The translations under genes were made by a program, and so were the position numbers. From Mycobacterium sp. (GTDB lineage: Bacteria; Actinomycetota; Actinomycetes; Mycobacteriales; Mycobacteriaceae), in the NCBI GenBank assembly GCA_020438845.1, contig JAGQTV010000052.1, positions 1-64,000 on the forward strand: DNA of 64,000 nucleotides, written 5' to 3'. Within the stretch, counting starts at the first letter, position 1, and each line of letters starts with the position of its first letter. The notes beneath the pieces were generated by a model, which did no database searches, had not been told where the DNA came from, and saw only the letters and a list, made by a program, of their open reading frames with translations. Shown in pieces: positions 1 through 64,000 of the stretch.

Positions 1-514
1 CATCGACGCCAACGGCATCGTCCACGTCACGGCCAAGGACAAGGGCACCGGCAAGGAGAACACGATCAAGATCCAGGAGGGCTCCGGCCTGTCCAAGGAG
101 GAGATCGACCGGATGATCAAGGATGCCGAGGCGCACGCCGACGAGGACCGCAAGCGTCGCGAGGAGGCCGACGTCCGCAACCAGGCCGAGTCGCTGGTCT
201 ACCAGACGGAGAAGTTCGTCAAGGAACAACGCGAAGCCGAGGGCGGGTCGAAGGTTCCCGCGGAGACGCTGGCCAAGGTCGACACCGCGATCGCCGACGC
301 CAAGACGGCGCTGGGCGGCTCCGACATCGCCGCTATCAAATCCGCGATGGAGAAGCTGGGCACGGAGTCGCAGGCTCTGGGTCAGGCCATCTACGAGGCG
401 ACTCAAGCCGAGCAGGCCGCCGGCGCCGGTGCTCCCGGGGGAGCCCCGGGTGGTCCGGGAGCCGATGACGTGGTCGACGCCGAGGTCGTTGAGGACGATC
501 AGGAGAACCGGTGA
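1..514 (+). CDS. dnaK: Chaperone protein DnaK (Hsp70), 3' end only
   Basis: This is the C-terminal part of the Hsp70 chaperone, read in frame from base 2 and cut by the window edge. What remains is the end of the substrate-binding beta domain ([19 protein letters not shown] is a hallmark Hsp70 strand), followed by the helical lid ([20 protein letters not shown]) and a flexible Gly/Pro/Ala tail ending in acidic residues ([15 protein letters not shown]), as in mycobacterial DnaK. DnaK folds client proteins in the cytosol with DnaJ and GrpE, both encoded immediately downstream. Its stop codon overlaps the GTG start of grpE (GTGA), implying translational coupling. The promoter, where HspR would bind, lies outside the window. 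Confidence 0.97.
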
Positions 515-1224
515 GTTATCCGGAGGGCAGGAGCGAAGCGACCCGGGGAAGTTATCCGGAGGGCAGGAGCGAAGCGACCCGGGAAAGGCGCTCCGATCAA
601 GATGAGCCGGTGACCGTCACTGACAAACGGCGCATCGACCCGCAGACCGGTGAGATACGAGAAGGTGCCTCTGCCGGTGCCGCCCCTGCGGGGGCGGCAC
701 CGGCAGCGCCCGGCGGGACCGGGCTTGGGACTGCTGCGGCCGAGAAGGTCGCCGAGCTGACTGCAGATCTGCAGCGGGTGCAGGCCGACTTCACCAACTA
801 CCGCAAGCGTGCTCTGCGTGACCAGGACATGGCAGGCGAGCGGGCCAAGGCTGTGGTCGTCAACCAGTTGCTGCCGGTGCTCGACGATCTCGACCGGGCC
901 CGTCGGCACGGCGACCTGGATTCCGGGCCGCTGAAGTCGGTAGCCGACAAGTTGGTGTCGGTGCTGACCGGGCTGGGCCTGGTCGCCTTCGGGGCGGAGG
1001 GCGAGCCCTTCGACCCGTCGATGCACGAGGCTGTGCAGCACGAGGGCGACGGCTCCAATCCGGTGCTGGGAACCGTGATGCGGCAGGGCTTCAAGTTCGG
1101 CGACTTCGTACTGCGTCCCGCGATGGTGGGGGTGGTCGATGCCGTCGAGGGCGACACGACCCCTGATCTCGGGGGTCCGGAGGCGGCGCAAACCGACCCG
1201 CAGCGCGCAGAATCAGATCAGTGA
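511..1224 (+). CDS. grpE: Nucleotide exchange factor GrpE
   Basis: GrpE releases ADP from DnaK and resets its folding cycle. The 237-residue product carries the mycobacterial GrpE core: the coiled-coil start [22 protein letters not shown], then [31 protein letters not shown] and GTVMRQGF, ending in a beta domain that contacts the DnaK ATPase. The GTG start at 511 overlaps the dnaK stop. The first 24 residues are odd: they are two copies of [11 protein letters not shown](G/E), encoded by a perfect-register 36-nt tandem duplication. The conserved part begins near [11 protein letters not shown], where an in-frame GTG at 610 is an alternative start. An upstream start is favoured because the M. 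tuberculosis protein, as I recall it, also has residues ahead of this point and because of the GTGA coupling. Confidence 0.96.
515..586 (+). repeat. 36-nt tandem duplication inside the 5' end of grpE
   Basis: Bases 515-550 and 551-586 are near-identical 36-mers starting gttatccggagggcag; they differ only at the last few bases. The inner part (525-548, gggcaggagcgaagcgaccc plus g's) recurs with one mismatch in inverted orientation at 5361-5384. The unit is 12 codons, so the copies keep the grpE frame. Confidence 0.93.
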
Positions 1225-1245
1225 ACGGTGAGGAGGTGACGCGGC

Positions 1246-2448
1246 ATGGTTCAACGGGAATGGGTTGAGAAGGATTTTTACAAGGTGCTCGGCGTCGCCT
1301 CGGACGCCAGCGACGACGAGATTCGCCGGGTTGCCAAGAAGCTGCTCGCCGAGAACCACCCCGACCGCAACCCGAACAACGCGGCGGCCGAGGAACGCTA
1401 CAAGGAAGTCGGCGAAGCCCGGGATGTGCTGACCGACAAAGCCAAACGCCAAGAGTATGACGAGACCCGCCGCATGTTCGCCGGCGGCGGCTTCGGCCGC
1501 CGCTTCGGCGGTGGTGGCGGTGGCGGCGGTGGCGCCGGCGGTTTCGGTGGGTTCAACGGCGGCGACGCCAGCGGCGGATTCAACCTCAACGACCTGTTCG
1601 GCCAAGCCGGGCAGGATGGCGGTGCCAATATCGGCGACCTGTTCGGTGGCTTGTTCGGCCGAGGCGCGCAGCCGCGGCCCAGCCGTCCTCGCCGGGGCAA
1701 GGATCTCGAGACCGAAACCGAACTGGACTTTCTGGAGGCAACCAAGGGTGTTGCCATGCCGCTTCGGCTGACCAGTCCGGCTCCGTGCACAAACTGCCAC
1801 GGCAGCGGTGCCCGCCCGGGTACCAGCCCGAAGGTCTGCGCCACCTGCAACGGATCCGGTGTGATCAACCGAAACCAGGGAGCGTTCGGCTTCTCCGAGC
1901 CGTGTACTGACTGCCGGGGGTCCGGCTCCATCATCGAAAGCCCCTGCACCGACTGCGGCGGCAACGGCGTGACCACCCGCACCCGCACCATCAACGTGCG
2001 CATCCCCCCGGGTGTGGAGGACGGTCAGCGAATCCGATTGGCAGGCCAGGGGGAGGCCGGCCTGCGCGGTGCCCCATCCGGCGATCTCTACGTCACCGTG
2101 CACGTGCGCCCGGACAAGGTGTTCGGCCGCGACGGAGACGACCTCACGGTGACCGTTCCGGTGAGCTTCACCGAATTAGCATTGGGAACAACGCTTTCCG
2201 TGCCCACGCTGGACGGTAAGGTGGGGGTCAAGGTGCCCAAGGGCACGGCTGACGGCCGCATCCTGCGGGTGCGTGGGCGAGGTGTGCCCAAACGGCCGAG
2301 TGGTGCCGGGGATCTGCTTGTCACGGTCAAGGTTGCGGTGCCGCCTGCGCTGGAGGGCCAGGCCCTCGAAGCATTGCAGGCCTATGCCGCGGCGGAAAGG
2401 GCCAGCGGTTTCGACCCGCGGGCCGGCTGGGCGGGTAACCGGCCATGA
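1246..2448 (+). CDS. dnaJ1: Chaperone protein DnaJ (Hsp40, type I)
   Basis: This co-chaperone stimulates DnaK ATPase and delivers substrates. The 400-residue protein has the full type I layout: J-domain at about residues 9-72 with the HPD tripeptide at 38-40, a long Gly/Phe-rich linker (about 75-125, with a run of nine glycines), a zinc-binding domain with four CxxCxGxG-type motifs ([32 protein letters not shown]), and C-terminal substrate-binding domains. The ATG at 1246 is preceded by a good Shine-Dalgarno sequence, aggagg at 1231-1236. Its stop overlaps the ATG of hspR (ATGA), which fits the conserved actinobacterial operon dnaK-grpE-dnaJ-hspR. Confidence 0.97.
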
Positions 2449-2828
2449 GCGCAGCCGAGGAATCACGCCAACAGCGGGAGGCGCGGACATTCCTCATCTC
2501 GGTTGCCGCCGAACTGGCCGGAATGCACGCCCAAACCTTGCGTACCTACGACCGGCTCGGGCTGGTCAGTCCGAGCCGCAGCCCCGGCGGGGGACGGCGG
2601 TACTCAGAGCGAGACGTCGAACTGCTCCGCGAAATTCAGCGGCTTTCCCAAACTGAGGGCGTCAACCTCGCGGGAATCAAGCGCATCATCGAACTGACCA
2701 ACGAAGTCGAGGCGTTGCAGTCGCGGGTCGCCGAGATGGCCGACCAGTTGTCACGGTCCCGACCGCGCCGAGACCTGGCCGTGGTGCCCAAGAGCACCGC
2801 CGTGGTGGTCTGGAAACCCCGCCGCTAA
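2445..2828 (+). CDS. hspR: Heat-shock repressor HspR (MerR family)
   Basis: HspR is the actinobacterial repressor that binds HAIR palindromes (CTTGAGT-N7-ACTCAAG) in front of dnaK and clpB, using DnaK as co-repressor. The 127-residue product has a MerR winged-helix domain (about 17-85: [20 protein letters not shown], then [13 protein letters not shown], then [14 protein letters not shown]), a short coiled coil ([16 protein letters not shown]) and the conserved hydrophobic/basic C-terminus VVVWKP. It overlaps the dnaJ stop by 4 nt, so repressor and chaperones are made together. A perfect TTGAGT-N7-ACTCAA site lies upstream of clpB at 11485-11503 in this same window. Confidence 0.96.
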
Positions 2829-2847
2829 CCCCGCCCGGACCGCACGC

Positions 2848-2865
2848 CCAAACCAACGTTTGGGT
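2848..2865. terminator. Weak hairpin between convergent hspR and the epimerase gene
   Basis: cccaaa (2848-2853) and tttggg (2860-2865) pair across a 6-nt loop, with further imperfect pairing outside (cgcacg / gtgcg). It sits in the short space between two convergent genes and could act as a modest bidirectional terminator; no U-tract follows. Confidence 0.3.
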
Positions 2866-2910
2866 GCGAAAGTGCAAGACAAGCCCGCCATTTCGTCGAG
2901 TTCGACGTGG

Positions 2911-3813
2911 CTACTTCACCTTGATGCTGAACGTCGATGTTGACGGCCGGCCCGGCACGGCGACGTGGTAGCCGCCGTCGCGCAATGCGTTGGTGGGAGC
3001 GGCCATCGGCTCGATGCACACCACGTTGTCGTTGCGGGGTGCGAAGATCTGCACGGCCGGATAACCGTGCTCGAGCACAACCTCAATGCGACGGTCCCCG
3101 CCGGACAGCGCGAACGTCGCTCCCTGCGGCACCTGGTCGTAGCCGTCGTCCAAAATGTTGTCGCCCAGTACCAGGGACTTCGCCGGCACATCCTCCTCGG
3201 CCCCCGACGGGATCCCCCAATGGTCTACCGGCAGGTGACGCATCGGGGGAGTCTCCAGTGTCCACTCCGAACGGGGAACGTCGGGGATGGTCAGGTAGGG
3301 ATGGAACCCGAAGCACAGCGGCACCGATGCCGATGTGGTCGGGGTGATCGTGGCCTCGATGGTCAGCGCCCGATTGGCCAGGTTGATGTCGAGAGTGACG
3401 ACGTGCGGGAACGGGAAGCTGCACAGCAGCCGGGGTTGTCCGCCGAAATCGAGGTCGGCAATGAACCGGTGATCCTCCTGCTCGGTGACCAGCCAGCCGG
3501 GGTAGGCCGCCAGCACGCCGTGGATCACCAGTCCGTGCTCGTCGGAACGCACGCCGCCCACCCCCGGGGTCAGCGTCACCGCACCGCCGTCCACGGCGTA
3601 ACCGTTGGCGCTGAGGCGATTGGCCCACGGGTAAAGGATCGGGATACCCATGGTCTTGCCTGTAGTCAGGTAGGCCTGCAGCCCGCGACGTTGACCGAGC
3701 AGCTCCACGCCCCCGTCCGAAAGCGACGTGCACACCATGCCTGCGGACGGAACGAAGGTGGCGGTGAGGTCGGACGATGGGTCCTTAAGGACAATCGAGG
3801 GCAGCTGAGCCAT
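2911..3813 (-). CDS. Aldose 1-epimerase (galactose mutarotase)-like protein
   Basis: A 300-residue cytosolic protein of the galactose mutarotase superfamily, which interconverts anomers of aldoses. Family signatures are visible: an early strand with GIPILYPWANRL (sugar-pocket Asn-Arg), HGLVIHGVLAAYPGW (central His), CFGFHPYLTIPD (second active-site His in a FHPY context) and CIEPMAAPTNAL near the C-terminus with the general-base Glu. It is the last minus-strand gene of the run that begins with the flavohemoglobin, 43 nt after the acyl-carrier-protein gene. The natural sugar cannot be told from sequence, and YihR- or YeaD-like epimerases remain possible. Confidence 0.85.
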   Translation of the reverse strand: MAQLPSIVLKDPSSDLTATFVPSAGMVCTSLSDGGVELLGQRRGLQAYLTTGKTMGIPILYPWANRLSANGYAVDGGAVTLTPGVGGVRSDEHGLVIHGVLAAYPGWLVTEQEDHRFIADLDFGGQPRLLCSFPFPHVVTLDINLANRALTIEATITPTTSASVPLCFGFHPYLTIPDVPRSEWTLETPPMRHLPVDHWGIPSGAEEDVPAKSLVLGDNILDDGYDQVPQGATFALSGGDRRIEVVLEHGYPAVQIFAPRNDNVVCIEPMAAPTNALRDGGYHVAVPGRPSTSTFSIKVK

Positions 3814-3856
3814 CAGCGGATTGTGCCACGAATCACTCGACGTTGACCAAGCCCAG

Positions 3857-4102
3857 TCACCGGTGACCGTCGATATAAGACGTCAGATCGTCGATGGTGC
3901 GCAGCGACGCGTATTGCGACTCCGGGATGTCGACCTCGAAGCGCTTGTGCAGCCGGACCAGGAAGTTGAGCCAGTCCATCGAGTCCAGGTCCACCTGGTC
4001 GCGTAGTAGTTCGGTGTCGTTGAGATCGTCTGGCTCGATCTCCGGTGCGATCGCGACCAGTTCGGCCACCACCCCGTCGCGGATCTCTGCTGTGCTGCTC
4101 AT
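3857..4102 (-). CDS. Stand-alone acyl/peptidyl carrier protein
   Basis: An 81-residue acidic four-helix carrier. The phosphopantetheine attachment site is Ser41 in VDLDSMDWLNFL, the usual (L/D)DS(M/L) context, and the protein ends in TIDDLTSYID, typical of a PP-binding fold. It is not the fatty-acid synthase AcpM: the sequence differs and it sits 12 nt after the E2 acyltransferase gene. The clear ribosome site aaggag lies just upstream of the ATG. In this position it could accept an acyl group made by the neighbouring ligase or dehydrogenase complex; that is an inference from context. Confidence 0.88.
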   Translation of the reverse strand: MSSTAEIRDGVVAELVAIAPEIEPDDLNDTELLRDQVDLDSMDWLNFLVRLHKRFEVDIPESQYASLRTIDDLTSYIDGHR

Positions 4103-4114
4103 GAGTCTCCTTCT

Positions 4115-5350
4115 CTACAAGTCGCCGGGCTGCTGAAGCAGCCGGTTGATCTCAGCCAGGAACAATGCGCCACGGTGGCCGTCGCTGGCCCGGTGGTCGG
4201 CTGCCAGGCTCGCCTGCACCGTGGTTGCCACCCGGATGCCGCCGTCCACCACGACCACCTGCGCAGCGGGCTTGCCGAAGCCGACGATCGCGACCTGGGG
4301 CGGGTAGATCACCCCGAATACCGAATCGACGCCCTTGTCGCCGAGGTTGGTGACGGTGATGGTCGGGTCCGACATCTCTGAACTACGCAGCGAGCCTGCC
4401 CGCGCGCGGGCCACCAGGTCGGTCAGGTCGTCCATCAACTCCACCAGTGGCTTCTCGGCGACGTCATGGATGGCCGGGGCCACCAGGCCGCCGCCGCGAA
4501 GGGAGATCGCCACGCCCACGTGCACCGCCGGGGCAGGCTGGTACGCCTCGTCTTTCCAGAACCCGCTGAACTCGCCGAAACGCTGGGCGGCCAGGGCTAC
4601 GGCCTTCAGTTGAAGCACGGCGGGTAACACCCGTTCGGTGATCGGCCGCCCGGCGTTCTGCTCGGTGAGCCAGCCCAGAGCCGTATCGAGGATGACCTCT
4701 TGTGCCAGGTAGTAGTGCGGGATCTCGCGTTTGGAACGGCTCATCGCCGCCGCGATCGACGCCCGCATGGCCGCACCGCGTTCAGCAGCCTTCTGGGCGG
4801 CCGACTTCGGTTCCGCGGATACGGGTTTCGGCGTCGGTTTCGGTTCCTCATGGCGGGCTTCCATGGATTTCACAGCGGCAGCGTGCTCGACGTCGTGCAG
4901 GGTGATCGCGCCCTGCGGTCCGGTGCCGGTGACGGTTTTCAGATCGACGCCCAAGGACGAGGCGGTGCGTCGGGCCACCGGGGAAACCCAGAGGCGGTGG
5001 CCGACCGGTGCTGCCGCCACGACCGATCGGGCTTCAGCGGCCGGAGTTTCAGGCGCGGAGGCGGGTTCGGTAACGGGTCCGCTGGCCGCCGCCCGAGTCT
5101 TCCCGGGTTTTTCGCCGGGTTCGAGCAGGGTGGCCAACGGCGTGCCGACGGCGACCGTTTGCCCGACCGGCACCAGCAACTCGCCGACGACACCGTCGTG
5201 CCAGCACTCGATTTCCACTGCGGCTTTGGTTGTTTCGACGACGGCGACGATCTGGCCTCGGGTCACGGTGTCGCCCGGCTTGATCCGCCACTCGTCGAGA
5301 GTTCCCTCGTCCATGTCAGCGCCCAAGGCGGGCATCATGAATTCGATCAT
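4115..5350 (-). CDS. 2-oxoacid dehydrogenase E2 (dihydrolipoamide acyltransferase)
   Basis: The core acyltransferase of a pyruvate/branched-chain/acetoin dehydrogenase-type complex. It has one N-terminal lipoyl domain (residues 1-75; [16 protein letters not shown], lipoyl-lysine Lys42 in [11 protein letters not shown]), a Pro/Ala linker, a peripheral-subunit-binding domain (about 120-160, [15 protein letters not shown] and [12 protein letters not shown]), and a catalytic domain ending with His386 and Asp390 in DHRASDG. At 411 residues with a single lipoyl domain it resembles acetoin- or branched-chain-type E2 more than the large multi-lipoyl pyruvate E2. The ATG overlaps the E1beta stop (ATGA). 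No E3 gene is nearby, so the housekeeping lipoamide dehydrogenase would have to serve. The acyl substrate is uncertain. Confidence 0.92.
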
Positions 5351-6363
5351 GCTGTATCAACCCCGGGTCGCTCCGCTCCTGCCCGCCGGTCGCTTTCCCC
5401 GAACAGGGCCCGGACCGCTGCCACGATTCGATCGGGCTGCGGAAGTGCAGCCTGCTCAAGGTGTTTGGCGTAAGGAATCGGCACCTCCACGGTGCAGACC
5501 CGTCCGATCGGCGCGTCCAGTTCGTAGAAAGCCTGTTCGACGATGCGGGCGCTGATCTCCCCGGCCAGGCTGCCGGTGTGCCAGGCTTCGTCGACCACCA
5601 CCACCCGATGGGTCCTGGCCACCGAGGCCATGATCGTGGCGTCGTCCAGTGGGCGCAGCACCCGCAGGTCGACCACCTCGCAGTCGATGCCGGCTTGGGC
5701 CAATTGCTCGGCGGCGTCCAGGGCTTTAGGGACGTTGCCGCCATAGGCGATGATCGTGGCGTCTTTTCCGTTGCGCCGCAACGCTGCTCGGTTGATGTCG
5801 GTCGGCTGCAAGGCCTCGAGTTCGGCTGCGTTGTTGTACAGGCCGACGTGTTCGAAGATGATCACCGGGTCGGGGTTGGTCAGCGCGGTGCGCAGCATCC
5901 CGTAGGCGTCGGCCACCGTGGCGGGGGCCAGCACGGTGATGCCGGGAATGTGGGCGTACCAATTCTCCAGGCTGTGGGAGTGTTGGGCGGCTAACTGGCG
6001 CCCGGCGCCGGTGGCCATCCGCACCACCAGTGGCACCGAGAACTGCCCGCCGGACATGTGCCGCAGGGCGGCAGCGGTGTTGACGATCTGGTCCAGGGCC
6101 AGCAGGCTGAAGTTCACCGTCATCACCTCGACGATGGGACGTAACCCGTTAAGTGCGGCACCGATCCCAATGCCGACGAAGCCCAGTTCCGACAGTGGGG
6201 TGTCGCGGATGCGCTGCGGACCGAACTCCTCCAACAGGCCCTTGGAGGCGGCGTATGTCCCGCCGTAGCGGCCGACGTCCTCGCCCATCAGCACCACGCG
6301 TTCGTCGGCGCGCATGGCGTCGGCGATAGCGTCATGGACGGCACTGCGATAGGTGGCCTTCAT
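5347..6363 (-). CDS. 2-oxoacid dehydrogenase E1 component, beta subunit
   Basis: Beta subunit of the thiamine-diphosphate decarboxylase that feeds the E2 encoded next. The 338-residue product starts [17 protein letters not shown] and carries family motifs [62 protein letters not shown] and [12 protein letters not shown]. The ATG at 6363 was chosen over a longer open frame upstream because it overlaps the E1alpha stop by 4 nt and matches the family N-terminus. The last dozen residues ([13 protein letters not shown]) are encoded within a copy of the same 24-nt repeat that is duplicated at the 5' end of grpE, so the repeat replaces the normal C-terminal tail. Confidence 0.94.
5361..5384 (-). repeat. 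Dispersed 24-nt repeat, copy in the E1beta 3' end
   Basis: On the minus strand this reads gggcaggagcggagcgaccc followed by gggg, matching 525-548 in grpE at 23 of 24 positions. It forms the last codons of the E1beta gene just before the stop. Confidence 0.9.
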
Positions 6364-7355
6364 GAGACCGCCTTCGGGGTCATCACGTCGACGGTCAGGG
6401 TGTCGATGCTCTCGAAGGTGCCCGCCTCGGCGTAAGCGACCGCCTCGGCCACCTCCGTGGCCGCGGCTGCTTCGATGGCGGCGACGTCCTCTGTGGTAAC
6501 CAGTCCCTCGTCCTGGCAACGCTGAGTGAACGTCCGGATCGGGTCGTGTTCGCGCCACTGTTCCACTTCGGCTTTCTGCCGATACAGCTCGGGGTCGAAC
6601 ATCGAGTGCGGACGGAACCGGTAGGTGCGGAACTCCACGAAGAACGGCCCCCCGTTGGTACGGATGTGCTCGACGGCCCGGTTCATGACGTCGTGGCAGG
6701 CGAGGACGTCCATCCCGTCGGCCCAGGCGGCCGGCACTCGGTACGACTCGGCTTTGGCGGTCAAGTCCACTTGGGAGAGTTCGCGGTCGATCGCGGTACC
6801 CATCGCGTAGCGGTTGTTCTCGCAGCAGAACAGCACCGGCAGCTGCCACAGTTCGGCCATATTCATGGTTTCGTGAAAGGCGCCCTCGGCGATCGCACCT
6901 TCGCCGAAGTAGCAGGCGGAGATGCGGTTTCGCTTCAGTTGTGCGTCGGCGTAGGCCAAGCCGGCAGCCAGTGGAAGCCCGCCGGCGACGATGGCATTGC
7001 CGCCGTAAAACCTTCGCTTTGCGTCGAACAGGTGCATGGACCCGCCGCGCCCGCCCGAGCAGCCCTGCGCTTTGCCGAACATCTCGGCCATGATCTTGGT
7101 CATCGGGATGCCGCGCAGCAGGGCATGGGCATGCTCGCGGTAGGTGGCCACCACGGCGTCCTCGGGACCCAACACCCGCAGCGACCCCGCCGCCACCGCT
7201 TCCTCACCGACGTAGAGGTGCAGGAAGCCGCGGATCTTCCCGGCGCTGTACATTTCGGCGCACTTCTCCTCCATGCGCCGCACCCGGATCATGTCGGCCA
7301 GCAGCGTGCGTGCGAACGCCGGGTCGATGGGGGGAGCGGTTCCAGGATCGGTCAC
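6360..7355 (-). CDS. 2-oxoacid dehydrogenase E1 component, alpha subunit
   Basis: Alpha subunit (331 residues) of the thiamine-diphosphate-dependent E1. Visible features are [12 protein letters not shown] near residue 48, the phosphorylation-loop-like [12 protein letters not shown], the glycine-rich [11 protein letters not shown], and the ThDP/Mg motif running from Gly151 ([12 protein letters not shown]) to Asn181 (CCENN); the usual GDG is GEG here, as in several acetoin/branched-chain relatives. The GTG start at 7355 overlaps the stop of the upstream ligase (GTGA) and its stop overlaps the E1beta ATG, so the three enzymes are translationally coupled. The length and single-lipoyl partner E2 suggest pyruvate, acetoin or a branched 2-oxoacid as substrate; sequence alone does not decide. 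Confidence 0.93.
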
Positions 7356-9142
7356 GGTGCCTTCCTCTGGGAGGGTGTCTCCACCGTCGACGTATCCCCT
7401 TCCGGCAGACCGAGTTCGCGGGCCTTGAGTAACCGCCTCATGATCTTTCCGCTGCGGGTGTGAGGCAGCGCATCCACGAAGTCGATCTCCTTCGGGGCCA
7501 CCGCGGCGCCGAGTCGCTTGCGGGCGTGCCCCATCAGGTCGCGGCGCAAATCCTCGTCGCCGGTGTAGCCGGACTTCAGCGTGACGAACGCCTTCACCAA
7601 TTCGCCGTAGGTCGGGTCGGGCTTGCCGATCACCGCGGCCTCGGCCACCGCGGGATGATCGGTGAGTACGTTCTCCACCTCGAACGGCCCGATCAGATGC
7701 CCCGAGGATTTGATGACGTCGTCGGCGCGGCCGACGAACCAGAGGTAGCCGTCGGCGTCGCGCTTGACCAGGTCACCGGATAGGTAGAGATCGCCGGCGA
7801 AGCATTTGCGGTAGCGCTCCTCCTGGTTGAGGTAGCCGCGGAACATCGACGGCCAGCCCAACTTCAACGCCAGTTCGCCCTCGACGTCGGGTTCCGCGAT
7901 GACGGCTACCATGCCGGTCTCCGGATCGTGCTTCACCACGCGGGCTTCGACGCCGGGAAGTGGTCGGCCCATCGAGCCGGGCTTGATGTCGAAGGCAGGA
8001 GTGTTGGCCACCATGATGCCGCCGGTCTCCGTCTGCCACCAATTGTCGTGAATTGGCAAGCCCAGCACCCGTTTGCCCCACCACACGGCTTCGGCGTTGA
8101 GCGGTTCGCCGACGCTGGCAATGAAGCGAAGGTGCGGGAATCGGTACTTCGACGGGAGTTCCGGTCCCGCCTTGATCAGCATCCGGATGGCCGTCGGGGC
8201 CGTGTACCAGACGCTGACTTCCTCGTCCTGCAGTATCTGGTACCAGCGCTGCGCGTCGAACTCGGCCTCGTCGATGATCGAGGTGACCCCGTGCAGCAGG
8301 GGGGCGATGATGCCGTATGAGGTTCCGGTCACCCAGCCGGGATCGGCCGTGCACCAGTAGATGTCGTCTGGGTGCAGGTCGAGGGCGTACAGGCCGGTGC
8401 TGTAGTGCATGACCACGGCGCCGTGCACGTGCTGGGCACCCTTGGGCGTGCCGGTGGTGCCGGAGGTGAAGTGCAGCAGCGACGGGTCCTCGGCTGTGGT
8501 GGGTTCGATCGGAGCATCCTCGCTCGCCTCGTCCATCAGGGAGTGAAAATTCAGCGTGCCCGGGATTTCGGCTGAATCTCCCACCAGCAGTACGTGCTTG
8601 ACCGACGTCAGTTCATCACGGATCTTGGCGATCTTGCGCTTATAGATCGCCGGGGTGGTCACCAGAACGTCGGCGGCGCCGATGTTCACCCGGGTCGCGA
8701 TCGGCTCGGGGCCGAACGCGGAGAACAGCGGCGAGACGACGCTGCCGTTGCGCAGCGCGCCCAGCATGCTCACGTAAAGTTCGGGAACCCGCCCCATGAT
8801 GACGAAGACCTTGTCACCCTTGCCGATTCCCAAGCCGCGCAACACGTTGGTGAACTTCCGGGTCAGTCGGCCCAACTCGGCGTAGCTCAGGTCGTGGGTT
8901 GTCAGCCCCTCGCTGCCGGGGGTGTCGGCTACGAAACGCAGCGCGGTTTTTCCCGCGTGCGGCCCGGCGGCATGGCGGTCGACTGCGGCGTAGCCGATGT
9001 TGCAGCCACTCATACCCGAGCAGAGTTCAGGCACCGAGGCCCAGGTGAACGAGGCCCTGGTTCCTTCGTAATCAGTGAAGTTGGGTACGACGGTCAGGTC
9101 GGCATGCCCCTTGTGAATGATGTTGCTGCTGTCCTCACCCAA
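7352..9142 (-). CDS. acsA: Acetate--CoA ligase, AMP-forming (AcsA-like)
   Basis: A 596-residue adenylate-forming enzyme that would convert acetate, ATP and CoA to acetyl-CoA. The AMP-binding P-loop is [15 protein letters not shown]; later motifs are [25 protein letters not shown] (A5), [21 protein letters not shown] (A8 hinge), and the catalytic, acetylation-prone lysine Lys566 in TRSGKIMRR. The length and the [14 protein letters not shown] segments match AcsA/Acs rather than medium-chain ligases, although propionate or another short acid is possible. It is 12 nt after a small unknown gene and overlaps the E1alpha start, so ligase and dehydrogenase complex are expressed as one unit, both yielding acyl-CoA. 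Confidence 0.9.
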
Positions 9143-9154
9143 GGGGCGCTCTCC

Positions 9155-9397
9155 TCAGTCGTTGGATTGCTCGAGCCTGCCGTCGCTGCGTGCGCGCGAG
9201 ATGTTGGCCATCACGCGGTCGATCAAAGCACTGTAGGCGGCACCGTTGTTGAGGACGTCGGATCGGTCCTCATGGCGCAGGTAGGCATCGATGCGTCGCT
9301 CCAGCGGCCAGTCCCAGTACAGACGTCCGATGTAGGGCGAACACAGGAACTGCCAGGCGATGGTGTCCATCTCGCCCGCCGTGCCGGCTTTGGTCAT
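9155..9397 (-). CDS. Small conserved-looking protein of unknown function
   Basis: An 80-residue soluble protein with no recognised domain. It is rich in aromatic and charged residues (FLCSPYIGRLYWDWPLERRI, AYLRHEDRSD, IDRVMANISRARSDG) and appears helical with a single Cys. It lies between the flavohemoglobin and acetyl-CoA synthetase genes on the same strand, 12 nt before the latter, so it is probably the first gene of the acs-dehydrogenase operon. The 110 bases ahead of it (9398-9507) would hold the operon promoter if transcription does not run through from the flavohemoglobin. Codon use and position argue that it is real; a regulatory or assembly role in this operon is only a guess. Confidence 0.72.
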   Translation of the reverse strand: MTKAGTAGEMDTIAWQFLCSPYIGRLYWDWPLERRIDAYLRHEDRSDVLNNGAAYSALIDRVMANISRARSDGRLEQSND

Positions 9398-9507
9398 GAC
9401 GATGCCTCACTCCACAGTCGCTGTGATGTTCGTCCAATTCAGTCTCCCGCGGGAAGGGGCGAAAGTCACCGATTGGTAAACAGTGTCAGGAAACTATTGG
9501 CTGCCCG

Positions 9508-10674
9508 TCAGGAAACCAGTGGGTCGTGCTGGATGCGGTCCGCCTCCGCCCCCGCTGCGACCAGCGCGGACTTCGTTGCGCGCACCATCTCGGGGCGGCC
9601 GCAGAGCAGGATCTGGCGGTCACCCCAGCCGCCGTAGCCGGTCACCACCTCGGGTAACCGACCGGTCTGGCGGAGGTGCAGCCCCCGCGGCGGCTCCGGG
9701 TCCGGGTAATCGGCTGCCCACGGCGGATCGGTGGCGAACTCCGAAACCGGAGACACCGACAGCCACGGGTTGCAGCTGGCGATCTCCCACAGCGTGCGCA
9801 GGTCGTAGAGCTCGCACGGATAGCGCCCGCCGAAGAACAGGTGGACCCGCGGGTTCGTCCCGAACTGCGTCAGGTCCATGATCAGGGCTCGCAACGGTGC
9901 CAGGCCGGTGCTGCCGGCCACCATCAGCACGTCGCCGCCGTCTCGGTCCACGTGCAGGGCACCGTGCGGGCTCGACATCCGCCACCGATCCCCGGGCGAG
10001 GTCTCGCGCACGACGGCCGGACTGACCAAGCCGCCCGCAACAGCACGTACGTGGAACTCGATGTACCCGTCCGGGTCGGCAGGCATCGCCGGGGACAGGT
10101 ACCGCCACCTCCGCGGACACTGCGGAATCTCGACGCTGACGTATTGGCCCGGGTGGTACGGCAGCGGCTGATCCAGCTGTAGGCGCACCACCGCCACGTC
10201 GCGGGAAACCCGCTGGTGTTCCACGACGGTGCCGTCCCACCACGCTGGAGCCGCTTCGGCACCGGCCGCCCCCGACATCACCCCGGCGATCAGGGTGACC
10301 ACGCCGAGGGCGGCGTCGTCGATCGCGTCGTTCCACCCGTCAGCCAGTTCAGCGCGCAACGCGCTGTACAGGGCCCGGCGCATGGTGTCGTAGTGCCGTG
10401 GGCTGACTCCGTACTTGCGGTGATCGCGCCCCAACTGGGCCAGGAAGGCCACCGGTTCCTGGGCGCGTTGGGCCACCAACTCGCCGAGAACCCAGCGCAG
10501 GGCGTGACCGAACGCCTGGCGCTGGTGGGTCAGGTCCGGGGGGAACTTCTCGCGGACGGCATCGTCGATGGTGAACCAGGCGGCGTAGAACTGGCGCATG
10601 ATCGCCTCGGTCCGGTCGGGACCCTCCAGGCAGACGAGCAGAGCGCGTAGCGCCTCCCGATCCTCGACCCCCAC
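9508..10674 (-). CDS. Type II flavohemoglobin-like globin/FAD reductase
   Basis: A 388-residue fusion of a globin (about 5-150) and a ferredoxin-reductase module (about 155-385). The globin keeps a B10 Tyr (Tyr30 in RQFYAAWF) and the proximal F8 His (His94 in SPRHYDTMRRAL). The reductase shows an FAD-type RxYS-like strand (RWRYLSPAMP), the NAD-binding GSTGLAPLRALIMD and the C-terminal LCGRPEMVRATKSAL. Size and divergent motifs match the mycobacterial type II class (Rv0385-like), reported to oxidise D-lactate rather than act mainly as an NO dioxygenase. It is adjacent to the clpB region, as in M. tuberculosis, and heads the minus-strand run leading to acs and the 2-oxoacid dehydrogenase. Confidence 0.88.
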   Translation of the reverse strand: MGVEDREALRALLVCLEGPDRTEAIMRQFYAAWFTIDDAVREKFPPDLTHQRQAFGHALRWVLGELVAQRAQEPVAFLAQLGRDHRKYGVSPRHYDTMRRALYSALRAELADGWNDAIDDAALGVVTLIAGVMSGAAGAEAAPAWWDGTVVEHQRVSRDVAVVRLQLDQPLPYHPGQYVSVEIPQCPRRWRYLSPAMPADPDGYIEFHVRAVAGGLVSPAVVRETSPGDRWRMSSPHGALHVDRDGGDVLMVAGSTGLAPLRALIMDLTQFGTNPRVHLFFGGRYPCELYDLRTLWEIASCNPWLSVSPVSEFATDPPWAADYPDPEPPRGLHLRQTGRLPEVVTGYGGWGDRQILLCGRPEMVRATKSALVAAGAEADRIQHDPLVS

Positions 10675-10696
10675 GCGGCTCGATTGTAGGCGCTTC

Positions 10697-11374
10697 CTAG
10701 CCGGCGTGAATTCCCTTGTAGAGCACCATAAGACCGATCACGATGAGGATCGCGCCGATCATTCCGGCGTGGTTGTCCTCCATCCAGGTCTTGAGTTTGC
10801 TCAGCGGTTCGTCGAGTCGGTCTCCGGCAACGAGGTAAGCGAGCACGGGTACGGCCACCGAGGAGGCGCCGATCGCGGTGAAGACCGCGACGGCCGTCCA
10901 GGACTGGCTGTTCCCCAGTGCCGCAGTGCCGATCGCCACGCCGGCTGCTGCGCACATCAGCAGAACCTTGAGGTTCGCCACCGTGAGCAGGATTCCGGTG
11001 AGGAAGGCCCGCGCCGGTCCCAGCGAGGTCATCGATGTCAGCCACTTCGGCATGTGCTCCGAGCGATCCCGGGTCAGCCACCGATACAGGCCCCACACGA
11101 TCAGCGCTGTACCGAGGACGATGCGGACGTAGTGGGCCCACGGCGGGGCCTTGTTCAATCCGGTGGACATCTCGGACCCGCCGACGAATGCCCCGGTGAC
11201 CACCGCGATGCCGAGTACCCAGCCGACCAGAAATGACAGGCTGGTGGGTCGCGGTCGCGGAGTGTGCAACATCAGGATGCCGGGAATGATCGACAGCGGC
11301 GACAGCGCGATGACTAACGCCAGCGGGATCAGTTCGGGCAGTTCGGAGGCCAGGCTGTTGGCCGGATCGGTCAC
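10697..11374 (-). CDS. GAP (Sap, LysE-superfamily) membrane transporter
   Basis: A 225-residue membrane protein with about six hydrophobic helices in the LysE-like arrangement: LIPLALVIALSPLSIIPGIL (with the buried Ser/Pro-rich SPLSIIPG motif), LSFLVGWVLGIAVVTGAFVG, YVRIVLGTALIVWGLYRWL, AFLTGILLTVANLKVLLMCA, and two C-terminal segments. This fits the mycobacterial GAP/Sap family, whose members help bring glycopeptidolipids or sulfolipid to the cell surface. The gene is divergent from clpB and 22 nt upstream of the flavohemoglobin gene on the same strand. The lipid or small-molecule substrate is not evident. Confidence 0.85.
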   Translation of the reverse strand: MTDPANSLASELPELIPLALVIALSPLSIIPGILMLHTPRPRPTSLSFLVGWVLGIAVVTGAFVGGSEMSTGLNKAPPWAHYVRIVLGTALIVWGLYRWLTRDRSEHMPKWLTSMTSLGPARAFLTGILLTVANLKVLLMCAAAGVAIGTAALGNSQSWTAVAVFTAIGASSVAVPVLAYLVAGDRLDEPLSKLKTWMEDNHAGMIGAILIVIGLMVLYKGIHAG

Positions 11375-11484
11375 ATTCGAAACCTACGTCACCGTCGGGG
11401 TTCGCGCCGAAGGTCACGGCTCTTGCAGGTTCTTCCAGCCGGTGCCGTAAGCCTCTATCGCCGGGCCCGGAAAGTTCACTAGAG

Positions 11485-11503
11485 TTGAGTGGAACAGACT
11501 CAA
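11485..11503. promoter_or_regulatory. HAIR operator (HspR binding site) upstream of clpB
   Basis: TTGAGT (11485-11490), a 7-nt spacer (ggaacag) and ACTCAA (11498-11503) form a perfect inverted repeat that matches the HspR consensus CTTGAGT-N7-ACTCAAG except for its outermost bases. It lies 60 nt before the clpB start codon. Confidence 0.93.
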
Positions 11504-11518
11504 TGCAGTCGGCGTTAT
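11491..11518 (+). promoter_or_regulatory. Predicted SigH/SigE-type stress promoter of clpB
   Basis: GGAACA (11491-11496) and cGTTAT (11513-11518) are separated by 16 nt, matching the mycobacterial SigH/SigE pattern GGAAC/T-N16-18-GTT. The -35 box is the spacer of the HAIR palindrome, so bound HspR would cover it directly. Confidence 0.75.
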
Positions 11519-11563
11519 ATACCTCGACAAGCTTCTACCAGGAGAAATGGAGGACGTCGGAGA

Positions 11564-14110
11564 GTGGACTCTTTCAATCCGACCACCAAGACCCAGGCGG
11601 CGCTCACCGCTGCTTTACAAGCCGCGAGCTCGGCGGGCAACCCGGAAATCCGCCCCGCCCACCTGCTGTTGGCTCTGCTGCAGCAGACCGACGGCATCGC
11701 CGCACCGCTGCTTGAGGCGGTCGGTGTCGACCCGGCCACCATCCGCGCCGGGGCCCAGCGGCTCGTCGACCGGCTTCCGTCGTCCAGCGGCGCGACCTCG
11801 CAACCGCAGCTGTCCCGAGAATCGCTCGCTGCCATCAACACCGCCCAGCAGTTGGCAGGAGAGATGGGCGACGAGTTCGTCTCCACCGAACACTTGCTCT
11901 ACGGGCTGGCCACTGGCGACAGCGACGTCGCAAAGCTGCTCACCGGTGCCGGGGCGTCCCCGCAGGCGCTGCGCGACGCCTTCATCAAGGTGCGCGGCAG
12001 CGCTCGGGTCACCAGTGCCGACCCGGAGGCCAAGTATCAGGCTCTGGAGAAGTACTCCACCGACCTGACCGCGCGAGCTCGCGAAGGCAAGCTGGACCCG
12101 GTCGTCGGCCGCGACAACGAGATTCGTCGCGTCATCCAGGTGCTCAGCCGCCGTACCAAGAACAACCCGGTCCTTATCGGTGAGCCGGGCGTCGGCAAGA
12201 CCGCGATCGTCGAAGGCCTGGCCCAGCGCATCATCGACGGCGACGTGCCGGAAAGCCTGCGCGACAAGACCGTCATCTCACTGGACCTCGGGTCCATGGT
12301 GGCCGGGGCGAAGTACCGCGGCGAATTCGAGGAACGGCTCAAGGCCGTGCTCGACGAGATCAAGGAATCCGCCGGGCAGATCATCACCTTCATCGACGAA
12401 CTGCACACCATCGTCGGGGCCGGCGCGACCGGTGAGGGCGCGATGGACGCCGGCAACATGATCAAGCCGATGCTGGCCCGCGGCGAGCTGCGGATGGTCG
12501 GCGCCACCACCCTCGACGAGTACCGCAAGTACATCGAGAAAGACGCTGCCCTGGAGCGCCGCTTCCAGCAGGTATTCGTCGGCGAGCCGTCGGTAGAGGA
12601 CACCGTCGGCATCCTGCGCGGGCTCAAGGACCGCTACGAGGTGCACCACGGGGTGCGGATCACCGACTCCGCTCTGGTCGCCGCAGCGACGTTGTCCGAC
12701 CGCTACATCACCAGCCGGTTTCTGCCGGACAAGGCCATCGACCTGGTCGACGAGGCCGCATCCCGGCTGCGGATGGAGATCGATTCGCGCCCCGTCGAGG
12801 TCGACGAGGTTGAGCGGCTGGTTCGTCGCCTCGAGATCGAGGAGATGGCACTGGAAAAAGAAGAGGACGCTGCTTCCAAGGATCGGCTGGAGAAGCTGCG
12901 TGCCGAACTCGCCGACCAGAAGGAGAAGCTGGCGGAGCTGACCACCCGCTGGCAGAACGAGAAGAACGCCATCGACATCGTCCGCGAGTTCAAGGAGCAG
13001 CTAGAGACGTTGCGGGGCGAGGCCGACCGTGCCGAGCGCGACGGCGATCTGGCTAAGGCCGCCGAGCTGCGTTACGGCCGGATCCCCGAGGTCGAGAAGA
13101 AGCTCGACGCCGCGCTGCCCCAGGCGGCGGCCCGCGAGAGCGTGATGCTCAAGGAGCAGGTCAGCCCGGACGACATCGCCGATGTGGTGTCGTCATGGAC
13201 CGGCATCCCGGCGGGCCGACTGCTGGAGGGTGAGACCGCCAAGCTGCTGCGCATGGAGGACGAACTCGGCAAGCGGGTCGTCGGACAGAAGAAGGCCGTT
13301 GCTGCCGTATCCGACGCGGTCCGGCGCACGCGGGCCGGGGTGGCCGACCCTAACCGCCCGACCGGTTCGTTCCTGTTCCTCGGTCCAACCGGTGTGGGCA
13401 AGACCGAACTCGCGAAGGCGCTGGCTGACTTCCTGTTCGACGACGAGCGCGCGATGGTTCGCATCGACATGAGTGAATACGGCGAAAAGCATTCCGTCGC
13501 AAGGCTTGTCGGGGCGCCTCCCGGTTATATCGGGTATGACCAGGGCGGCCAGCTGACCGAGGCGGTACGCCGGCGTCCGTACACGGTGGTGCTGTTCGAC
13601 GAAGTCGAGAAGGCTCACCCGGACGTCTTCGACGTGTTGCTGCAGGTGCTCGACGAAGGCCGGCTGACCGACGGCCAGGGCCGCACGGTCGATTTCCGCA
13701 ACACCATCCTCATCCTGACCTCCAACCTGGGGTCGGGCGGCACCGATGAGCAGGTCATGGCAGCGGTGCGGGCGGCGTTCAAGCCGGAGTTCATCAACCG
13801 TCTCGATGACGTGCTGATCTTCGACGCGCTCTCGCCCGAGGAACTGGTCCAGATCGTCGACATCCAGTTGGCTCAGCTGCAGAAGCGCCTGTCTCAGCGG
13901 CGGCTGACCCTGCAGGTGTCGTTGGCGGCCAAGGAATGGCTGGCCGACCGTGGTTTCGACCCGGTCTACGGTGCCCGGCCGTTGCGCCGCCTGGTGCAGC
14001 AGGCCATCGGCGACCAGCTGGCGAAGCTGCTGCTGGCCGGGGAGATCCACGACGGCGACGTCGTCCCGGTCAACGTTTCGGCCGATGGGGAGGGCCTCAC
14101 CCTCGGATGA
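11564..14110 (+). CDS. clpB: Disaggregase ClpB (Hsp100)
   Basis: ClpB is an AAA+ hexamer that pulls proteins out of aggregates together with DnaK. The GTG at 11564 begins [14 protein letters not shown], the exact mycobacterial N-terminus, giving 848 residues, the same length as I recall for M. tuberculosis; a longer frame upstream is ignored because it would run through the promoter. Domains are the N-terminal repeat domain (1-150), AAA1 with Walker A GEPGVGKT at 206-213 and Walker B FIDELH, the coiled-coil M-domain (about 400-520, with long Glu/Lys/Leu heptads), and AAA2 with GPTGVGKT at 607-614, [14 protein letters not shown] and the C-terminal [10 protein letters not shown]. Control by HspR and probably SigH is indicated by the sites just upstream. 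Confidence 0.98.
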
Positions 14111-14147
14111 GCGCTTGCGCGGAGACCGTCTGGTGCCGATGAGCCGC

Positions 14148-14204
14148 CGAACGTCGACTTGTTGAGGGCTTGCCAAGCGGCTCGCCCCAACAAGTCGACG
14201 TTCG
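14148..14204. terminator. Long perfect hairpin after clpB
   Basis: A 17-bp perfect inverted repeat (cgaacgtcgacttgttg at 14148-14164 and its complement at 14188-14204) encloses a 23-nt loop that can itself pair (gggc / gccc). It lies between the clpB stop and the next promoter and would stop or insulate transcription; there is no U-run. Confidence 0.75.
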
Positions 14205-14232
14205 TGGTCGAATTGTGATCTAAGTGAACGGC

Positions 14233-14252
14233 GGTTAGCGGCTACGCTAACC
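14233..14252 (+). promoter_or_regulatory. ttfA -10 region inside a small inverted repeat
   Basis: ggttagc (14233-14239) and gctaacc (14246-14252) form a 7-bp inverted repeat. A TANNNT -10 box (tacgct, 14243-14248) ends 7 nt before the ATG at 14256, which predicts a leaderless ttfA transcript. Confidence 0.5.
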
Positions 14253-14255
14253 CCG

Positions 14256-15023
14256 ATGGTTCCCTTCTGGTTCACGCTCTCCGCGCTGTGTTTCGTCGGC
14301 GCGGCAGTGCTGCTGTATATCGACATCGGCCGGCGCCGTGGGCTCGGTCGCCGCCGCAAGTCTTGGGCGCGTGCCCACGGCTTCGACTACGAGCAGGAGT
14401 CGACGGAGATCGTCGATCGCTGGAAGCGCGGCGTGATGTCCACCGTCGGTGACGTCACCGCCCGCAACGTGGTGCTCGGCCAGGTCCGCGGCGAGGCCGT
14501 CTACGTCTTCGATCTCGAGGACGTCGCCACGGTCGTCGCGCTGCACCGCAAGGTAGGCACCGAAATCGTCATGGACCTGCGTCTCAAGGGCGTCAAAGAG
14601 CCTCGCGAAAACGACGTGTGGCTGCTCGGTGCCATCGGCCCTCGCATGTTGTACTCCAACAACCTCGACGCCGCCCGTCGCGCCTGTGACCGCCGGATGG
14701 TGACCTTCGCCCACACTGCGCCGGAGTGCGCCGAGATCATGTGGAACGAGCAGAACTGGACGCTCGTCGCCATGCCGATCGCCTCGACCCGCGCCCAGTG
14801 GGACGAGGGATTGCGTGCCGTACGGCAGTTCAACGACCTGCTGCGCGTGCTGCCTCCCATTCCGGCCCAGGCCGCCCAGTCCGGGGCTCGCCGATTCGCC
14901 GAACCGGGCCGCCCTCATCCCTCCAGTCGTCCGGAACTGCCCCAGGGCTTCAGTGACGCTCCGCCGCTGATTCGCCCTCAGCCCCCGAAGACCGGGGCGC
15001 AGACTCCCAACCTGCAAGCCTGA
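14256..15023 (+). CDS. ttfA: Trehalose monomycolate transport factor TtfA
   Basis: A 255-residue membrane-anchored cytoplasmic protein orthologous to Rv0383c. It has one N-terminal transmembrane helix (about 4-24, FWFTLSALCFVGAAVLLYI) followed by a basic patch (RRRGLGRRRKSW), the conserved globular core (GVMSTVGDVTARNVVLGQ, ENDVWLLGAIGPRMLYS, NNLDAARRACDRRMVTF, EIMWNEQNWTLVAMP, FNDLLRVLPP) and a disordered Pro-rich tail. In mycobacteria TtfA is essential and works with MmpL3 to export trehalose monomycolate to the outer membrane. A -10 box 7 nt upstream of the ATG suggests leaderless expression. As in M. tuberculosis, it neighbours clpB. Confidence 0.95.
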   Translation: MVPFWFTLSALCFVGAAVLLYIDIGRRRGLGRRRKSWARAHGFDYEQESTEIVDRWKRGVMSTVGDVTARNVVLGQVRGEAVYVFDLEDVATVVALHRKVGTEIVMDLRLKGVKEPRENDVWLLGAIGPRMLYSNNLDAARRACDRRMVTFAHTAPECAEIMWNEQNWTLVAMPIASTRAQWDEGLRAVRQFNDLLRVLPPIPAQAAQSGARRFAEPGRPHPSSRPELPQGFSDAPPLIRPQPPKTGAQTPNLQA

Positions 15024-15065
15024 CCGAGACTGACCGGCCTCACCCGCGGCCGATATGGTGACGGG

Positions 15066-15842
15066 GTGTCTCGACCCGTCGCAGTGGTTACCGGCCCTAC
15101 TTCCGGTCTTGGCGCCGGCTATGCCCGTCGCTTCGCCCGCGACGGCTACGACCTGGTTCTGGTCGCCCGCGACGTCGCTCGACTCACTGAGCTGGCCGAC
15201 GAACTGCGAGCGGCCCACAATGTCGAGGTTGAGGTTCTGGCCGCCGACTTGGCAGAGGTCGCCGGACGCGACGCCGTGTGCGAGCGGCTTGCCGCCGGGG
15301 TGACGGTGTTGGTCAACAATGCCGGGTTCGGCATGACCGGCGAATTCTGGGAGACCGCCCCTGCAGACCTGCAACGCCAACTCGACGTCAACGTCGCTGC
15401 CGTGATGCACCTGACCCGTGCCGCACTACCGCCGATGCTGGCCGCCGGCGCAGGCAGGGTCATCAACATCGCCAGCGTGGCCGGCCTGCTGTCCGGGCGC
15501 GGGTCCACCTACTCGGCGTCCAAAGCCTGGGTGGTGTTCTTCTCCGAGGGCCTGGCCAACGGCTTGACCGGCACCGGGGTGACCATGCACGCGGTGTGCC
15601 CGGGTTTCGTCCGCACCGAGTTCCATCAGCGCGCGGGCATCGACATGTCGTCGATCCCCGACCTGATGTGGCTGAGCGTCGACGAAGTGGTCGACGAGAG
15701 CCTCGCCGACATCGCCAAAGGCAAGGTCGTCAGCATCCCCGGTGCGCAGTACAAGGCGCTCACGACGGCCGGGCGTCTGATTCCGCGCGGACTGGTCCGC
15801 GCCTTCACCAAGAAGATGGGACGTGGCCGTGGACGAACGTGA
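15066..15842 (+). CDS. Short-chain dehydrogenase/reductase
   Basis: A classical SDR of 258 residues. The cofactor loop TGPTSGLG is at 9-16, NNAG at 84-87, and the catalytic residues are Ser137 (INIASVAG), Tyr149 and Lys153 (YSASK). The acidic/basic pattern after strand 2 (LVARD) suggests NADP(H) is possible. The substrate is unknown. The GTG start at 15066 lies 6 nt after a TATGGT -10 box (15054-15059), consistent with leaderless translation. Its 3' end overlaps the start of pyrE by 20 nt, so the two are co-transcribed. Confidence 0.92.
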   Translation: MSRPVAVVTGPTSGLGAGYARRFARDGYDLVLVARDVARLTELADELRAAHNVEVEVLAADLAEVAGRDAVCERLAAGVTVLVNNAGFGMTGEFWETAPADLQRQLDVNVAAVMHLTRAALPPMLAAGAGRVINIASVAGLLSGRGSTYSASKAWVVFFSEGLANGLTGTGVTMHAVCPGFVRTEFHQRAGIDMSSIPDLMWLSVDEVVDESLADIAKGKVVSIPGAQYKALTTAGRLIPRGLVRAFTKKMGRGRGRT

Positions 15843-16401
15843 AGATGCATCCGCATGTGAGCTCGACGCCGCCCTGAAGGGCGACCTCGCCTCGCTCGTC
15901 CGGGAACTGTCCGTCGTGTTCGGCCGCGTCACCCTGTCCTCCGGCAAGGAGGCCGACTACTACGTCGACCTGCGCCGAGCCACCCTGAACCACCGCGCCG
16001 CCCCGCTCATTGGGCGGCTGATGCGGGACCTCACCGCGGACTGGGATTACGCCGCTGTGGGTGGTTTGACCATGGGTGCCGACCCGGTGGCCTGCGCTGT
16101 CTTGCATGCACCCGGTCGGCCTATCGACGCCTTCGTCGTCCGTAAAGCGGCAAAAGCCCATGGCTTACAACGCCAGATCGAAGGCGCTGAGGTGGCGGGC
16201 AAGCGAGTGCTGGTCGTCGAGGACACCAGTACGACGGGCGGGTCTGCGCTGACGGCGGTGCGCGCCGTGCAGGACGCCGGTGCGACGGTGGTCGGTGTCG
16301 CCACCGTGGTGGACCGCTCTACCGGCGCTGCGGAGGCGATCAAGGCCGAGGGGGTGCCCTACCGCAGCATTCTGGGTCTGGCCGACCTCGGCCTGGACTG
16401 A
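15823..16401 (+). CDS. pyrE: Orotate phosphoribosyltransferase
   Basis: PyrE makes orotidine 5'-phosphate from orotate and PRPP in pyrimidine synthesis. The 192-residue product contains GKEADYYVDLRR (substrate strand), AVGGLTMGADPVACAV, FVVRKAAKAHG (dimer-loop lysines) and the PRPP-binding motif VLVVEDTSTTGGS at 129-141. It starts with GTG at 15823, within the end of the upstream SDR gene; a second in-frame GTG at 15829 is equally usable. The ortholog in M. tuberculosis (Rv0382c) also lies near ttfA. Confidence 0.96.
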   Translation: MAVDEREDASACELDAALKGDLASLVRELSVVFGRVTLSSGKEADYYVDLRRATLNHRAAPLIGRLMRDLTADWDYAAVGGLTMGADPVACAVLHAPGRPIDAFVVRKAAKAHGLQRQIEGAEVAGKRVLVVEDTSTTGGSALTAVRAVQDAGATVVGVATVVDRSTGAAEAIKAEGVPYRSILGLADLGLD

Positions 16402-16447
16402 CGCTGGGGCCTCGCCTGATGTACGGGGACGCAGCTGAACCGGCCCG

Positions 16448-16503
16448 CGAGTGTGCGTTTTCGTCCGCCACTGCCGCGTGTTCCGTACGAATCCGCACAC
16501 TCG
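16448..16503. repeat. Intergenic inverted repeat between pyrE and the methyltransferase gene
   Basis: cgagtgtgcg (16448-16457) and cgcacactcg (16494-16503) form a 10-bp perfect inverted repeat around a 36-nt loop. Placed after pyrE, it may terminate or be a dispersed mycobacterial palindrome; function unknown. Confidence 0.6.
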
Positions 16504-16504
16504 T

Positions 16505-16546
16505 CACGGGCACGGGCACGGGCACGGGCACCGGCACAGGCACAGG
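16505..16546 (+). repeat. Hexanucleotide tandem repeat (CAC-NGG)7
   Basis: Four exact cacggg units (16505-16528) are followed by caccgg, cacagg and cacagg. The array ends 6 nt before the ATG of the methyltransferase gene, where a Shine-Dalgarno site would normally lie. Confidence 0.92.
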
Positions 16547-16552
16547 TCCGCA

Positions 16553-17215
16553 ATGACCGAAACCCAAACCGGTCCAACCGAGTGGTCAACCGGTGCGCCC
16601 GGCGTCGGCCCCTGGAGCGATAGCCGAAACGGGCCGCAACCGGATGACGCGCGTTACGACCCCGAACTGCTGGCCAATGGTGACGCCCGCAATGTCGTCG
16701 ACGCATACCGGTATTGGACCCGTGAGGCGATCATCGCCGACATCGACCGCCGCAGGCAGCCTCTGCACGTGGCGATCGAGAACTTCGGCAACGACGCGAA
16801 CATCGGCGCGGTGGTTCGTACCGCCAACGCCTTCGCCGTCGACACCGTGCACATCGTCGGCAGGCGACGATGGAACCGCCGCGGCGCGATGGTCACCGAC
16901 CGCTACCAGCGGCTCACCCATCACGACACCACAGAGGAACTGCTGGAGTTCGCTGCCGGGGTGGGCCTGACGGTCGTCGCCGTCGACAACGTCCCGGGCG
17001 CGGTTCGACTCGAGGAGGTGGTGCTCCCGCGGGATTGCTTGCTGATATTCGGTCAGGAAGGCCCGGGGATCTCCGAAGCGGCTCACCAGGGGGCGGCGTA
17101 TACGGTCTCGATTGCCCAGTTCGGATCGACCCGAAGCATCAACGCCGCGGTGGCGGCTGGAATCGCAATGCACAGCTGGATCCGGCGTTGGGCCGACCTT
17201 TCGCAGGCGTGGTAG
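16553..17215 (+). CDS. SPOUT (TrmH/SpoU) RNA 2'-O-methyltransferase
   Basis: A 220-residue SAM-dependent RNA ribose methyltransferase of the TrmH family. All three SpoU motifs are present: NIGAVVRTANAFAV (motif 1, catalytic Arg), LLIFGQEGPGIS (motif 2) and SIAQFGSTRSINAAVAAGIA (motif 3, forming the SAM-binding knot). The ATG at 16553 is chosen because the upstream in-frame stretch is only the His/Gly coding of the hexamer repeat, and MTETQTGPTEWS resembles a real N-terminus. No clear ribosome site exists; the repeat array occupies that spot. Whether it acts on tRNA or 23S rRNA is not decidable here (ortholog Rv0380c). Confidence 0.92.
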   Translation: MTETQTGPTEWSTGAPGVGPWSDSRNGPQPDDARYDPELLANGDARNVVDAYRYWTREAIIADIDRRRQPLHVAIENFGNDANIGAVVRTANAFAVDTVHIVGRRRWNRRGAMVTDRYQRLTHHDTTEELLEFAAGVGLTVVAVDNVPGAVRLEEVVLPRDCLLIFGQEGPGISEAAHQGAAYTVSIAQFGSTRSINAAVAAGIAMHSWIRRWADLSQAW

Positions 17216-17231
17216 GGCAGGATTGCGGTTC

Positions 17232-18329
17232 ATGGACCAGGAGTGGACGAAACGGGCGGCCAGCGCCGAGGCCGCCGTCGCAAGACGGCACCTGCGCAAG
17301 CTCTGGCAGCTGCCCGGTACCCAGCTCGGCGTGGTGGCCTGGCCGCCCTCCCGCAAGGATCTGACGTTCGCCACCTGGCACTACTGGTGGCAGGCGCACC
17401 TACTGGACACCCTGGTCGATGCGGAGGTCCGCGACCCGCAGCGCCAGCGGGTGGAGAAGATTCGCCGGCAGATCCGCGGCATCCAGGCGCGCAACAACGG
17501 TCGGTGGACCAATAACTACTACGACGACATGGCCTGGCTGGCGTTGGCCCTGGAGCGCGCGGGCCGGCTGGTCGGGGTCGAGCACCGAAGGGCGTTGAAC
17601 ACCCTGGAGGCTCAATTGGTTCGAGCATGGGTGCCCGAAGACGGTGGCGGCATCCCGTGGCGCAAGCAGGACCAGTTCTTCAACGCTCCGGCCAATGGGC
17701 CGGCCGGGATCTTCCTGGCCCGGTACGGCGACCGGTTGCGCCGGGCCCAGCAGATGGCCGACTGGATCGACAGGATGCTGATCGACCCGGAAACCCACCT
17801 GGTGTTCGACGGAATCAAAGGCGGATCCCTGGTCCGCGCCCAGTACACCTACTGCCAGGGCGTAGTTGTCGGCTTGGAGACCGAATTGGCGGTGCGCACC
17901 GGCGAGGACCGCCACGGCCAACGGGTTCGCCGACTGGTTACCGCGATCGCAGCGGAGATGGCCCCCCACGGTGTCCTCAAGGGCGCCGGTGGCGGCGACG
18001 GCGGTCTGTTCGCCGGGATCACCGCGCGCTATCTTGCGCTGGCGGCCAACGAATTACCCGGGGACACCGATGAGGACTCCGACGCGCGCGAGACAGCCCG
18101 GGGGATCGTGCTCGCCTCCGCGGAAGCGGCGTGGCAGAACCGGCAGACCGTCGACGGGTTGCCCTTGTTCGGGGCGTTCTGGGAGCAGGAGGCTGAACTG
18201 CCGACCGCCCAAGGCTCCGCCGCCCGGATTTCCGACGGAGCCGTGATGGGTTCGACGGTGCCCGAACGCGATCTGTCCGTTCAGATTTCGGGATGGATGC
18301 TGATGGAGGCTGCGAACGCCGTCAGCTAG
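17232..18329 (+). CDS. GH76-family (alpha-1,6-mannanase-like) protein
   Basis: A 365-residue protein of the glycoside hydrolase 76 fold, orthologous to Rv0365c. The family's catalytic Asp pair is visible as Asp98-Asp99 in RWTNNYYDDMAWLALA; other GH76 features are NAPANGPAGIFLAR, DPETHLVFDG, YTYCQGVVVGLETEL and GGDGGLFAGITARYLA. GH76 enzymes cleave alpha-1,6-mannan backbones. There is no signal peptide, so it would act in the cytosol, unlike secreted fungal and Bacteroides relatives; its substrate in a mycobacterium (lipomannan-related?) is unproven. The ATG at 17232 was preferred over an upstream in-frame start that would overlap the methyltransferase gene. Confidence 0.86.
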   Translation: MDQEWTKRAASAEAAVARRHLRKLWQLPGTQLGVVAWPPSRKDLTFATWHYWWQAHLLDTLVDAEVRDPQRQRVEKIRRQIRGIQARNNGRWTNNYYDDMAWLALALERAGRLVGVEHRRALNTLEAQLVRAWVPEDGGGIPWRKQDQFFNAPANGPAGIFLARYGDRLRRAQQMADWIDRMLIDPETHLVFDGIKGGSLVRAQYTYCQGVVVGLETELAVRTGEDRHGQRVRRLVTAIAAEMAPHGVLKGAGGGDGGLFAGITARYLALAANELPGDTDEDSDARETARGIVLASAEAAWQNRQTVDGLPLFGAFWEQEAELPTAQGSAARISDGAVMGSTVPERDLSVQISGWMLMEAANAVS

Positions 18330-18390
18330 CGGTCGAGTCTGCTAGCTTCAGTGCCAGATCACGCGGCAACTACGAAGAGAAGGCGATTCG

Positions 18391-19062
18391 ATGGCAAGAG
18401 TCACGACGGCTGCTGGGGCCGCGGTTGCGGTGAGTATCGCGCTCGCTGGATGCACTCCCACAACCGAGCACGCGTCCACCGTCGCAGCGACCCCGCCGAC
18501 CATCTGGACGGGGGCGCCGGCGCCGGACGACCGCAGCGTGGGAACCCTGCACCAGTACATCGTGGACAACCAGATCGCCGAGGTGCCGTTCAAGCCGAAC
18601 GACCCGGGCACGCCCAAGGTCGACTTCCCGTTCCCTCCCGATTGGAGCCCGGCCGGCGACAGGACTCCCGATTGGGCTTACGGCGCCATCGTCTACGACA
18701 AGGCGAAAGATCCGGAGAACCCGCCCTTCATCGTGGCGATCGCCTCCAAGCTCACGGGCAACATTGATCCGGCCCAGGTTCTCAAATACGCCCCGGCCCA
18801 GCTGAACGAACTGCCGGATTTCAAGCCGTTCGGTCCACCGGAGAAGGACTCGCTCAGTGGTTTCCAGGCCATCGATTACACCGGCACCTATATGTGGGAA
18901 GGTCAGGCGCGTGCGGTCGGACAGCAGACCATCGTCGTTCCCGGTAAGGACGGCCTGTTCGTCTTTCAGTTGAACGGCGACGCGCCGAAGGGTGAGGAGC
19001 AGCCGGTGCTCGACGCCGCCAAGTTGATCATCGAACAGACCAAGATCACCCTCCCCGCCTGA
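18391..19062 (+). CDS. LpqN/LpqT-family lipoprotein
   Basis: A 223-residue exported lipoprotein. The N-terminus is a lipoprotein signal with lipobox SIALAGC, lipidated Cys21. The mature part has the Lpp-LpqN pattern: YIVDNQIAEVPFKPNDPG, then VDFPFPPDW, WAYGAIVYDKA, DYTGTYMWEG and QQTIVVPGKDGLFVFQLNGDAP, ending LIIEQTKITLPA. Family members in mycobacteria (LpqN, LpqT, Mtc28) are envelope proteins; LpqN has been linked to the MmpL3 mycolate pathway. The gene follows the GH76 gene by about 60 nt and precedes a small secreted protein gene on the same strand. Confidence 0.9.
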   Translation: MARVTTAAGAAVAVSIALAGCTPTTEHASTVAATPPTIWTGAPAPDDRSVGTLHQYIVDNQIAEVPFKPNDPGTPKVDFPFPPDWSPAGDRTPDWAYGAIVYDKAKDPENPPFIVAIASKLTGNIDPAQVLKYAPAQLNELPDFKPFGPPEKDSLSGFQAIDYTGTYMWEGQARAVGQQTIVVPGKDGLFVFQLNGDAPKGEEQPVLDAAKLIIEQTKITLPA

Positions 19063-19084
19063 TCGCCGAGACCGGAGACTCACT

Positions 19085-19372
19085 ATGAAAATCGGAACAA
19101 AGGCTTCTGGCGTGATGCTGGCGGCGACCTTCGGCGGGATTCTGATGTCGGCTCAGCTGGTGACGGCACCGTCGGCCCATGCCGCCTGCCCGGCCAGCAC
19201 GATCAATGACCCTCGCACCGGGATGTGCTGGCCGCAGTCGCAGACCACCCTGGGAATCTCGGGGCCGGGCGGCATATGCCTGCCTGGCCGTATCGGCCTG
19301 TGCCTCAGCGGTTTGCAGAACTCGCCGATCCCAGGCGCCACGTTGCTACCCCGCGGTAGTTCCTGGCCGTAA
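19085..19372 (+). CDS. Small secreted cysteine-containing protein
   Basis: A 95-residue protein with a Sec signal peptide (hydrophobic core SGVMLAATFGGILMSA, cleavage predicted after SAHA, residue 33). The mature 62 residues are Gly/Pro-rich with four cysteines (CPAS, GMCW, GGICL, GLCL) that could form two disulfides. No domain is recognised. It lies 22 nt downstream of the LpqN-type lipoprotein gene and is probably co-transcribed with it; a hairpin follows the stop codon. Short secreted proteins of this kind are common and mostly uncharacterised in mycobacteria. Confidence 0.8.
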   Translation: MKIGTKASGVMLAATFGGILMSAQLVTAPSAHAACPASTINDPRTGMCWPQSQTTLGISGPGGICLPGRIGLCLSGLQNSPIPGATLLPRGSSWP

Positions 19373-19389
19373 GCGAGCCGGTGGCTCGC
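19373..19389. terminator. Hairpin directly after the small secreted protein gene
   Basis: gcgagcc (19373-19379), loop ggt, ggctcgc (19383-19389): a 7-bp GC-rich stem touching the stop codon. A second, 12-nt perfect palindrome (ggcaccggtgcc, 19397-19408) follows. Together they separate this gene from the convergent mscS gene. Confidence 0.6.
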
Positions 19390-19482
19390 CGGTTACGGCA
19401 CCGGTGCCACACCCGGCAGACGGTCAACTCGGATTTTTCGGGTTGCCGGGGGAAGCCTTGGTCCCGTAATGCGGTGGTGCCA

Positions 19483-20460
19483 TCACGGTCTCTGGGGGTT
19501 GTCGTTCTCGATCTGCAGTCTGGGAAGCCTGACGATGTCATAGGTGGCGGACGCTACAGCGATCCCGGCGGCGTCCAGGCCAGACAGGATGTCGCGTGAC
19601 ATTCTGTCCTTGATCTCTCGGATGCCGCGGTGAGGTACAACGAAACGCAGCGACAGTTCGAGCCAATTGTCGGTGATCCGCCAGTACACGGCGGGGGTGA
19701 GGGACGCATCCGACAGGGCAAACCGGGCCTGCATGTTGGCCAGTGCTCGGTCGGCGACTGCGTCGTCGACCACAGCATGAGCCCTTGCGGCGGCAAGCAG
19801 AATCCGTTCGGCCTCGGCACGGTCGGCGGTGTAGGTGATGGGCAGCGCGATTTCTTCCCACAGATAAGGAAATTCCCGCGTGTAGTTGTAAACGGGTTCT
19901 TTGAAGATCACGCCGTTGGTGACTGTCACGATTCGTCCGGTGTATTGGCGTGAGTTGACCCAAATAGTCTTGTCGCCGGTGGTCGGTGGCTGGCCCATCT
20001 CCATAATCGTTGTTTTCAGAAAGCCGAGGCGCACGACGTCGCCACGGACACCCCCCAGCGTGATGCGGTCGCCAACGTTGAAAGTGCCCCCGCGCAGGAT
20101 GACGAAGTAGGCCGCCAGGGAGGTAATCACCTGCTGCAGGGCGAAGGCCACGCCCGCACTGAGCAACCCCATCCCCACAGCAATGTTGGTTGTTGGGGTC
20201 ACCCAAATCGAGAAGATGCCGATGACCAATATGACGGCGGACGCTAGCTGGATGACCTGGCCAGTCCAGAACCTACGGGGGTCGGCGACTTGGCCACGAA
20301 GAAGATGCCGGCCTATGCCGAGCGCGAGTCGGCGCAGGACGGCGAGGATGAGGATGAGGATGATGGAAAAGGCCAGCTTGATGGCGGTGGTGGCGTTAAC
20401 CCCAACCAGGGTGACTCCGAAGATCCGAACACCGTCGGCCAGCGTGGAGTGGGTCATCAC
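19483..20460 (-). CDS. MscS-family mechanosensitive channel
   Basis: A 325-residue membrane protein. Three or so N-terminal transmembrane segments (AIKLAFSIILILILAVL, GQVIQLASAVILVIGIFSIWV, and the pore helix MGLLSAGVAFALQQVITSLAAYFVIL) are followed by the MscS beta domain, recognisable from GGTFNVGDRITLGGVRGDVVRLG and TTIMEM, and a mixed alpha/beta C-terminal domain. It is a small-conductance type channel that would release solutes on osmotic downshift. It stands alone on the minus strand, with about 200 bases of unassigned sequence between it and dedA upstream. Confidence 0.92.
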   Translation of the reverse strand: MMTHSTLADGVRIFGVTLVGVNATTAIKLAFSIILILILAVLRRLALGIGRHLLRGQVADPRRFWTGQVIQLASAVILVIGIFSIWVTPTTNIAVGMGLLSAGVAFALQQVITSLAAYFVILRGGTFNVGDRITLGGVRGDVVRLGFLKTTIMEMGQPPTTGDKTIWVNSRQYTGRIVTVTNGVIFKEPVYNYTREFPYLWEEIALPITYTADRAEAERILLAAARAHAVVDDAVADRALANMQARFALSDASLTPAVYWRITDNWLELSLRFVVPHRGIREIKDRMSRDILSGLDAAGIAVASATYDIVRLPRLQIENDNPQRP

Positions 20461-20657
20461 GCTATGCCCGGCTTCATATTGTGTTGCGTGATACGTGGAG
20501 TTCCCGCGACGTCATCGCGAGGGGTGATCGCACGGATGAGCATCTGTCGAGGCTAACTCCCGACGAGGCCGAACTCGGCCGTGCCGACCACGATTTCCTC
20601 GTCAATGGCCTCGTTCGCTCCGGCCATCGCCGCAATTGGGAGTGGATCGCGCCGTGT

Positions 20658-21350
20658 TCAGCCCTCGTCGGGCATCGCATTGCGCCGACGAAGCAGGTTT
20701 CTGCCGACGGTGATCACCCCCGGCAGGATCGACAGGAACACGATCAGCAGGATCATCAGTTCCAGGTGGCCCTTGACGAACGGGACGTTGCCCAGGAAGT
20801 AACCCAGCAGGGTGACTCCGGCACCCCACAGGATGCCGCCGACGATGTCGAATCCGAGGAAAACCGGGTAGCGCATGTAGGAGACCCCCGCGAGCACCGG
20901 GGTGAAGGTACGCACGATCGGCACGAACCTGGCCAGGATGATCGTCTTGGCGCCGTGCCGCTCGAAGAAGGCGTGCGATTCAGTCACGTAGTGCTTCTTG
21001 AAGAGCCTGGAGTCTTCCTTGTCGAAGAGTGCCGGGCCGATCCGTCTGCCGATGAAATACGCGCACTGATCACCCAGTACCGCCACCACTGCGACGCACA
21101 CGACCAGCACCCCGATGTTGACCGGCGGGTTGGGTGCCGCCGCCAGTAAGCCACCGGTGAACAACAGCGAGTCGCCTGGGAGCAGCGGAAACAGCAGGCC
21201 GGTCTCGATGAAGACGATGAGCAGGATGCCCGGCAGCACCGCCGAGGCGAACGGGCCGCCCTCGCCGAGCCAGTACATCGGGTCCATGATGTGTGGCAGC
21301 GCCAGCACGGGGTCGATGATGTGTGGCAGGGCCAGCACGGTAGTGGTCAT
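20658..21350 (-). CDS. DedA-family membrane protein
   Basis: A 230-residue VTT/DedA-domain membrane protein (ortholog Rv0364), a family linked to lipid-carrier recycling and membrane homeostasis. Signatures: FIETGLLFPLLPGDSLLFTGGLLA, GDQCAYFIGRRIGPALF, FFERHGAKTIILARFVPIVRTFTPVLAGVSYM and FDIVGGILWG, with four to five hydrophobic helices. The N-terminus contains a ten-residue duplication (VLALPHIIDP / VLALPHIMDP) encoded by a 30-nt tandem repeat, which is not in the M. tuberculosis protein as I recall it. It is divergent from fba, with 71 nt between start codons. Confidence 0.93.
   Translation of the reverse strand: MTTTVLALPHIIDPVLALPHIMDPMYWLGEGGPFASAVLPGILLIVFIETGLLFPLLPGDSLLFTGGLLAAAPNPPVNIGVLVVCVAVVAVLGDQCAYFIGRRIGPALFDKEDSRLFKKHYVTESHAFFERHGAKTIILARFVPIVRTFTPVLAGVSYMRYPVFLGFDIVGGILWGAGVTLLGYFLGNVPFVKGHLELMILLIVFLSILPGVITVGRNLLRRRNAMPDEG
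21281..21340 (-). repeat. 30-nt tandem duplication in the 5' end of dedA
   Basis: Bases 21281-21310 and 21311-21340 are 30-mers that differ at two positions; each contains atgatgtgtggcag. They encode two copies of a ten-residue block just after the start codon, in frame. Confidence 0.93.
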
Positions 21351-21421
21351 GAGCCCCCAAGATACCGGTGCGGTTTGACATACTGCCTCACAGACGCACC
21401 CGCTAATCGAGAGGACGTTCC

Positions 21422-22459
21422 ATGCCCATCGCCACCCCCGAGGTCTACGCGGAGATGCTGAACCACGCCAAGGAGCATGCCTTCGCGTTCCCGGCGATCA
21501 ACTGCACCTCCTCAGAGACCATCAACGCCGCGATCAAGGGATTCGCCGATGCGGGCAGCGACGGGATCATCCAATTCTCAACCGGCGGAGCGGAATTCGG
21601 CTCCGGCCTGGGTGTCAAAGACATGGTCACCGGGGCTGTCGCCCTGGCTGAGTTCGCCCACGTGATCGCCGACAGGTACCCGATCACCGTCGCCCTGCAC
21701 ACCGACCACTGCCCCAAGGACAAGCTCGACACCTACGTCCGTCCGCTGCTGGCCATCTCCGCTGAGCGGGTGGCCGCCGGTCGCGACCCGTTGTTCCAGT
21801 CGCACATGTGGGACGGCTCGGCGGTGCCCATCACCGAGAACCTGGCCATAGCGCAGGAACTGTTGGCCAAGGCTGCAGCCGCGAAGATCATCCTCGAGGT
21901 CGAGATCGGCGTGGTCGGCGGCGAGGAGGACGGCGTCGAGGCCGAGATCAACGACAAGCTCTACACCAGCCCGGCCGACTTCGAGAAGACTGTCGAAGCG
22001 CTCGGGGTCGGTGAGAACGGCCGCTACCTGCTGGCTGCGACGTTCGGCAACGTCCACGGCGTCTACAAGCCGGGGAACGTGGTTCTCAAACCGGAAGTGC
22101 TCGCCGAGGGGCAGCGGGTCGCCTCAACCAAGCTCGGCCTGGCAGAGGGCTCCAAGCCCTTCGACTTCGTCTTCCACGGCGGGTCGGGTTCGTTGAAGTC
22201 CGAGATCGAGGACTCGCTGCGCTACGGCGTGGTGAAGATGAACGTCGACACCGACACCCAGTACGCCTTCACCCGGCCGATCGTGGGGCATATGTTCACC
22301 AACTACGACGGTGTGCTGAAGGTCGACGGTGAGGTGGGCAACAAGAAGGTCTACGACCCGCGTTCCTACATGAAGAAGGCGGAGGCGTCGATGACCGATC
22401 GGGTCATCGAGGCCTGCAACGACCTGCGCAGCGCGGGCCGAAGCGTTTCAGTCAGCTGA
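21422..22459 (+). CDS. fba: Fructose-bisphosphate aldolase, class II
   Basis: The zinc-dependent aldolase of glycolysis and gluconeogenesis, 345 residues. Class II hallmarks: FPAINCTSSETINAA, YPITVALHTDHCPKDKLD (zinc His and catalytic Asp), EVEIGVVGGEEDGVEAEI, LAATFGNVHGVYKPGNV (zinc His), FVFHGGSGS (zinc His and phosphate loop) and VKMNVDTDTQYAF. A ribosome site (gagagga) precedes the ATG. The gene converges on its neighbour with only 5 bases between stop codons. The M. tuberculosis ortholog (Rv0363c) is a conserved essential enzyme in the same neighbourhood. Confidence 0.97.
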   Translation: MPIATPEVYAEMLNHAKEHAFAFPAINCTSSETINAAIKGFADAGSDGIIQFSTGGAEFGSGLGVKDMVTGAVALAEFAHVIADRYPITVALHTDHCPKDKLDTYVRPLLAISAERVAAGRDPLFQSHMWDGSAVPITENLAIAQELLAKAAAAKIILEVEIGVVGGEEDGVEAEINDKLYTSPADFEKTVEALGVGENGRYLLAATFGNVHGVYKPGNVVLKPEVLAEGQRVASTKLGLAEGSKPFDFVFHGGSGSLKSEIEDSLRYGVVKMNVDTDTQYAFTRPIVGHMFTNYDGVLKVDGEVGNKKVYDPRSYMKKAEASMTDRVIEACNDLRSAGRSVSVS

Positions 22460-22464
22460 CACGG

Positions 22465-23175
22465 TCAGGACGACTGGCAGATCTTCCACTGGTTGTCGCG
22501 CAACTGCAGGTCGAAGCTGCGGGTGGACGTGGTGGTCGGCTCGAATGCCATGTACGACGACACGTTCGCCTCGGCGTGGGTGCCGTTGACCACCACCTGG
22601 TCGACGCTGGCAACCACCGGATACTGCTTGGCCGCCATGATCTTGGAATAGGTATCCGTCCAGGTGCTGTCGTCGTACTTGACGTAGTTGTCATGAAGCT
22701 GTCCGCAGGTGACATCGCGGAGTGTCGCGAGATCGCCGTTGCGTACCGCTGAGTCGAAGGTCTCGATGGCGGAGCGCACCGCTTGTTGCTGTGCTGCGCG
22801 TTCGGCGTGTCGCTTGTACATCACACCGCCGACGACGCCCGCGACCAGGAGGACGGCGACGAGCACGCCGATCACCAACCGCCAGATCGGCCGCCGGCGC
22901 CGGTGTCCCGGGATGGCACGGGGCGCTGGACGGCGATGGAAACCGCGTGTGATGACTTCCGTCGGAGACCCGCTGTCATCCGGAACCCGGTCGATGATCT
23001 GCGTCGAACCGGCATCGAAACCGGGTGCGGTGTAGCGGCGCGCGCCCGTGCCGGGGTCCCCCAATTCGCCGACGGGGATGTCGATCACCTCGGTGATCGG
23101 ATCGCTGTCGTCGATCGGTTTGCTGTCGTCGGCCCCGGGTGCTTCCCCGAGATCGGCGGGGTCTATCCCGGACAT
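22465..23175 (-). CDS. Single-pass membrane protein, Rv0361-like
   Basis: A 236-residue protein with a disordered acidic N-terminal half (about 1-90, many Asp/Pro), a basic stop-transfer (HRRRRP), one transmembrane helix (about 97-119) and an extracytoplasmic domain of about 115 residues. That domain begins with a helix (QQQAVRSAIETFDSAVRNGDLATLRDVTCG) and ends in strands with a Cys pair (TCGQ...KICQSS), the NTF2-like/DUF4878 pattern seen in several mycobacterial envelope proteins. The protein encoded at 43897-44331 has the same arrangement. Function is unknown; a sensory or scaffold role in the envelope is possible. Confidence 0.88.
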   Translation of the reverse strand: MSGIDPADLGEAPGADDSKPIDDSDPITEVIDIPVGELGDPGTGARRYTAPGFDAGSTQIIDRVPDDSGSPTEVITRGFHRRPAPRAIPGHRRRRPIWRLVIGVLVAVLLVAGVVGGVMYKRHAERAAQQQAVRSAIETFDSAVRNGDLATLRDVTCGQLHDNYVKYDDSTWTDTYSKIMAAKQYPVVASVDQVVVNGTHAEANVSSYMAFEPTTTSTRSFDLQLRDNQWKICQSS

Positions 23176-23439
23176 GCCATCGACCCTAACGCTTGAGGAC
23201 GGCTAGGGCGTGTCTCAAAACCGTTTGAGCCGGCGGCAAATCGCGTCGAGGACGCTTTCACCGCGTAGTTCGAGGTCAGGTGAGCACCCCGCGGTTGGGA
23301 TCGCATCCCAGGTGCCGTTCCAGGGCGCCTTGGCGCCGAGCGCGCGCTCTTAAGCTCAGGAACCCGATACCGAGGACCTGCGCGGCGCACATCTCTAGTG
23401 TTCCTCCCTAAACCGTGGTTTCAGGCTGGAGGATCGACG

Positions 23440-24360
23440 ATGGCACTGCCGGGCTGGTTGGCAACGGCAGCGGGCCTGTTGCTTTTTCTGACTCGCTATC
23501 TGCGTATCTCGAACCAAGCGGCGATCATTGCGGCGACTTTCGCCCATCTGGCCCCCGTGTCCATGTTCATCGGGGCCGTCCTTCTGGCTCTGGGCGGGAA
23601 CCCCGGGGCTCTCGTCGCCATTGCGCTAACGACGGTTGCCGTTGCCGCCGAGCTCCGGCCCTGGTTGCACCGCCGCGACCGGGGCGCGCCGCTACTGCGC
23701 GTGCTGACACTCAATGTCTGGCTCGGGCAGGGAGACCCCAAGGCGATCCTCGAGCTAGCTCGTGGGCAGAACGCAGACGTCATCGCGTTGCAGGAGACCA
23801 CCGAGGAATTCGTCGAGGCAATACGTGGCACGGGAATCGACGCCGATTACCCCCATTCGCTTCTCGCGCCCGGGCCTAACTGGCGGGGCGTGACGGTATG
23901 GAGTCGGTTCCCCCTACGCGATCCGCTTATCACCGAGCACGGAAACATGTATCGGGTCGAGGCCGTGGCGCAGGTGGGCCTACAGGAGCAGGTCGACGAC
24001 CCGGTCATTGCGTCCCTGCATCTGCACGCGCCGTGGCCGGGCGCCCCCGGGGAGTGGGTCGACGACCTAATGGGGGTCAGCGATCAACTACGCGATGACG
24101 AGCGACCACTGATCCTCGCCGGTGATTACAACGCCACTTGGGATCACGCGTACTTCCGTCGCGTACTGCGCGATGCGACGGATGCCACAGTCGCGGCAGG
24201 TGCTTGGACGACGCGGACCTGGCCCACACACCTGCACATTCCTTGCGTCATTGCTATCGATCACGTTCTGCTGAAACGCCTTTCGGCGTCGAAGGTGACG
24301 TCACACGTCGTTTCCGGCGCCGACCACCGCGCACTGGTCGCAACAATCACTCGCCCGTAG
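23440..24360 (+). CDS. Endonuclease/exonuclease/phosphatase-family membrane hydrolase
   Basis: A 306-residue EEP-superfamily protein. Three hydrophobic N-terminal segments (LATAAGLLLFLTRYL, AAIIAATFAHLAPVSMFIG, GALVAIALTTVAVAAEL) anchor a metal-dependent phosphodiesterase domain carrying all expected motifs: LTLNVWLG (metal Asn), IALQET (metal Glu), IASLHLHAPW (His), LAGDYNATWDH (Asp/Asn), and AIDHVLL plus GADHRAL (catalytic Asp-His). The ATG at 23440 is preferred over an upstream GTG at 23398 because ggagga sits 6-7 nt before it. The domain probably faces outside. DNA, phospholipid headgroups or sphingomyelin are conceivable substrates. M. tuberculosis appears to lack it at this position. 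Confidence 0.88.
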   Translation: MALPGWLATAAGLLLFLTRYLRISNQAAIIAATFAHLAPVSMFIGAVLLALGGNPGALVAIALTTVAVAAELRPWLHRRDRGAPLLRVLTLNVWLGQGDPKAILELARGQNADVIALQETTEEFVEAIRGTGIDADYPHSLLAPGPNWRGVTVWSRFPLRDPLITEHGNMYRVEAVAQVGLQEQVDDPVIASLHLHAPWPGAPGEWVDDLMGVSDQLRDDERPLILAGDYNATWDHAYFRRVLRDATDATVAAGAWTTRTWPTHLHIPCVIAIDHVLLKRLSASKVTSHVVSGADHRALVATITRP

Positions 24361-24489
24361 CCCGCGACGTCTTCGAACGCGGCTCCCGGCGCTCTTGCCT
24401 CCACGGAAATTGGGCTCCTCCGGGATTTGGCTCTCCGGATGCCGCCCTCGGGATTCGGTCCTGAGAATGGGGCGTGCAAAATAAGGCAC

Positions 24490-24906
24490 ATGACATCGTT
24501 CGGCGATCTGCTCGGCCCACCGCCCGTGCTGCTGCCCGGCGACCCCGATGCTGAAGCCGATCTCGCGGCGGGCGAGAGCCCGGCCATGGTCGCGGCAGCA
24601 CATCCGTCGGCGTCGGTGGCCTGGGCTTGCCTGGCGGAGGACGCCCTGGACTCGGACAAGGCGATCACTGCTTACGCCTACGCTCGAACCGGCTACCACC
24701 GGGGCCTTGACCAACTGCGCCGGAGTGGCTGGCGCGGGTTCGGTCCGGTGCCCTACAGTCACGTGCCCAACCGGGGCTTCCTCCGGTGCGTGGCGGCGTT
24801 GGCGCGTGCCGCGGATGCCATCGGCGAGACCGACGAGTTCGCCCGCTGCTGCGATCTGCTCGACGACTGTGACCCGGGCGCTCGGGCCGAGCTCGGCTTG
24901 AGCTGA
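24490..24906 (+). CDS. DUF3151 protein (Rv0360c-like)
   Basis: A 138-residue soluble actinobacterial protein of the DUF3151 family with very high conservation: SFGDLLGPPPVLLPGDPDA, ESPAMVAAAHPSASVAWA, AYAYARTGYHRGLDQLRRSGW, GPVPYSHVPNRGFLRCVAALARAAD and a terminal DLLDDCDPGARAEL. It looks all-helical and TPR-like. The function is not known. The ATG at 24490 fits the conserved N-terminus; the in-frame sequence upstream is not conserved. Orthologs lie next to the site-2 protease gene in M. tuberculosis, whereas here two extra genes separate them. Confidence 0.9.
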   Translation: MTSFGDLLGPPPVLLPGDPDAEADLAAGESPAMVAAAHPSASVAWACLAEDALDSDKAITAYAYARTGYHRGLDQLRRSGWRGFGPVPYSHVPNRGFLRCVAALARAADAIGETDEFARCCDLLDDCDPGARAELGLS

Positions 24907-25074
24907 GGGCTTCCCGCAAAGACGGCGGTTGCCGGGGGCTAAACACGCAAACCTTAGGGTTCCGACATGGGGCTCGAAAGCGCCGATTTACGATCCACTT
25001 TCCACATTCAGGGAATTAGGGTTACGGTACTAGCAACCTTCCCTTGATTTGCTGACGACTCGATCGGAGAGACG

Positions 25075-27135
25075 GTGGACGTTTCACGATGCATAGGCCG
25101 GGTGGGATTGCTGGCGGTCATCTTCGGGGTGACTAGCGGGGTCGTGCCAGCCATCGCCTCGGCGGACTCGGACGCCTCACCGGTGCGCGACCGGGCCACT
25201 CGCTCCTCATCGTCGGGTGCGGGGACAGCCGCGAGATCGGCAAAGGTGCCGGGAGCGAACTCAGCCCCGACCGCGCCGGCCGCCGCGGCAACTGCCTCGT
25301 CCGGAACCCCCCTCGGTATCAACACTGATGGTGGGCTGCGGCGTTCGGCGGTGTCGGCAAACAAGTCGAACTATGGGGCCGCGAGTCGCCGAAATCGGAC
25401 GTTCGCAGCCGTTGTCCCAGAATCCGCCGCTGCCGTCACGGTGGTGCAGACGAATGACGGCGCAGTCGCCCGGGTTCCCAGCCGGTCGGCTGACACCGAT
25501 CCGGTTATCCCGTCGGCTGCGTCATCGGAAGCTGTTCTGCCGGTGTCGGCTCAGAACGTCACGCCCGCGGGGATGGACTCGCCCGCGCCGACTCCGGCGG
25601 CACGGGCTGTCCGGGTGTTGCCCCGGGCAGCGGCCGCCGTTCCGGCCGCAGCGACTGCGCTCGCCACCTCGGCCGAACCCGTGAACGCGCCCGGCGATCT
25701 TCTTTTCCTCAGTTTGACCGCTGTGCTGCAACTGTCGATGGCGCTGACGATGTCCGTCGTGAACCCGTTCCCGCCGAGTCCGACCATGGTGCCGACCCCG
25801 ACCCAGAACCTCAATGGCTTCAACATCGTTCCAAGCTCCCCCAAGACGGTGACCAGTCTGTATGGACGCTGGTCGTACACGCCGGGCGGGATAAGCCTGG
25901 TTCAGGGTGAACAGCAGTTCGACGTCGTCGACCCGGCCGGCGGCGACCCGGTCGGATCCTTTGACGCCCTGGTGAGTACAGGTATGGGCTACAACTACGT
26001 CGAACTCTTGGTCCAGTCCAATGACGGAACCAACGTCGGCACCGAGCCGGGGCAGGTTCCACCGGTCGGCTCCTTGATATCCACCCTCAAGATCGGACGC
26101 TTCGGCTGGTCCTATTCCGCCATGCCGTCGGAATCCGGCGACGTCCTCTCACTGAAGTTGTTGACCCCATTCGGCGACTTCCCCGTGCCGATCTCGTTCG
26201 ACGCGGCCGAAGGCATCGCGGACCACACGGTGGACGACAGGCCGATGGATCTCGGCAACGGCTTCAGCATCGCTCCGACAGACCCGGCCGCCGAAATCCT
26301 TACCGGTGTCTCCGGAATTCTGCCGTTGTTCACCACCGTTCAGGGACATCAGCAATTCAGCGTTTACGATGCGGACGGTCAGTCGGTCGGGAATTTCGAC
26401 GGCGTCTTCACCACGACGAAGGATATCGGTGGGACCTTCACCCAGGCGATCCTCGTCACCGGCAACGACGGCGACAATGTCGGCACCGCTGCCGGGCAGG
26501 TCCCGCCGGTCGGATCGGTTTACAACATCATCTATAAACACAGCACCGAGAACTACTACGTGTATTCCTCGCTGCCGTCGCCGACCGGCACCGTGGTCTC
26601 CCTGATCCACCATTCGGCGGAAGGCGAGCTCACCTCCATCACCCCGACGCTCATCAACGCTTCGGAACCACCGTCAAGTTGGCCGCTTTCGGCCCCCGGC
26701 GGCTACAGCTTCATTCCTGTTTCTGCGCTGCAACCCTCCGGAGTGAACGGCTTGCCGCCCAGGGAAGTGGAGGTGCAGGGCTACCAGCAGTTCGATGTCG
26801 TCGATGCGGCGGGTAATCGTCTGGGGAGTGTGGACGCCGACGTGACTGAGCAGTGGGACATGTTTGGCATCCAAAGCCACGTCCTGCTCATCACGAACGT
26901 CACCGACGTTGCCGCCGGTGTCGATCCCGGGGATGTCCCGCCGGTCGGTTCGGTTTTCAATTTCGTGCGCCCGGGCCAGGGCGGCTTCGGCACCGCGCAT
27001 TCCGTAGTGCCCGGGGCGTCGGGCGACCTGGTGTCGTTCAAACTCCTGACGCCGTTGGGGGCCGTCGTGTTTCCCTCGACTCGGATCGCAAGGAACGATC
27101 GCGCAGACGTATCGTTCTTCGATCCCTTCGTGTGA
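25075..27135 (+). CDS. Large secreted protein with three repeated ~148-residue domains
   Basis: A 686-residue exported protein of unknown function. It starts with GTG at 25075 (cggagag ribosome site) and a signal peptide ending near AIASADS. Residues 30-240 are low-complexity Ala/Ser/Pro/Val sequence. Three homologous domains begin at about residues 246 (GFNIVPSSP), 395 (GFSIAPTDP) and 542 (YSFIPVSAL). Each contains QG.QQF.V.D..G..(V/L)G..D, then a turn with (T/V).(D/N)VG or AAGVDPG, then PPVGS and a closing (S/L).P..(G/T)..(V/L)S strand, suggesting a beta-rich fold. It lacks an LPXTG or outer-membrane anchor that I can recognise. It is absent at this spot in M. tuberculosis as I recall it, so it is part of the accessory set. 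Confidence 0.85.
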   Translation: MDVSRCIGRVGLLAVIFGVTSGVVPAIASADSDASPVRDRATRSSSSGAGTAARSAKVPGANSAPTAPAAAATASSGTPLGINTDGGLRRSAVSANKSNYGAASRRNRTFAAVVPESAAAVTVVQTNDGAVARVPSRSADTDPVIPSAASSEAVLPVSAQNVTPAGMDSPAPTPAARAVRVLPRAAAAVPAAATALATSAEPVNAPGDLLFLSLTAVLQLSMALTMSVVNPFPPSPTMVPTPTQNLNGFNIVPSSPKTVTSLYGRWSYTPGGISLVQGEQQFDVVDPAGGDPVGSFDALVSTGMGYNYVELLVQSNDGTNVGTEPGQVPPVGSLISTLKIGRFGWSYSAMPSESGDVLSLKLLTPFGDFPVPISFDAAEGIADHTVDDRPMDLGNGFSIAPTDPAAEILTGVSGILPLFTTVQGHQQFSVYDADGQSVGNFDGVFTTTKDIGGTFTQAILVTGNDGDNVGTAAGQVPPVGSVYNIIYKHSTENYYVYSSLPSPTGTVVSLIHHSAEGELTSITPTLINASEPPSSWPLSAPGGYSFIPVSALQPSGVNGLPPREVEVQGYQQFDVVDAAGNRLGSVDADVTEQWDMFGIQSHVLLITNVTDVAAGVDPGDVPPVGSVFNFVRPGQGGFGTAHSVVPGASGDLVSFKLLTPLGAVVFPSTRIARNDRADVSFFDPFV

Positions 27136-27149
27136 ACCCTGAGCTGCCG

Positions 27150-28043
27150 CTAGACGTCGCTCTGAACCGGGCATTCCTCTACTGATCCGGGCGGCTCGAC
27201 CTGAACGGTGGAATGGTCGAGCCCGCGCGCGGCCAGTACCGCCTGGGCGTCCTCGAGGACTCGGTTTGATGTGCCGTTGGTGGCCAGATGTGCGGTCGCC
27301 ATCTCCTTGCCGGGCGCCAGCGTCCAGACGTGCAGGTCGTGTACCTCGGTGACGCCGTCCACGGCGGCCAACGCAGAACGCAATTCCTCGACGTCGATAT
27401 GCGCCGGCGACGATTCGGACAGGATGCGCAGCGCCGAGCGGGCCAACGAAATCGCCCGGGGCAGCACCCAGAGCGCCACCAGGACGGCCACCACGGCGTC
27501 GGCATACGGCCACCGCGTTGCGACCGTCACGATGCCGGCGATCAGCACCCCGAGACTGCTCACCGCGTCGGCCATCACTTCCATGTAGGCGCCTTTGACC
27601 GCCAGGCTGCCCTCGGCGTGCTGCCGCAGTAACAGCACGACAGCGACGTTGGCAGCCAGGGCCAGGAGTGCCACCACGATCATCGGCCAACCGGGAATGT
27701 CGGGTTGCTCGCCGAGGCGCTGTATCGCCTCGTAGACGATGAACGCCGCCACGCCGAGCAACAACACCGCGTTGGCCACGGCGGTGAACACCTCTGCGCG
27801 ATGCCAACCGTAGGTTCGTGCCGCCGACTTGGACCCTCGGCGGGCCAGAACCAGTGCGGTCAGCCCCATGAACAACGCCACCAGGTCGGTGAGCATATGG
27901 CTGGCATCGGCTAACAGGGCCAGTGAGTTGATTGCCAGCGCGGTGGCGAGCTCGATGACGAAGAAGACGCCGAGAATGGCCGACGCCATCACCATGCTGC
28001 TCAACCGCGAATCGGCGCTGCCGTGGCTATGCCCTGCTCCCAT
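27150..28043 (-). CDS. Cation diffusion facilitator (zinc/cadmium/cobalt efflux)
   Basis: A 297-residue CDF transporter of the CzcD/ZitB type, which exports divalent metal in exchange for protons. It has a His-bearing N-terminus (MGAGHSHGSAD), six predicted helices, and a C-terminal cytoplasmic domain (DGVTEVHDLHVWTLAPGKEMATAHL) typical of the family. Transport-site residues are His49 and Asp53 in TM2 (DASHMLTD) and, in TM5, Glu155 and Asp159 (YMEVMADAVSS); Glu instead of the usual His in TM5 may alter metal choice. It converges on the secreted repeat-domain protein gene with 14 nt between the stops. Confidence 0.92.
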   Translation of the reverse strand: MGAGHSHGSADSRLSSMVMASAILGVFFVIELATALAINSLALLADASHMLTDLVALFMGLTALVLARRGSKSAARTYGWHRAEVFTAVANAVLLLGVAAFIVYEAIQRLGEQPDIPGWPMIVVALLALAANVAVVLLLRQHAEGSLAVKGAYMEVMADAVSSLGVLIAGIVTVATRWPYADAVVAVLVALWVLPRAISLARSALRILSESSPAHIDVEELRSALAAVDGVTEVHDLHVWTLAPGKEMATAHLATNGTSNRVLEDAQAVLAARGLDHSTVQVEPPGSVEECPVQSDV

Positions 28044-28102
28044 GCCCGCAATCCTCCCAGCACCCGTGAACGAATTTGCACCTGATCAGGCTCGATGGTG
28101 CC

Positions 28103-28882
28103 CTACAACCAGGCCGACCAGAACCTGGTCAAATCCATGCCCTCGATGGCCAATATGCCGGGTACGCCGGAGAGGTTGAAGACCCAGAACACCAGCGAGA
28201 AGAACCATCGGTTCAGCCCGGGGACCACGAGAAGCAGGATCAGGATCATGAATCCCCACTGCTTGATCGGGTCCAGTGAGCGCTGAGTTTGCGGGCTCAG
28301 ATGTGGCTCCAGCGCCGCGTAGCCATCCAGTCCCGGGATCGGAAGCAGGTTGAGCACCAGGGCGGTGACCTGCAGGAAGCCCAGGAATGCCACCCCTGCC
28401 CAGAACACCACATGGTTCGGGTCGAAAAACCATCGAGTAGCGCCCAACAGCAGAACCCCCAGAACCAGGTTCGCGCCGGGTCCGGCGAGATTGACCTGCG
28501 TGCGCTGACGCGGAGTCATGAAGCCGGTGCGCAGGTACACCGCACCGCCGGGCAGTCCGATGCCGCCCATCGCGATGAACAGCAGCGGCAGGCCCAGCGA
28601 CAGCATGGGGTTGGAGTACTTCAACGGGTTGAGCGTCAGGTAACCGCGGGCCGCGGCATCATGGTCACCGAAGCGCCAGGCGGTGTAGGCGTGCCCGAAC
28701 TCGTGTAGGCACAGCGAGACCAACCAGCCTGCGATCACGAGCAGGAAAACCCCGACGCGGGCGAGGGGATCGGTACCGTCGGTGCCAAGCCAGGCCAGGG
28801 CCCCACCCACAGCGGTAAGGCCGACCAGCCCCAGGAACACCGGGCTCGGCCGTACCGACCGGTTTATCGGACGAACAGTCAC
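28103..28882 (-). CDS. Site-2 protease family zinc metalloprotease (M50)
   Basis: A 259-residue intramembrane metalloprotease-like protein orthologous to Rv0359. The HExxH zinc motif is His60-Glu61-...-His64 in VSLCLHEFGHAYTAW, and the third ligand is Asp186 in LNLLPIPGLDGYAAL; a conserved NLAGPGANLVLG segment lies between them. About six hydrophobic helices are visible and no PDZ domain, so it is of the short, Rip-independent class. Substrates are unknown; related proteases cut membrane-tethered anti-sigma factors or peptides. Its start is 22 nt from the divergent P450 start, so the two genes share a promoter region. Confidence 0.92.
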   Translation of the reverse strand: MTVRPINRSVRPSPVFLGLVGLTAVGGALAWLGTDGTDPLARVGVFLLVIAGWLVSLCLHEFGHAYTAWRFGDHDAAARGYLTLNPLKYSNPMLSLGLPLLFIAMGGIGLPGGAVYLRTGFMTPRQRTQVNLAGPGANLVLGVLLLGATRWFFDPNHVVFWAGVAFLGFLQVTALVLNLLPIPGLDGYAALEPHLSPQTQRSLDPIKQWGFMILILLLVVPGLNRWFFSLVFWVFNLSGVPGILAIEGMDLTRFWSAWL

Positions 28883-28904
28883 GCCACGACGGTACCGTGA
28901 CAGT

Positions 28905-30230
28905 GTGCGTCCCCCCGCGCTTCCGGCGCCCCGACCGCTGACGCCGTTGTTCGGCGGGCTCTACGCCGCCGCGTATGGGATCGGTGGCCAGCAACTGGTG
29001 GGGCAACTGGTCCGCCGGATCGGGCCGGTGGTGGCTCTGCCGGTACTCGGGTACGGCCCGGTTGTCGCCGTCGCCGATCCAGCGCTGGCACGGCAGGTCT
29101 TCGCCGCCAAACCCGATGTGCTGCTCGGGGGAGAAGGCGTGGGGCCGGCCGCGGCCATCTACGGGTCGAACTCGATGTTCGTCCAGGAGGAGCCTGAGCA
29201 TCTGCGCCGACGCAAGCTGCTGATTCCGCCGCTGCACGGTGCCGTGCTCGACGGCTATGTGCCGATCATCGAAGAGGCCACCCGCGCGGCAATGGCCCGG
29301 TGGCCGGTCGGCCGGCCGCTTCGGATGCTTGAGGCAGCCCGCGAACTGACCCTCGAGGTCATCGTTCGCATCATGTTCGGCGTGCGGGACCCCGAGGAGG
29401 TCAAGCGGCTGGGCGTGCCGTTCGACGATCTGCTGGTGCTTGCCATCTCGGAAGAGACGCCGGTGCGCTACGCGGCCCGCCGGCTGGGTGCGCTGCGATT
29501 ATGGGGCCGGCTGGGAGGGATCAACCGGCGGGTCGACGAGGTGCTGCTGCCACTGATCGCCGCGCGCCGTGCCGACCCCGATCAGGAGGCAGGCATCCTG
29601 GGGATGCTGGTCGATGCCCGAACTGAGGACGGAGAAGGGCTGTCGGACAAGGAAATCCGGGATGACCTCGTCACCCTGGTACTGGCCGGACATGAGACGA
29701 CGGCCACCACCTTGGCCTGGACAGTGGATCTGCTGCTGCACCACCCCGAGGCCTTGGCCCGGGTGCGCGCCGAGGCGCGCGACGGCGGTAGCGCCTACAC
29801 CGAGGCCGTGATCAACGAGACTCTGCGGCTGTGGCCGTCGGCCCCGATCACGGGGCGGATGACTGCCGGTCGCTACCAACTCGGCGACTACACGCTGGAG
29901 CCTGGAACCCGGATCGTGCTCCTGCTTGATGCGGTCAATCGTGATCCCGACTCCTACCCGGACCCCGATGAGTTCCGTCCCGAGCGTTTCCTCGGCAGCC
30001 GCCCGCAGCCGTATGCGTGGATTCCGTTCGGTGGCGGTATCAAACGCTGCATCGGCGCGGCCTTCGCGATGTGTGAGTTGGTCACCGTCCTGCACACCGT
30101 GTTGCGGGAGGGCTCGCTCGAACCGGTGAGTTCCAGACCGGAGACTCCGCCGTGGCGCGCCGCTCCGGTTCTGGTGCCGCGCAACGGAACTCGCGTCTAT
30201 TTCACAAATCGAGTGCCGGTATCTCCGTAG
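28905..30230 (+). CDS. Cytochrome P450
   Basis: A 441-residue soluble monooxygenase. Landmarks: I-helix oxygen-activation motif AGHETT at 261-266, the K-helix ExxR as Glu305-Arg308 (NETLR), the PERF-like RPERF, and the haem loop PFGGGIKRCIG with the thiolate ligand Cys382. The N-terminus starts RPPALPAPRPLTPLFGGLY from a GTG at 28905, which follows a TACCGT -10 box (28893-28898) by 6 nt and so is probably leaderless; a longer frame upstream would run through the divergent protease gene. It is closest in feel to the CYP135-type mycobacterial P450s, but subfamily and substrate are not assignable by eye. Redox partners are not encoded nearby. Confidence 0.92.
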   Translation: MRPPALPAPRPLTPLFGGLYAAAYGIGGQQLVGQLVRRIGPVVALPVLGYGPVVAVADPALARQVFAAKPDVLLGGEGVGPAAAIYGSNSMFVQEEPEHLRRRKLLIPPLHGAVLDGYVPIIEEATRAAMARWPVGRPLRMLEAARELTLEVIVRIMFGVRDPEEVKRLGVPFDDLLVLAISEETPVRYAARRLGALRLWGRLGGINRRVDEVLLPLIAARRADPDQEAGILGMLVDARTEDGEGLSDKEIRDDLVTLVLAGHETTATTLAWTVDLLLHHPEALARVRAEARDGGSAYTEAVINETLRLWPSAPITGRMTAGRYQLGDYTLEPGTRIVLLLDAVNRDPDSYPDPDEFRPERFLGSRPQPYAWIPFGGGIKRCIGAAFAMCELVTVLHTVLREGSLEPVSSRPETPPWRAAPVLVPRNGTRVYFTNRVPVSP

Positions 30231-30278
30231 TTCCGCTGGTGATCAACCGGATTGCGTGAGCGGCTTTGTGTCAGCGCC

Positions 30279-31745
30279 CTACGAGTCGAGGCCCAACGAG
30301 TCGTAGCCCAACGAGAGGACGTGCGCGGGTGAGACGGGCATCCGGGCGGGCAGCCTGAGATGCAGCATGCCGCCGGCCACGTGCCAGTGGACGGGCTCTT
30401 CGAGGCCGAGCATGCGCACGGTGGTGACTGCGCTGGCGTCGATTCCGCGAATGCCGAATTCGCGCGTCGGCATATCGAGCAGGATGGCGTTGACAGAGCC
30501 TTCCGTCTGGGTGAAGCGGACTTCGGTGCCCTCGGTTGTGCTGGTCTCGGCGATCTCCCATGGGCGGCTGCCATAGATGGCCTGGCCGTTGACCTTGAGC
30601 CAGGCTCCCAGCCCGCGCAGTGGCGCCAGTTGCCGATCGGGGAAGGAGCCGTACTGGTCTGGCCCGATGCCGATGAGGAGGTTGCCGTTCTTGGAGACGA
30701 TGTCGACGAACGTGCGCACCAACTCGGCGCCTGTGACGATGTCCTCGGGAGGTTCGTTGCGATTGATGGCGAATGAATGACCGACCCCGCGGGTCGACTC
30801 CCATTTGGTCCTCTGGATGGAGTCGAACGTCGCGTATTCGGGCGTGCGGATGTCGTAGTGCCGGCTGGCGGGGAAGCTCAGGGTCTTGTACTCGTCGGGG
30901 ACCAGCGACCAGAAGCGCTGCACGACAAGCCCGCCGAGGCGGGCAGCGGCGTCGCTGAGCATGCTTCGATGCACTGGGGTCTCGATCCAGCGGTCATTGA
31001 TGACTCCGTCGGGAACTGCGTTGTAGTACTCGGCGAACAGAGCTGCCAGATCGCCGCCGGCGGGCCAGCAGACGTCGTTCCACAGCACTGATGGGTGGTA
31101 GCGGGCGATGAGCTCGCGCACATGGGCGGCGGCGTACACGTGGTAGTCCGGGGTGTCGGGTACCGCGAGCACGACGTCGGCCGGGTTCCGGATCAGGGCG
31201 TCGTTGTAGGGCCAGTCGTAGCCGCCGGAGTAGTACAGCCCCATGCGCATGCCGGCATCGACCACTGCCCGGCCCAGTTCGCCCACAATGTCCCGGCGGG
31301 CGTGATAACGACCCTTGCGGGGGTGCTCCAACCGGGTGGGCCACAGACAGAACCCGTCGCAATGTTTGGTGGTGAGCACCACGTAACCGGCCCCGGCGTC
31401 GCGGCACACCGCGGCGATGGCGTCCATGTCCGCCCCTGCGGTGCCGTCATCGAACTCCGGCACGAAGTCGTCGTAGTCGGCGTCAGGCCCGTATGTCTCG
31501 CGGTGGTACACCCACGTCGGGCTTCCACGCAACCGGCTGGTGTTGAGATACCACTCGGCATAGGGGTTGTTGCGGAAAACGTGCGCCGGCCCGGATTGCT
31601 TCAACTCCTTCTGGATGTCGCCTACCTGCGGCGCCCAGCCCGGCACCGAATACAAGCCCCAGTGGATGAAGATCCCCAACTTGGCATCGTCGTACCAGTC
31701 GGGCAGTCGATGGGTGGAGACCGATTCCCAATCCGGGGTGAACAT
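30279..31745 (-). CDS. GH29 alpha-L-fucosidase (copy 1)
   Basis: A 488-residue glycoside hydrolase family 29 enzyme that would release alpha-L-fucose. The nucleophile is Asp224 in SVLWNDVCWP. The substrate pocket includes FIHWGLYSVPGWAP (His28), NPYAEWYLN, MGLYYSGGYDWPY and VINDRW. In the motif that is TTKHHDGF in copy 2, this protein has TTKHCDGF (Cys129 for His129), a change at a fucose-binding position. There is no signal peptide, so it acts inside the cell. A C-terminal beta domain ends MPVSPAHVLSL. It is divergent from the DUF3060 gene and is a paralog of the protein encoded at 35395-36855. Confidence 0.93.
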   Translation of the reverse strand: MFTPDWESVSTHRLPDWYDDAKLGIFIHWGLYSVPGWAPQVGDIQKELKQSGPAHVFRNNPYAEWYLNTSRLRGSPTWVYHRETYGPDADYDDFVPEFDDGTAGADMDAIAAVCRDAGAGYVVLTTKHCDGFCLWPTRLEHPRKGRYHARRDIVGELGRAVVDAGMRMGLYYSGGYDWPYNDALIRNPADVVLAVPDTPDYHVYAAAHVRELIARYHPSVLWNDVCWPAGGDLAALFAEYYNAVPDGVINDRWIETPVHRSMLSDAAARLGGLVVQRFWSLVPDEYKTLSFPASRHYDIRTPEYATFDSIQRTKWESTRGVGHSFAINRNEPPEDIVTGAELVRTFVDIVSKNGNLLIGIGPDQYGSFPDRQLAPLRGLGAWLKVNGQAIYGSRPWEIAETSTTEGTEVRFTQTEGSVNAILLDMPTREFGIRGIDASAVTTVRMLGLEEPVHWHVAGGMLHLRLPARMPVSPAHVLSLGYDSLGLDS

Positions 31746-31899
31746 GGCGTGAGGCTACGCCGTATCAGTTCCCGCGATCTTCCGCGATGCCGAAGATCGT
31801 TGCCGCGGAACGGCTCTGTGACCGTTACGATTTGCTGATGTCGATTGCCAGCGCCCGGACGTGTCGGGTCGACCTGCGCATCAGTTCTGGAGAAAGCCG

Positions 31900-32562
31900 A
31901 TGAGTCCCGACGACGATCCCGAACGCCGAATCCAGGACCTGGAACGGTCGCTGGCCCAGTCGGCACCGGAGCGAACGCTGTCGCAGTCGGTGCCGGGCGA
32001 ACCGCTGCCGACCGAAACTCCCACTCTGGCTGAAGGGTCCAGAACCGGGTTGAAAGTCGGTTGGGTGCTGTTGGGACTGATGGTCGCCGCGATGGTGGTC
32101 AGCGGCGGCGTGATATTGAGCCGTCCGTCCACAACCGTCGGCCGCCCGGTTGCGGAGAAATCCACTCCCGACGTGGCCGGTGGGGGCGGTCGATTCGGCA
32201 GTTCAACCCGTGAAACACCCTCTGCGCCAACTCCTTCTGCTGAAGTTCCCTCGGTTTCGGAATCTCCTCCGCTCGTCCCTCTCGAACCACCGCCTTACGA
32301 CACCTCGATCAGTATTGCCGGGGTGGGCAGAAGCGAGACCATCGACTGTGCCGACCGACCCGCCAGCATCAGCGGGGTTGATAACCAGGTCGTGCTGACG
32401 GGCCACTGCGGGCTGGTGGACGTCTCCGGAGTCAACAATTCAGTGATAATCGACTCGGCGGACGCCATCGATGTCTCCGGGATGGCCAACCACGTGACAT
32501 TCCATTCCGGAGACCCTGAACTGAGTAGGTCGGGCCTCGACAACACCATCGAACGCGGTTGA
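31900..32562 (+). CDS. DUF3060 membrane-anchored protein
   Basis: A 220-residue protein with a cytoplasmic N-terminus containing a short helical stretch (ERRIQDLERSL), one transmembrane helix (about 52-74, GWVLLGLMVAAMVVSGGVIL), a Pro/Ser-rich spacer and a C-terminal DUF3060 domain. The domain is made of short repeats of the SG-(V/M)-x-N-x-(V) type (SGVDNQVVLTG, VSGVNNSVIIDSA, VSGMANHVTFHSG, SGLDNTIERG) that suggest a small right-handed beta-helix outside the membrane. The ATG at 31900 follows ctggagaaag. Neighbours are the fucosidase (divergent) and the CHASE-domain kinase (convergent). Function unknown; DUF3060 proteins are common in mycobacterial envelopes. Confidence 0.85.
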   Translation: MSPDDDPERRIQDLERSLAQSAPERTLSQSVPGEPLPTETPTLAEGSRTGLKVGWVLLGLMVAAMVVSGGVILSRPSTTVGRPVAEKSTPDVAGGGGRFGSSTRETPSAPTPSAEVPSVSESPPLVPLEPPPYDTSISIAGVGRSETIDCADRPASISGVDNQVVLTGHCGLVDVSGVNNSVIIDSADAIDVSGMANHVTFHSGDPELSRSGLDNTIERG

Positions 32563-32687
32563 TGCGTGCGTCTGAACTCGATTTTCCGTGCGGGGGTCCG
32601 GCGGTGCCGAGCCTCAGAAACCTGAGCGGCATCTGCCGGAATCAGCGGCGACTGAGCGGCGCTCGGCGACATCGGCACGGACTATGA

Positions 32688-35177
32688 CTATGGCGACCCT
32701 GCCGACTCCAGCGTTTCGAGCACCTGGTTGTAGTTGAAATCGGCGACGAGGATCGCCAGCGCATCGGCCAGTCCCGGGTTGGTCTCGCGGACTTTTTCGA
32801 TTGCCGTTGTGATTTCGGAGGCTTTCCCCACGACGAGCGCTTCGGCGAGTTGCGTGCGTACGGTCTCGGGCAGCGCGCACAACTCCGGCGACAGGTCGAT
32901 CGCTGATTGGGTGTCGGACTGCTCGGACTGTTCTTCGTAGATGTACTTGACTCCGAGCAGGCTTTTCATGCAGTCGAAGACCTCCGATTCGCGGAACGGT
33001 TTTCCGACGAAGTCGTCGATGCCGGCGCGAACCCATTCCTTGCGCTGCTCTTCCATTACCGCGGCGGTCAGGGCCGCAATCTTGACCTCGCGACCGCCCT
33101 CCCGCTGCCGGATGCGTGAGGTCGCCTCCACGCCGTCCATCATCGGCATGCGGCGGTCCATCCAGATGAAGTGCGGCCGGAACTCGTCGAAGACTGTCAG
33201 GGACTGCGCGCCGTTCTCGGCGAACGCCACCAGGAAGCCAACGTGTTCGAGCAGTCGTCCCAGCAGCTGCCGGTTGAGCGGTTCGTCCTCGACCACCAGC
33301 ACCCGCCACTGCGGCTGACCCGGTGCCAGCCCCACCACGCGGCGGGACGCGTCTGCCGGGGCGATGTCCTCGGCTTCCGCCGGCTCGACGGGAATGCTGA
33401 CCCGGAACAGCGATCCCACGCCCACCTTGCTCGTGACCTCGACATCACCGCCCATCAACCGCAGGTAGTCCGCCACCAGGGCCAGGCCGATTCCCGTGCC
33501 GGGTGCCCCGACCTCCTGGAGTCGGACGAACGGTTTGAAGATCCGCTGCTGCTGGTCCTCGGGGATCCCGGAACCGCTGTCCTCGACCTCGATCACCAGG
33601 CGCAACCCGGCCTCGGTAACGGTTTTCACTCGTAGGCTCACGCCGCCCTCGGTAGTGAACTTCAGGCTGTTGTCCAACAGGTTCAGTATGATCTGGCGCA
33701 CCTTCTGCCCGTCACAGCGGATGTAGCGGGCGGCTTCGTCGGCCACCTCCACCACGAACCGCAACCCAGCCTCCTGAGCCCGGGCGCGCATCATCAAGTC
33801 CACATCGCTGACCAGCGCCGGCAGGTCCACCGGCGACGGTTCCAACACCGTGCGCCCCGACTCGATCCGGGCCATGTCGAGCACCTGGTTGATCAGCCCC
33901 AGCAGATGGGTGCCGCTGCGGTTGATGATGTCCAGATCGGCGCGCTGATCGGCCGACGCCGTCGGATCTCTGCGCAGTAGATCCGAAAACCCCAGAATCG
34001 AATTCAACGGCGTGCGCAATTCGTGACTCATCGCCGAAAGAAATTCACTCTTCGCCCGATTCGCCGCTTCCGCATGCTCTGTGACAGCCCGCAGCGATTC
34101 GTTGCTGGCACGCAGATCGGCGGTCATCTGGAGGGCCATTTCCTCTGCCCGCTGTCGACGTACGGCCAGCGAGGCGACTACCGCGAAGAGCAGTGCGTCG
34201 ATGACCAACCCGGCACCGGCAACAATCCATGGCTCAGCTGAACTCGCGGTCAGTGTTTTGTCTGAGGTGAACCGGGTGGTCCAAGTTCGATTCCCGATGG
34301 GAAGCGAATTCTGGGCCACTCGACCCGGTTTGAAGTCACTCGGCCGAGGGCTTTCGTACAACAGGTTTTCAGTAGCTGTGTCATCGCCGTAGAAGATCTC
34401 GGAGAAAAATTCGCGCGCTGCCGGTGGGAGAACGCCGTCCATTAGGTCGCGGGTTCGAAACGCCGCGTAGACCCACCCAATCAAGGCGTTCTCGCGTTGC
34501 TCGACGGTGTCGATGGGAGCGCCGTCTCGGTAGTAGGGAACGTACATGAGAAACCCGCGTTGAATATCTTGGTCGGTTTCCTGGACGAGTTTCACAGGGC
34601 CGGACACTGTCGCCAACCCGGTGCGCGCGGCGCTCTTCATCGCTTCTCGGCGGGTCGGTTCGGAATACATGTCGAACCCGAATGCCCGCTGATTCCTGTA
34701 ATCAAACGGTTCGATGTAAAGGATCGCCGAGTAGGGATCTCGATTACCGGGCGGTCGAATAGTGAAATCCGGAAAGCCCTCGGCGCGAACGCTTTTTTCG
34801 AAGTCCAGCTTCTTCTCCGGTGGCACAATCACCGCGTAGCCCAGGGCCTGGATTCCCCTGAACTGAGTCTGCAATTGCAGGCTGTCGGTGAATGTTTTCC
34901 ACCCAGTCCGGGTGATCGGCGCGTCGCTGCTACGTAATAGCCCCACGGCGCTGTCCAAAGCTATGTTGTAGTCCAACATGCGGCTTGAGATCGCATCGTT
35001 GGAGTCCCTGACGACATTCAAATATTCTTGTTCGGCGGTGTTGTCAACGGAGGTTTTGGTGAAGCGCCATGCGAAAAACGTCGCAACAACCGTCACGACA
35101 AGCACCACCCACGCCAGCCCCGAATTCCGCATGAATCCGGCGACCGAACCACCCGCCGGGCCGCGCCCTAACCGCAC
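32688..35177 (-). CDS. CHASE-domain hybrid sensor histidine kinase
   Basis: An 829-residue membrane sensor. Order: TM1 (about 20-38), an extracytoplasmic CHASE domain (about 70-300, with GFDMYSEPTRREAMKSAART), TM2 (about 318-340), HisKA with phospho-acceptor His385 (SAMSHELRTPLNS), HATPase (N-box DNSLKF, G1 DSGSGIPE, G2 GTGIGLALVADYL), then a receiver domain with phospho-acceptor Asp674 (WMDRRMPMMDG) and Lys726. The last ~75 residues are helical and sit where an Hpt domain would be, but no HxxKG-type phospho-histidine is seen. Start is GTG at 35177. No separate response regulator lies nearby, so the output partner is unknown. The CHASE domain suggests a small extracellular ligand. Confidence 0.93.
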   Translation of the reverse strand: MRLGRGPAGGSVAGFMRNSGLAWVVLVVTVVATFFAWRFTKTSVDNTAEQEYLNVVRDSNDAISSRMLDYNIALDSAVGLLRSSDAPITRTGWKTFTDSLQLQTQFRGIQALGYAVIVPPEKKLDFEKSVRAEGFPDFTIRPPGNRDPYSAILYIEPFDYRNQRAFGFDMYSEPTRREAMKSAARTGLATVSGPVKLVQETDQDIQRGFLMYVPYYRDGAPIDTVEQRENALIGWVYAAFRTRDLMDGVLPPAAREFFSEIFYGDDTATENLLYESPRPSDFKPGRVAQNSLPIGNRTWTTRFTSDKTLTASSAEPWIVAGAGLVIDALLFAVVASLAVRRQRAEEMALQMTADLRASNESLRAVTEHAEAANRAKSEFLSAMSHELRTPLNSILGFSDLLRRDPTASADQRADLDIINRSGTHLLGLINQVLDMARIESGRTVLEPSPVDLPALVSDVDLMMRARAQEAGLRFVVEVADEAARYIRCDGQKVRQIILNLLDNSLKFTTEGGVSLRVKTVTEAGLRLVIEVEDSGSGIPEDQQQRIFKPFVRLQEVGAPGTGIGLALVADYLRLMGGDVEVTSKVGVGSLFRVSIPVEPAEAEDIAPADASRRVVGLAPGQPQWRVLVVEDEPLNRQLLGRLLEHVGFLVAFAENGAQSLTVFDEFRPHFIWMDRRMPMMDGVEATSRIRQREGGREVKIAALTAAVMEEQRKEWVRAGIDDFVGKPFRESEVFDCMKSLLGVKYIYEEQSEQSDTQSAIDLSPELCALPETVRTQLAEALVVGKASEITTAIEKVRETNPGLADALAILVADFNYNQVLETLESAGSP

Positions 35178-35253
35178 ACAACACCTCCATTCGCGCTATG
35201 CCCGCCGATCAAGAATGATCGCACGGCCTACCTCCACTTAATGCGCCACTGCA

Positions 35254-35267
35254 CATGTGGCCACATG
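35254..35267. promoter_or_regulatory. 14-bp perfect palindrome upstream of the hybrid kinase
   Basis: catgtggccacatg reads identically on both strands and lies 77 nt before the kinase GTG within a 217-nt intergenic stretch (35178-35394) that holds no gene. It is a reasonable operator candidate for a dimeric regulator; no known factor is matched. Confidence 0.4.
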
Positions 35268-35394
35268 CTGTACCAGCTGCGAAGCGCCTATCCGTTGCGC
35301 GGACCCGACCTGGGATAAGTCGAATTTGCCCTACGTTACGGGCACTTTCGCGCATCAGCACCCAGCTGCGTCGGCATTCCGCGCAAAATCCGGG

Positions 35395-36855
35395 TTAACC
35401 GGCGGGGCGTGCTCCACCCTCCAGGACCAGGACATGGGCCGGGGACACCGGCATCCGCTCGGGCAGCCTAACTGTGATGAGACCGTCGGTGACCTGCCAG
35501 TCCACCGGTTCGGCGAGGCCCAGTATGCGCACCGCGGTGAGGGCGGATCCGTCGACCCCGCGCAGTCTGAAGTCGCGTTCCGGCAGGTCCAGAAGGATGG
35601 CATTGACCGCGCCGTCACGCTCGGTGAACCTGACCTGACTACCGCCGGTTGTGGTGGCCTCGGCGATCGCCCAGGGCCGTGTGCGGTAGATCGCCTCGCC
35701 GTTGACGGCCAGCCATGACCCGAGACCCCGCAACGGCACCACCTGCTCGTCAGGAATGCGGCCGCGCTCATCCGGCCCGATTCCGATCAGAAGATTGCCG
35801 TTCTTCGACACGATGTCGGCGAAGGAACGGACAAGTTCGGTGGCAGTGACGATATCCTCTGGCCGCTCATTGCGGTTGGCGCCGAATGAGTGCCCGACCC
35901 CGCGGGTGGACTCCCACTTCTTTTCCTGAATCTCGTCGAACCGGGCGTACTCCGGCGTGCGGAAATCGAAGTGGTTGTTGGTCGGAAAGGCAAGCGTCTT
36001 GTAGCGATCGGGGATTAGCGGCCAGAGTCGCTGCACCGCAATGCCGCCCAGCCGGGCCAGGGCGTCGGTGGGGATGCTCCGAACCCGGGGCGGTTCGATC
36101 CAGCGGTCGTTGATCACGCCGTCGGGGACGGTGTTGTAGTACTCGGCGAACAGCGCCGCCAGATCGCCACCCGGCCAGCAGATGTCGTTCCACAGGACGG
36201 AGGGATGGTATCGACCGATCAGTTCACGCACGTGATCGGTGGCGTAGACGATGTAGTCCGCGGAGTGTGGAACCGCCAGGAAGCTGTCGGCCGGGTTCTT
36301 CAGCAGAGCATCGTTGTACGGCCAGTCATATCCGCCTGAGTAGTACAACCCCATCCGCATGCCGGCGTCGCGGACAGCTCTGCTGAGGTCGCCGACGATA
36401 TCTCGATCGCAGTGGTAGCGCCCTTTGCGTGGATGTTCCAATTCGGTTGGCCACAAACAGAATCCGTCGTGATGCTTGGTGGTGAGCACGACGTATCCGG
36501 CACCGGCGTCCCGGCACACCGCCGCGATTGCGGCCATGTCGGCGGCTGCGGCTCCCGCATTGAATGTCCCGCGGAAATCGTCGTAGGTAGCGTCCGGCCC
36601 GTAGGTGTCCCGTTGATGGCACCAGGTGGGACTGCCTTGAAGGCGGCTGCTGTTGAGATACCACTCGGCATAGGGGTTCTCGCGCAGCAACTCTGCGGGA
36701 CCTCGGTCTTTGAGGAGTTGCTGGATGTCGGGCACCCGCGGGGCCCAGCCGGGAACCGAGTACAAACCCCAGTGCAGAAAGACGCCGAGCTTGGCTTCGT
36801 CGTACCAGGTCGGTAGGGGATGTGACGCGACGGATTCCCAACTCGGCTCGTACAT
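35395..36855 (-). CDS. GH29 alpha-L-fucosidase (copy 2)
   Basis: A 486-residue GH29 enzyme that is colinear with copy 1 over its full length. The nucleophile is in SVLWNDICWPGG (Asp224), and the His pair is intact as His128-His129 in TTKHHDGF, so this copy has the canonical pocket. Other conserved stretches are FLHWGLYSVPGWAP, GLYYSGGYDWPYND, GVINDRW, GVGHSFGANRNE and SKNGNLLIGIGPD. No signal peptide. It lies 18 nt after a minus-strand gene of unknown function (Rv0358-like) and 217 nt before the hybrid kinase gene on the same strand. The origin may be an ancestral duplication or two gene imports; both copies look intact. Confidence 0.94.
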   Translation of the reverse strand: MYEPSWESVASHPLPTWYDEAKLGVFLHWGLYSVPGWAPRVPDIQQLLKDRGPAELLRENPYAEWYLNSSRLQGSPTWCHQRDTYGPDATYDDFRGTFNAGAAAADMAAIAAVCRDAGAGYVVLTTKHHDGFCLWPTELEHPRKGRYHCDRDIVGDLSRAVRDAGMRMGLYYSGGYDWPYNDALLKNPADSFLAVPHSADYIVYATDHVRELIGRYHPSVLWNDICWPGGDLAALFAEYYNTVPDGVINDRWIEPPRVRSIPTDALARLGGIAVQRLWPLIPDRYKTLAFPTNNHFDFRTPEYARFDEIQEKKWESTRGVGHSFGANRNERPEDIVTATELVRSFADIVSKNGNLLIGIGPDERGRIPDEQVVPLRGLGSWLAVNGEAIYRTRPWAIAEATTTGGSQVRFTERDGAVNAILLDLPERDFRLRGVDGSALTAVRILGLAEPVDWQVTDGLITVRLPERMPVSPAHVLVLEGGARPAG

Positions 36856-36873
36856 CGGTGTAACGCTATTGGG

Positions 36874-37533
36874 TCAGCCCACCCGCAGCCAACCAGTGGT
36901 GTGCCGGTAGAAGGTCGACCGTTTCACCTCACGCTTGCCCGGGACTCCGTCCCGCACCACACGAACACCTGTGGTCCCCAGCTGCGCGGCACGGCCGGTG
37001 ACCCAGGCGCGTTTCCTGGAGCCCAGCACGCTGGCCCGAAGTCCGGCACCCAAGACTCTGGCCCGAAGGCCGGGCAGGGTCGTCGTCGGCTCGATCCGCA
37101 CACCGGGGACGTGTCCGTCGAAAAGCACGATGTCGTCGACCACGGCTTCGCCGTGCAGCAGCGTGGCCCCCTCGGGTGGTAGCCATAGCGCTGAACCCAC
37201 CAGCACGGTGCCGGTGTCGTCTCGGATGAGCGGAACCCGCCGCGCCCGACCTCGCACTGCACGCCGTGCGCTGAACCAATTCCCGGGCCGGCCACCTGGG
37301 TAGGCGACCTCGATGTCGAGCCGGTCGGTGCGCAGCAGCCGGGACAAAACAGCGGCCAAGTCTGCGTCGTCGCCGATGACAACCACCCGGCGGGCATCCC
37401 TGATCGCCTCGTCGAGGGATCCGCCGATAGACGGCGAGGCGTCGATCTCCCGGCAGCGCAGCGAACCCAGCGGACGGGGCAAACGGCGGCCGCCGAAGCG
37501 CAACACGGTGATCTCGGACTTCATCTGGGCCAC
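36874..37533 (-). CDS. Conserved mycobacterial protein, Rv0358-like
   Basis: A 219-residue protein of unknown function divergent from purA, the same position as Rv0358. It begins with an Arg-rich strand (SEITVLRFGGRRLPRPLGSLRCREID), has a possible Rossmann-like piece (ARRVVVIGDDADLAAVLSRLL), and a C-terminal basic half (RVLGAGLRASVLGSRKRAWVTGRAAQL) in which a short unit repeats imperfectly. The segments PLIRDDTGTVLVGSALWLPP and HGEAVVDDIVLFDGHVPGVRIEP suggest a lipid- or diacylglycerol-kinase-like C-terminal fold, but I do not recognise a family with certainty. It may be co-transcribed with fucosidase copy 2, 18 nt downstream. Confidence 0.85.
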   Translation of the reverse strand: MAQMKSEITVLRFGGRRLPRPLGSLRCREIDASPSIGGSLDEAIRDARRVVVIGDDADLAAVLSRLLRTDRLDIEVAYPGGRPGNWFSARRAVRGRARRVPLIRDDTGTVLVGSALWLPPEGATLLHGEAVVDDIVLFDGHVPGVRIEPTTTLPGLRARVLGAGLRASVLGSRKRAWVTGRAAQLGTTGVRVVRDGVPGKREVKRSTFYRHTTGWLRVG

Positions 37534-37548
37534 GCTCCGATAGGGTAG

Positions 37549-38880
<1,332 letters not shown>

Positions 38881-38914
38881 GCCTTACGAACGCATCCGCG
38901 AAGAACCCGTGACC

Positions 38915-39544
38915 ATGCCCCGGGACCCCCACGATCTTGACCCGGATTACGACCGGCACGGCGGGTTCCCCCGTCTCGAACCGGTCGAGGAGCCGCCCGG
39001 TTTCGGCCGCTTCGTCGAGGCGATGCGCCGGGCTCAGGATCTGGCTGTTTCCTGCGACGGGGCTGATTGGAACGCCGCCGCCGATCGCGTCGAAGACCTG
39101 GTTGCCTTCCTGGCACCGCACCGCGGTCCCGGCGGGATCGGCCCTGCCTCACGGGTCATGAACCTGCCAGGCGCAGGCAGCCTGCTGATGGCGCCGTGGG
39201 AGATCCGCCGGTTCGACCCCGACGGGGTCGAGGTGGAGGTGGAGTTCAGCCGGTATCACGTCGGAGGCAACAACGCCGTCCACGGCGGCATGGTGGCCAT
39301 GATGTTCGACGTGACGTTCGGGATGATCATCCACGCGACGGGCCGGCCGATCAGCCGGACGGCGTTCCTGCACGTCGACTACCGCAAGGTGACCCCGATC
39401 GACGTGCCGCTTACCGTGCGCGGCTGGGCGGCCCGGGAAGAGGGGCGCAAGACGTTCGTCAACGCCACACTCACCGATGCCGAGGGCAGGTTGCTGGCCG
39501 AGGCCAACGGGCTGATGGTTCAACTGCTGCCCGGCCAGCCCTGA
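38915..39544 (+). CDS. PaaI-family acyl-CoA thioesterase (hot-dog fold)
   Basis: A 209-residue protein (ortholog Rv0356c) with a C-terminal hot-dog domain: YHVGGNNAVHGGMVAMMFDVTFGMII holds the Asn/His-Gly-Gly and Asp residues characteristic of PaaI/4HBT thioesterases, followed by AFLHVDYRKVTPIDVPLTVRGW and a closing strand. The first 80 residues are a helical extension. It would hydrolyse an acyl-CoA of unknown chain. The ATG at 38915 is chosen; a GTG at 38909 is also in frame. It begins 34 nt after purA and is probably co-transcribed. Confidence 0.85.
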   Translation: MPRDPHDLDPDYDRHGGFPRLEPVEEPPGFGRFVEAMRRAQDLAVSCDGADWNAAADRVEDLVAFLAPHRGPGGIGPASRVMNLPGAGSLLMAPWEIRRFDPDGVEVEVEFSRYHVGGNNAVHGGMVAMMFDVTFGMIIHATGRPISRTAFLHVDYRKVTPIDVPLTVRGWAAREEGRKTFVNATLTDAEGRLLAEANGLMVQLLPGQP

Positions 39545-39574
39545 GGTTCGCGGGCGGAGTGACAGACTGAACCC

Positions 39575-40243
39575 GTGTCAAGACCTGGTTCCCATGCCTT
39601 GAAAGCTCTCACCACACCGCGCGCCGCCGCCGTGTCCGGCGTTTTGTTCGCGGTGCTGTTCGCAACCGCGATCGTTCTGATTCGGTCCTCCTTGCCGGAA
39701 GGGGCCGAGCCCGGCTCCCAGTGGCTGACGGAGGGCAACACCAAGATTCGGGTAGCCGCAGAACTGATGCCGTTCGCCGGCATCAGCTTCCTGTGGTTCA
39801 TCGGTACGGTGCGGGCGGGCATGGGGGAGTTGGAGGACCGGTTCTTCGCCACCGTGACCTTCGGGAGCGGCCTGTTGTTTCTGGCCATGATGTTCGCCTC
39901 CAGCGCGGTGGGTGGCGCACTGTCCGCCACGAACTCGGCGCTGGGAGAGTCGATCGCGGGCAACGGTGTCGGGGTGTTCGGCCAGATGATGTTGTTGCAC
40001 CTGTCCAAGACCTACGGGCTGCGGATGGCGGCGGTGTTCATGATGTCGTTGACAACGATCTGGCTGCGAACCGGCTTGATGCCCCGCTGGCTGGTGATTC
40101 TGAGTTACGTGCTGTCGGTAACTCTGATCGTCGGCGGCGACGTCAGCATGTGGCTGACGCTGGCGTTTCCGGCCTGGGTGCTGGTGGTGAGCCTCGTGAT
40201 GCTCGCCCAGGCGGGGGTGCTGAAGGAGCACCACGATGAGTAG
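39575..40243 (+). CDS. Integral membrane protein of unknown function
   Basis: A 222-residue membrane protein with about six hydrophobic segments (AAVSGVLFAVLFATAIVLI, LMPFAGISFLWFIGTV, FGSGLLFLAMMFASSAVGG, MAAVFMMSLTTIWLRTG, WLVILSYVLSVTLIVGG, LTLAFPAWVLVVSLVMLAQ). The segment LPEGAEPGSQWLTEGNTKIRVAAELM is polar and may be outside. No known transporter or enzyme motif is visible. It overlaps the start of the VanZ-like gene by 8 nt (ATGAGTAG), so the two are translationally coupled and may act together at the membrane. Confidence 0.83.
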   Translation: MSRPGSHALKALTTPRAAAVSGVLFAVLFATAIVLIRSSLPEGAEPGSQWLTEGNTKIRVAAELMPFAGISFLWFIGTVRAGMGELEDRFFATVTFGSGLLFLAMMFASSAVGGALSATNSALGESIAGNGVGVFGQMMLLHLSKTYGLRMAAVFMMSLTTIWLRTGLMPRWLVILSYVLSVTLIVGGDVSMWLTLAFPAWVLVVSLVMLAQAGVLKEHHDE

Positions 40244-40658
40244 GGACACGCGGCTCGCTCGCCTGCTCTGGCTGGCGCTGCTTGGCTGGGCGTGCGGCAT
40301 CCTGTGGTTGTCGTCCTTGACTCCGGACGAACTCCCGTCTGCGGCGCATCTGGTTTGGGACAAGCTCAACCACTTCCTGGCCTACGCGCTCGGCGGCTGG
40401 CTGGCGGCCAACGCAATCCGGCTGTCGCGACCGTCGGCGTCCGTGATCGGAACGATCGTGACTGCCGTTGTCCTCATCGCCGCCTTCGGCGCCCTCGACG
40501 AGCTGTGGCAGGAATTCACCCCCGGCCGCAGCGGGGGCGACCTCTACGACTGGATCGCCGACGCCCTCGGGGCTACCGTCGGTGCGGCGTTGACTCTTGT
40601 GCCGTGGTGTCGTAGGCGCTGTCCTCCAAAGCCGGCCACCAGATCACCGGCCCGATGA
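40236..40658 (+). CDS. VanZ-like membrane protein
   Basis: A 140-residue protein with three to four helices and the VanZ pattern: SLTPDELPS, then DKLNHFLAYALGGWLAANA, then FGALDELWQEFTPGRSGGDLYDWIADALGATVGA, in which the acidic and His residues are family-conserved. VanZ in enterococci confers low teicoplanin resistance, but most homologs are of unknown role. The last 29 codons overlap antisense with the end of the convergent MMPL transporter gene, giving a basic tail (RRRCPPKPATRSPAR) not typical of the family. Confidence 0.85.
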   Translation: MSRDTRLARLLWLALLGWACGILWLSSLTPDELPSAAHLVWDKLNHFLAYALGGWLAANAIRLSRPSASVIGTIVTAVVLIAAFGALDELWQEFTPGRSGGDLYDWIADALGATVGAALTLVPWCRRRCPPKPATRSPAR

Positions 40659-42717
40659 GCGTGAACAGCGCCGGGATGACGACGGTGCGCACCACGAACG
40701 TGTCCAGCAGAATGCCCAGGCCGACGATGATGCCGAGTTGGGTCAATGCGATCAACGGCAGTACCCCCAAGACGGCGAACACGGCCGCCAGGACGACGCC
40801 CGCACTGGTGATGACCGCGCCGGTCGCTGACACCGCGCGCACGATGCCTTGGCGGGTGCCGTGGTCCGGCGTTTCCTCGCGGGCGCGGGTCACCAGGAAG
40901 ATGGTGTAGTCGACGCCGAGTGCGATCAGGAACAGCACGGCGAACAACGGCGTGGTGTTGTCCAGTGCCGGGAAACCCAGCACGTGCACTCCGACCCAAC
41001 CGCCCATGCCGAGTGCAGCCAGGGTTGAGAGTGCGGTCGCCGTCACCAGTACCAGCGGTGCCAGCGCGGCCCGCAAGAGCACGTACAGCACCGCGAGCAC
41101 CACGGCCAGGATTGCCGGTATCACCACCCACTGGTCGCGGATCGCCGCCTTGCGGGTGTCCAACGCCTGGGCGTCGGAACCGCCGACGAGTGCAGCGGGA
41201 TCGGCCTTTCGAACCGAATCGCGAAGAGCGTCGACGGTGGTGAACGCAGCTTTCGACGCCGGGGCAGCGTCGAGAACCACCTGCCATTGGGTCAGCCCGG
41301 TGTCGGAGACCCCGGCAGGGGTGATCGATGCGATCCCCGGCGTGGACTCGATCGCGGCCGCCACCTGACCGGCGCTCTCGGTGTGGGCGATCACCCGGGT
41401 CGGGTCGCTCACGCCGCTGGGGAAGTGGTCGGCCAGGGTCTGGAACCCGGTGACCGAATCGGCCTTCACCCGGAACTGGTCGATCAGTGAGAGGCCTACG
41501 GGAAGTGTGACCACCAAGGCGGCCAGCGCGCTCAGGGCCGCGACCGAGACCACCGCCACCCGTCCGGCGTGTCCGGACACCCAGTTCGCCACCCGATGCC
41601 AGGCCCCGGTTGTGGTGAGGTCCTCGCTGCCGGGCTGAGGTATGAAGGGCCAGAACAACTTCCGGCCAAACAAGGCCAGCAGGGGTGGCAGCATCAGCAG
41701 AACGAATAACGCGGCCACCAGAAGACCGGAGGCCGCCTGCACCCCGAGGCTGCGAGTGGTCGGTGAGGATGCCAGCAGCAGTGTGAGCAACGCCAGGACC
41801 ACCGTTGCGTTGCTGGCCACAATGGCGGGGCCGGCATGGCGCACCGCGGTCCGCAGCGCCTGCCGGTGGCTGGTTGCCGATGCCGCAGGACGACGCAGTT
41901 CCTCGCGGTAGCGCGAGATCAACAGCAGCGCGTAGTTGGTCCCCGCGCCGAACACCAGCACGCTGGTGATGCCGGTGGTCGATCCGTCGCCGCCCATCCC
42001 GGTGCTCTCGGCGATTGCCGCTCCGAGCACAGCGGCCACCCGGTCGGCGAAAGCGATCACCAACAGCGGCACCAGCCACAACACCGGCGAGCGATAGGTG
42101 ATGATCAGCAGCAGTGCCACCACCATGCCGGTGACGGCCAGCAGTGTCACGTTGGCGCCGGAGAACGAATTCGCGATGTCGGCGCCGAACGCGGGGCCGC
42201 CTGTCACGTTGGCCACCAAGCCGGTTGGAAGTCCCGCTCTGGCGGCCGCGCGTAAGGCGGTCACGGTATCGGACAGTTCGAACCCGGTGAGGTCCGGCTT
42301 CAGCGCCACAGGTGCCAGCGCCGCCTGGCCGTCGGCCGAGGGAATCGGTGGTACGGGCGGCCCGGCGGCCACGCCGTTGACCCCCATCATGCGCTGGTGG
42401 GCCTGCTGTACGGCGTCGAGGTCCGCCGGCGACAGCGCCCCGCCGTCTGCTTTGGTCACCACCAGGATCACCGGTGCCGTGTCGCCGCCGGGGAACTGCT
42501 TGGCCAATTCGGCCGCCCTGGCCGACTCGGCGGTGGGGGGCAGTACCACCGGCGATTGCTCGGCGCTCGAACTTGCCGGGATCAGCCCCAACAGAGCTCC
42601 GCCGATCAACGCCACGGCAATCGCCAGCAGCCATGAGAGGCGGCCGGACACCAGTCCGCCGAAACGTTCCCAGAGCGGGTGATGCAGCTCGGGTGCGCGG
42701 TGCATGCCGAACATCAT
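40573..42717 (-). CDS. MMPL/RND-family transporter
   Basis: A 714-residue RND-type membrane transporter. It shows the duplicated MMPL layout: TM1 (LSWLLAIAVALIGGALLGLI), a periplasmic loop, TM2-6 (with VFGAGTNYALLLISRYREELR), a second TM (AVVSVAALSALAALVV), second loop, and TM8-12 with FLIALGVDYTIFLVTRAREE. The DY pair in the second half fits the proton-relay position of MmpL proteins. It lacks the long MmpL3-type C-terminal domain; size matches YdfJ-like or small MmpL members that move lipids or drugs. The partner gene at its 5' side is a divergent AAA ATPase, only 22 nt away. Substrate unknown. Confidence 0.93.
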   Translation of the reverse strand: MMFGMHRAPELHHPLWERFGGLVSGRLSWLLAIAVALIGGALLGLIPASSSAEQSPVVLPPTAESARAAELAKQFPGGDTAPVILVVTKADGGALSPADLDAVQQAHQRMMGVNGVAAGPPVPPIPSADGQAALAPVALKPDLTGFELSDTVTALRAAARAGLPTGLVANVTGGPAFGADIANSFSGANVTLLAVTGMVVALLLIITYRSPVLWLVPLLVIAFADRVAAVLGAAIAESTGMGGDGSTTGITSVLVFGAGTNYALLLISRYREELRRPAASATSHRQALRTAVRHAGPAIVASNATVVLALLTLLLASSPTTRSLGVQAASGLLVAALFVLLMLPPLLALFGRKLFWPFIPQPGSEDLTTTGAWHRVANWVSGHAGRVAVVSVAALSALAALVVTLPVGLSLIDQFRVKADSVTGFQTLADHFPSGVSDPTRVIAHTESAGQVAAAIESTPGIASITPAGVSDTGLTQWQVVLDAAPASKAAFTTVDALRDSVRKADPAALVGGSDAQALDTRKAAIRDQWVVIPAILAVVLAVLYVLLRAALAPLVLVTATALSTLAALGMGGWVGVHVLGFPALDNTTPLFAVLFLIALGVDYTIFLVTRAREETPDHGTRQGIVRAVSATGAVITSAGVVLAAVFAVLGVLPLIALTQLGIIVGLGILLDTFVVRTVVIPALFTLIGPVIWWPALEDSAYDTTAQESTPHRR

Positions 42718-42739
42718 CGCGCCTGGCTATGGTCGACGG

Positions 42740-43855
42740 GTGCTCGACACCCTTGCCGTGGAGAACTATCGGTCCCTGCGGCGGGTGGTGGTGTCCTTGC
42801 GGCGGTGCACGGTGGTGACCGGACCCAACGGCAGCGGAAAGTCGAATCTGTACCGCGCCCTGCGACTGCTGGCCGATTCGGCACGCAACGGGGCAGTCAA
42901 CGCGCTGGCGCGGGAAGGCGGGTTGGCCTCGACCATGTGGGCCGGTCCGGGACGACCCGGACCCGTGAGCCTCAAACTCGGTTTCGCCGGGGCCGACTTC
43001 GGCTACGCAGTCGACCTCGGGCTGCCCCAAGACGGCAACACCCTGTTCTCGCTCGACCCCGAGATCAAGGCCGAAGCGGTGTGGGCCGGGCCGGTGTTGC
43101 GGCCGTCCACTGCGCTGGCGGAGCGCGGTGGACCACTGGTGCGCATCCGCGACGGTGACGGCAACTGGGCTATCGCGGCCAAGGGCATGCGTCCGTTCGA
43201 CAGCATGGTCAGTGAACTGGCCGATCCCCAGACCGCGCCCGAACTGGTGCTGCTTCGGGAGCGGATGCGGTCCTGGCGGTTTTACGACCATGTCCGGACC
43301 GACGGTTCGGCACCGGTCCGTCAGCCCAGGATCGGTACCCGAACAATGGTTTTGGGTAACGACGGTGCCGACTTGGCGGCGGCGTGGCAGACCATCAAGG
43401 AGATCGGCGACGCCGCCGCCCTGGCCGAGTCGGTGGAGGCCGCCTTTCCGGGCAGCCGGGTCGAGATCGTCCCTGGCGAACGGTTCGAGTTGGCGCTGCG
43501 CCAGCCCGGGATGATGCGTGCGCTCACCGCTGCGGAGTTGTCCGACGGAACGCTGAGGTATCTGCTGTGGACCGCGGCGCTGCTCAGCCCCCGGCCCGCC
43601 GAACTGACTGTCCTCAACGAACCGGAGGCCAGCCTGCACCCGGATCTGATTCCGGCACTGGCCGGGCTGATAGCCCGGGCCGCCCAACGGTCGCAACTCG
43701 TCATAGTCACCCATTCCGAGGCCTTGGTGCGGGCCCTCGGGGCAATCGCCGACGACCTGGGCCTGCTGCGGCTGGCCAAGGACGACGGCCAGACCGTGAT
43801 CGAGGAACAGAGCCTGCTCGACGAGCCGGCCTGGCACTGGCCCGGCCGCCGGTGA
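42740..43855 (+). CDS. AAA/SMC-like predicted ATPase (RecF/OLD type)
   Basis: A 371-residue soluble ATPase. Walker A is GPNGSGKS at 28-35 after the RecF-like lead VENYRSLRRVVVSL; the C-terminal half has the ABC-type signature LSDGTLRYLLWTAALLS, Walker B LTVLNEPEASLHPDL and the switch His in VIVTHSEALVRAL. This is the COG4637-like class of single-gene ATPases, related to OLD nucleases but without a TOPRIM domain. The GTG at 42740 lies 6 nt after a TATGGT -10 box, indicating a leaderless message; a start at 42704 is possible but would read into the transporter promoter. Biological role unknown. Confidence 0.9.
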   Translation: MLDTLAVENYRSLRRVVVSLRRCTVVTGPNGSGKSNLYRALRLLADSARNGAVNALAREGGLASTMWAGPGRPGPVSLKLGFAGADFGYAVDLGLPQDGNTLFSLDPEIKAEAVWAGPVLRPSTALAERGGPLVRIRDGDGNWAIAAKGMRPFDSMVSELADPQTAPELVLLRERMRSWRFYDHVRTDGSAPVRQPRIGTRTMVLGNDGADLAAAWQTIKEIGDAAALAESVEAAFPGSRVEIVPGERFELALRQPGMMRALTAAELSDGTLRYLLWTAALLSPRPAELTVLNEPEASLHPDLIPALAGLIARAAQRSQLVIVTHSEALVRALGAIADDLGLLRLAKDDGQTVIEEQSLLDEPAWHWPGRR

Positions 43856-43896
43856 GGCCCGTCTATTCCGGGCAGCCCCGCTTATCCTGTTCAGCT

Positions 43897-44331
43897 ATGA
43901 GCGAACGCGAAAACAAGCCCAGCGTGCTGCCGATCGGGATAGCGCTGGGGTTGGTTGTGGTCGCGATGCTCGCCATGGGTGTGCTGCGGCTGATCAAGGG
44001 TGACGAGGTTCCGGCCGAGGGACTGGTGGGCCGCGCTGTCGTCGCACAGAACGACGCCCTGCAACGGGAGAACTACCCGGACTTCCGCCGTTACACCTGT
44101 ACCGCCCAGCAGGGCACCGAGTCGCAGGTGATCGGCGATCAGCGGCAGTCCAAAGCGGCCAAGGGCAATCGCTTCGTCGACGACGTCGAAGAGGTGGTGG
44201 TCACCGAGGACAGGGCCACCGCCGACGTGGTCTACCACTTCGAGAAGGCGCCGGATGACAAGATCACGACGCCCATGACTTTCGCCCGGGAAAACGACGT
44301 GTGGACGGTGTGCTCGCCCGGGCCGAAGTAG
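43897..44331 (+). CDS. Membrane-anchored envelope protein with NTF2-like domain
   Basis: A 144-residue protein with one N-terminal membrane helix (about 11-29, LPIGIALGLVVVAMLAMGVL) and an extracytoplasmic domain whose pattern (AQNDALQRENYPDFRRYTCTAQQG, then EDRATADVVYHFEKAPDD, then ENDVWTVCSPG) matches the Rv0361/DUF4878-type envelope proteins, including two cysteines. A similar arrangement is encoded at 22465-23175. A TATCCT -10 box ends 8 nt before the ATG. Function unknown. Confidence 0.82.
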   Translation: MSERENKPSVLPIGIALGLVVVAMLAMGVLRLIKGDEVPAEGLVGRAVVAQNDALQRENYPDFRRYTCTAQQGTESQVIGDQRQSKAAKGNRFVDDVEEVVVTEDRATADVVYHFEKAPDDKITTPMTFARENDVWTVCSPGPK

Positions 44332-44334
44332 CCG

Positions 44335-44673
44335 TCAGTCCCGGGCGAATTCGGCTGCGATGCCGATCCCGAACGCCACGACGACCGCGACTATGACCAG
44401 CGTCGTCACCGGGATGAGATAGCGGGACAGTGGTGTCTGCCCGGTGCCTACCGTATGCAGCACCCGCTGGTAGCGCGCTCGCACGATGAACAGTCCGGCG
44501 ACGCCGCCGAACGCGCAGAGCAAGACGCCGGGGTAGGGGGGAAAATCCTCCGCCACGCTCCAGCGGATTGCGAGCGCGCCGACGGCGATCAGGCCGAGGC
44601 TGGTGCGGCGCCATGACAGTGCGGTTCGCTCCGCCTGTCTTCCAGCATCGGGCTGTTGCGGGGTCGACTGCAC
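44335..44673 (-). CDS. DUF202 small membrane protein (second of a pair)
   Basis: A 112-residue protein with three predicted helices and the DUF202 lead RQAERTALSWRRTSLGLIAVGALAIRW, where ERT-xxxWxRT is the family mark. The GTG at 44673 directly follows the stop of the partner gene, so both are made together. DUF202 proteins (YidH, and the domain in VTC-type proteins) are of unknown biochemical role. The upstream in-frame extension overlaps the partner gene in another frame and is not believed. Confidence 0.82.
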   Translation of the reverse strand: MQSTPQQPDAGRQAERTALSWRRTSLGLIAVGALAIRWSVAEDFPPYPGVLLCAFGGVAGLFIVRARYQRVLHTVGTGQTPLSRYLIPVTTLVIVAVVVAFGIGIAAEFARD

Positions 44674-44674
44674 G

Positions 44675-45043
44675 CTATCGCGCTTCGGCCAGATAGATGA
44701 GTACGGCCGCCGCGGCGATGATGATCGCGACGCCGGCGATGAGGAGTCGGGGCAGCGGATCGTATGGCAACGGCCGGTTCTCTCGCATGGCGCGTTCGGC
44801 GCGGTCCCAGCGCCAGTAGGCACCGACGGTCACCGCCAGGGACAGCGCGAGCAGCAACGCCGTGATACCCAGCCGCATCGGCCGGGGTCCGAAATTGTGG
44901 ATCAGGCTCGACAACGCGACCGCACCGGCCAACAGGCCCAGCCCGGTCCGCAGCCAGGCCAGGAAGGTCCGCTCGTTGGCCAGGGTGAACCGGTAGTCCG
45001 GATCGGTGCCAACGCTGCGCAGGGGCGGCTTGCGCAGAGTCAC
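44675..45043 (-). CDS. DUF202/YidH-like membrane protein (first of a pair)
   Basis: A 122-residue protein with three helices, starting from a GTG at 45043. The family mark is RFTLANERTFLAWLRTGLGLLAGAVAL; later helices are LGITALLLALSLAVTVGAYW and LLIAGVAIIIAAAAVLIYL. An upstream in-frame GTG near 45088 would add 15 residues and is possible. Two tandem DUF202 genes, one slightly degenerate, are frequently seen together in actinobacteria, suggesting a heteromeric membrane complex; its job is unknown. The pair is divergent from the rhodanese-metZ operon. Confidence 0.82.
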   Translation of the reverse strand: MTLRKPPLRSVGTDPDYRFTLANERTFLAWLRTGLGLLAGAVALSSLIHNFGPRPMRLGITALLLALSLAVTVGAYWRWDRAERAMRENRPLPYDPLPRLLIAGVAIIIAAAAVLIYLAEAR

Positions 45044-45124
45044 GGTGGCATCCTGCGCGGGGTCATCAGCTGACCGTACCGCTCGCACTGAGATGGGGAG
45101 CGCCGGTATGGAAGACTCCGAAAC

Positions 45125-45535
45125 GTGAGCTATGCCGGTGACATCACCCCGCAAGAGAGCTGGGAGCTGCTCAGCCAGAACCCTGATTCCGTGCTCGTCG
45201 ACGTCCGCACCTCCGCAGAGTGGAACTGGGTCGGCCGTCCGGACCTGACCGAACTGGGCAAGGAGGTGGTGTTCGTGGAGTGGAACACCGCTGAGGGCCC
45301 CAACCCGAGCTTCGTTGCCGACCTTCTCGCGGCGGGCGTCACGCCCGGCGATCGGCCGGTGATCTTTCTGTGCCGCTCGGGCGCCCGGTCCATCCCGGCC
45401 GCCGAGGCAGCGACGGCTGCCGGGATCGGGCCGTCGTACAACATGCTTCAGGGTTTCGAGGGGCATCTCGACGAGGCGGGCCACCGAGGCGTCACCGGCT
45501 GGCGGGCAGTGGGTCTGCCGTGGAAGCAGTCGTGA
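45125..45535 (+). CDS. Rhodanese-domain protein (Rv0390-like)
   Basis: A 136-residue single-domain sulfurtransferase-like protein. The rhodanese active-site loop is FLCRSGARS with the persulfide Cys; conserved CH2 motifs VLVDVRTSAEW and GFEGHLD flank it. Its stop overlaps the metZ start (GTGA), a strong hint that it supplies or handles sulfide/persulfide for the sulfhydrylase encoded next. The two genes are also adjacent in M. tuberculosis (Rv0390-Rv0391). Start is GTG at 45125. Confidence 0.92.
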   Translation: MSYAGDITPQESWELLSQNPDSVLVDVRTSAEWNWVGRPDLTELGKEVVFVEWNTAEGPNPSFVADLLAAGVTPGDRPVIFLCRSGARSIPAAEAATAAGIGPSYNMLQGFEGHLDEAGHRGVTGWRAVGLPWKQS

Positions 45536-46764
45536 GCTCTCAGGGAGACGCGGTTCCCTCGGTTCGGATTCCGAAGCCGCTGCCCGAAGGGGTCAGCCAG
45601 GCCACGATCGGGGTGCGCGGCGGATTGCTGCGCTCAGCTTTCGAGGAGACTGCCGAGGGGCTGTACCTGACGTCGGGTTATGTTTACGGTTCGGCTGCTG
45701 AGGCGGAGAAGGCGTTCACCGGTGAGGTAGACCGCTTCGTCTACTCCCGGTACGGCAACCCGACCATCGAGATGTTCCAGGAACGGCTACGGCTGATCGA
45801 GGGTGCCGAAGCGGTGTTCGCCACCGCGTCCGGGATGTCCGCAGTGTTCACGGCGTTGGGCGCACTGTTGGCCTCCGGCGACCGGTTGGTGGCGGCTCGC
45901 AGTTTGTTCGGTTCGTGTTTCGTGGTGTGTAACGAGATCCTGCCCCGCTGGGGCGTGGAGACCGTCTTCGTCGACGGCGACGACCTCGCGCAGTGGGAGC
46001 AGGCGCTGTCGGTTCCGACCACGGCGGTGTTCTTCGAGACGCCATCGAATCCGATGCAGTCGCTGGTGGACATCGCCGCAGTGTCGGAAATGGCACATGC
46101 CGCCGGTGCGAAAGTGGTTCTGGACAACGTTTTTGCCACGCCACTGCTCCAGCAGGGTTTCCCGCTGGGGGTTGACGTGGTGATCTATTCCGGGACCAAA
46201 CACATCGATGGCCAGGGCCGTGTGCTTGGTGGGGCGATTCTGGGCGACAAGGAGTACATCGACGGTCCGGTGCAGACGTTGATGCGCCACACCGGCCCGG
46301 CTTTGAGCCCCTTCAATGCCTGGGTGCTCCTGAAAGGGCTTGAGACGCTGTCGGTTCGGGTGAACTACAGCAACGCCTCGGCGCAACGGGTGGCGGAGTT
46401 CCTGGAGGGCCATCCGGCGGTGCGCTGGGTGCGGTACCCGTATCTGCCGTCGCATCCGCAGTACGACCTGGCAAAGCGGCAGATGGACGGCGGCGGCACT
46501 GTCGTCACCTTCGAACTCGACGCTTCGGCCGGCCGCGCCAAGGAACGGGTTTTCGAGGTGCTCGACAAGCTGTCCGTCATCGACATCTCCAACAACTTGG
46601 GGGATGCGAAGACGCTGATCACCCACCCGGCCACCACCACTCACCGGGCGATGGGCCCGGAAGGCCGGGCGGCCATCGGCCTGGGCGACGGGGTGGTGCG
46701 CATCTCGGTGGGCCTGGAGGGCACCGACGACCTGATCGCCGACCTGGACAGGGCCCTGGGATAG
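45532..46764 (+). CDS. metZ: O-succinylhomoserine sulfhydrylase
   Basis: MetZ makes homocysteine from O-succinylhomoserine and sulfide, a step of methionine synthesis. The 410-residue PLP enzyme belongs to the Cys/Met metabolism family: YVYGSAAEAEKAFTGE, YSRYGNPT, FATASGMSAVFTAL (PLP phosphate loop), ETPSNPMQSLVDI, VVLDNVFATPLLQ (PLP Asp), and the Schiff-base lysine Lys223 in YSGTKHIDGQGR; the end GDGVVRISVGLEGTDDLIADL is typical. The GTG at 45532 overlaps the rhodanese stop, giving MSSQGDAVPSVRIPKPLPEG, which lines up with the M. tuberculosis protein. Confidence 0.96.
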   Translation: MSSQGDAVPSVRIPKPLPEGVSQATIGVRGGLLRSAFEETAEGLYLTSGYVYGSAAEAEKAFTGEVDRFVYSRYGNPTIEMFQERLRLIEGAEAVFATASGMSAVFTALGALLASGDRLVAARSLFGSCFVVCNEILPRWGVETVFVDGDDLAQWEQALSVPTTAVFFETPSNPMQSLVDIAAVSEMAHAAGAKVVLDNVFATPLLQQGFPLGVDVVIYSGTKHIDGQGRVLGGAILGDKEYIDGPVQTLMRHTGPALSPFNAWVLLKGLETLSVRVNYSNASAQRVAEFLEGHPAVRWVRYPYLPSHPQYDLAKRQMDGGGTVVTFELDASAGRAKERVFEVLDKLSVIDISNNLGDAKTLITHPATTTHRAMGPEGRAAIGLGDGVVRISVGLEGTDDLIADLDRALG

Positions 46765-46766
46765 CG

Positions 46767-47237
46767 ATGTCGCGTAACTCGGCAGCCAAGAAGGCGCGTC
46801 GGAAAAAGCGGCAGGTGAACCGCGATGCGCGGTGGATTCCCCCCCTCGACCTGGAATCGGAACCCGTGGATGTCGATCCACTGGCAGTTGATGAGGGGTC
46901 GTCCGAACTGCTTGCCGCTGCAGAGGAATTCGATGCGTGGATTCTCTCGCGTGGTTGGACCTATGACGAAGACAACTCCGTCGACGGGGTGGCCACCTGG
47001 GTCTACGAGCCGTCGGCCGCTGAGTTCGACGACGACGAGGAGGCCGAGCCGGTGACCAGGGTCTGGATCGCCGTTGTGGGCGACGAGGACGACTTCCCGA
47101 TTTCGGTCAACGCGGCACTGGTCGGTGCTGGCGACGACGGACGCGGGGTCTACCGGGTAAGCCCCCCCGTTCTGATAGGTGGTATCGGGCAGATCGAGGC
47201 CCATCGTCACGGAATGGTGGCGCCGGAGTTGGCCTGA
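46767..47237 (+). CDS. Conserved acidic protein of unknown function
   Basis: A 156-residue soluble protein beginning 2 nt after the metZ stop, so almost surely in the same operon. It has a very basic N-terminus (MSRNSAAKKARRKKRQVNRDAR), then an acidic body rich in Asp/Glu (EEFDAWILSRGWTYDEDNS, AAEFDDDEEAEPVTRVWIAVVGDEDD). No enzyme motif is evident. Basic heads with acidic bodies often occur in nucleic-acid- or ribosome-associated proteins; that is only a suggestion. It converges on an SDR gene 4 nt away. Confidence 0.8.
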   Translation: MSRNSAAKKARRKKRQVNRDARWIPPLDLESEPVDVDPLAVDEGSSELLAAAEEFDAWILSRGWTYDEDNSVDGVATWVYEPSAAEFDDDEEAEPVTRVWIAVVGDEDDFPISVNAALVGAGDDGRGVYRVSPPVLIGGIGQIEAHRHGMVAPELA

Positions 47238-47241
47238 TCCG

Positions 47242-48105
47242 CTACTCCAGCATGCCGGTCGCAGTTTCCGCGCGGCGTTCGTAGTCGGCTCGGGCGGTGG
47301 TGTCGAGGTCCAGGAAAACCCTGGCGGTGCCCATCTTCGCCGATAGCCAGCGTCGGCCGCGCGGCGGAAGCACGGCCGTTGCGGCGGCGATGAATCGCAG
47401 CGGGTACGGAACCGAAACCATGGTCTTCGGTTTGTCCAGCGTGCGCAGGACGGCGGCGGCAATGTCCTCGGGTGCCACCGGTGCGGTCAATCCACCGGTC
47501 TGGGTTCCCGATATCAATTCGGTTCTGGTGAACGTCGGCAGTACGCAGCTGACCTGGACGCCTTGCGGGGCGAACTCGTCGGCCAAAGCGGTGGACAGTC
47601 CGACAACGGCGAATTTGGTTCCCGCATACACCGCTTGGCCGGGAACGGCGAGCAGTCCTGCCATCGAAGCAATGTTGACGATATGCCCGCTGCGTCGCTT
47701 GACCATCTCCGGCAACACCAGTCGGCATCCGGTGAGTACTCCGTAGAAGTTCACCTCGACCGCTGAACGGAGGGCCTGATCGCTCTGATCAAGGAAAGGT
47801 CCAACCGGCATCACCCCGGCGTTGTTGATCAGTGCATCGATTCGTCCGCCACCGTCGGCCCGGGCCTTGTCCAGGAAAGCGGCGAACGACTGCGGGTCGG
47901 TGACATCGAGCGGATGACCGGACACCGGCCCGAGGTTGCTCAGTTGGGCAACGGCAGACTCGCCGAGGGCGACGTCGCGATCGCCGATGACAACCCGGGC
48001 GCCGCGGGCCAACAATGCCCGGGCAGTGGCGAAGCCGATACCGCGGGCAGCGCCGGTGATGGCGACGGTCTTCCCCCTGATGTTCTCCCCGCGGATGTTC
48101 TTCAT
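47242..48105 (-). CDS. Short-chain dehydrogenase/reductase
   Basis: A 287-residue classical SDR. The cofactor loop TGAARGIG is at 17-24, Asp42 in IGDRD suggests NAD(H) preference, NNAG is at 94-97, and the catalytic set is Ser147, Tyr160, Lys164 (IASMAG, YAGTK). The C-terminal extension (PPRGRRWLSAKMGTARVFLDLD) matches the mycobacterial subgroup that handles lipid or steroid-like substrates, but the substrate is unknown. The ATG at 48105 gives MKNIRGENIRGKTVAI; a start 11 codons upstream is less likely. Confidence 0.9.
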   Translation of the reverse strand: MKNIRGENIRGKTVAITGAARGIGFATARALLARGARVVIGDRDVALGESAVAQLSNLGPVSGHPLDVTDPQSFAAFLDKARADGGGRIDALINNAGVMPVGPFLDQSDQALRSAVEVNFYGVLTGCRLVLPEMVKRRSGHIVNIASMAGLLAVPGQAVYAGTKFAVVGLSTALADEFAPQGVQVSCVLPTFTRTELISGTQTGGLTAPVAPEDIAAAVLRTLDKPKTMVSVPYPLRFIAAATAVLPPRGRRWLSAKMGTARVFLDLDTTARADYERRAETATGMLE

Positions 48106-48167
48106 GGACTCGAACTTTACTGCCGTCAAATTTCGCAAGCGCTTGCCATTGCGTAGGGTGGCGTCTT

Positions 48168-48878
48168 GTGAGCGGAGCAGGCAGACGGGCAGTTCACTAT
48201 TTTGCGGTGTTGCTCGCCCTCGTTTTGGCGGCGTGTTCTTCGCCTGAGCAGATGACCCCGGCTCAGCAAGCCGAACTCCCGGGTGATCACGTCGTCGTCA
48301 TCGGTGACTCGTACACCATGGGTGCGGAAAACAACGGCAAAGACCCTGACGACTGGCCGGCGATCGTGTGGGATCAGTTGCGCGCCAAGGGCTACGACAT
48401 CCAGCCCACGGTCGTGGGCGAGGGCGGCTCAGGGTATATCCACAAGGGCTACCGGGGCGGCATCTTCGGGGACAAAGTGTCCGCTGTGCAACCCTCGACC
48501 GACCTCGTCGTGTTCTTCGGCGGCGCAAACGACTTGGACATCCCGCCCGATGTCGAGAAGAACAGCGTCAGCCAGACGTTGAAGGCGACCAGGCTGGCGG
48601 CCCCGAAGGCCAAGATATTGATCATCGGCCCGGCATGGCCCCGCGCTGACGCGCCCCCGGAGGTGTGGAAGGTGCGTGACATCCTGCGCGCCGAGGCGGC
48701 TGTTATCGGTGCGAAGTTCGTCGACCCGCTCGCCGAGCGTTGGCTGTGGGATGATCCGAGTCTGATCGGTGCGGACTGGATTCACCCCAATCGGGCCGGC
48801 CAGGAGTATCTGGCGCAGAAGATCTTGCCGCTCATCCAGGCTGAACTACCGCCGCCGACGTCGGAGCCAGCGGGCTGA
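48168..48878 (+). CDS. SGNH/GDSL-type esterase lipoprotein
   Basis: A 236-residue exported lipoprotein (lipobox LAACSS, lipidated Cys23) with an SGNH-hydrolase domain. Catalytic blocks are visible: block I VVVIGDSYT (Ser48), block II GEGGSGY, block III FFGGANDL (Asn121) and block V ADWIHPN (Asp203 and His206). It would hydrolyse an ester or acyl group on a lipid, glycan or polymer at the cell surface. The GTG start is 8 nt after a TAGGGT box (48154-48159), suggesting leaderless translation. It converges on the MBL hydrolase gene. Confidence 0.9.
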   Translation: MSGAGRRAVHYFAVLLALVLAACSSPEQMTPAQQAELPGDHVVVIGDSYTMGAENNGKDPDDWPAIVWDQLRAKGYDIQPTVVGEGGSGYIHKGYRGGIFGDKVSAVQPSTDLVVFFGGANDLDIPPDVEKNSVSQTLKATRLAAPKAKILIIGPAWPRADAPPEVWKVRDILRAEAAVIGAKFVDPLAERWLWDDPSLIGADWIHPNRAGQEYLAQKILPLIQAELPPPTSEPAG

Positions 48879-48891
48879 GCAGGCCGGCGGG

Positions 48892-49626
48892 CTAAGCAGG
48901 CTGGGCCTGGCGCACCGCTTCCCGGACCGGTCCGATCCACAGGTCCCCATGGCCGGGGATGAGTTTGTCGGTGTCCGCCGCCGCGAGCGCACCGAGGCTG
49001 TCCAGGTACTGAGCCTCGTCGTGGTTGAACATCTCAGGCAGCACTTGCGGACCGCTCCGTCGGGCCAGGGGGTGGCCGGTGATCAGGGCATCGCCGGCGA
49101 CAAGGACGCGACCGATCACGTACGAGCAATGGCCCGCGGTGTGTCCCGGCGTCGGGATGGCCTTCGGTTGCCCGGGCAGTGTCGCAGCGACCTCCGGCGT
49201 CAGGGCTTGGGTGCCCGGAATGCCTTCGCGAACCATGCCGCCCTTGGCCACAGCCTCCAGCGACCACTTCAGCCAACTCGGCCGCCAGGCGTGGGACAGC
49301 ACTACCTCCGGCGAAACCTGTTGGAGGTACTCGCGTTTGGCGTGGCCCACCTCATCTGCGTGGCAGTAGACGGGTGTGCCGAGGGTTTTGGCGAACCAGA
49401 TTGCGCTGCCCAGATGGTCGATGTGGGCGTGGGTCAGCACGATGGCGCGAACTTCGTCTGGCCCGAACCCAAGCTCGTCGAGCGATCTCAACACATCGGT
49501 GCGGCTGCCCGGGTACCCGGCATCGATCAACAGCACGCCGGTGTCGTCGGTCACCAGCGTCCAATTCACCAGTGGAGTCTGGGATAAATAGACCTGGTCG
49601 GTTACCGCCGTCAGTACCGGAGCCAT
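48892..49626 (-). CDS. Metallo-beta-lactamase-fold hydrolase (Rv0406c-like)
   Basis: A 244-residue MBL-fold metal hydrolase. The metal motif HxHxDH is His66-His68-Asp70-His71 ([10 protein letters not shown]); further ligands lie in [24 protein letters not shown] and LIPGHGD. The overall pattern resembles glyoxalase-II/lactonase-like subgroups rather than true beta-lactamases. It is divergent from fgd1, as in M. tuberculosis (Rv0406c-Rv0407); substrate unknown. Confidence 0.92.
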
Positions 49627-49649
49627 ATCGGCAGTGTAGAAACAGTTAT

Positions 49650-50660
49650 ATGGCGGAACTGAGACTGGGGTACAAGGCGTCGGCCGAGCAGTTCGGGCCC
49701 CGCGAGTTGGTCGAGCTGGGCGTATTGGCTGAACAGCATGGCATGGACAGCGCGACGGTCAGCGACCATTTCCAGCCATGGCGGCACCGGGGAGGTCATG
49801 CGCCGTTTTCGCTTGCCTGGATGACCGCGGTCGGCGAGCGCACCAAGCGCATCACGCTGGGCACTTCGGTTTTGACGCCGACGTTCCGATACAACCCCGC
49901 GGTGATCGCTCAGGCCTTCGCGACCATGGCCTGCCTGTATCCGGGAAGGATTTTCCTCGGGGTCGGCACCGGGGAGGCGCTCAACGAGGTCGCCACCGGG
50001 TTCACCGGCGAGTGGCCCGAGTTCAAAGAACGTTTCGCCCGGTTACGCGAGTCGGTCCGTCTGATGCGCGAGCTGTGGTCCGGCGGACGGGTGGACTTCA
50101 GCGGGGAGTACTACCACCTGAAAGGAGCGTCGATCTACGATGTGCCCGACGGTGGGGTTCCGGTGTACGTCGCGGCCGGTGGGCCGGCGGTGGCCAAATA
50201 TGCAGGTCGGGCGGGCGATGGGTTCATCTGCACGTCCGGCAAGGGCGAAGAGCTCTACGTCGAGAAATTGCTGCCCGCGGTGCGGGAGGGCGCCGCGGCC
50301 GCCGAGCGTGACGTCGAGGCCATCGACAAGATGATCGAGATCAAGATCTCTTACGACACCGACTACGAGACCGCCCTGAACAACACCAGGTTCTGGGCGC
50401 CGCTGTCGCTGACGCCGGAACAGAAGCACAGCGTGCACGACCCGATGGAGATGGAGCGGCTGGCCGACGAACTGCCCATCGAGCAGGTTGCCCGCCGGTG
50501 GATCGTCTCCGCCGACCCTGATGAGGCGGTTGCGAAGGTGGCCGAGTACCTGGGCTACGGGCTCAACCACCTGGTCTTCCATGCACCAGGGTCCGACCAG
50601 AGGCGCTTCCTGGAGTTGTTCGAACGCGACCTGCTGCCGCGCCTGCGAAAACTTGGTTAG
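49650..50660 (+). CDS. fgd1: F420-dependent glucose-6-phosphate dehydrogenase
   Basis: Fgd oxidises glucose-6-phosphate and reduces cofactor F420, supplying F420H2 to deazaflavin reductases in mycobacteria. The 336-residue LLM-class protein has the diagnostic residues in place: His40 and Trp44 ([10 protein letters not shown]), Glu109 in [10 protein letters not shown], plus [21 protein letters not shown] for F420/substrate phosphate binding. Length and sequence match M. tuberculosis Rv0407 almost throughout. The ATG at 49650 ([17 protein letters not shown]) is the conserved start; a long upstream frame is antisense to the MBL gene. Pta follows 8 nt later. Confidence 0.97.
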
Positions 50661-50668
50661 CTGTCGGC

Positions 50669-52732
50669 GTGACAACGGCGACGTCGATCTACATCGCCTC
50701 CCCGGAGGGGGAGACCGGTAAGTCCACCATCGCGCTGGGCCTCTTGCGCCGGCTGGCTGCATTGGTTCCGAGAGTCGGGGTTTTCAGGCCGATAACCCGA
50801 CGGGAGGACCGCGACTACATCCTCGACCTGCTGCTGTCGCAATGCGATTCGGGCCTGTCCTATGAGCAGTGCGCGGGAGTGAGCTACCAGCGATTGCACC
50901 AAGACCCCGACGGTGCGATCACCGATATCGTCGACCGCTATCACGCGGTGGCCGACCTGTGCGATGCGATGGTGATAGTGGGTTCTGACTTCACCGATGT
51001 CGCATCGCCGACTGAACTCGCTGTCAATGCGCGCATCGCCGCCAATCTTGGTGCGCCGGTGCTGCTGTCGGTGCGAGCCACCCGCCGCACGCCGGCGGAA
51101 ATCGCCGACGTCATCGAACTGTCCCTGTGTGAGCTTGGTCACCAGCACACCCATACGGCCGCGGTGGTGGCCAACCGCTGTGAGCGGGACAAGATGGCTG
51201 CCGTCCAAGCAGCATGTGCCGACCTGGGTCCACCGGTCTACGTGCTGCCCGAAGAGCCGCTACTCGTGGCGCCGACGGTGGCTGAATTGGCGGCAGCAAT
51301 CGACGGCGTCCTGGTTCACGGCGATCCCTCGCTGATGTCCCGGGAGGTACAGGACATGATGGCGGCGGGGATGACAGCCGAGCATGTGCTGGAGCGGCTT
51401 ACCGAAGGCGTTGCCGTCGTCACGCCGGGGGACCGTTCCGATGTTGTCATGGCGGTCGCTGGAGCTCATGCCGCCAAGGGTTTTCCCTCGTTATCGGCGA
51501 TCATCCTCAACGGAGGTCTGCCGCTGCACCGCGAGGTTGCCCGCCTGGTGACCGGCATCGGACTGCGGTTGCCGATCGTCGCCACCGAATTGCGCACCTT
51601 CGAGACCGCCACCGCGATGGCCAACACCCATGGCCGGGTGACCGCAGCGTCGCGACGCAAGATCGACACCGCGATCGAACTGGTTCAGCGCTACGTCGAC
51701 GTGGACGATCTGATCGCCCAACTTGCGATTCCGATCCCGACTGTCACCACGCCGCAGATGTTCACCTACCAGTTGATGGAGCGCGCGCGGGCCGACCGTC
51801 AGCGCATCGTGTTGCCGGAGGGCGATGATGACCGAATCCTGCAGGCCGCCGGTCGGCTGTTGCTGAGAGGAGTGGCCGACCTGACCATCCTGGGCGAGGA
51901 GTCTGCAGTTCGTACCAGGGCAGGTGAGTTGGGTGTCGACCTCGACGGAGCAACCATCATCAACCCGGAGACCAGCGAGTTGGTCGAGGAATTTGCCGTC
52001 CAGTACGCCCAACTGCGTAGGCACAAGGGAGTGACGCTCGAACACGCCCGTGAGATCGTCCAGGACGTTTCCTATTTCGGCACGATGTTGGTGCACAACG
52101 ACATTGTCGACGGCATGGTGTCCGGAGCGGCCCACACCACGGCCCATACCGTCCGACCGGCCTTCGAGATCATCAAAACCCAACCGGATTGCTGCACGGT
52201 GTCGAGCATCTTCTTGATGTGCCTCAGCGACCGGGTGCTGGCCTACGGCGACTGCGCGATCGTTCCGGACCCCACCGCCGAGGAACTCGCCGATATCGCG
52301 ATCAGTTCGGCCCGCACCGCTGCACAGTTCGGAATCGACCCGCGGGTGGCGATGCTCTCGTATTCCACGGGTGACTCTGGAAGCGGTGCAGGGGTCGACA
52401 AGGTAAGGACTGCAACCGAACTCGTACGACAACGCGAACCCGACCTGCTGGTCGAGGGTCCGATCCAGTACGACGCCGCGGTCGACCCGATCGTGGCGGA
52501 AGCGAAGATGCCCGGGTCGCTTGTCGCAGGCAAGGCGACCGTGCTCATCTTCCCGGACCTCAACACCGGCAACAACACCTACAAGGCGGTGCAACGCAGT
52601 GCGGGGGCGGTGGCGATCGGCCCGGTGCTGCAAGGTTTGAACAAACCGGTGAACGATCTGTCTCGCGGCGCTCTGGTCGACGACATCGTCAATACCGTTG
52701 CCATTACCGCGATCCAAGCTCAGGGGTCCTGA
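50669..52732 (+). CDS. pta: Phosphate acetyltransferase, long form
   Basis: Pta interconverts acetyl-CoA and acetyl phosphate. The 687-residue product is the long form: an N-terminal BioD-like P-loop domain ([19 protein letters not shown]), a DRTGG-type middle domain (about 210-330) and the C-terminal catalytic PTA_PTB domain (about 360-685: [76 protein letters not shown]). The GTG at 50669 begins [15 protein letters not shown]. Its TGA shares its A with the ackA ATG (TGATG), so the acetate-overflow pair is tightly coupled. Confidence 0.96.
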
Positions 52733-53919
52733 TGCCTACGACGGTTTTGGTGCTCAACTCCGGATCCTCGTCGCTGAAATATCAACTGGTGCAGCCGGTA
52801 ACCGGTGAATCGTTGTTCGACGGGATCGTCGAACGGATCGGCGAGGAAACGTCGCGGGCCAAGCTGAACATCGCCGGCGAGCGGATCGTTCGCGAGGGGC
52901 CGGTGCCGGATCACGAAGCCGCACTGCTGCTGGCCTTCGACCTGGTGGCCGAGACCGGGCGGAGCCTGGGCGGGCTGGGGTTGGTGGCGGTGGGCCACCG
53001 GGTCGTGCACGGTGGACCGAACCTGTACCGGCCGACGGTCGTGGACGACGCGTTGCTCGATGAGCTTCGGGAATTGGCGCCGTTGGCACCACTGCACAAT
53101 CCGCCCGCGGTGCTGGGCATCGAGGTGGCCCGCAAACTGCTTCCTGATCTTCCGCACATCGCGGTCTTCGACACGGCGTTCTTCCACGACCTCCCTGCGG
53201 CGTCGTCCACCTATGCCATCGACCGGGATGTGGCCGCCCGGTGGAAGATACGGCGCTACGGATTCCACGGGACGTCACACGATTACGTCAGCCGCCGAGC
53301 CGCAGATTTCCTGGGTTCCCCGGTCACCTCGTTGAACCAAATCGTGCTGCACCTCGGTAATGGCGCCTCGGCGTCGGCGATCGCCGCCGGCCGGCCGGTG
53401 GACACCTCCATGGGCATGACGCCGATGGAGGGTCTGGTGATGGGCAGCCGGTCCGGAGACGTAGACCCGGGCATCATCAGCTATCTGTGGCGCGAGGCGG
53501 GGATGGGGGTCGATGAAATCGAGACCATGCTCAACCGGCGTTCCGGGATGCTGGGGTTGTCCGGCGACGTCGACCTGCGCGAGATCCAGCGGCGTATCGA
53601 CTCCGGTGACGAGGTGGCTTTGCGGGCCTATCAGGTGTATATCCACCGCTTGCGCAAATACGTCGGTGCCTACTTGGCCGTGTTGGGGCATGTCGACGCC
53701 ATCAGCTTCACAGCGGGCGTTGGCGAAAACCAGGCGGCGGTTCGCCGTGACGCGCTGAGCGGGCTGGGTCGTTTCGGTATCGAGATCGACGAAGACCTCA
53801 ACGCCAGCCCCTCACGGGAGCCGCGGCGCATTTCGACGGATAGATCGGCGACCGCTGTGCTGGTGATTCCGACCGACGAGGAGCTTGCCATCGCGCAGGC
53901 CTGCATGACGGTGGTGTAG
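52732..53919 (+). CDS. ackA: Acetate kinase
   Basis: AckA makes acetate and ATP from acetyl phosphate, completing the Pta-AckA pathway. All family motifs are present in 395 residues: [13 protein letters not shown] (adenosine/phosphate), [18 protein letters not shown] (catalytic Asp), [50 protein letters not shown] and [15 protein letters not shown]. The ATG overlaps the pta stop by one base. With the AMP-forming ligase at 7352-9142 the organism has both routes between acetate and acetyl-CoA. In M. tuberculosis pknG follows directly; here an island of about 7.7 kb lies between. Confidence 0.97.
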
Positions 53920-54014
53920 CCCACATGGAACCGACGGGAGCACCATCGAAGGGCTCCGGGTAACTCCAGTTCCCGGTAGTCTCACGCCGTTCGACGACAC
54001 CGAGGAGTGGCCAA

Positions 54015-55070
54015 ATGTGCACAGGAATTCGTCTGACGGCCGCCAACGGCGACGTCGTATATGCGCGGACGATGGAGTTCGATACCGAGCTGCCGGGGTT
54101 GATCGGTTACGTCCCCCGCGGGCAGGAGTTTTTCGGTGATACAAACTCCGGAGCCGACGGGATGAGGTGGACCAACAAGTACGGTTTCGGCGGCAACGTG
54201 GGAATCCTCGGCGGGAACCACTCGCTGGGTTCCGATGGGATAAACGAGAAGGGCCTCGTGGCAGGTGTTTTCAACCTCCCCGGGTTCACCGAGTTCTCAC
54301 CGATTTCGGACACCAATCGGACGAAAGCGATCGCCAGTTGGCAGATGGTGCTCTATCTGCTCGGCAACTGCGAAACGACCGACGAAGCCGAGGAGGCTCT
54401 GCTGTCCGGCGAGGTCGTCGTCGTCGACACCGAATTCCCTTTCACGCCCACGACGAAAGGGCAGCTGCCGCTTCACCTGCGCGTCGGCGACTCCGGCGGT
54501 AGGACGATCGTCTGCGAATGGCACACTCCGAATCAGCCTCCGACGATCACCGAGTCACCAAGCGGCTGTGTCACGAATCCGCCGGGCTTCGATTTTCACC
54601 TGAACAACTGGGAGCACTACAAATCCCTCTCCCCGTACAACCCGTTCGGTCCGATCACGGCCGGCGGCTCTCAGACTTACAAGATCACCATGGGGAACGG
54701 CTATGTCGGCATGCCAGGCGGTAGCAACTCGCCGGACCGCTTCATCCGCGCCAGCCTTTACTCGCGTGATGCCTACGCAGCCGCGACCGGCGCCGATGCA
54801 GTCTGGACGGCCTGGCACATAATGAATAACTTCGACGTGCCGCGCGGAATTATGCGTAACGTCACCGACACCGGCATTGAGTCGACGGAATACACGCTCT
54901 GGACCAGCGTCGCTGACACGAAGAACCTCAAGTACTACTTCCGCGTCTATGAGAACCCCGCTATCTACGAACTCGATCTCAAAGATCAGGACCCCTCCGG
55001 CACTACCGTGCTGATCGATGACAGGCCCACCACCGCGCCGATTGTCACTGTTCCAGTGCGGTTCACGTAA
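54015..55070 (+). CDS. Choloylglycine hydrolase / linear amide C-N hydrolase-like Ntn enzyme
   Basis: A 351-residue N-terminal-nucleophile hydrolase. The mature enzyme would begin at Cys2 (M|CTGIRLTAANGDVVYARTMEF), the catalytic nucleophile of bile-salt hydrolases, penicillin V acylases and acid ceramidase relatives. Other conserved parts are an Asp/Arg-like pocket (RTMEF), NEKGLVAGVFNLPG, the CVTNPPGFDFHLNNWEHYK segment with the Asn needed for catalysis, and a late Arg (LYSRDAYAAA). There is no signal peptide. Substrates could be N-acyl homoserine lactones, penicillin V, conjugated bile acids or other amides. It lies between ackA and the DAB operon and is separated from the latter by a strong hairpin. 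Confidence 0.9.
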   Translation: MCTGIRLTAANGDVVYARTMEFDTELPGLIGYVPRGQEFFGDTNSGADGMRWTNKYGFGGNVGILGGNHSLGSDGINEKGLVAGVFNLPGFTEFSPISDTNRTKAIASWQMVLYLLGNCETTDEAEEALLSGEVVVVDTEFPFTPTTKGQLPLHLRVGDSGGRTIVCEWHTPNQPPTITESPSGCVTNPPGFDFHLNNWEHYKSLSPYNPFGPITAGGSQTYKITMGNGYVGMPGGSNSPDRFIRASLYSRDAYAAATGADAVWTAWHIMNNFDVPRGIMRNVTDTGIESTEYTLWTSVADTKNLKYYFRVYENPAIYELDLKDQDPSGTTVLIDDRPTTAPIVTVPVRFT

Positions 55071-55149
55071 ATGGACTGACTGAACTTCCCCCGTGCAGTT
55101 CCAGGTTTGCCGGGGTTACACCACTGCCTCCACCGAAATCGATTGCCGC

Positions 55150-55182
55150 AGCGGCGCGCCCGCGGTTGCGGGGCGCGCCGCT
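55150..55182. terminator. Bidirectional terminator hairpin
   Basis: agcggcgcgccc (55150-55161) and gggcgcgccgct (55171-55182) form a 12-bp perfect, very GC-rich stem with a 9-nt loop. It lies between two convergent genes (the Ntn hydrolase and the carbonic anhydrase) and would stop transcription from both sides. Confidence 0.8.
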
Positions 55183-55199
55183 GGCCTGGGTGGCTGCGG

Positions 55200-55808
55200 C
55201 TAGACACACTCCAGTAGTGAGTCGCTGGGCTCACCGAGCGCGCCGACTGTAGCGTGGGCCGATATGCGGCCCTGGTGATCGGTTGTGGCGCATACGATTC
55301 CGCACCTTCCGGCATCGACTCTCCCGGCGATCAAGGGTGAGTGCTCCAGCAACGACATCCCGACTGAGACGACGTGGGCCGAGCTGAGTTCCGCGGCGGT
55401 GGTGGCAGGTGTGGGCAGCCGCAGGATCGAGGACAGAGCCTGTTCGATGGTAAGCCTGCTGGCCCCGTTGGGGAGTTCCGCGTTCTGCCAGGCCCGTAAC
55501 GCTGCGCGCATGGCCGTGCACTCTTGGTGGCCTAGTATGACGATCAGCGGAGTATTCAGGTTGTCGACGGCGTGCTCCAATGTTGCGAGCACCCCGGTGT
55601 CGACGACGTGGCCCCATGTGCTTACGTCGAGCAGTGCACCCTGGCTCTGGCCGAACACCATCTCGCTGGAGAGGTGGGTATCCGCACAGCGGAATACTGC
55701 GGCTACCGGGGCGCCCTGGTGCACGGACTTATGCCGTGCCCGCTTCCGGATGGAGGGCACTTCGTTACCTGCGCGCAGTTGTTGCCAGATGCTCATTGGG
55801 TTGGACAT
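55200..55808 (-). CDS. Beta-type carbonic anhydrase, atypical
   Basis: A 202-residue member of the beta-carbonic anhydrase family. Zinc ligands are Cys41, His94 and Cys97 (FRCADTHLSSEM and LGHQECTAM). The active-site dyad Asp-Arg of canonical enzymes is changed: Asp43 is kept but the following Arg is His45 (CADTH instead of CADSR). It is the fourth gene of the DAB operon, 39 nt after the PII-like gene. Interconversion of CO2 and bicarbonate, or a regulatory/structural role, would fit the context. Whether it is active with His in place of Arg is unclear. Confidence 0.85.
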   Translation of the reverse strand: MSNPMSIWQQLRAGNEVPSIRKRARHKSVHQGAPVAAVFRCADTHLSSEMVFGQSQGALLDVSTWGHVVDTGVLATLEHAVDNLNTPLIVILGHQECTAMRAALRAWQNAELPNGASRLTIEQALSSILRLPTPATTAAELSSAHVVSVGMSLLEHSPLIAGRVDAGRCGIVCATTDHQGRISAHATVGALGEPSDSLLECV

Positions 55809-55847
55809 GTCGGTGAACCTTTCTGTGATCAGTTGAACTATCGGTGA

Positions 55848-56183
55848 TTAGGAGAAGTAGTCGGGCCGGCTGACGTAGGTCTCGGTTGCGAACATCACCC
55901 CCGACGATGCGTCCAGCAGGGGGCGCAGACCGGCGAGTAGGGCGTCCGCCTTGGCTTCGGGGATGACGGTGATGAGCAGTTCCAGGGTCGCCTGCTGGTT
56001 GAACAGCAGACGGCCTTGGTGGTAGCCGCGGTGGCCGAGTCCGGAGACACCAGACAAGCTGGTGAAGCCGGTCGCGCCGACGCTCTGGATGAGATCACGT
56101 ACTGCCGGTGCGTCGCTGCCGGCTACGACGACCTCGATCTTGATCATCTTCGTCAGCGCCTTGCTCATGGTCGGTGTGGTCAT
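55848..56183 (-). CDS. PII-like signalling protein linked to the DAB operon
   Basis: A 111-residue small protein with a ferredoxin-like PII-type pattern: KMIKIEVVVAGSDAPAVRDLIQS, then TGFTSLSGVSGLGHRGYHQG (where PII has its T-loop), ATLELLITVIPEAKADALLAGL, and SSGVMFATETYVSRPDYFS at the C-terminus. PII-like proteins encoded beside bicarbonate transporters (SbtB, CPII) bind nucleotides and sense carbon status. It overlaps the dabA stop by 4 nt (ATGA), so it is made stoichiometrically with the transporter and is likely its regulator. The first 12 residues (MTTPTMSKALTK) hold two further possible ATG starts. Confidence 0.82.
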   Translation of the reverse strand: MTTPTMSKALTKMIKIEVVVAGSDAPAVRDLIQSVGATGFTSLSGVSGLGHRGYHQGRLLFNQQATLELLITVIPEAKADALLAGLRPLLDASSGVMFATETYVSRPDYFS

Positions 56184-58750
56184 CGAATCATCTCCTTCTG
56201 GTTGAGAATTGCCGTGCTGAAATCACTTGTGCGCCAGGCGCGCCAACCCGCCGGCGTCCATCGCTGCCACTGCTGACCCGCGTTCTCCCGCGCGGCCACA
56301 GTGAGCCATCCATTGCCGAAGAGTCGCTGCAGGATTGGGTTGCGCTCGACCACCGTGTCGATCCTGCCCAGGGGGGCCTGAATCACCGCGAGCAGTCGCA
56401 TGGGTTCGTGCACCAGTCGCTCACTGGTGGCCACCGACTGCCAGGGCAGGCCGAGGCGGAGATCGCCTTCGTGTCCAGCGATCACGCCGGCGGTGCCGAC
56501 GACGTTGTGGATCGTCTTGGTACCTGCTCCGAACACCTCCGGGGCCACAGTGGAGAAGTAGTACTGGCAGTTGATCCACTGGGCTACCACCAGTGGCGCG
56601 GTCAGGATGGTCTCCAGGGCGCTACCGTCCGGGTCGACCTCCGCGGAATATGAGTGCAGGAAGACGCGCCGTTGCAGGTTCTTGCCGCTGGAGACCTCGC
56701 GTGGGGCGACCAGGAAGGCGGCGTTTCCGGCAAGGCCCCACTCGGGGTACACCTGGGCCCAGTCGGCCGACCTGCCTGCCACATGTCGGAAGGCGCTGGG
56801 GTCCGACATGTCGGCTGGGGCGCCGGGCAGCAAGGCGCTGCGTTCGGCCGCCAGCGCTGCACCGGCCCGGGCGAGGTCGGCTCGCAAGGTATCGACCTGG
56901 GCCTGGTGTGAGGGAGGGACCAGGTGGGTGTCGAGCAGCGATACCCGATCGGTAGCGGTGTCATGCTGTGCAGCAAGGAAATACGTCTCCACCGGGATGT
57001 CGATGCCCAGTAGCCGCAACTCGGCCCGCACCTCCGGCTGGTTGAGGATTGTCGCGGCAGTACGCGCGTTGGGTCCGCCGGCCTGCCCGCCGCAGGCTCC
57101 GCAGTCCAGAGACGCCTGGTACGGGTTGTTCTCGGTGGTGCTCCCGTGCCCGGACAGGACCACCAGCCGGCCGAAGTCGCGCGTAAGCCCCATGGTGGTC
57201 AGCGCCACCTGGCCGAATAAGGCCCGCTGGTCCAGCGGCAGGTCACTCACGTTGAGTTCCGTCGGCGCAGCGGGCGCCGCGAGGTCGAGCAGCCGGCGCC
57301 GTAGGTTGCTGCTGGCCGCTGGGGCCAGAGTCTTCGCCGCCGCCAGCGGGGCGGCCACCCAACCCGCCGCCTCGGCGAGGCTGAAGGGCGCCGCCAGTGC
57401 GTCTTTAGCGGCGTGGAAGGCCGACTCAGCGCCGGCCAGGCCCCGGATACCGGCGATCCTGCGCTCTGCCGCAGCCTCGGCGTCGGGGACCGGTGTCTCG
57501 CGGATGTCGTGGCTGGGTTCGATCAGCACCGGGCACAGATCGCAGGGTTCGCCGCCAAGCAGGTCGGTGAACCGGATAGCGACCGCGAAGAATCCGGCGA
57601 AGCCGAACGTCTGATAGCCCGGGAGAGACTCAAGGTGGCGGCGCAGGCCCTCAGATCGGGTGTCGATGCAGGCGACAAGCTGGGTGTGCGGCCGGCCAGC
57701 AGGTGAGGCCTCAGCCGGTTCGGACAGCATGTCGAGTAGTCCGTCTCGGTAGTGGCCTTCGAAGGCGTTTTGCCACAGCATCTCTCGTGCCGTGACCGGT
57801 AGGGCGGCGAGCACCCGGGCTGCAGCGGCCATGCCGGTCTCACTCACCTCGCCGACACCCCAGACCTGCGCCAGCTGCGCCGCGCGCTCGCGGGCCGACG
57901 GAATGCGCTCTGCTGGCCGTTCGGCCGCCCGGGAACCGGTGTGCCCGGCCAACAGTACGGCCTCGTAGCTCAGTCGCATCGCCAGATAATCGATCAGGTC
58001 GATGCCGGTCTCCCGCTTGGCGCGCCACAGGATGTGGGCAGCCCAGCCGGGCAGGCGGGTGAGATGGGCCTGCAGGTATGCGGAGCGTGCGGCTTCGTCG
58101 ACACCCAGATCCGAAAGTGCCTGTAAAACAGCGTCATCCGGGCGCTTGGCAATCCAGCGAAGCCGGACCCTGATCATGCGGGACAAGCTGGGATCGGCAT
58201 GAGCGAGTCCGCGCCAGGCGCTGTAGAAGCCCTTCTCGCGGCCCGGCATCGGCCAGGCGGCCCCCCCGAAGAAGGCCGCCAACCACTTGGCGGCTTGGGC
58301 GTCGATGATTCCAGCCACCTCGGGAGCGATCTGTTCGGCCTGGGTGAGGTAGCGGCGCTGCGGTTGCGGTCCTGCGGTTCCGTGCAGCAGGTCACCACGC
58401 AGCAGCTCGGCCGGTGTGACTACCCGGTTGCCGAATTGGACGTCTTGCCCGGCCAGCAGGTTGGGGTACCGCTGTGCCAGCGCGCTGTCGAGGTCGGCGT
58501 CGGTGATGCGTCCCTGGCGGTAGAAGGTGCGGAATTCTTCGGCCGACAACGTCCCCCGGGTGCCATAGAGATCCGCGGCGCGGCGCACTGCCTGTTCGAA
58601 GGGCAGGGACTCAAACCCGGCCAGCGGGTTGACCGCGATGAAGGTCTCCAAGGGGTAGTGGGTGGGCAGCACTCGCGCTGCCAGTGCGATGTCGCTGCGG
58701 AGTTGCGAGCGTCGCTCGGCAACAGTGATTTCCGGGTGGGCGTTCGTCAT
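56180..58750 (-). CDS. dabA: DabA, inorganic-carbon accumulation protein (DUF2309)
   Basis: DabA is the cytoplasmic, carbonic-anhydrase-like subunit of the DAB system, which hydrates CO2 to bicarbonate in a one-way, ion-driven manner. The 856-residue protein has the family start (LPTHYPLETFIAVNPLAGFE). The zinc/active-site residues known from DabA, a C-x-D and a H-x14-C pair, appear as Cys361 and Asp363 (VACIDTRSEGLRRHL) and His535 and Cys550 (LSGHGSTTENNPYQ, then SLDCGACGG); spacing equals that of the Halothiobacillus protein as I recall it. The ATG at 58750 overlaps the dabB stop (ATGA); a longer upstream frame is ignored. DabA needs DabB for activity. Confidence 0.93.
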   Translation of the reverse strand: MTNAHPEITVAERRSQLRSDIALAARVLPTHYPLETFIAVNPLAGFESLPFEQAVRRAADLYGTRGTLSAEEFRTFYRQGRITDADLDSALAQRYPNLLAGQDVQFGNRVVTPAELLRGDLLHGTAGPQPQRRYLTQAEQIAPEVAGIIDAQAAKWLAAFFGGAAWPMPGREKGFYSAWRGLAHADPSLSRMIRVRLRWIAKRPDDAVLQALSDLGVDEAARSAYLQAHLTRLPGWAAHILWRAKRETGIDLIDYLAMRLSYEAVLLAGHTGSRAAERPAERIPSARERAAQLAQVWGVGEVSETGMAAAARVLAALPVTAREMLWQNAFEGHYRDGLLDMLSEPAEASPAGRPHTQLVACIDTRSEGLRRHLESLPGYQTFGFAGFFAVAIRFTDLLGGEPCDLCPVLIEPSHDIRETPVPDAEAAAERRIAGIRGLAGAESAFHAAKDALAAPFSLAEAAGWVAAPLAAAKTLAPAASSNLRRRLLDLAAPAAPTELNVSDLPLDQRALFGQVALTTMGLTRDFGRLVVLSGHGSTTENNPYQASLDCGACGGQAGGPNARTAATILNQPEVRAELRLLGIDIPVETYFLAAQHDTATDRVSLLDTHLVPPSHQAQVDTLRADLARAGAALAAERSALLPGAPADMSDPSAFRHVAGRSADWAQVYPEWGLAGNAAFLVAPREVSSGKNLQRRVFLHSYSAEVDPDGSALETILTAPLVVAQWINCQYYFSTVAPEVFGAGTKTIHNVVGTAGVIAGHEGDLRLGLPWQSVATSERLVHEPMRLLAVIQAPLGRIDTVVERNPILQRLFGNGWLTVAARENAGQQWQRWTPAGWRAWRTSDFSTAILNQKEMIR

Positions 58751-60306
58751 GACCATGCTCCTGTCAGGTGGGTGGGAAGTGCTTGTGCGGGGGGCGTGAT
58801 GTGGCCGGCGCTCAGGGCGCGGGCGTAGAGGGCTTTCTGGAACCTGGCGGCACTCGGTGCCCGTAGCGCGGCGGCTAGGCCACCCAGGATCGCCAGCGCG
58901 GTGCCGGTGATGAGCCACGTCGTGGTGGTCGGCAATGCGACCGCAGGCAAGTCGGGGGTGAGGAATCCGGTGACAGTGGAGACCAGCCAGACGTAGCCGA
59001 TTCCGGCCGGCAGCAGGAAGGCGGCTGCCGTCGCGACCCCGCGAGCTCCAGGCTGGCGGGCCAGCCAGCCCGTGGTTGCGGCGGCTCCGGTCACCCAGGC
59101 GAAGATCAATAACGCCCATTCGGCGGTGTGGTCACCGGGCTTCATCGGCACCAGGACGAGACCGAGGATGATCGAAGCTGCCGGCAGCACAAGGGCGGGA
59201 ATCGCAAACCGGCGCGGTCGCTCCGTATGCGGCAGTGCCCTCATCCGGCGCCGGTGGGCGATCGCCGACCCCGAGGACAGGAACAGGGTGGCCTTGTAGA
59301 AGCCGTGCGCGAACAGGTGGAACACCGCTGCTGCCCACAGTCCCAGGCCGCAGGTGAGGATCATGAAGCCCATCTGAGCCATGGTCGAATGCGCCAGCGC
59401 CCCTTTGATGTCGGGCTTTACCAGCATGATGACGGCGCCGTAGGCCAGTGTGGCGATGCCGGCGACGACGATGAGCGCCTGGGCCACACCCGCCGCGGTC
59501 ACGACGGGGCTGAGCTTGATGAGCAGGATGGCTCCGGCGTTGACTACGCCGGCATGAAGCAGTGCTGACACCGGAGTCGGTGCGGCCAGCGTGGCGGGCA
59601 GCCAGCGGTGAAATGGCATCTGGGCCGAACGGGACAGGGCGGCCGCGACCACCAGACAGGCGGCCAGGGCGACAAGCGGTCCGTCCAGCGGTTCGCCCTG
59701 GAGGGCGCGTAGGTCGACGGTGCCCTGACGGACCGCGATCAACCCGAACGCCGACCACAACGCCAGGTCGCCGATCAGGAACGCCTTGGCGGTCCTACGC
59801 ACGCCGTCACGCGCCGACGGCAGCTGCCGATAGGTGCCCAGCAGTAGGCACAGAGCCACACCGGCTGCCGTCCAGCCCACAGCCAGAACAACGAGCGTCT
59901 GTGCTGTCATCAGCGTGGCCGAGGCGCTGGTGAGCAAACCGGCACCCGCGCTGAACCATCCGGCCCGGCTGTCTTCGGCGAGATAGCGGATGGCGAAGCT
60001 CTGCACGATCGCGCTGACGCCGTAGACCAGCACGAGCAGCACTGCCGCGAGGCGGTCAGCCGAGACGGCAACGACCGGCTGTTGTCCGATGTTCACCGAC
60101 ATTGCTGCCAGGTGACCTCCGGCTGAACTGATCAGCAGGACCACTGCGCCGAGGAAGCCCAACGCGGCCGTACCTGCACCGAGTCGGCCGACGAGCCGAT
60201 GCCGGCCTATGGCAGCTGCTGCCACCGTCGCTGCCAATGGCCCGATCAGCAAGGCCATCAAAATTCCATTCAGGACCGGACTTTCGGTCGCCGTAGTAGT
60301 CAACAT
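58747..60306 (-). CDS. dabB: DabB, NuoL/MrpA-like membrane subunit of the DAB system
   Basis: A 519-residue membrane protein with about 12-14 helices, belonging to the proton/sodium-translocating NuoL-MrpA-NdhF superfamily. Landmarks: AVSADRLAAVLLVLVYGVSAIVQSFAIRYL, SAQMPFHRWLPATLAAPTPVSALLHAGVVNAGAIL (the conserved quinone-oxidoreductase TM7-8 block), MLVKPDIKGALAHSTMAQMGFM, and LFAHGFYKATLFLSSG. It is not a respiratory complex I subunit: there are no other nuo genes and dabA follows with a 4-nt overlap. DabB would couple ion movement to CO2 hydration by DabA. The ATG at 60306 is 7 nt after a -10 box, so the message is probably leaderless. Confidence 0.92.
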   Translation of the reverse strand: MLTTTATESPVLNGILMALLIGPLAATVAAAAIGRHRLVGRLGAGTAALGFLGAVVLLISSAGGHLAAMSVNIGQQPVVAVSADRLAAVLLVLVYGVSAIVQSFAIRYLAEDSRAGWFSAGAGLLTSASATLMTAQTLVVLAVGWTAAGVALCLLLGTYRQLPSARDGVRRTAKAFLIGDLALWSAFGLIAVRQGTVDLRALQGEPLDGPLVALAACLVVAAALSRSAQMPFHRWLPATLAAPTPVSALLHAGVVNAGAILLIKLSPVVTAAGVAQALIVVAGIATLAYGAVIMLVKPDIKGALAHSTMAQMGFMILTCGLGLWAAAVFHLFAHGFYKATLFLSSGSAIAHRRRMRALPHTERPRRFAIPALVLPAASIILGLVLVPMKPGDHTAEWALLIFAWVTGAAATTGWLARQPGARGVATAAAFLLPAGIGYVWLVSTVTGFLTPDLPAVALPTTTTWLITGTALAILGGLAAALRAPSAARFQKALYARALSAGHITPPAQALPTHLTGAWS

Positions 60307-60313
60307 GAGATGG

Positions 60314-60343
60314 ACAATACATGTTATAAAATTCCGGTGTCAA
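60314..60343 (-). promoter_or_regulatory. SigA-type promoter of the dab operon
   Basis: On the minus strand TTGACA (60343-60338) and TATTGT (60319-60314) are separated by 18 nt. The -10 box ends 7 nt before the dabB ATG, placing the transcript start at or next to the start codon. Confidence 0.65.
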
Positions 60344-60352
60344 TAGTCCGGA
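60332..60352. promoter_or_regulatory. Candidate operator across the dab -35 box
   Basis: tccgg (60333-60337) and ccgga (60348-60352) form a 5-bp inverted repeat with a 10-nt centre (about one helical turn). The TTGACA -35 box lies in the centre, so a dimer bound here would block RNA polymerase. The divergent winged-helix gene is the obvious regulator candidate. Confidence 0.45.
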
Positions 60353-60442
60353 TTAGAAAATCCTATGAATGTTGGACAGGTGTCGTCGGCGTAACTGCGA
60401 TGCATGTTTCGTGTCATGGCAGTGCAGATCTACACTTCGGTA

Positions 60443-60739
60443 ATGCCCGAGTGGACGTTCCTGACCAACCACGCCCACACGTTGCTGTGCATTGCCCGGG
60501 ATCCGGGTATTCGGCTGCGCGATGTGGCCGAGCGGGTAGGTGTAACCGAACGTGCTGCCCAGCGCATCGTCAGCGACCTAGTCGAGGCCGGCTACCTGGA
60601 CCGCCTTCGAGACGGCCGGCGCAACCACTACCAGGTCCGGGCCGACCGCCCGATGCGCCATCCAGTGGAGCGCGGCCACGACGTCGGCGAAATCCTGGCG
60701 GTGCTCCATGAACCAGAGAGTTCGCCAACCCCGGGGTAA
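60443..60739 (+). CDS. Winged-helix DNA-binding regulator, divergent from dab operon
   Basis: A 98-residue one-domain regulator. The N-terminal helix WTFLTNHAHTLLCIARDPGIRL is followed by the recognition region RDVAERVGVTERAAQRIVSDLVEAGYLDRLRDGRRNHYQV, a MarR/ArsR-like winged helix, and a short tail (HDVGEILAVLHE). No metal- or ligand-binding cysteines are seen. The ATG at 60443 lies 6 nt after a TACACT -10 box (60431-60436), so it is probably leaderless; two upstream ATGs (60404, 60416) are less likely. It is divergent from dabB and its gene overlaps the next one by 32 nt. Inferred role: repression or activation of the dab genes. Confidence 0.85.
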   Translation: MPEWTFLTNHAHTLLCIARDPGIRLRDVAERVGVTERAAQRIVSDLVEAGYLDRLRDGRRNHYQVRADRPMRHPVERGHDVGEILAVLHEPESSPTPG

Positions 60740-61580
60740 GTCAATCGACTACCGCGGCAGCCTGATCGCGGTGGGAACCCGCCACGGAAAGCAATTGCAG
60801 TTCGCGCCGGCCTTCGCCGCCGTCCTCGGTGCTCGCGTGATCGCACCACCGGATCTCGATACCGATAAGTTCGGCACCTTCCCTGGCGAGGTTCCACGAA
60901 CCATGAGCGCCCTGGACACCGCGCGCGCCAAAGCGCTGTTGGCCGTCCAGGCCAGTGGTTCGCGATATGCGCTGGCAAGCGAGGCCAGCTACGGACCGCT
61001 TCCCGGGACCGGGATCCCGGGTCACGAAGAACTACTGGTCTTCATCGACCACGCCCGCGGGATCGAACTGGTGGAGGGCTATCGGACCACCGCGATCCCT
61101 GGATTCGGCCAGCGCATCCGAGACTTCAGTGACTTGAAACCGGGCATCGTGGGCGCCTTGCCCGACCAAGCCCTGATCGTGCGGCCCTCCGTCGATAGCC
61201 GCCCGGGAGACATCGTCAAGGGCATCACTACGACCGAACGACTCCAAGGTGCCGTCATCAGTGCCGCTGGGCGGTCATCAGATGGTCTGGCCCTCGTTGA
61301 GCCGGACCTTCGCGCGCATCACAATCCGACCCGCCGTCAGGTCCTGGCCAGGCTGGCCGAAACCATGGCGCACCGACTCGCCACCCGCTGCCCCGGGTGC
61401 AGTGCGCCCGGATTCGGCCGAGTAGACACTGAACCCGGTCTGCCCTGCCGTGCGTGCGCAACGCCGACACCGCTGAGCCGCCACCAGATCCACAGCTGCT
61501 CAGTCTGCACGCATGACGAGATCCACCCAGTCGCCGAACCGGCTGCTGATCCCCGCTGGTGCCCTGAATGCAACCCCTGA
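60708..61580 (+). CDS. DUF6671 zinc-knuckle protein
   Basis: A 290-residue soluble protein of the DUF6671 type. The first 215 residues form the conserved core (LIAVGTRHGKQLQFAPAFAA, DTDKFGTFPGEVPRTMSALDTARAKA, ASEASYGPLPG, EELLVFIDH, DQALIVRPSVDS, VEPDLRAHHNPTRRQV). The C-terminal 65 residues carry four CxxC knuckles (Cys228/231, Cys247/250, Cys264/267, Cys285/288), enough for two zinc ribbons. Biochemical function is unknown. Its start lies inside the end of the winged-helix gene (32-nt overlap), so the two are co-expressed, opposite to the dab operon. It may help the dab cluster or be a passenger. Confidence 0.83.
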   Translation: MNQRVRQPRGKSIDYRGSLIAVGTRHGKQLQFAPAFAAVLGARVIAPPDLDTDKFGTFPGEVPRTMSALDTARAKALLAVQASGSRYALASEASYGPLPGTGIPGHEELLVFIDHARGIELVEGYRTTAIPGFGQRIRDFSDLKPGIVGALPDQALIVRPSVDSRPGDIVKGITTTERLQGAVISAAGRSSDGLALVEPDLRAHHNPTRRQVLARLAETMAHRLATRCPGCSAPGFGRVDTEPGLPCRACATPTPLSRHQIHSCSVCTHDEIHPVAEPAADPRWCPECNP

Positions 61581-61663
61581 CGACAAGCTGACAACCGTGA
61601 AGGTCAGCCCGCCGGATGCCCAGAGGTCCTGCAGCGTCGGTAGGCGGCAGAATCGTTCTGCGC

Positions 61664-64000
<2,337 letters not shown>

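Follow-up and report, generated by a model that had tools for sequence, protein, structure and literature searches.

DAB pumps have mostly been studied in autotrophs. The locus described here, from a Mycobacterium, shares with DAB2 of Halothiobacillus neapolitanus (DabA2/DabB2; 9rd0) the DabB and DabA subunits, the zinc ligands, the Asp-Arg dyad and the NuoL-like proton-path residues, but it adds a PII-like gene and a gene for a beta-carbonic-anhydrase-like protein (CAL), and no RuBisCO was found in this genome. A PII gene also follows dabA in H. neapolitanus DAB1, which has an extra small membrane protein, and in NuoL-YbcC-PII operons (COGNAT clade B), although the available text of these reports mentions no carbonic-anhydrase-like gene (PMC4633670, PMC5700660). 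A 2017 report had noted that PII is linked to NuoL-like/YbcC (DabB/DabA) operons (PMC5700660), so that dabB-dabA-PII operons are already in print and only the CAL part looks new. Among the open-access literature matches listed, a scope outside which the original DAB paper falls, there was no report of a putative pseudo-carbonic-anhydrase of the CAL type at a DAB locus.

In a heterotroph, Staphylococcus aureus, the DabB/DabA homologues MpsAB feed inorganic carbon to the cell (PMC8552792, PMC6689103); Na+/HCO3- symport has been proposed for them (PMC13144422), their host has no carbonic anhydrase, and PII goes unmentioned in PMC8552792. Pairing of a PII-like protein with an inorganic-carbon transporter is known from cyanobacterial SbtA-SbtB, where SbtB shuts off SbtA (PMC8438413). 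SbtA itself is a transporter unrelated to DAB. The vertebrate carbonic-anhydrase-related proteins belong to the alpha class, with a fold unrelated to that of CAL. As an analogy only, three of these inactive carbonic anhydrases (VIII, X and XI) aid a transporter, MCT1 being enhanced by them (PMC6609565).

The window, a stretch of 64,000 nucleotides, carries dabB, dabA, the PII-like gene and CAL in that order on the minus strand between 60306 and 55200, as established from their translations (table 1), and all four Pfam matches lie above the curated cut-offs. The dabB and dabA genes overlap by ATGA, the dabA start lying inside it, a second ATGA joins dabA to the PII-like gene, and 39 nt separate the latter from CAL. 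These junctions and the gene order had been proposed in an earlier sequence-only reading and are borne out by the translations and Pfam matches, as is the placement between ackA and pknG by the positions of the flanking genes. The same interval contains a winged-helix gene, a DUF6671 gene and a choloylglycine-hydrolase-like gene, and Rfam and tRNA scans of the window gave no matches. Mycobacterium tuberculosis is reported to have carbonic anhydrase homologues only (PMC8552792). Gene content and sequence comparison support the assignment of the locus to the DAB type.

Table 1. Features of the mycobacterial locus and its surroundings (positions in the window).
Feature	Position	Strand	Description	Pfam match
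ackA	52732-53919		flanks the locus	
choloylglycine-hydrolase-like gene	54015-55070		between ackA and pknG	
CAL	55200..55808	-	beta-carbonic-anhydrase-like, degenerate catalytic site, 202 aa	PF00484, E 8e-18
PII-like gene	55848..56183	-	111 aa	PF00543, E 2e-15
dabA	56180..58750	-	vectorial carbonic anhydrase subunit, 856 aa	PF10070, E 3e-242
dabB	58747..60306	-	NuoL-like membrane subunit, 519 aa	PF00361, E 2e-39
-10 element TATTGT	60314..60319	-	7 nt from dabB start codon	
-35 element TTGACA	60338..60343	-	dabB promoter, predicted from sequence	
winged-helix regulator	60404..60739	+	97 nt from dabB, divergently oriented; uncertain start codon	
DUF6671 protein	60708..61580	+	cysteine-rich C-terminal part; overlaps HTH gene	
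pknG	63949-61664	-	flanks the locus	

The window DabA matches DabA2 chain 9rd0_A with an E-value of 1.3e-106 and retains its zinc ligands and Asp-Arg dyad. The four residues named in the earlier reading (Cys361, Asp363, His535 and Cys550) are indeed present, as is Arg365, which it had left unlisted. Among 61 unique mycobacterial loci C361, D363, R365 and H535 are invariant and Cys550 occurs in 60; alanine changes at the matching DabA2 residues, R355A included, impaired growth (PMC13144422). A difference from DabA2 is found at its gate residue Arg653, where 60 of the 61 loci have Tyr or Phe.

In a quick tree of 27 rows, the window DabB falls into one clade (support 100) with DabBs that are encoded beside dabA in Pseudomonadota and in a haloarchaeon, separate from NuoL and MrpA; all trees used here come from quick searches, and their only support values are SH-aLRT. 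The earlier reading had named grouping with Mrp antiporters and a lack of conserved linkage to dabA as grounds for rejecting its DabB assignment; the DabB clade and the conserved linkage are the opposite of this, and an Mrp-type antiporter is not borne out by the tree position. Six of the ten NuoL proton-path positions checked are retained (Asp178, His254, Lys305, His334, His338 and Lys342), both in the window DabB and in 11 of 11 aligned mycobacterial relatives, and the positions of Glu144 and Lys399 are replaced, likewise in other aligned DabBs. The ion-pair residues are also altered relative to NuoL, Lys229 to Arg and Arg175 to Leu or Ala (Leu in the window). A sequence search of the PDB with DabB returned the solved DabB2 chain only in ninth place, behind eight NuoL-type chains; this ranking and the altered ion pair were counted against the explanation that we favour.

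That explanation, which we hold to be probable, is that the locus encodes a proton-driven DAB pump feeding heterotrophic carboxylases, gated by the PII-like protein, and that CAL is its zinc-binding partner or sensor, a pseudo-carbonic-anhydrase. The pump would be a DAB (DAC) energy-coupled carbonic anhydrase with its own control proteins, in which protons enter through DabB and CO2 is hydrated in one direction by DabA. The resulting rise in cytoplasmic bicarbonate would serve a heterotroph's biotin-dependent and anaplerotic carboxylases, and RuBisCO would not be a client. As a candidate client RuBisCO was rejected for want of association with dabA, since it is found in 6 of 45 dabA-positive and 22 of 153 dabA-negative genomes (p 1.0; lists compared by eye).

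The gene order is not a product of chance. An even sampling of a larger group gave 198 Mycobacterium genomes. Of these, 45 have dabA, and the PII-like gene and CAL follow it in 43 of the 45. No full CAL gene occurs in the 153 dabA-negative genomes (Fisher p 1.4e-41), one of which (G053) holds a CAL fragment as part of a CAL-HTH relic. The two exceptions are a contig that ends just past dabA (G139) and an interrupted dabA with both PII and CAL missing (G074); the run is split across contigs in 2 of the 43 (G032 and G106), and dabA lies in two open frames in G165. All 61 unique loci show the order, but they had been chosen because the four genes are all present (this is so in 87 of 100 stretches, of which 61 are unique by DabA), and the junction check across loci covered the upstream stop codon only. 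So far, mycobacteria and unassigned actinobacterial bins are the only places where CAL has been seen; the named carriers include species known as opportunistic pathogens.

The PII-like protein scores 57.3 bits against PF00543 (cut-off 25), and among solved structures only 5d4n and 5d4l are significant relatives (E about 2e-16; 1.7e-16 for 5d4n), the former being the carboxysome-associated CPII. With a median pairwise identity of 0.79 and a median dN/dS of 0.038 it is the most conserved member of the module. By analogy with the action of SbtB on SbtA, we predict that it is a sensor of bicarbonate or adenylates by which the activity of DabAB is switched.

CAL is a member of the Pro_CA family (PF00484, 65.7 bits, cut-off 25.7) whose closest solved relatives are 2a5v and 1ym3 (E 3e-27), structures of mycobacterial CanB (Rv3588c-type beta-carbonic anhydrase), and its AlphaFold model has a pLDDT of 87.9. 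In CanB-type sequences all eight residues of the active site are intact, and 42 of 42 canonical rows (40 distinct) read QCDRRHCY at these positions; CAL keeps only some of them. The window copy has C41, D43, H94 and C97, but H45 and S63 stand in place of the two arginines and Gly32 in place of the glutamine. Because the CAL source sets share some genomes, sequences were clustered into 69 representatives, none of which has all eight sites; at least one of the arginines is lost in every one and both in 62, with Arg45 kept in five, Arg63 in two and Gln32 in nine. A stricter generalization, that every CAL lacks the dyad arginine, was rejected on account of these five. The scan that yielded 54 of the loci used peptide patterns containing Ser63, Trp65, Cys41 and Asp43 and is thus biased toward these residues, but among 44 CAL rows from a pattern-free search Arg45 is likewise lost in 39 and Arg63 in 43. 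Loss of Gln by itself means little, as DabA2 functions in vivo without one, and Rv1284 of M. tuberculosis, which has no equivalent, stays active (PMC13144422). The idea that the fourth gene encodes a working carbonic anhydrase helping to supply bicarbonate is not supported for the window copy, from which both arginines and the glutamine are gone, or for most of its clade, and on its residues CAL is no ordinary carbonic anhydrase.

Could CAL nevertheless be an active enzyme with a rearranged site, interconverting bicarbonate and CO2 for carboxylases alongside DabAB? The clear family match is compatible with this, as are the Cys-His-Cys zinc ligands, complete in 66 of the 69 representatives, and Asp43, present in 67. 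Arg40, a new residue beside the zinc cysteine that is conserved in 67, could replace the lost arginine and allow residual activity. Four members, in a clade with M. vanbaalenii-type sequences, even retain Cys-Asp-Arg-His-Cys, two of them together with Tyr176, but all four have Ser63 and no Gln. Against such activity stand the loss of both arginines in the great majority, the rarity of Gln32 and the free drift of position 45, which changes at least 22 times on a tree of 69 CAL and 10 CanB rows. At least one zinc cysteine is missing in three of the 69 representatives, so that a zinc role cannot be general, and the genome already has two other beta-carbonic anhydrases with intact sites. We consider an active CAL unlikely.

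The beta-carbonic-anhydrase fold includes hydrolases of COS and CS2, and CAL might instead turn over another small molecule (COS, CS2 or a carbamate-like compound) at the retained zinc site. Changed CO2-site residues beside mostly kept zinc ligands and Asp43 would fit this, as would the new near-invariant residues, which besides Arg40 are Trp65, Trp107 and Cys173. We judge it improbable, given that the strict linkage to dabA and PII points to bicarbonate metabolism and that the zinc cysteines are not universal.

It is also conceivable that the pump is real and that the PII and CAL genes are passengers without a role. The module occurs on a plasmid as well as at several chromosomal sites, and dabA stands without an adjacent PII or CAL gene in the six non-actinobacterial plasmid records examined, although genes are missing from their tables. 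The same holds for most of the 21 DabA-bearing actinobacterial genomes from outside the mycobacteria, searched over 1.5 kb on each side. Set against this are the strong conservation of PII (dN/dS about 0.04), the restriction of the full CAL gene to dabA-positive genomes of the genus sample, and the median dN/dS of CAL (0.132, beside 0.155 for DabA and 0.192 for DabB, from 18-20 close pairs that overlap and are not independent), which indicates purifying selection; passengers are accordingly a distinctly improbable account. That CAL is simply a decaying gene copy, for which the lost catalytic residues and the relic in G053 could be cited, is very improbable and not borne out, given a dN/dS of 0.13 against 0.155 for DabA, the presence of His94, Gly189 and Trp107 (the last not found in canonical carbonic anhydrases) in 69 of 69 representatives, and no internal stop among 44 CAL matches from 43 genomes.

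The preservation of CAL by selection despite the loss of key parts of its catalytic site suggests a role in control of the pump and not as an enzyme, in line with the proton-driven, PII-gated pump that we favour. CAL would then be a repurposed relative of beta-carbonic anhydrases, with the zinc residues mostly kept and the arginines for CO2 hydration and usually the glutamine gone, in which the retained Asp43 may cap the zinc. Acting without catalysis, it could serve as a bicarbonate- or CO2-responsive, or a structural, partner of DabA and/or the PII-like protein. A freely reversible carbonic anhydrase beside a bicarbonate-accumulating pump is expected to leak the pool (PMC8552792), and a non-catalytic CAL would avoid such a leak. 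More specifically, and only tentatively, the former carbonic anhydrase may have become a zinc-bound subunit dedicated to sensing, without catalysis, which gates the proton-driven DAB in Mycobacterium together with the PII-like protein. If so, the operon would encode two proteins of the beta-carbonic-anhydrase family, one a worker dependent on the proton motive force and the other a sensor only. The prevention of futile cycling is a key question for DAB systems (PMC13144422), and the presence in Mycobacterium of a DAB to which two candidate control proteins are linked makes control of the pump testable in a heterotroph. With CAL, a conserved pseudo-carbonic-anhydrase would stand next to a carbon pump, and the annotation "carbonic anhydrase" at such loci should be read with caution as regards enzyme activity.

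Upstream of dabB, the pattern TTGACN-18 nt-TANNNT, followed after 7 nt by the start codon, is found in 61 of 61 unique loci (59 ATG, 2 GTG) compared with 0.3 of 61 on average in shuffled sequences, although the loci share descent and the matches are thus not 61 independent cases. Because the -10 element lies so close to the start codon, this promoter geometry implies that the dabB transcript is probably leaderless, with transcription predicted to begin at the A of the ATG (60306). The divergent winged-helix protein probably controls this conserved promoter. A homologue of the HTH gene is present somewhere in the fetched stretch of 54 of the 61 loci, the window included, and in 19 it lies opposite the dabB strand and is at least 70% identical. 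A DUF6671 gene occurs in the fetched stretch of 23 of the 61 loci, again including the window, and the model of its product has a pLDDT of 86.9.

The module is encoded on one strand of the window (table), in a source genome of 4.53 Mb in 118 contigs, and consists of dabB, dabA, a PII-like gene and a gene for a beta-carbonic-anhydrase-like protein (CAL). As the sequence-only reading described, the dabB/dabA and dabA/PII junctions are both ATGA and 39 nt separate PII from CAL. Its broader proposal, a complete four-gene module for bicarbonate supply, is half right: the genes are present, but the fourth member is no ordinary carbonic anhydrase. A choloylglycine-hydrolase-like gene (54015-55070) lies between ackA and the module.

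Features of the module and its divergent neighbours in the window
Feature	Position	Strand or orientation
dabB	60306-58747	minus
dabA	58750-56180	minus
PII-like gene	56183-55848	minus
CAL, beta-CA-like gene	55808-55200	minus
winged-helix gene	60404-60739	divergent from dabB
DUF6671 gene	60708-61580	divergent from dabB
dabB -35	60343-60338	
dabB -10	60319-60314	

The best solved relatives of CAL are 2a5v and 1ym3, which we take to be M. tuberculosis Rv3588c, and the catalytic motif of the window copy is Cys-Ala-Asp-Thr-His. We compared 98 CAL copies from 97 stretches (71 distinct; 69 representatives at 97%) with 42 canonical beta-carbonic anhydrase rows (40 distinct sequences). Eight positions (Q32, C41, D43, R45, R63, H94, C97 and Y176; CAL numbering) read QCDRRHCY in 42/42 canonical rows and in 0/69 CAL representatives. 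Arg45 is kept in five of the 69, Arg63 in two and both together in none, with at least 22 changes at position 45 on the tree. The zinc and aspartate positions are kept at His94 (69/69), Cys41 (67/69), Asp43 (67/69) and Cys97 (66/69), and near-invariant residues new to CAL comprise Arg40 (67/69), Ser63 (67/69), Trp65 (68/69), Trp107 (69/69) and Cys173 (67/69). All CALs fall in a single clade (support 100), whose stem is long (0.93). Cys-Asp-Arg-His-Cys is found in four CALs, all within one derived clade in which His, Leu, Gln or Pro also occurs at position 45; Arg45 there looks like drift, not retention. Fifty-four CAL loci came from a scan of a species-genome collection using patterns that build in a subset of these residues; 44 rows from a pattern-free search agree, having lost Arg45 in 39 and Arg63 in 43. 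Judged by sequence, CAL is distinct from ordinary carbonic anhydrase. Zinc cysteines are also lost in some CALs (L064, L074, L075, L145 and L065), namely M. gordonae-type loci and, in genome G026, one copy of a tandem pair.

Median dN/dS is 0.132 for CAL and 0.192 for DabB (20 close pairs), 0.155 for DabA (19 pairs) and 0.038 for PII (18 pairs), the low CAL value indicating that this protein is retained for some function. CAL distances track those of DabB (r 0.85) and DabA (r 0.78), uncorrected for shared descent.

DabA occurs in 45 of the 198 Mycobacterium genomes sampled and CAL-type proteins in 43, every one dabA-positive; the weakest CAL-type match has E 3.5e-51 and the next match, a canonical carbonic anhydrase, 4.7e-33. 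Stretches fetched around dabA have the order dabB-dabA-PII-CAL on a single strand. A contig edge ends the locus in G139, and the module is split between contigs in G032 and G106. An interrupted dabA is seen in two genomes (stretches L107 and L108): G165, where it is spread over two frames, and the dabA-positive G074, where PII and CAL are both absent. Record titles of the 54 scanned loci are Mycobacterium, Mycolicibacterium, Mycobacteriaceae or unassigned actinobacterial/actinomycete bins. Across the phylum, DabA was found in 23 of 396 genomes, two of them Mycobacterium; in short stretches around dabA from the other 21, PII adjoins dabA in four (L209, L214, L215 and L219) and CAL is present in none. 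A Nocardia plasmid carries DUF6671, HTH, dabB, dabA and PII, with no CAL within the 16.7 kb examined. On this distribution, CAL looks like a mycobacterial addition onto an older core.

That core is a known kind of system; PII after dabA appears in passages of PMC5700660 (COGNAT clade B) and PMC4633670 (a carboxysome-linked locus). The PII-like protein scores as PF00543, and among solved structures only 5d4n and 5d4l match it significantly (E about 2e-16). It is the slowest-changing module member (median identity 0.79, dN/dS 0.04), with an SGxGHxGYxQGxLLFN stretch invariant in 24 aligned rows including a Nocardia copy. Window DabA matches H. neapolitanus DabA2 (9rd0_A) at E 1.3e-106. Among 61 loci unique by DabA and chosen for the presence of all four genes, a single Cys550 change is the one departure from full conservation of the DabA zinc ligands and Asp-Arg dyad; PMC13144422 reports that replacing these residues with Ala impaired growth when CO2 was limiting. 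The DabA2 tunnel-gate Arg653 (window Tyr668) is Tyr or Phe in 60/61 mycobacterial loci. Although NuoL-type chains score best in a DabB search, with solved DabB2 ninth, the DabB-type identity is borne out phylogenetically: in a tree that also holds NuoL and MrpA sequences and two other Nuo subunits from the same genome, a branch supported at 100 separates all 20 DabB rows (13 from mycobacterial loci, seven beside dabA in plasmid records) from the rest.

Stops lie within ATGA or GTGA for dabB in 59/61 and dabA in 48/61 of these loci. Upstream of dabB, all 61 have TTGACN, a conserved 18-nt spacer, TANNNT and 7 nt to the start codon (59 ATG, two GTG); shuffled sequences carry the promoter pattern in a mean of 0.3/61. 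From this geometry we predict an apparently leaderless dabB mRNA.

RuBisCO is encoded in 28 of the 198 genomes, and in 6 of the 45 dabA-positive ones vs 6.4 expected (p 1.0); none was found in the window's genome. Given this lack of association, the clients of the pump are likely ordinary carboxylases. PMC8552792 reports that pump and carbonic anhydrase together gave no growth benefit and argues that the enzyme would let imported carbon escape as CO2. A catalytically disabled carbonic anhydrase fits that argument; however, the window's genome retains two intact ones. Taken with the control of SbtA by SbtB (PMC8438413), this suggests that PII and CAL may be control parts of the pump. The conserved pseudo-carbonic-anhydrase is the part of the module worth pursuing.

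The module is flanked by glnE and glnA1 in 14/61 loci and by just one of them in 5 more, and lies near TerC in 15 and in eight near a gene that is presumably canB; the GlnE, glutamine synthetase and TerC assignments are confirmed by Pfam. It adjoins glnA1 in the window's nearest relatives (L080, L088 and L114). Within the window's genome, glnA1 lies ∼1.1 kb from glnE (L251), with no module protein match in the gap. The whole module is also plasmid-borne in M. aubagnense: L230 (NZ_CP122998.1), mobilizable and 23.7 kb long, carries it along with HTH, DUF6671, TerC and a CBS-domain gene. In the dabA-negative G053 (L246:6194-6562), fragments of HTH and CAL lie directly against each other, in what looks like a deletion scar. 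DUF6671 recurs in 23/61 loci and on the Nocardia plasmid; with an invariant SEASY motif and cysteines in its C-terminal part, it may be a zinc protein.
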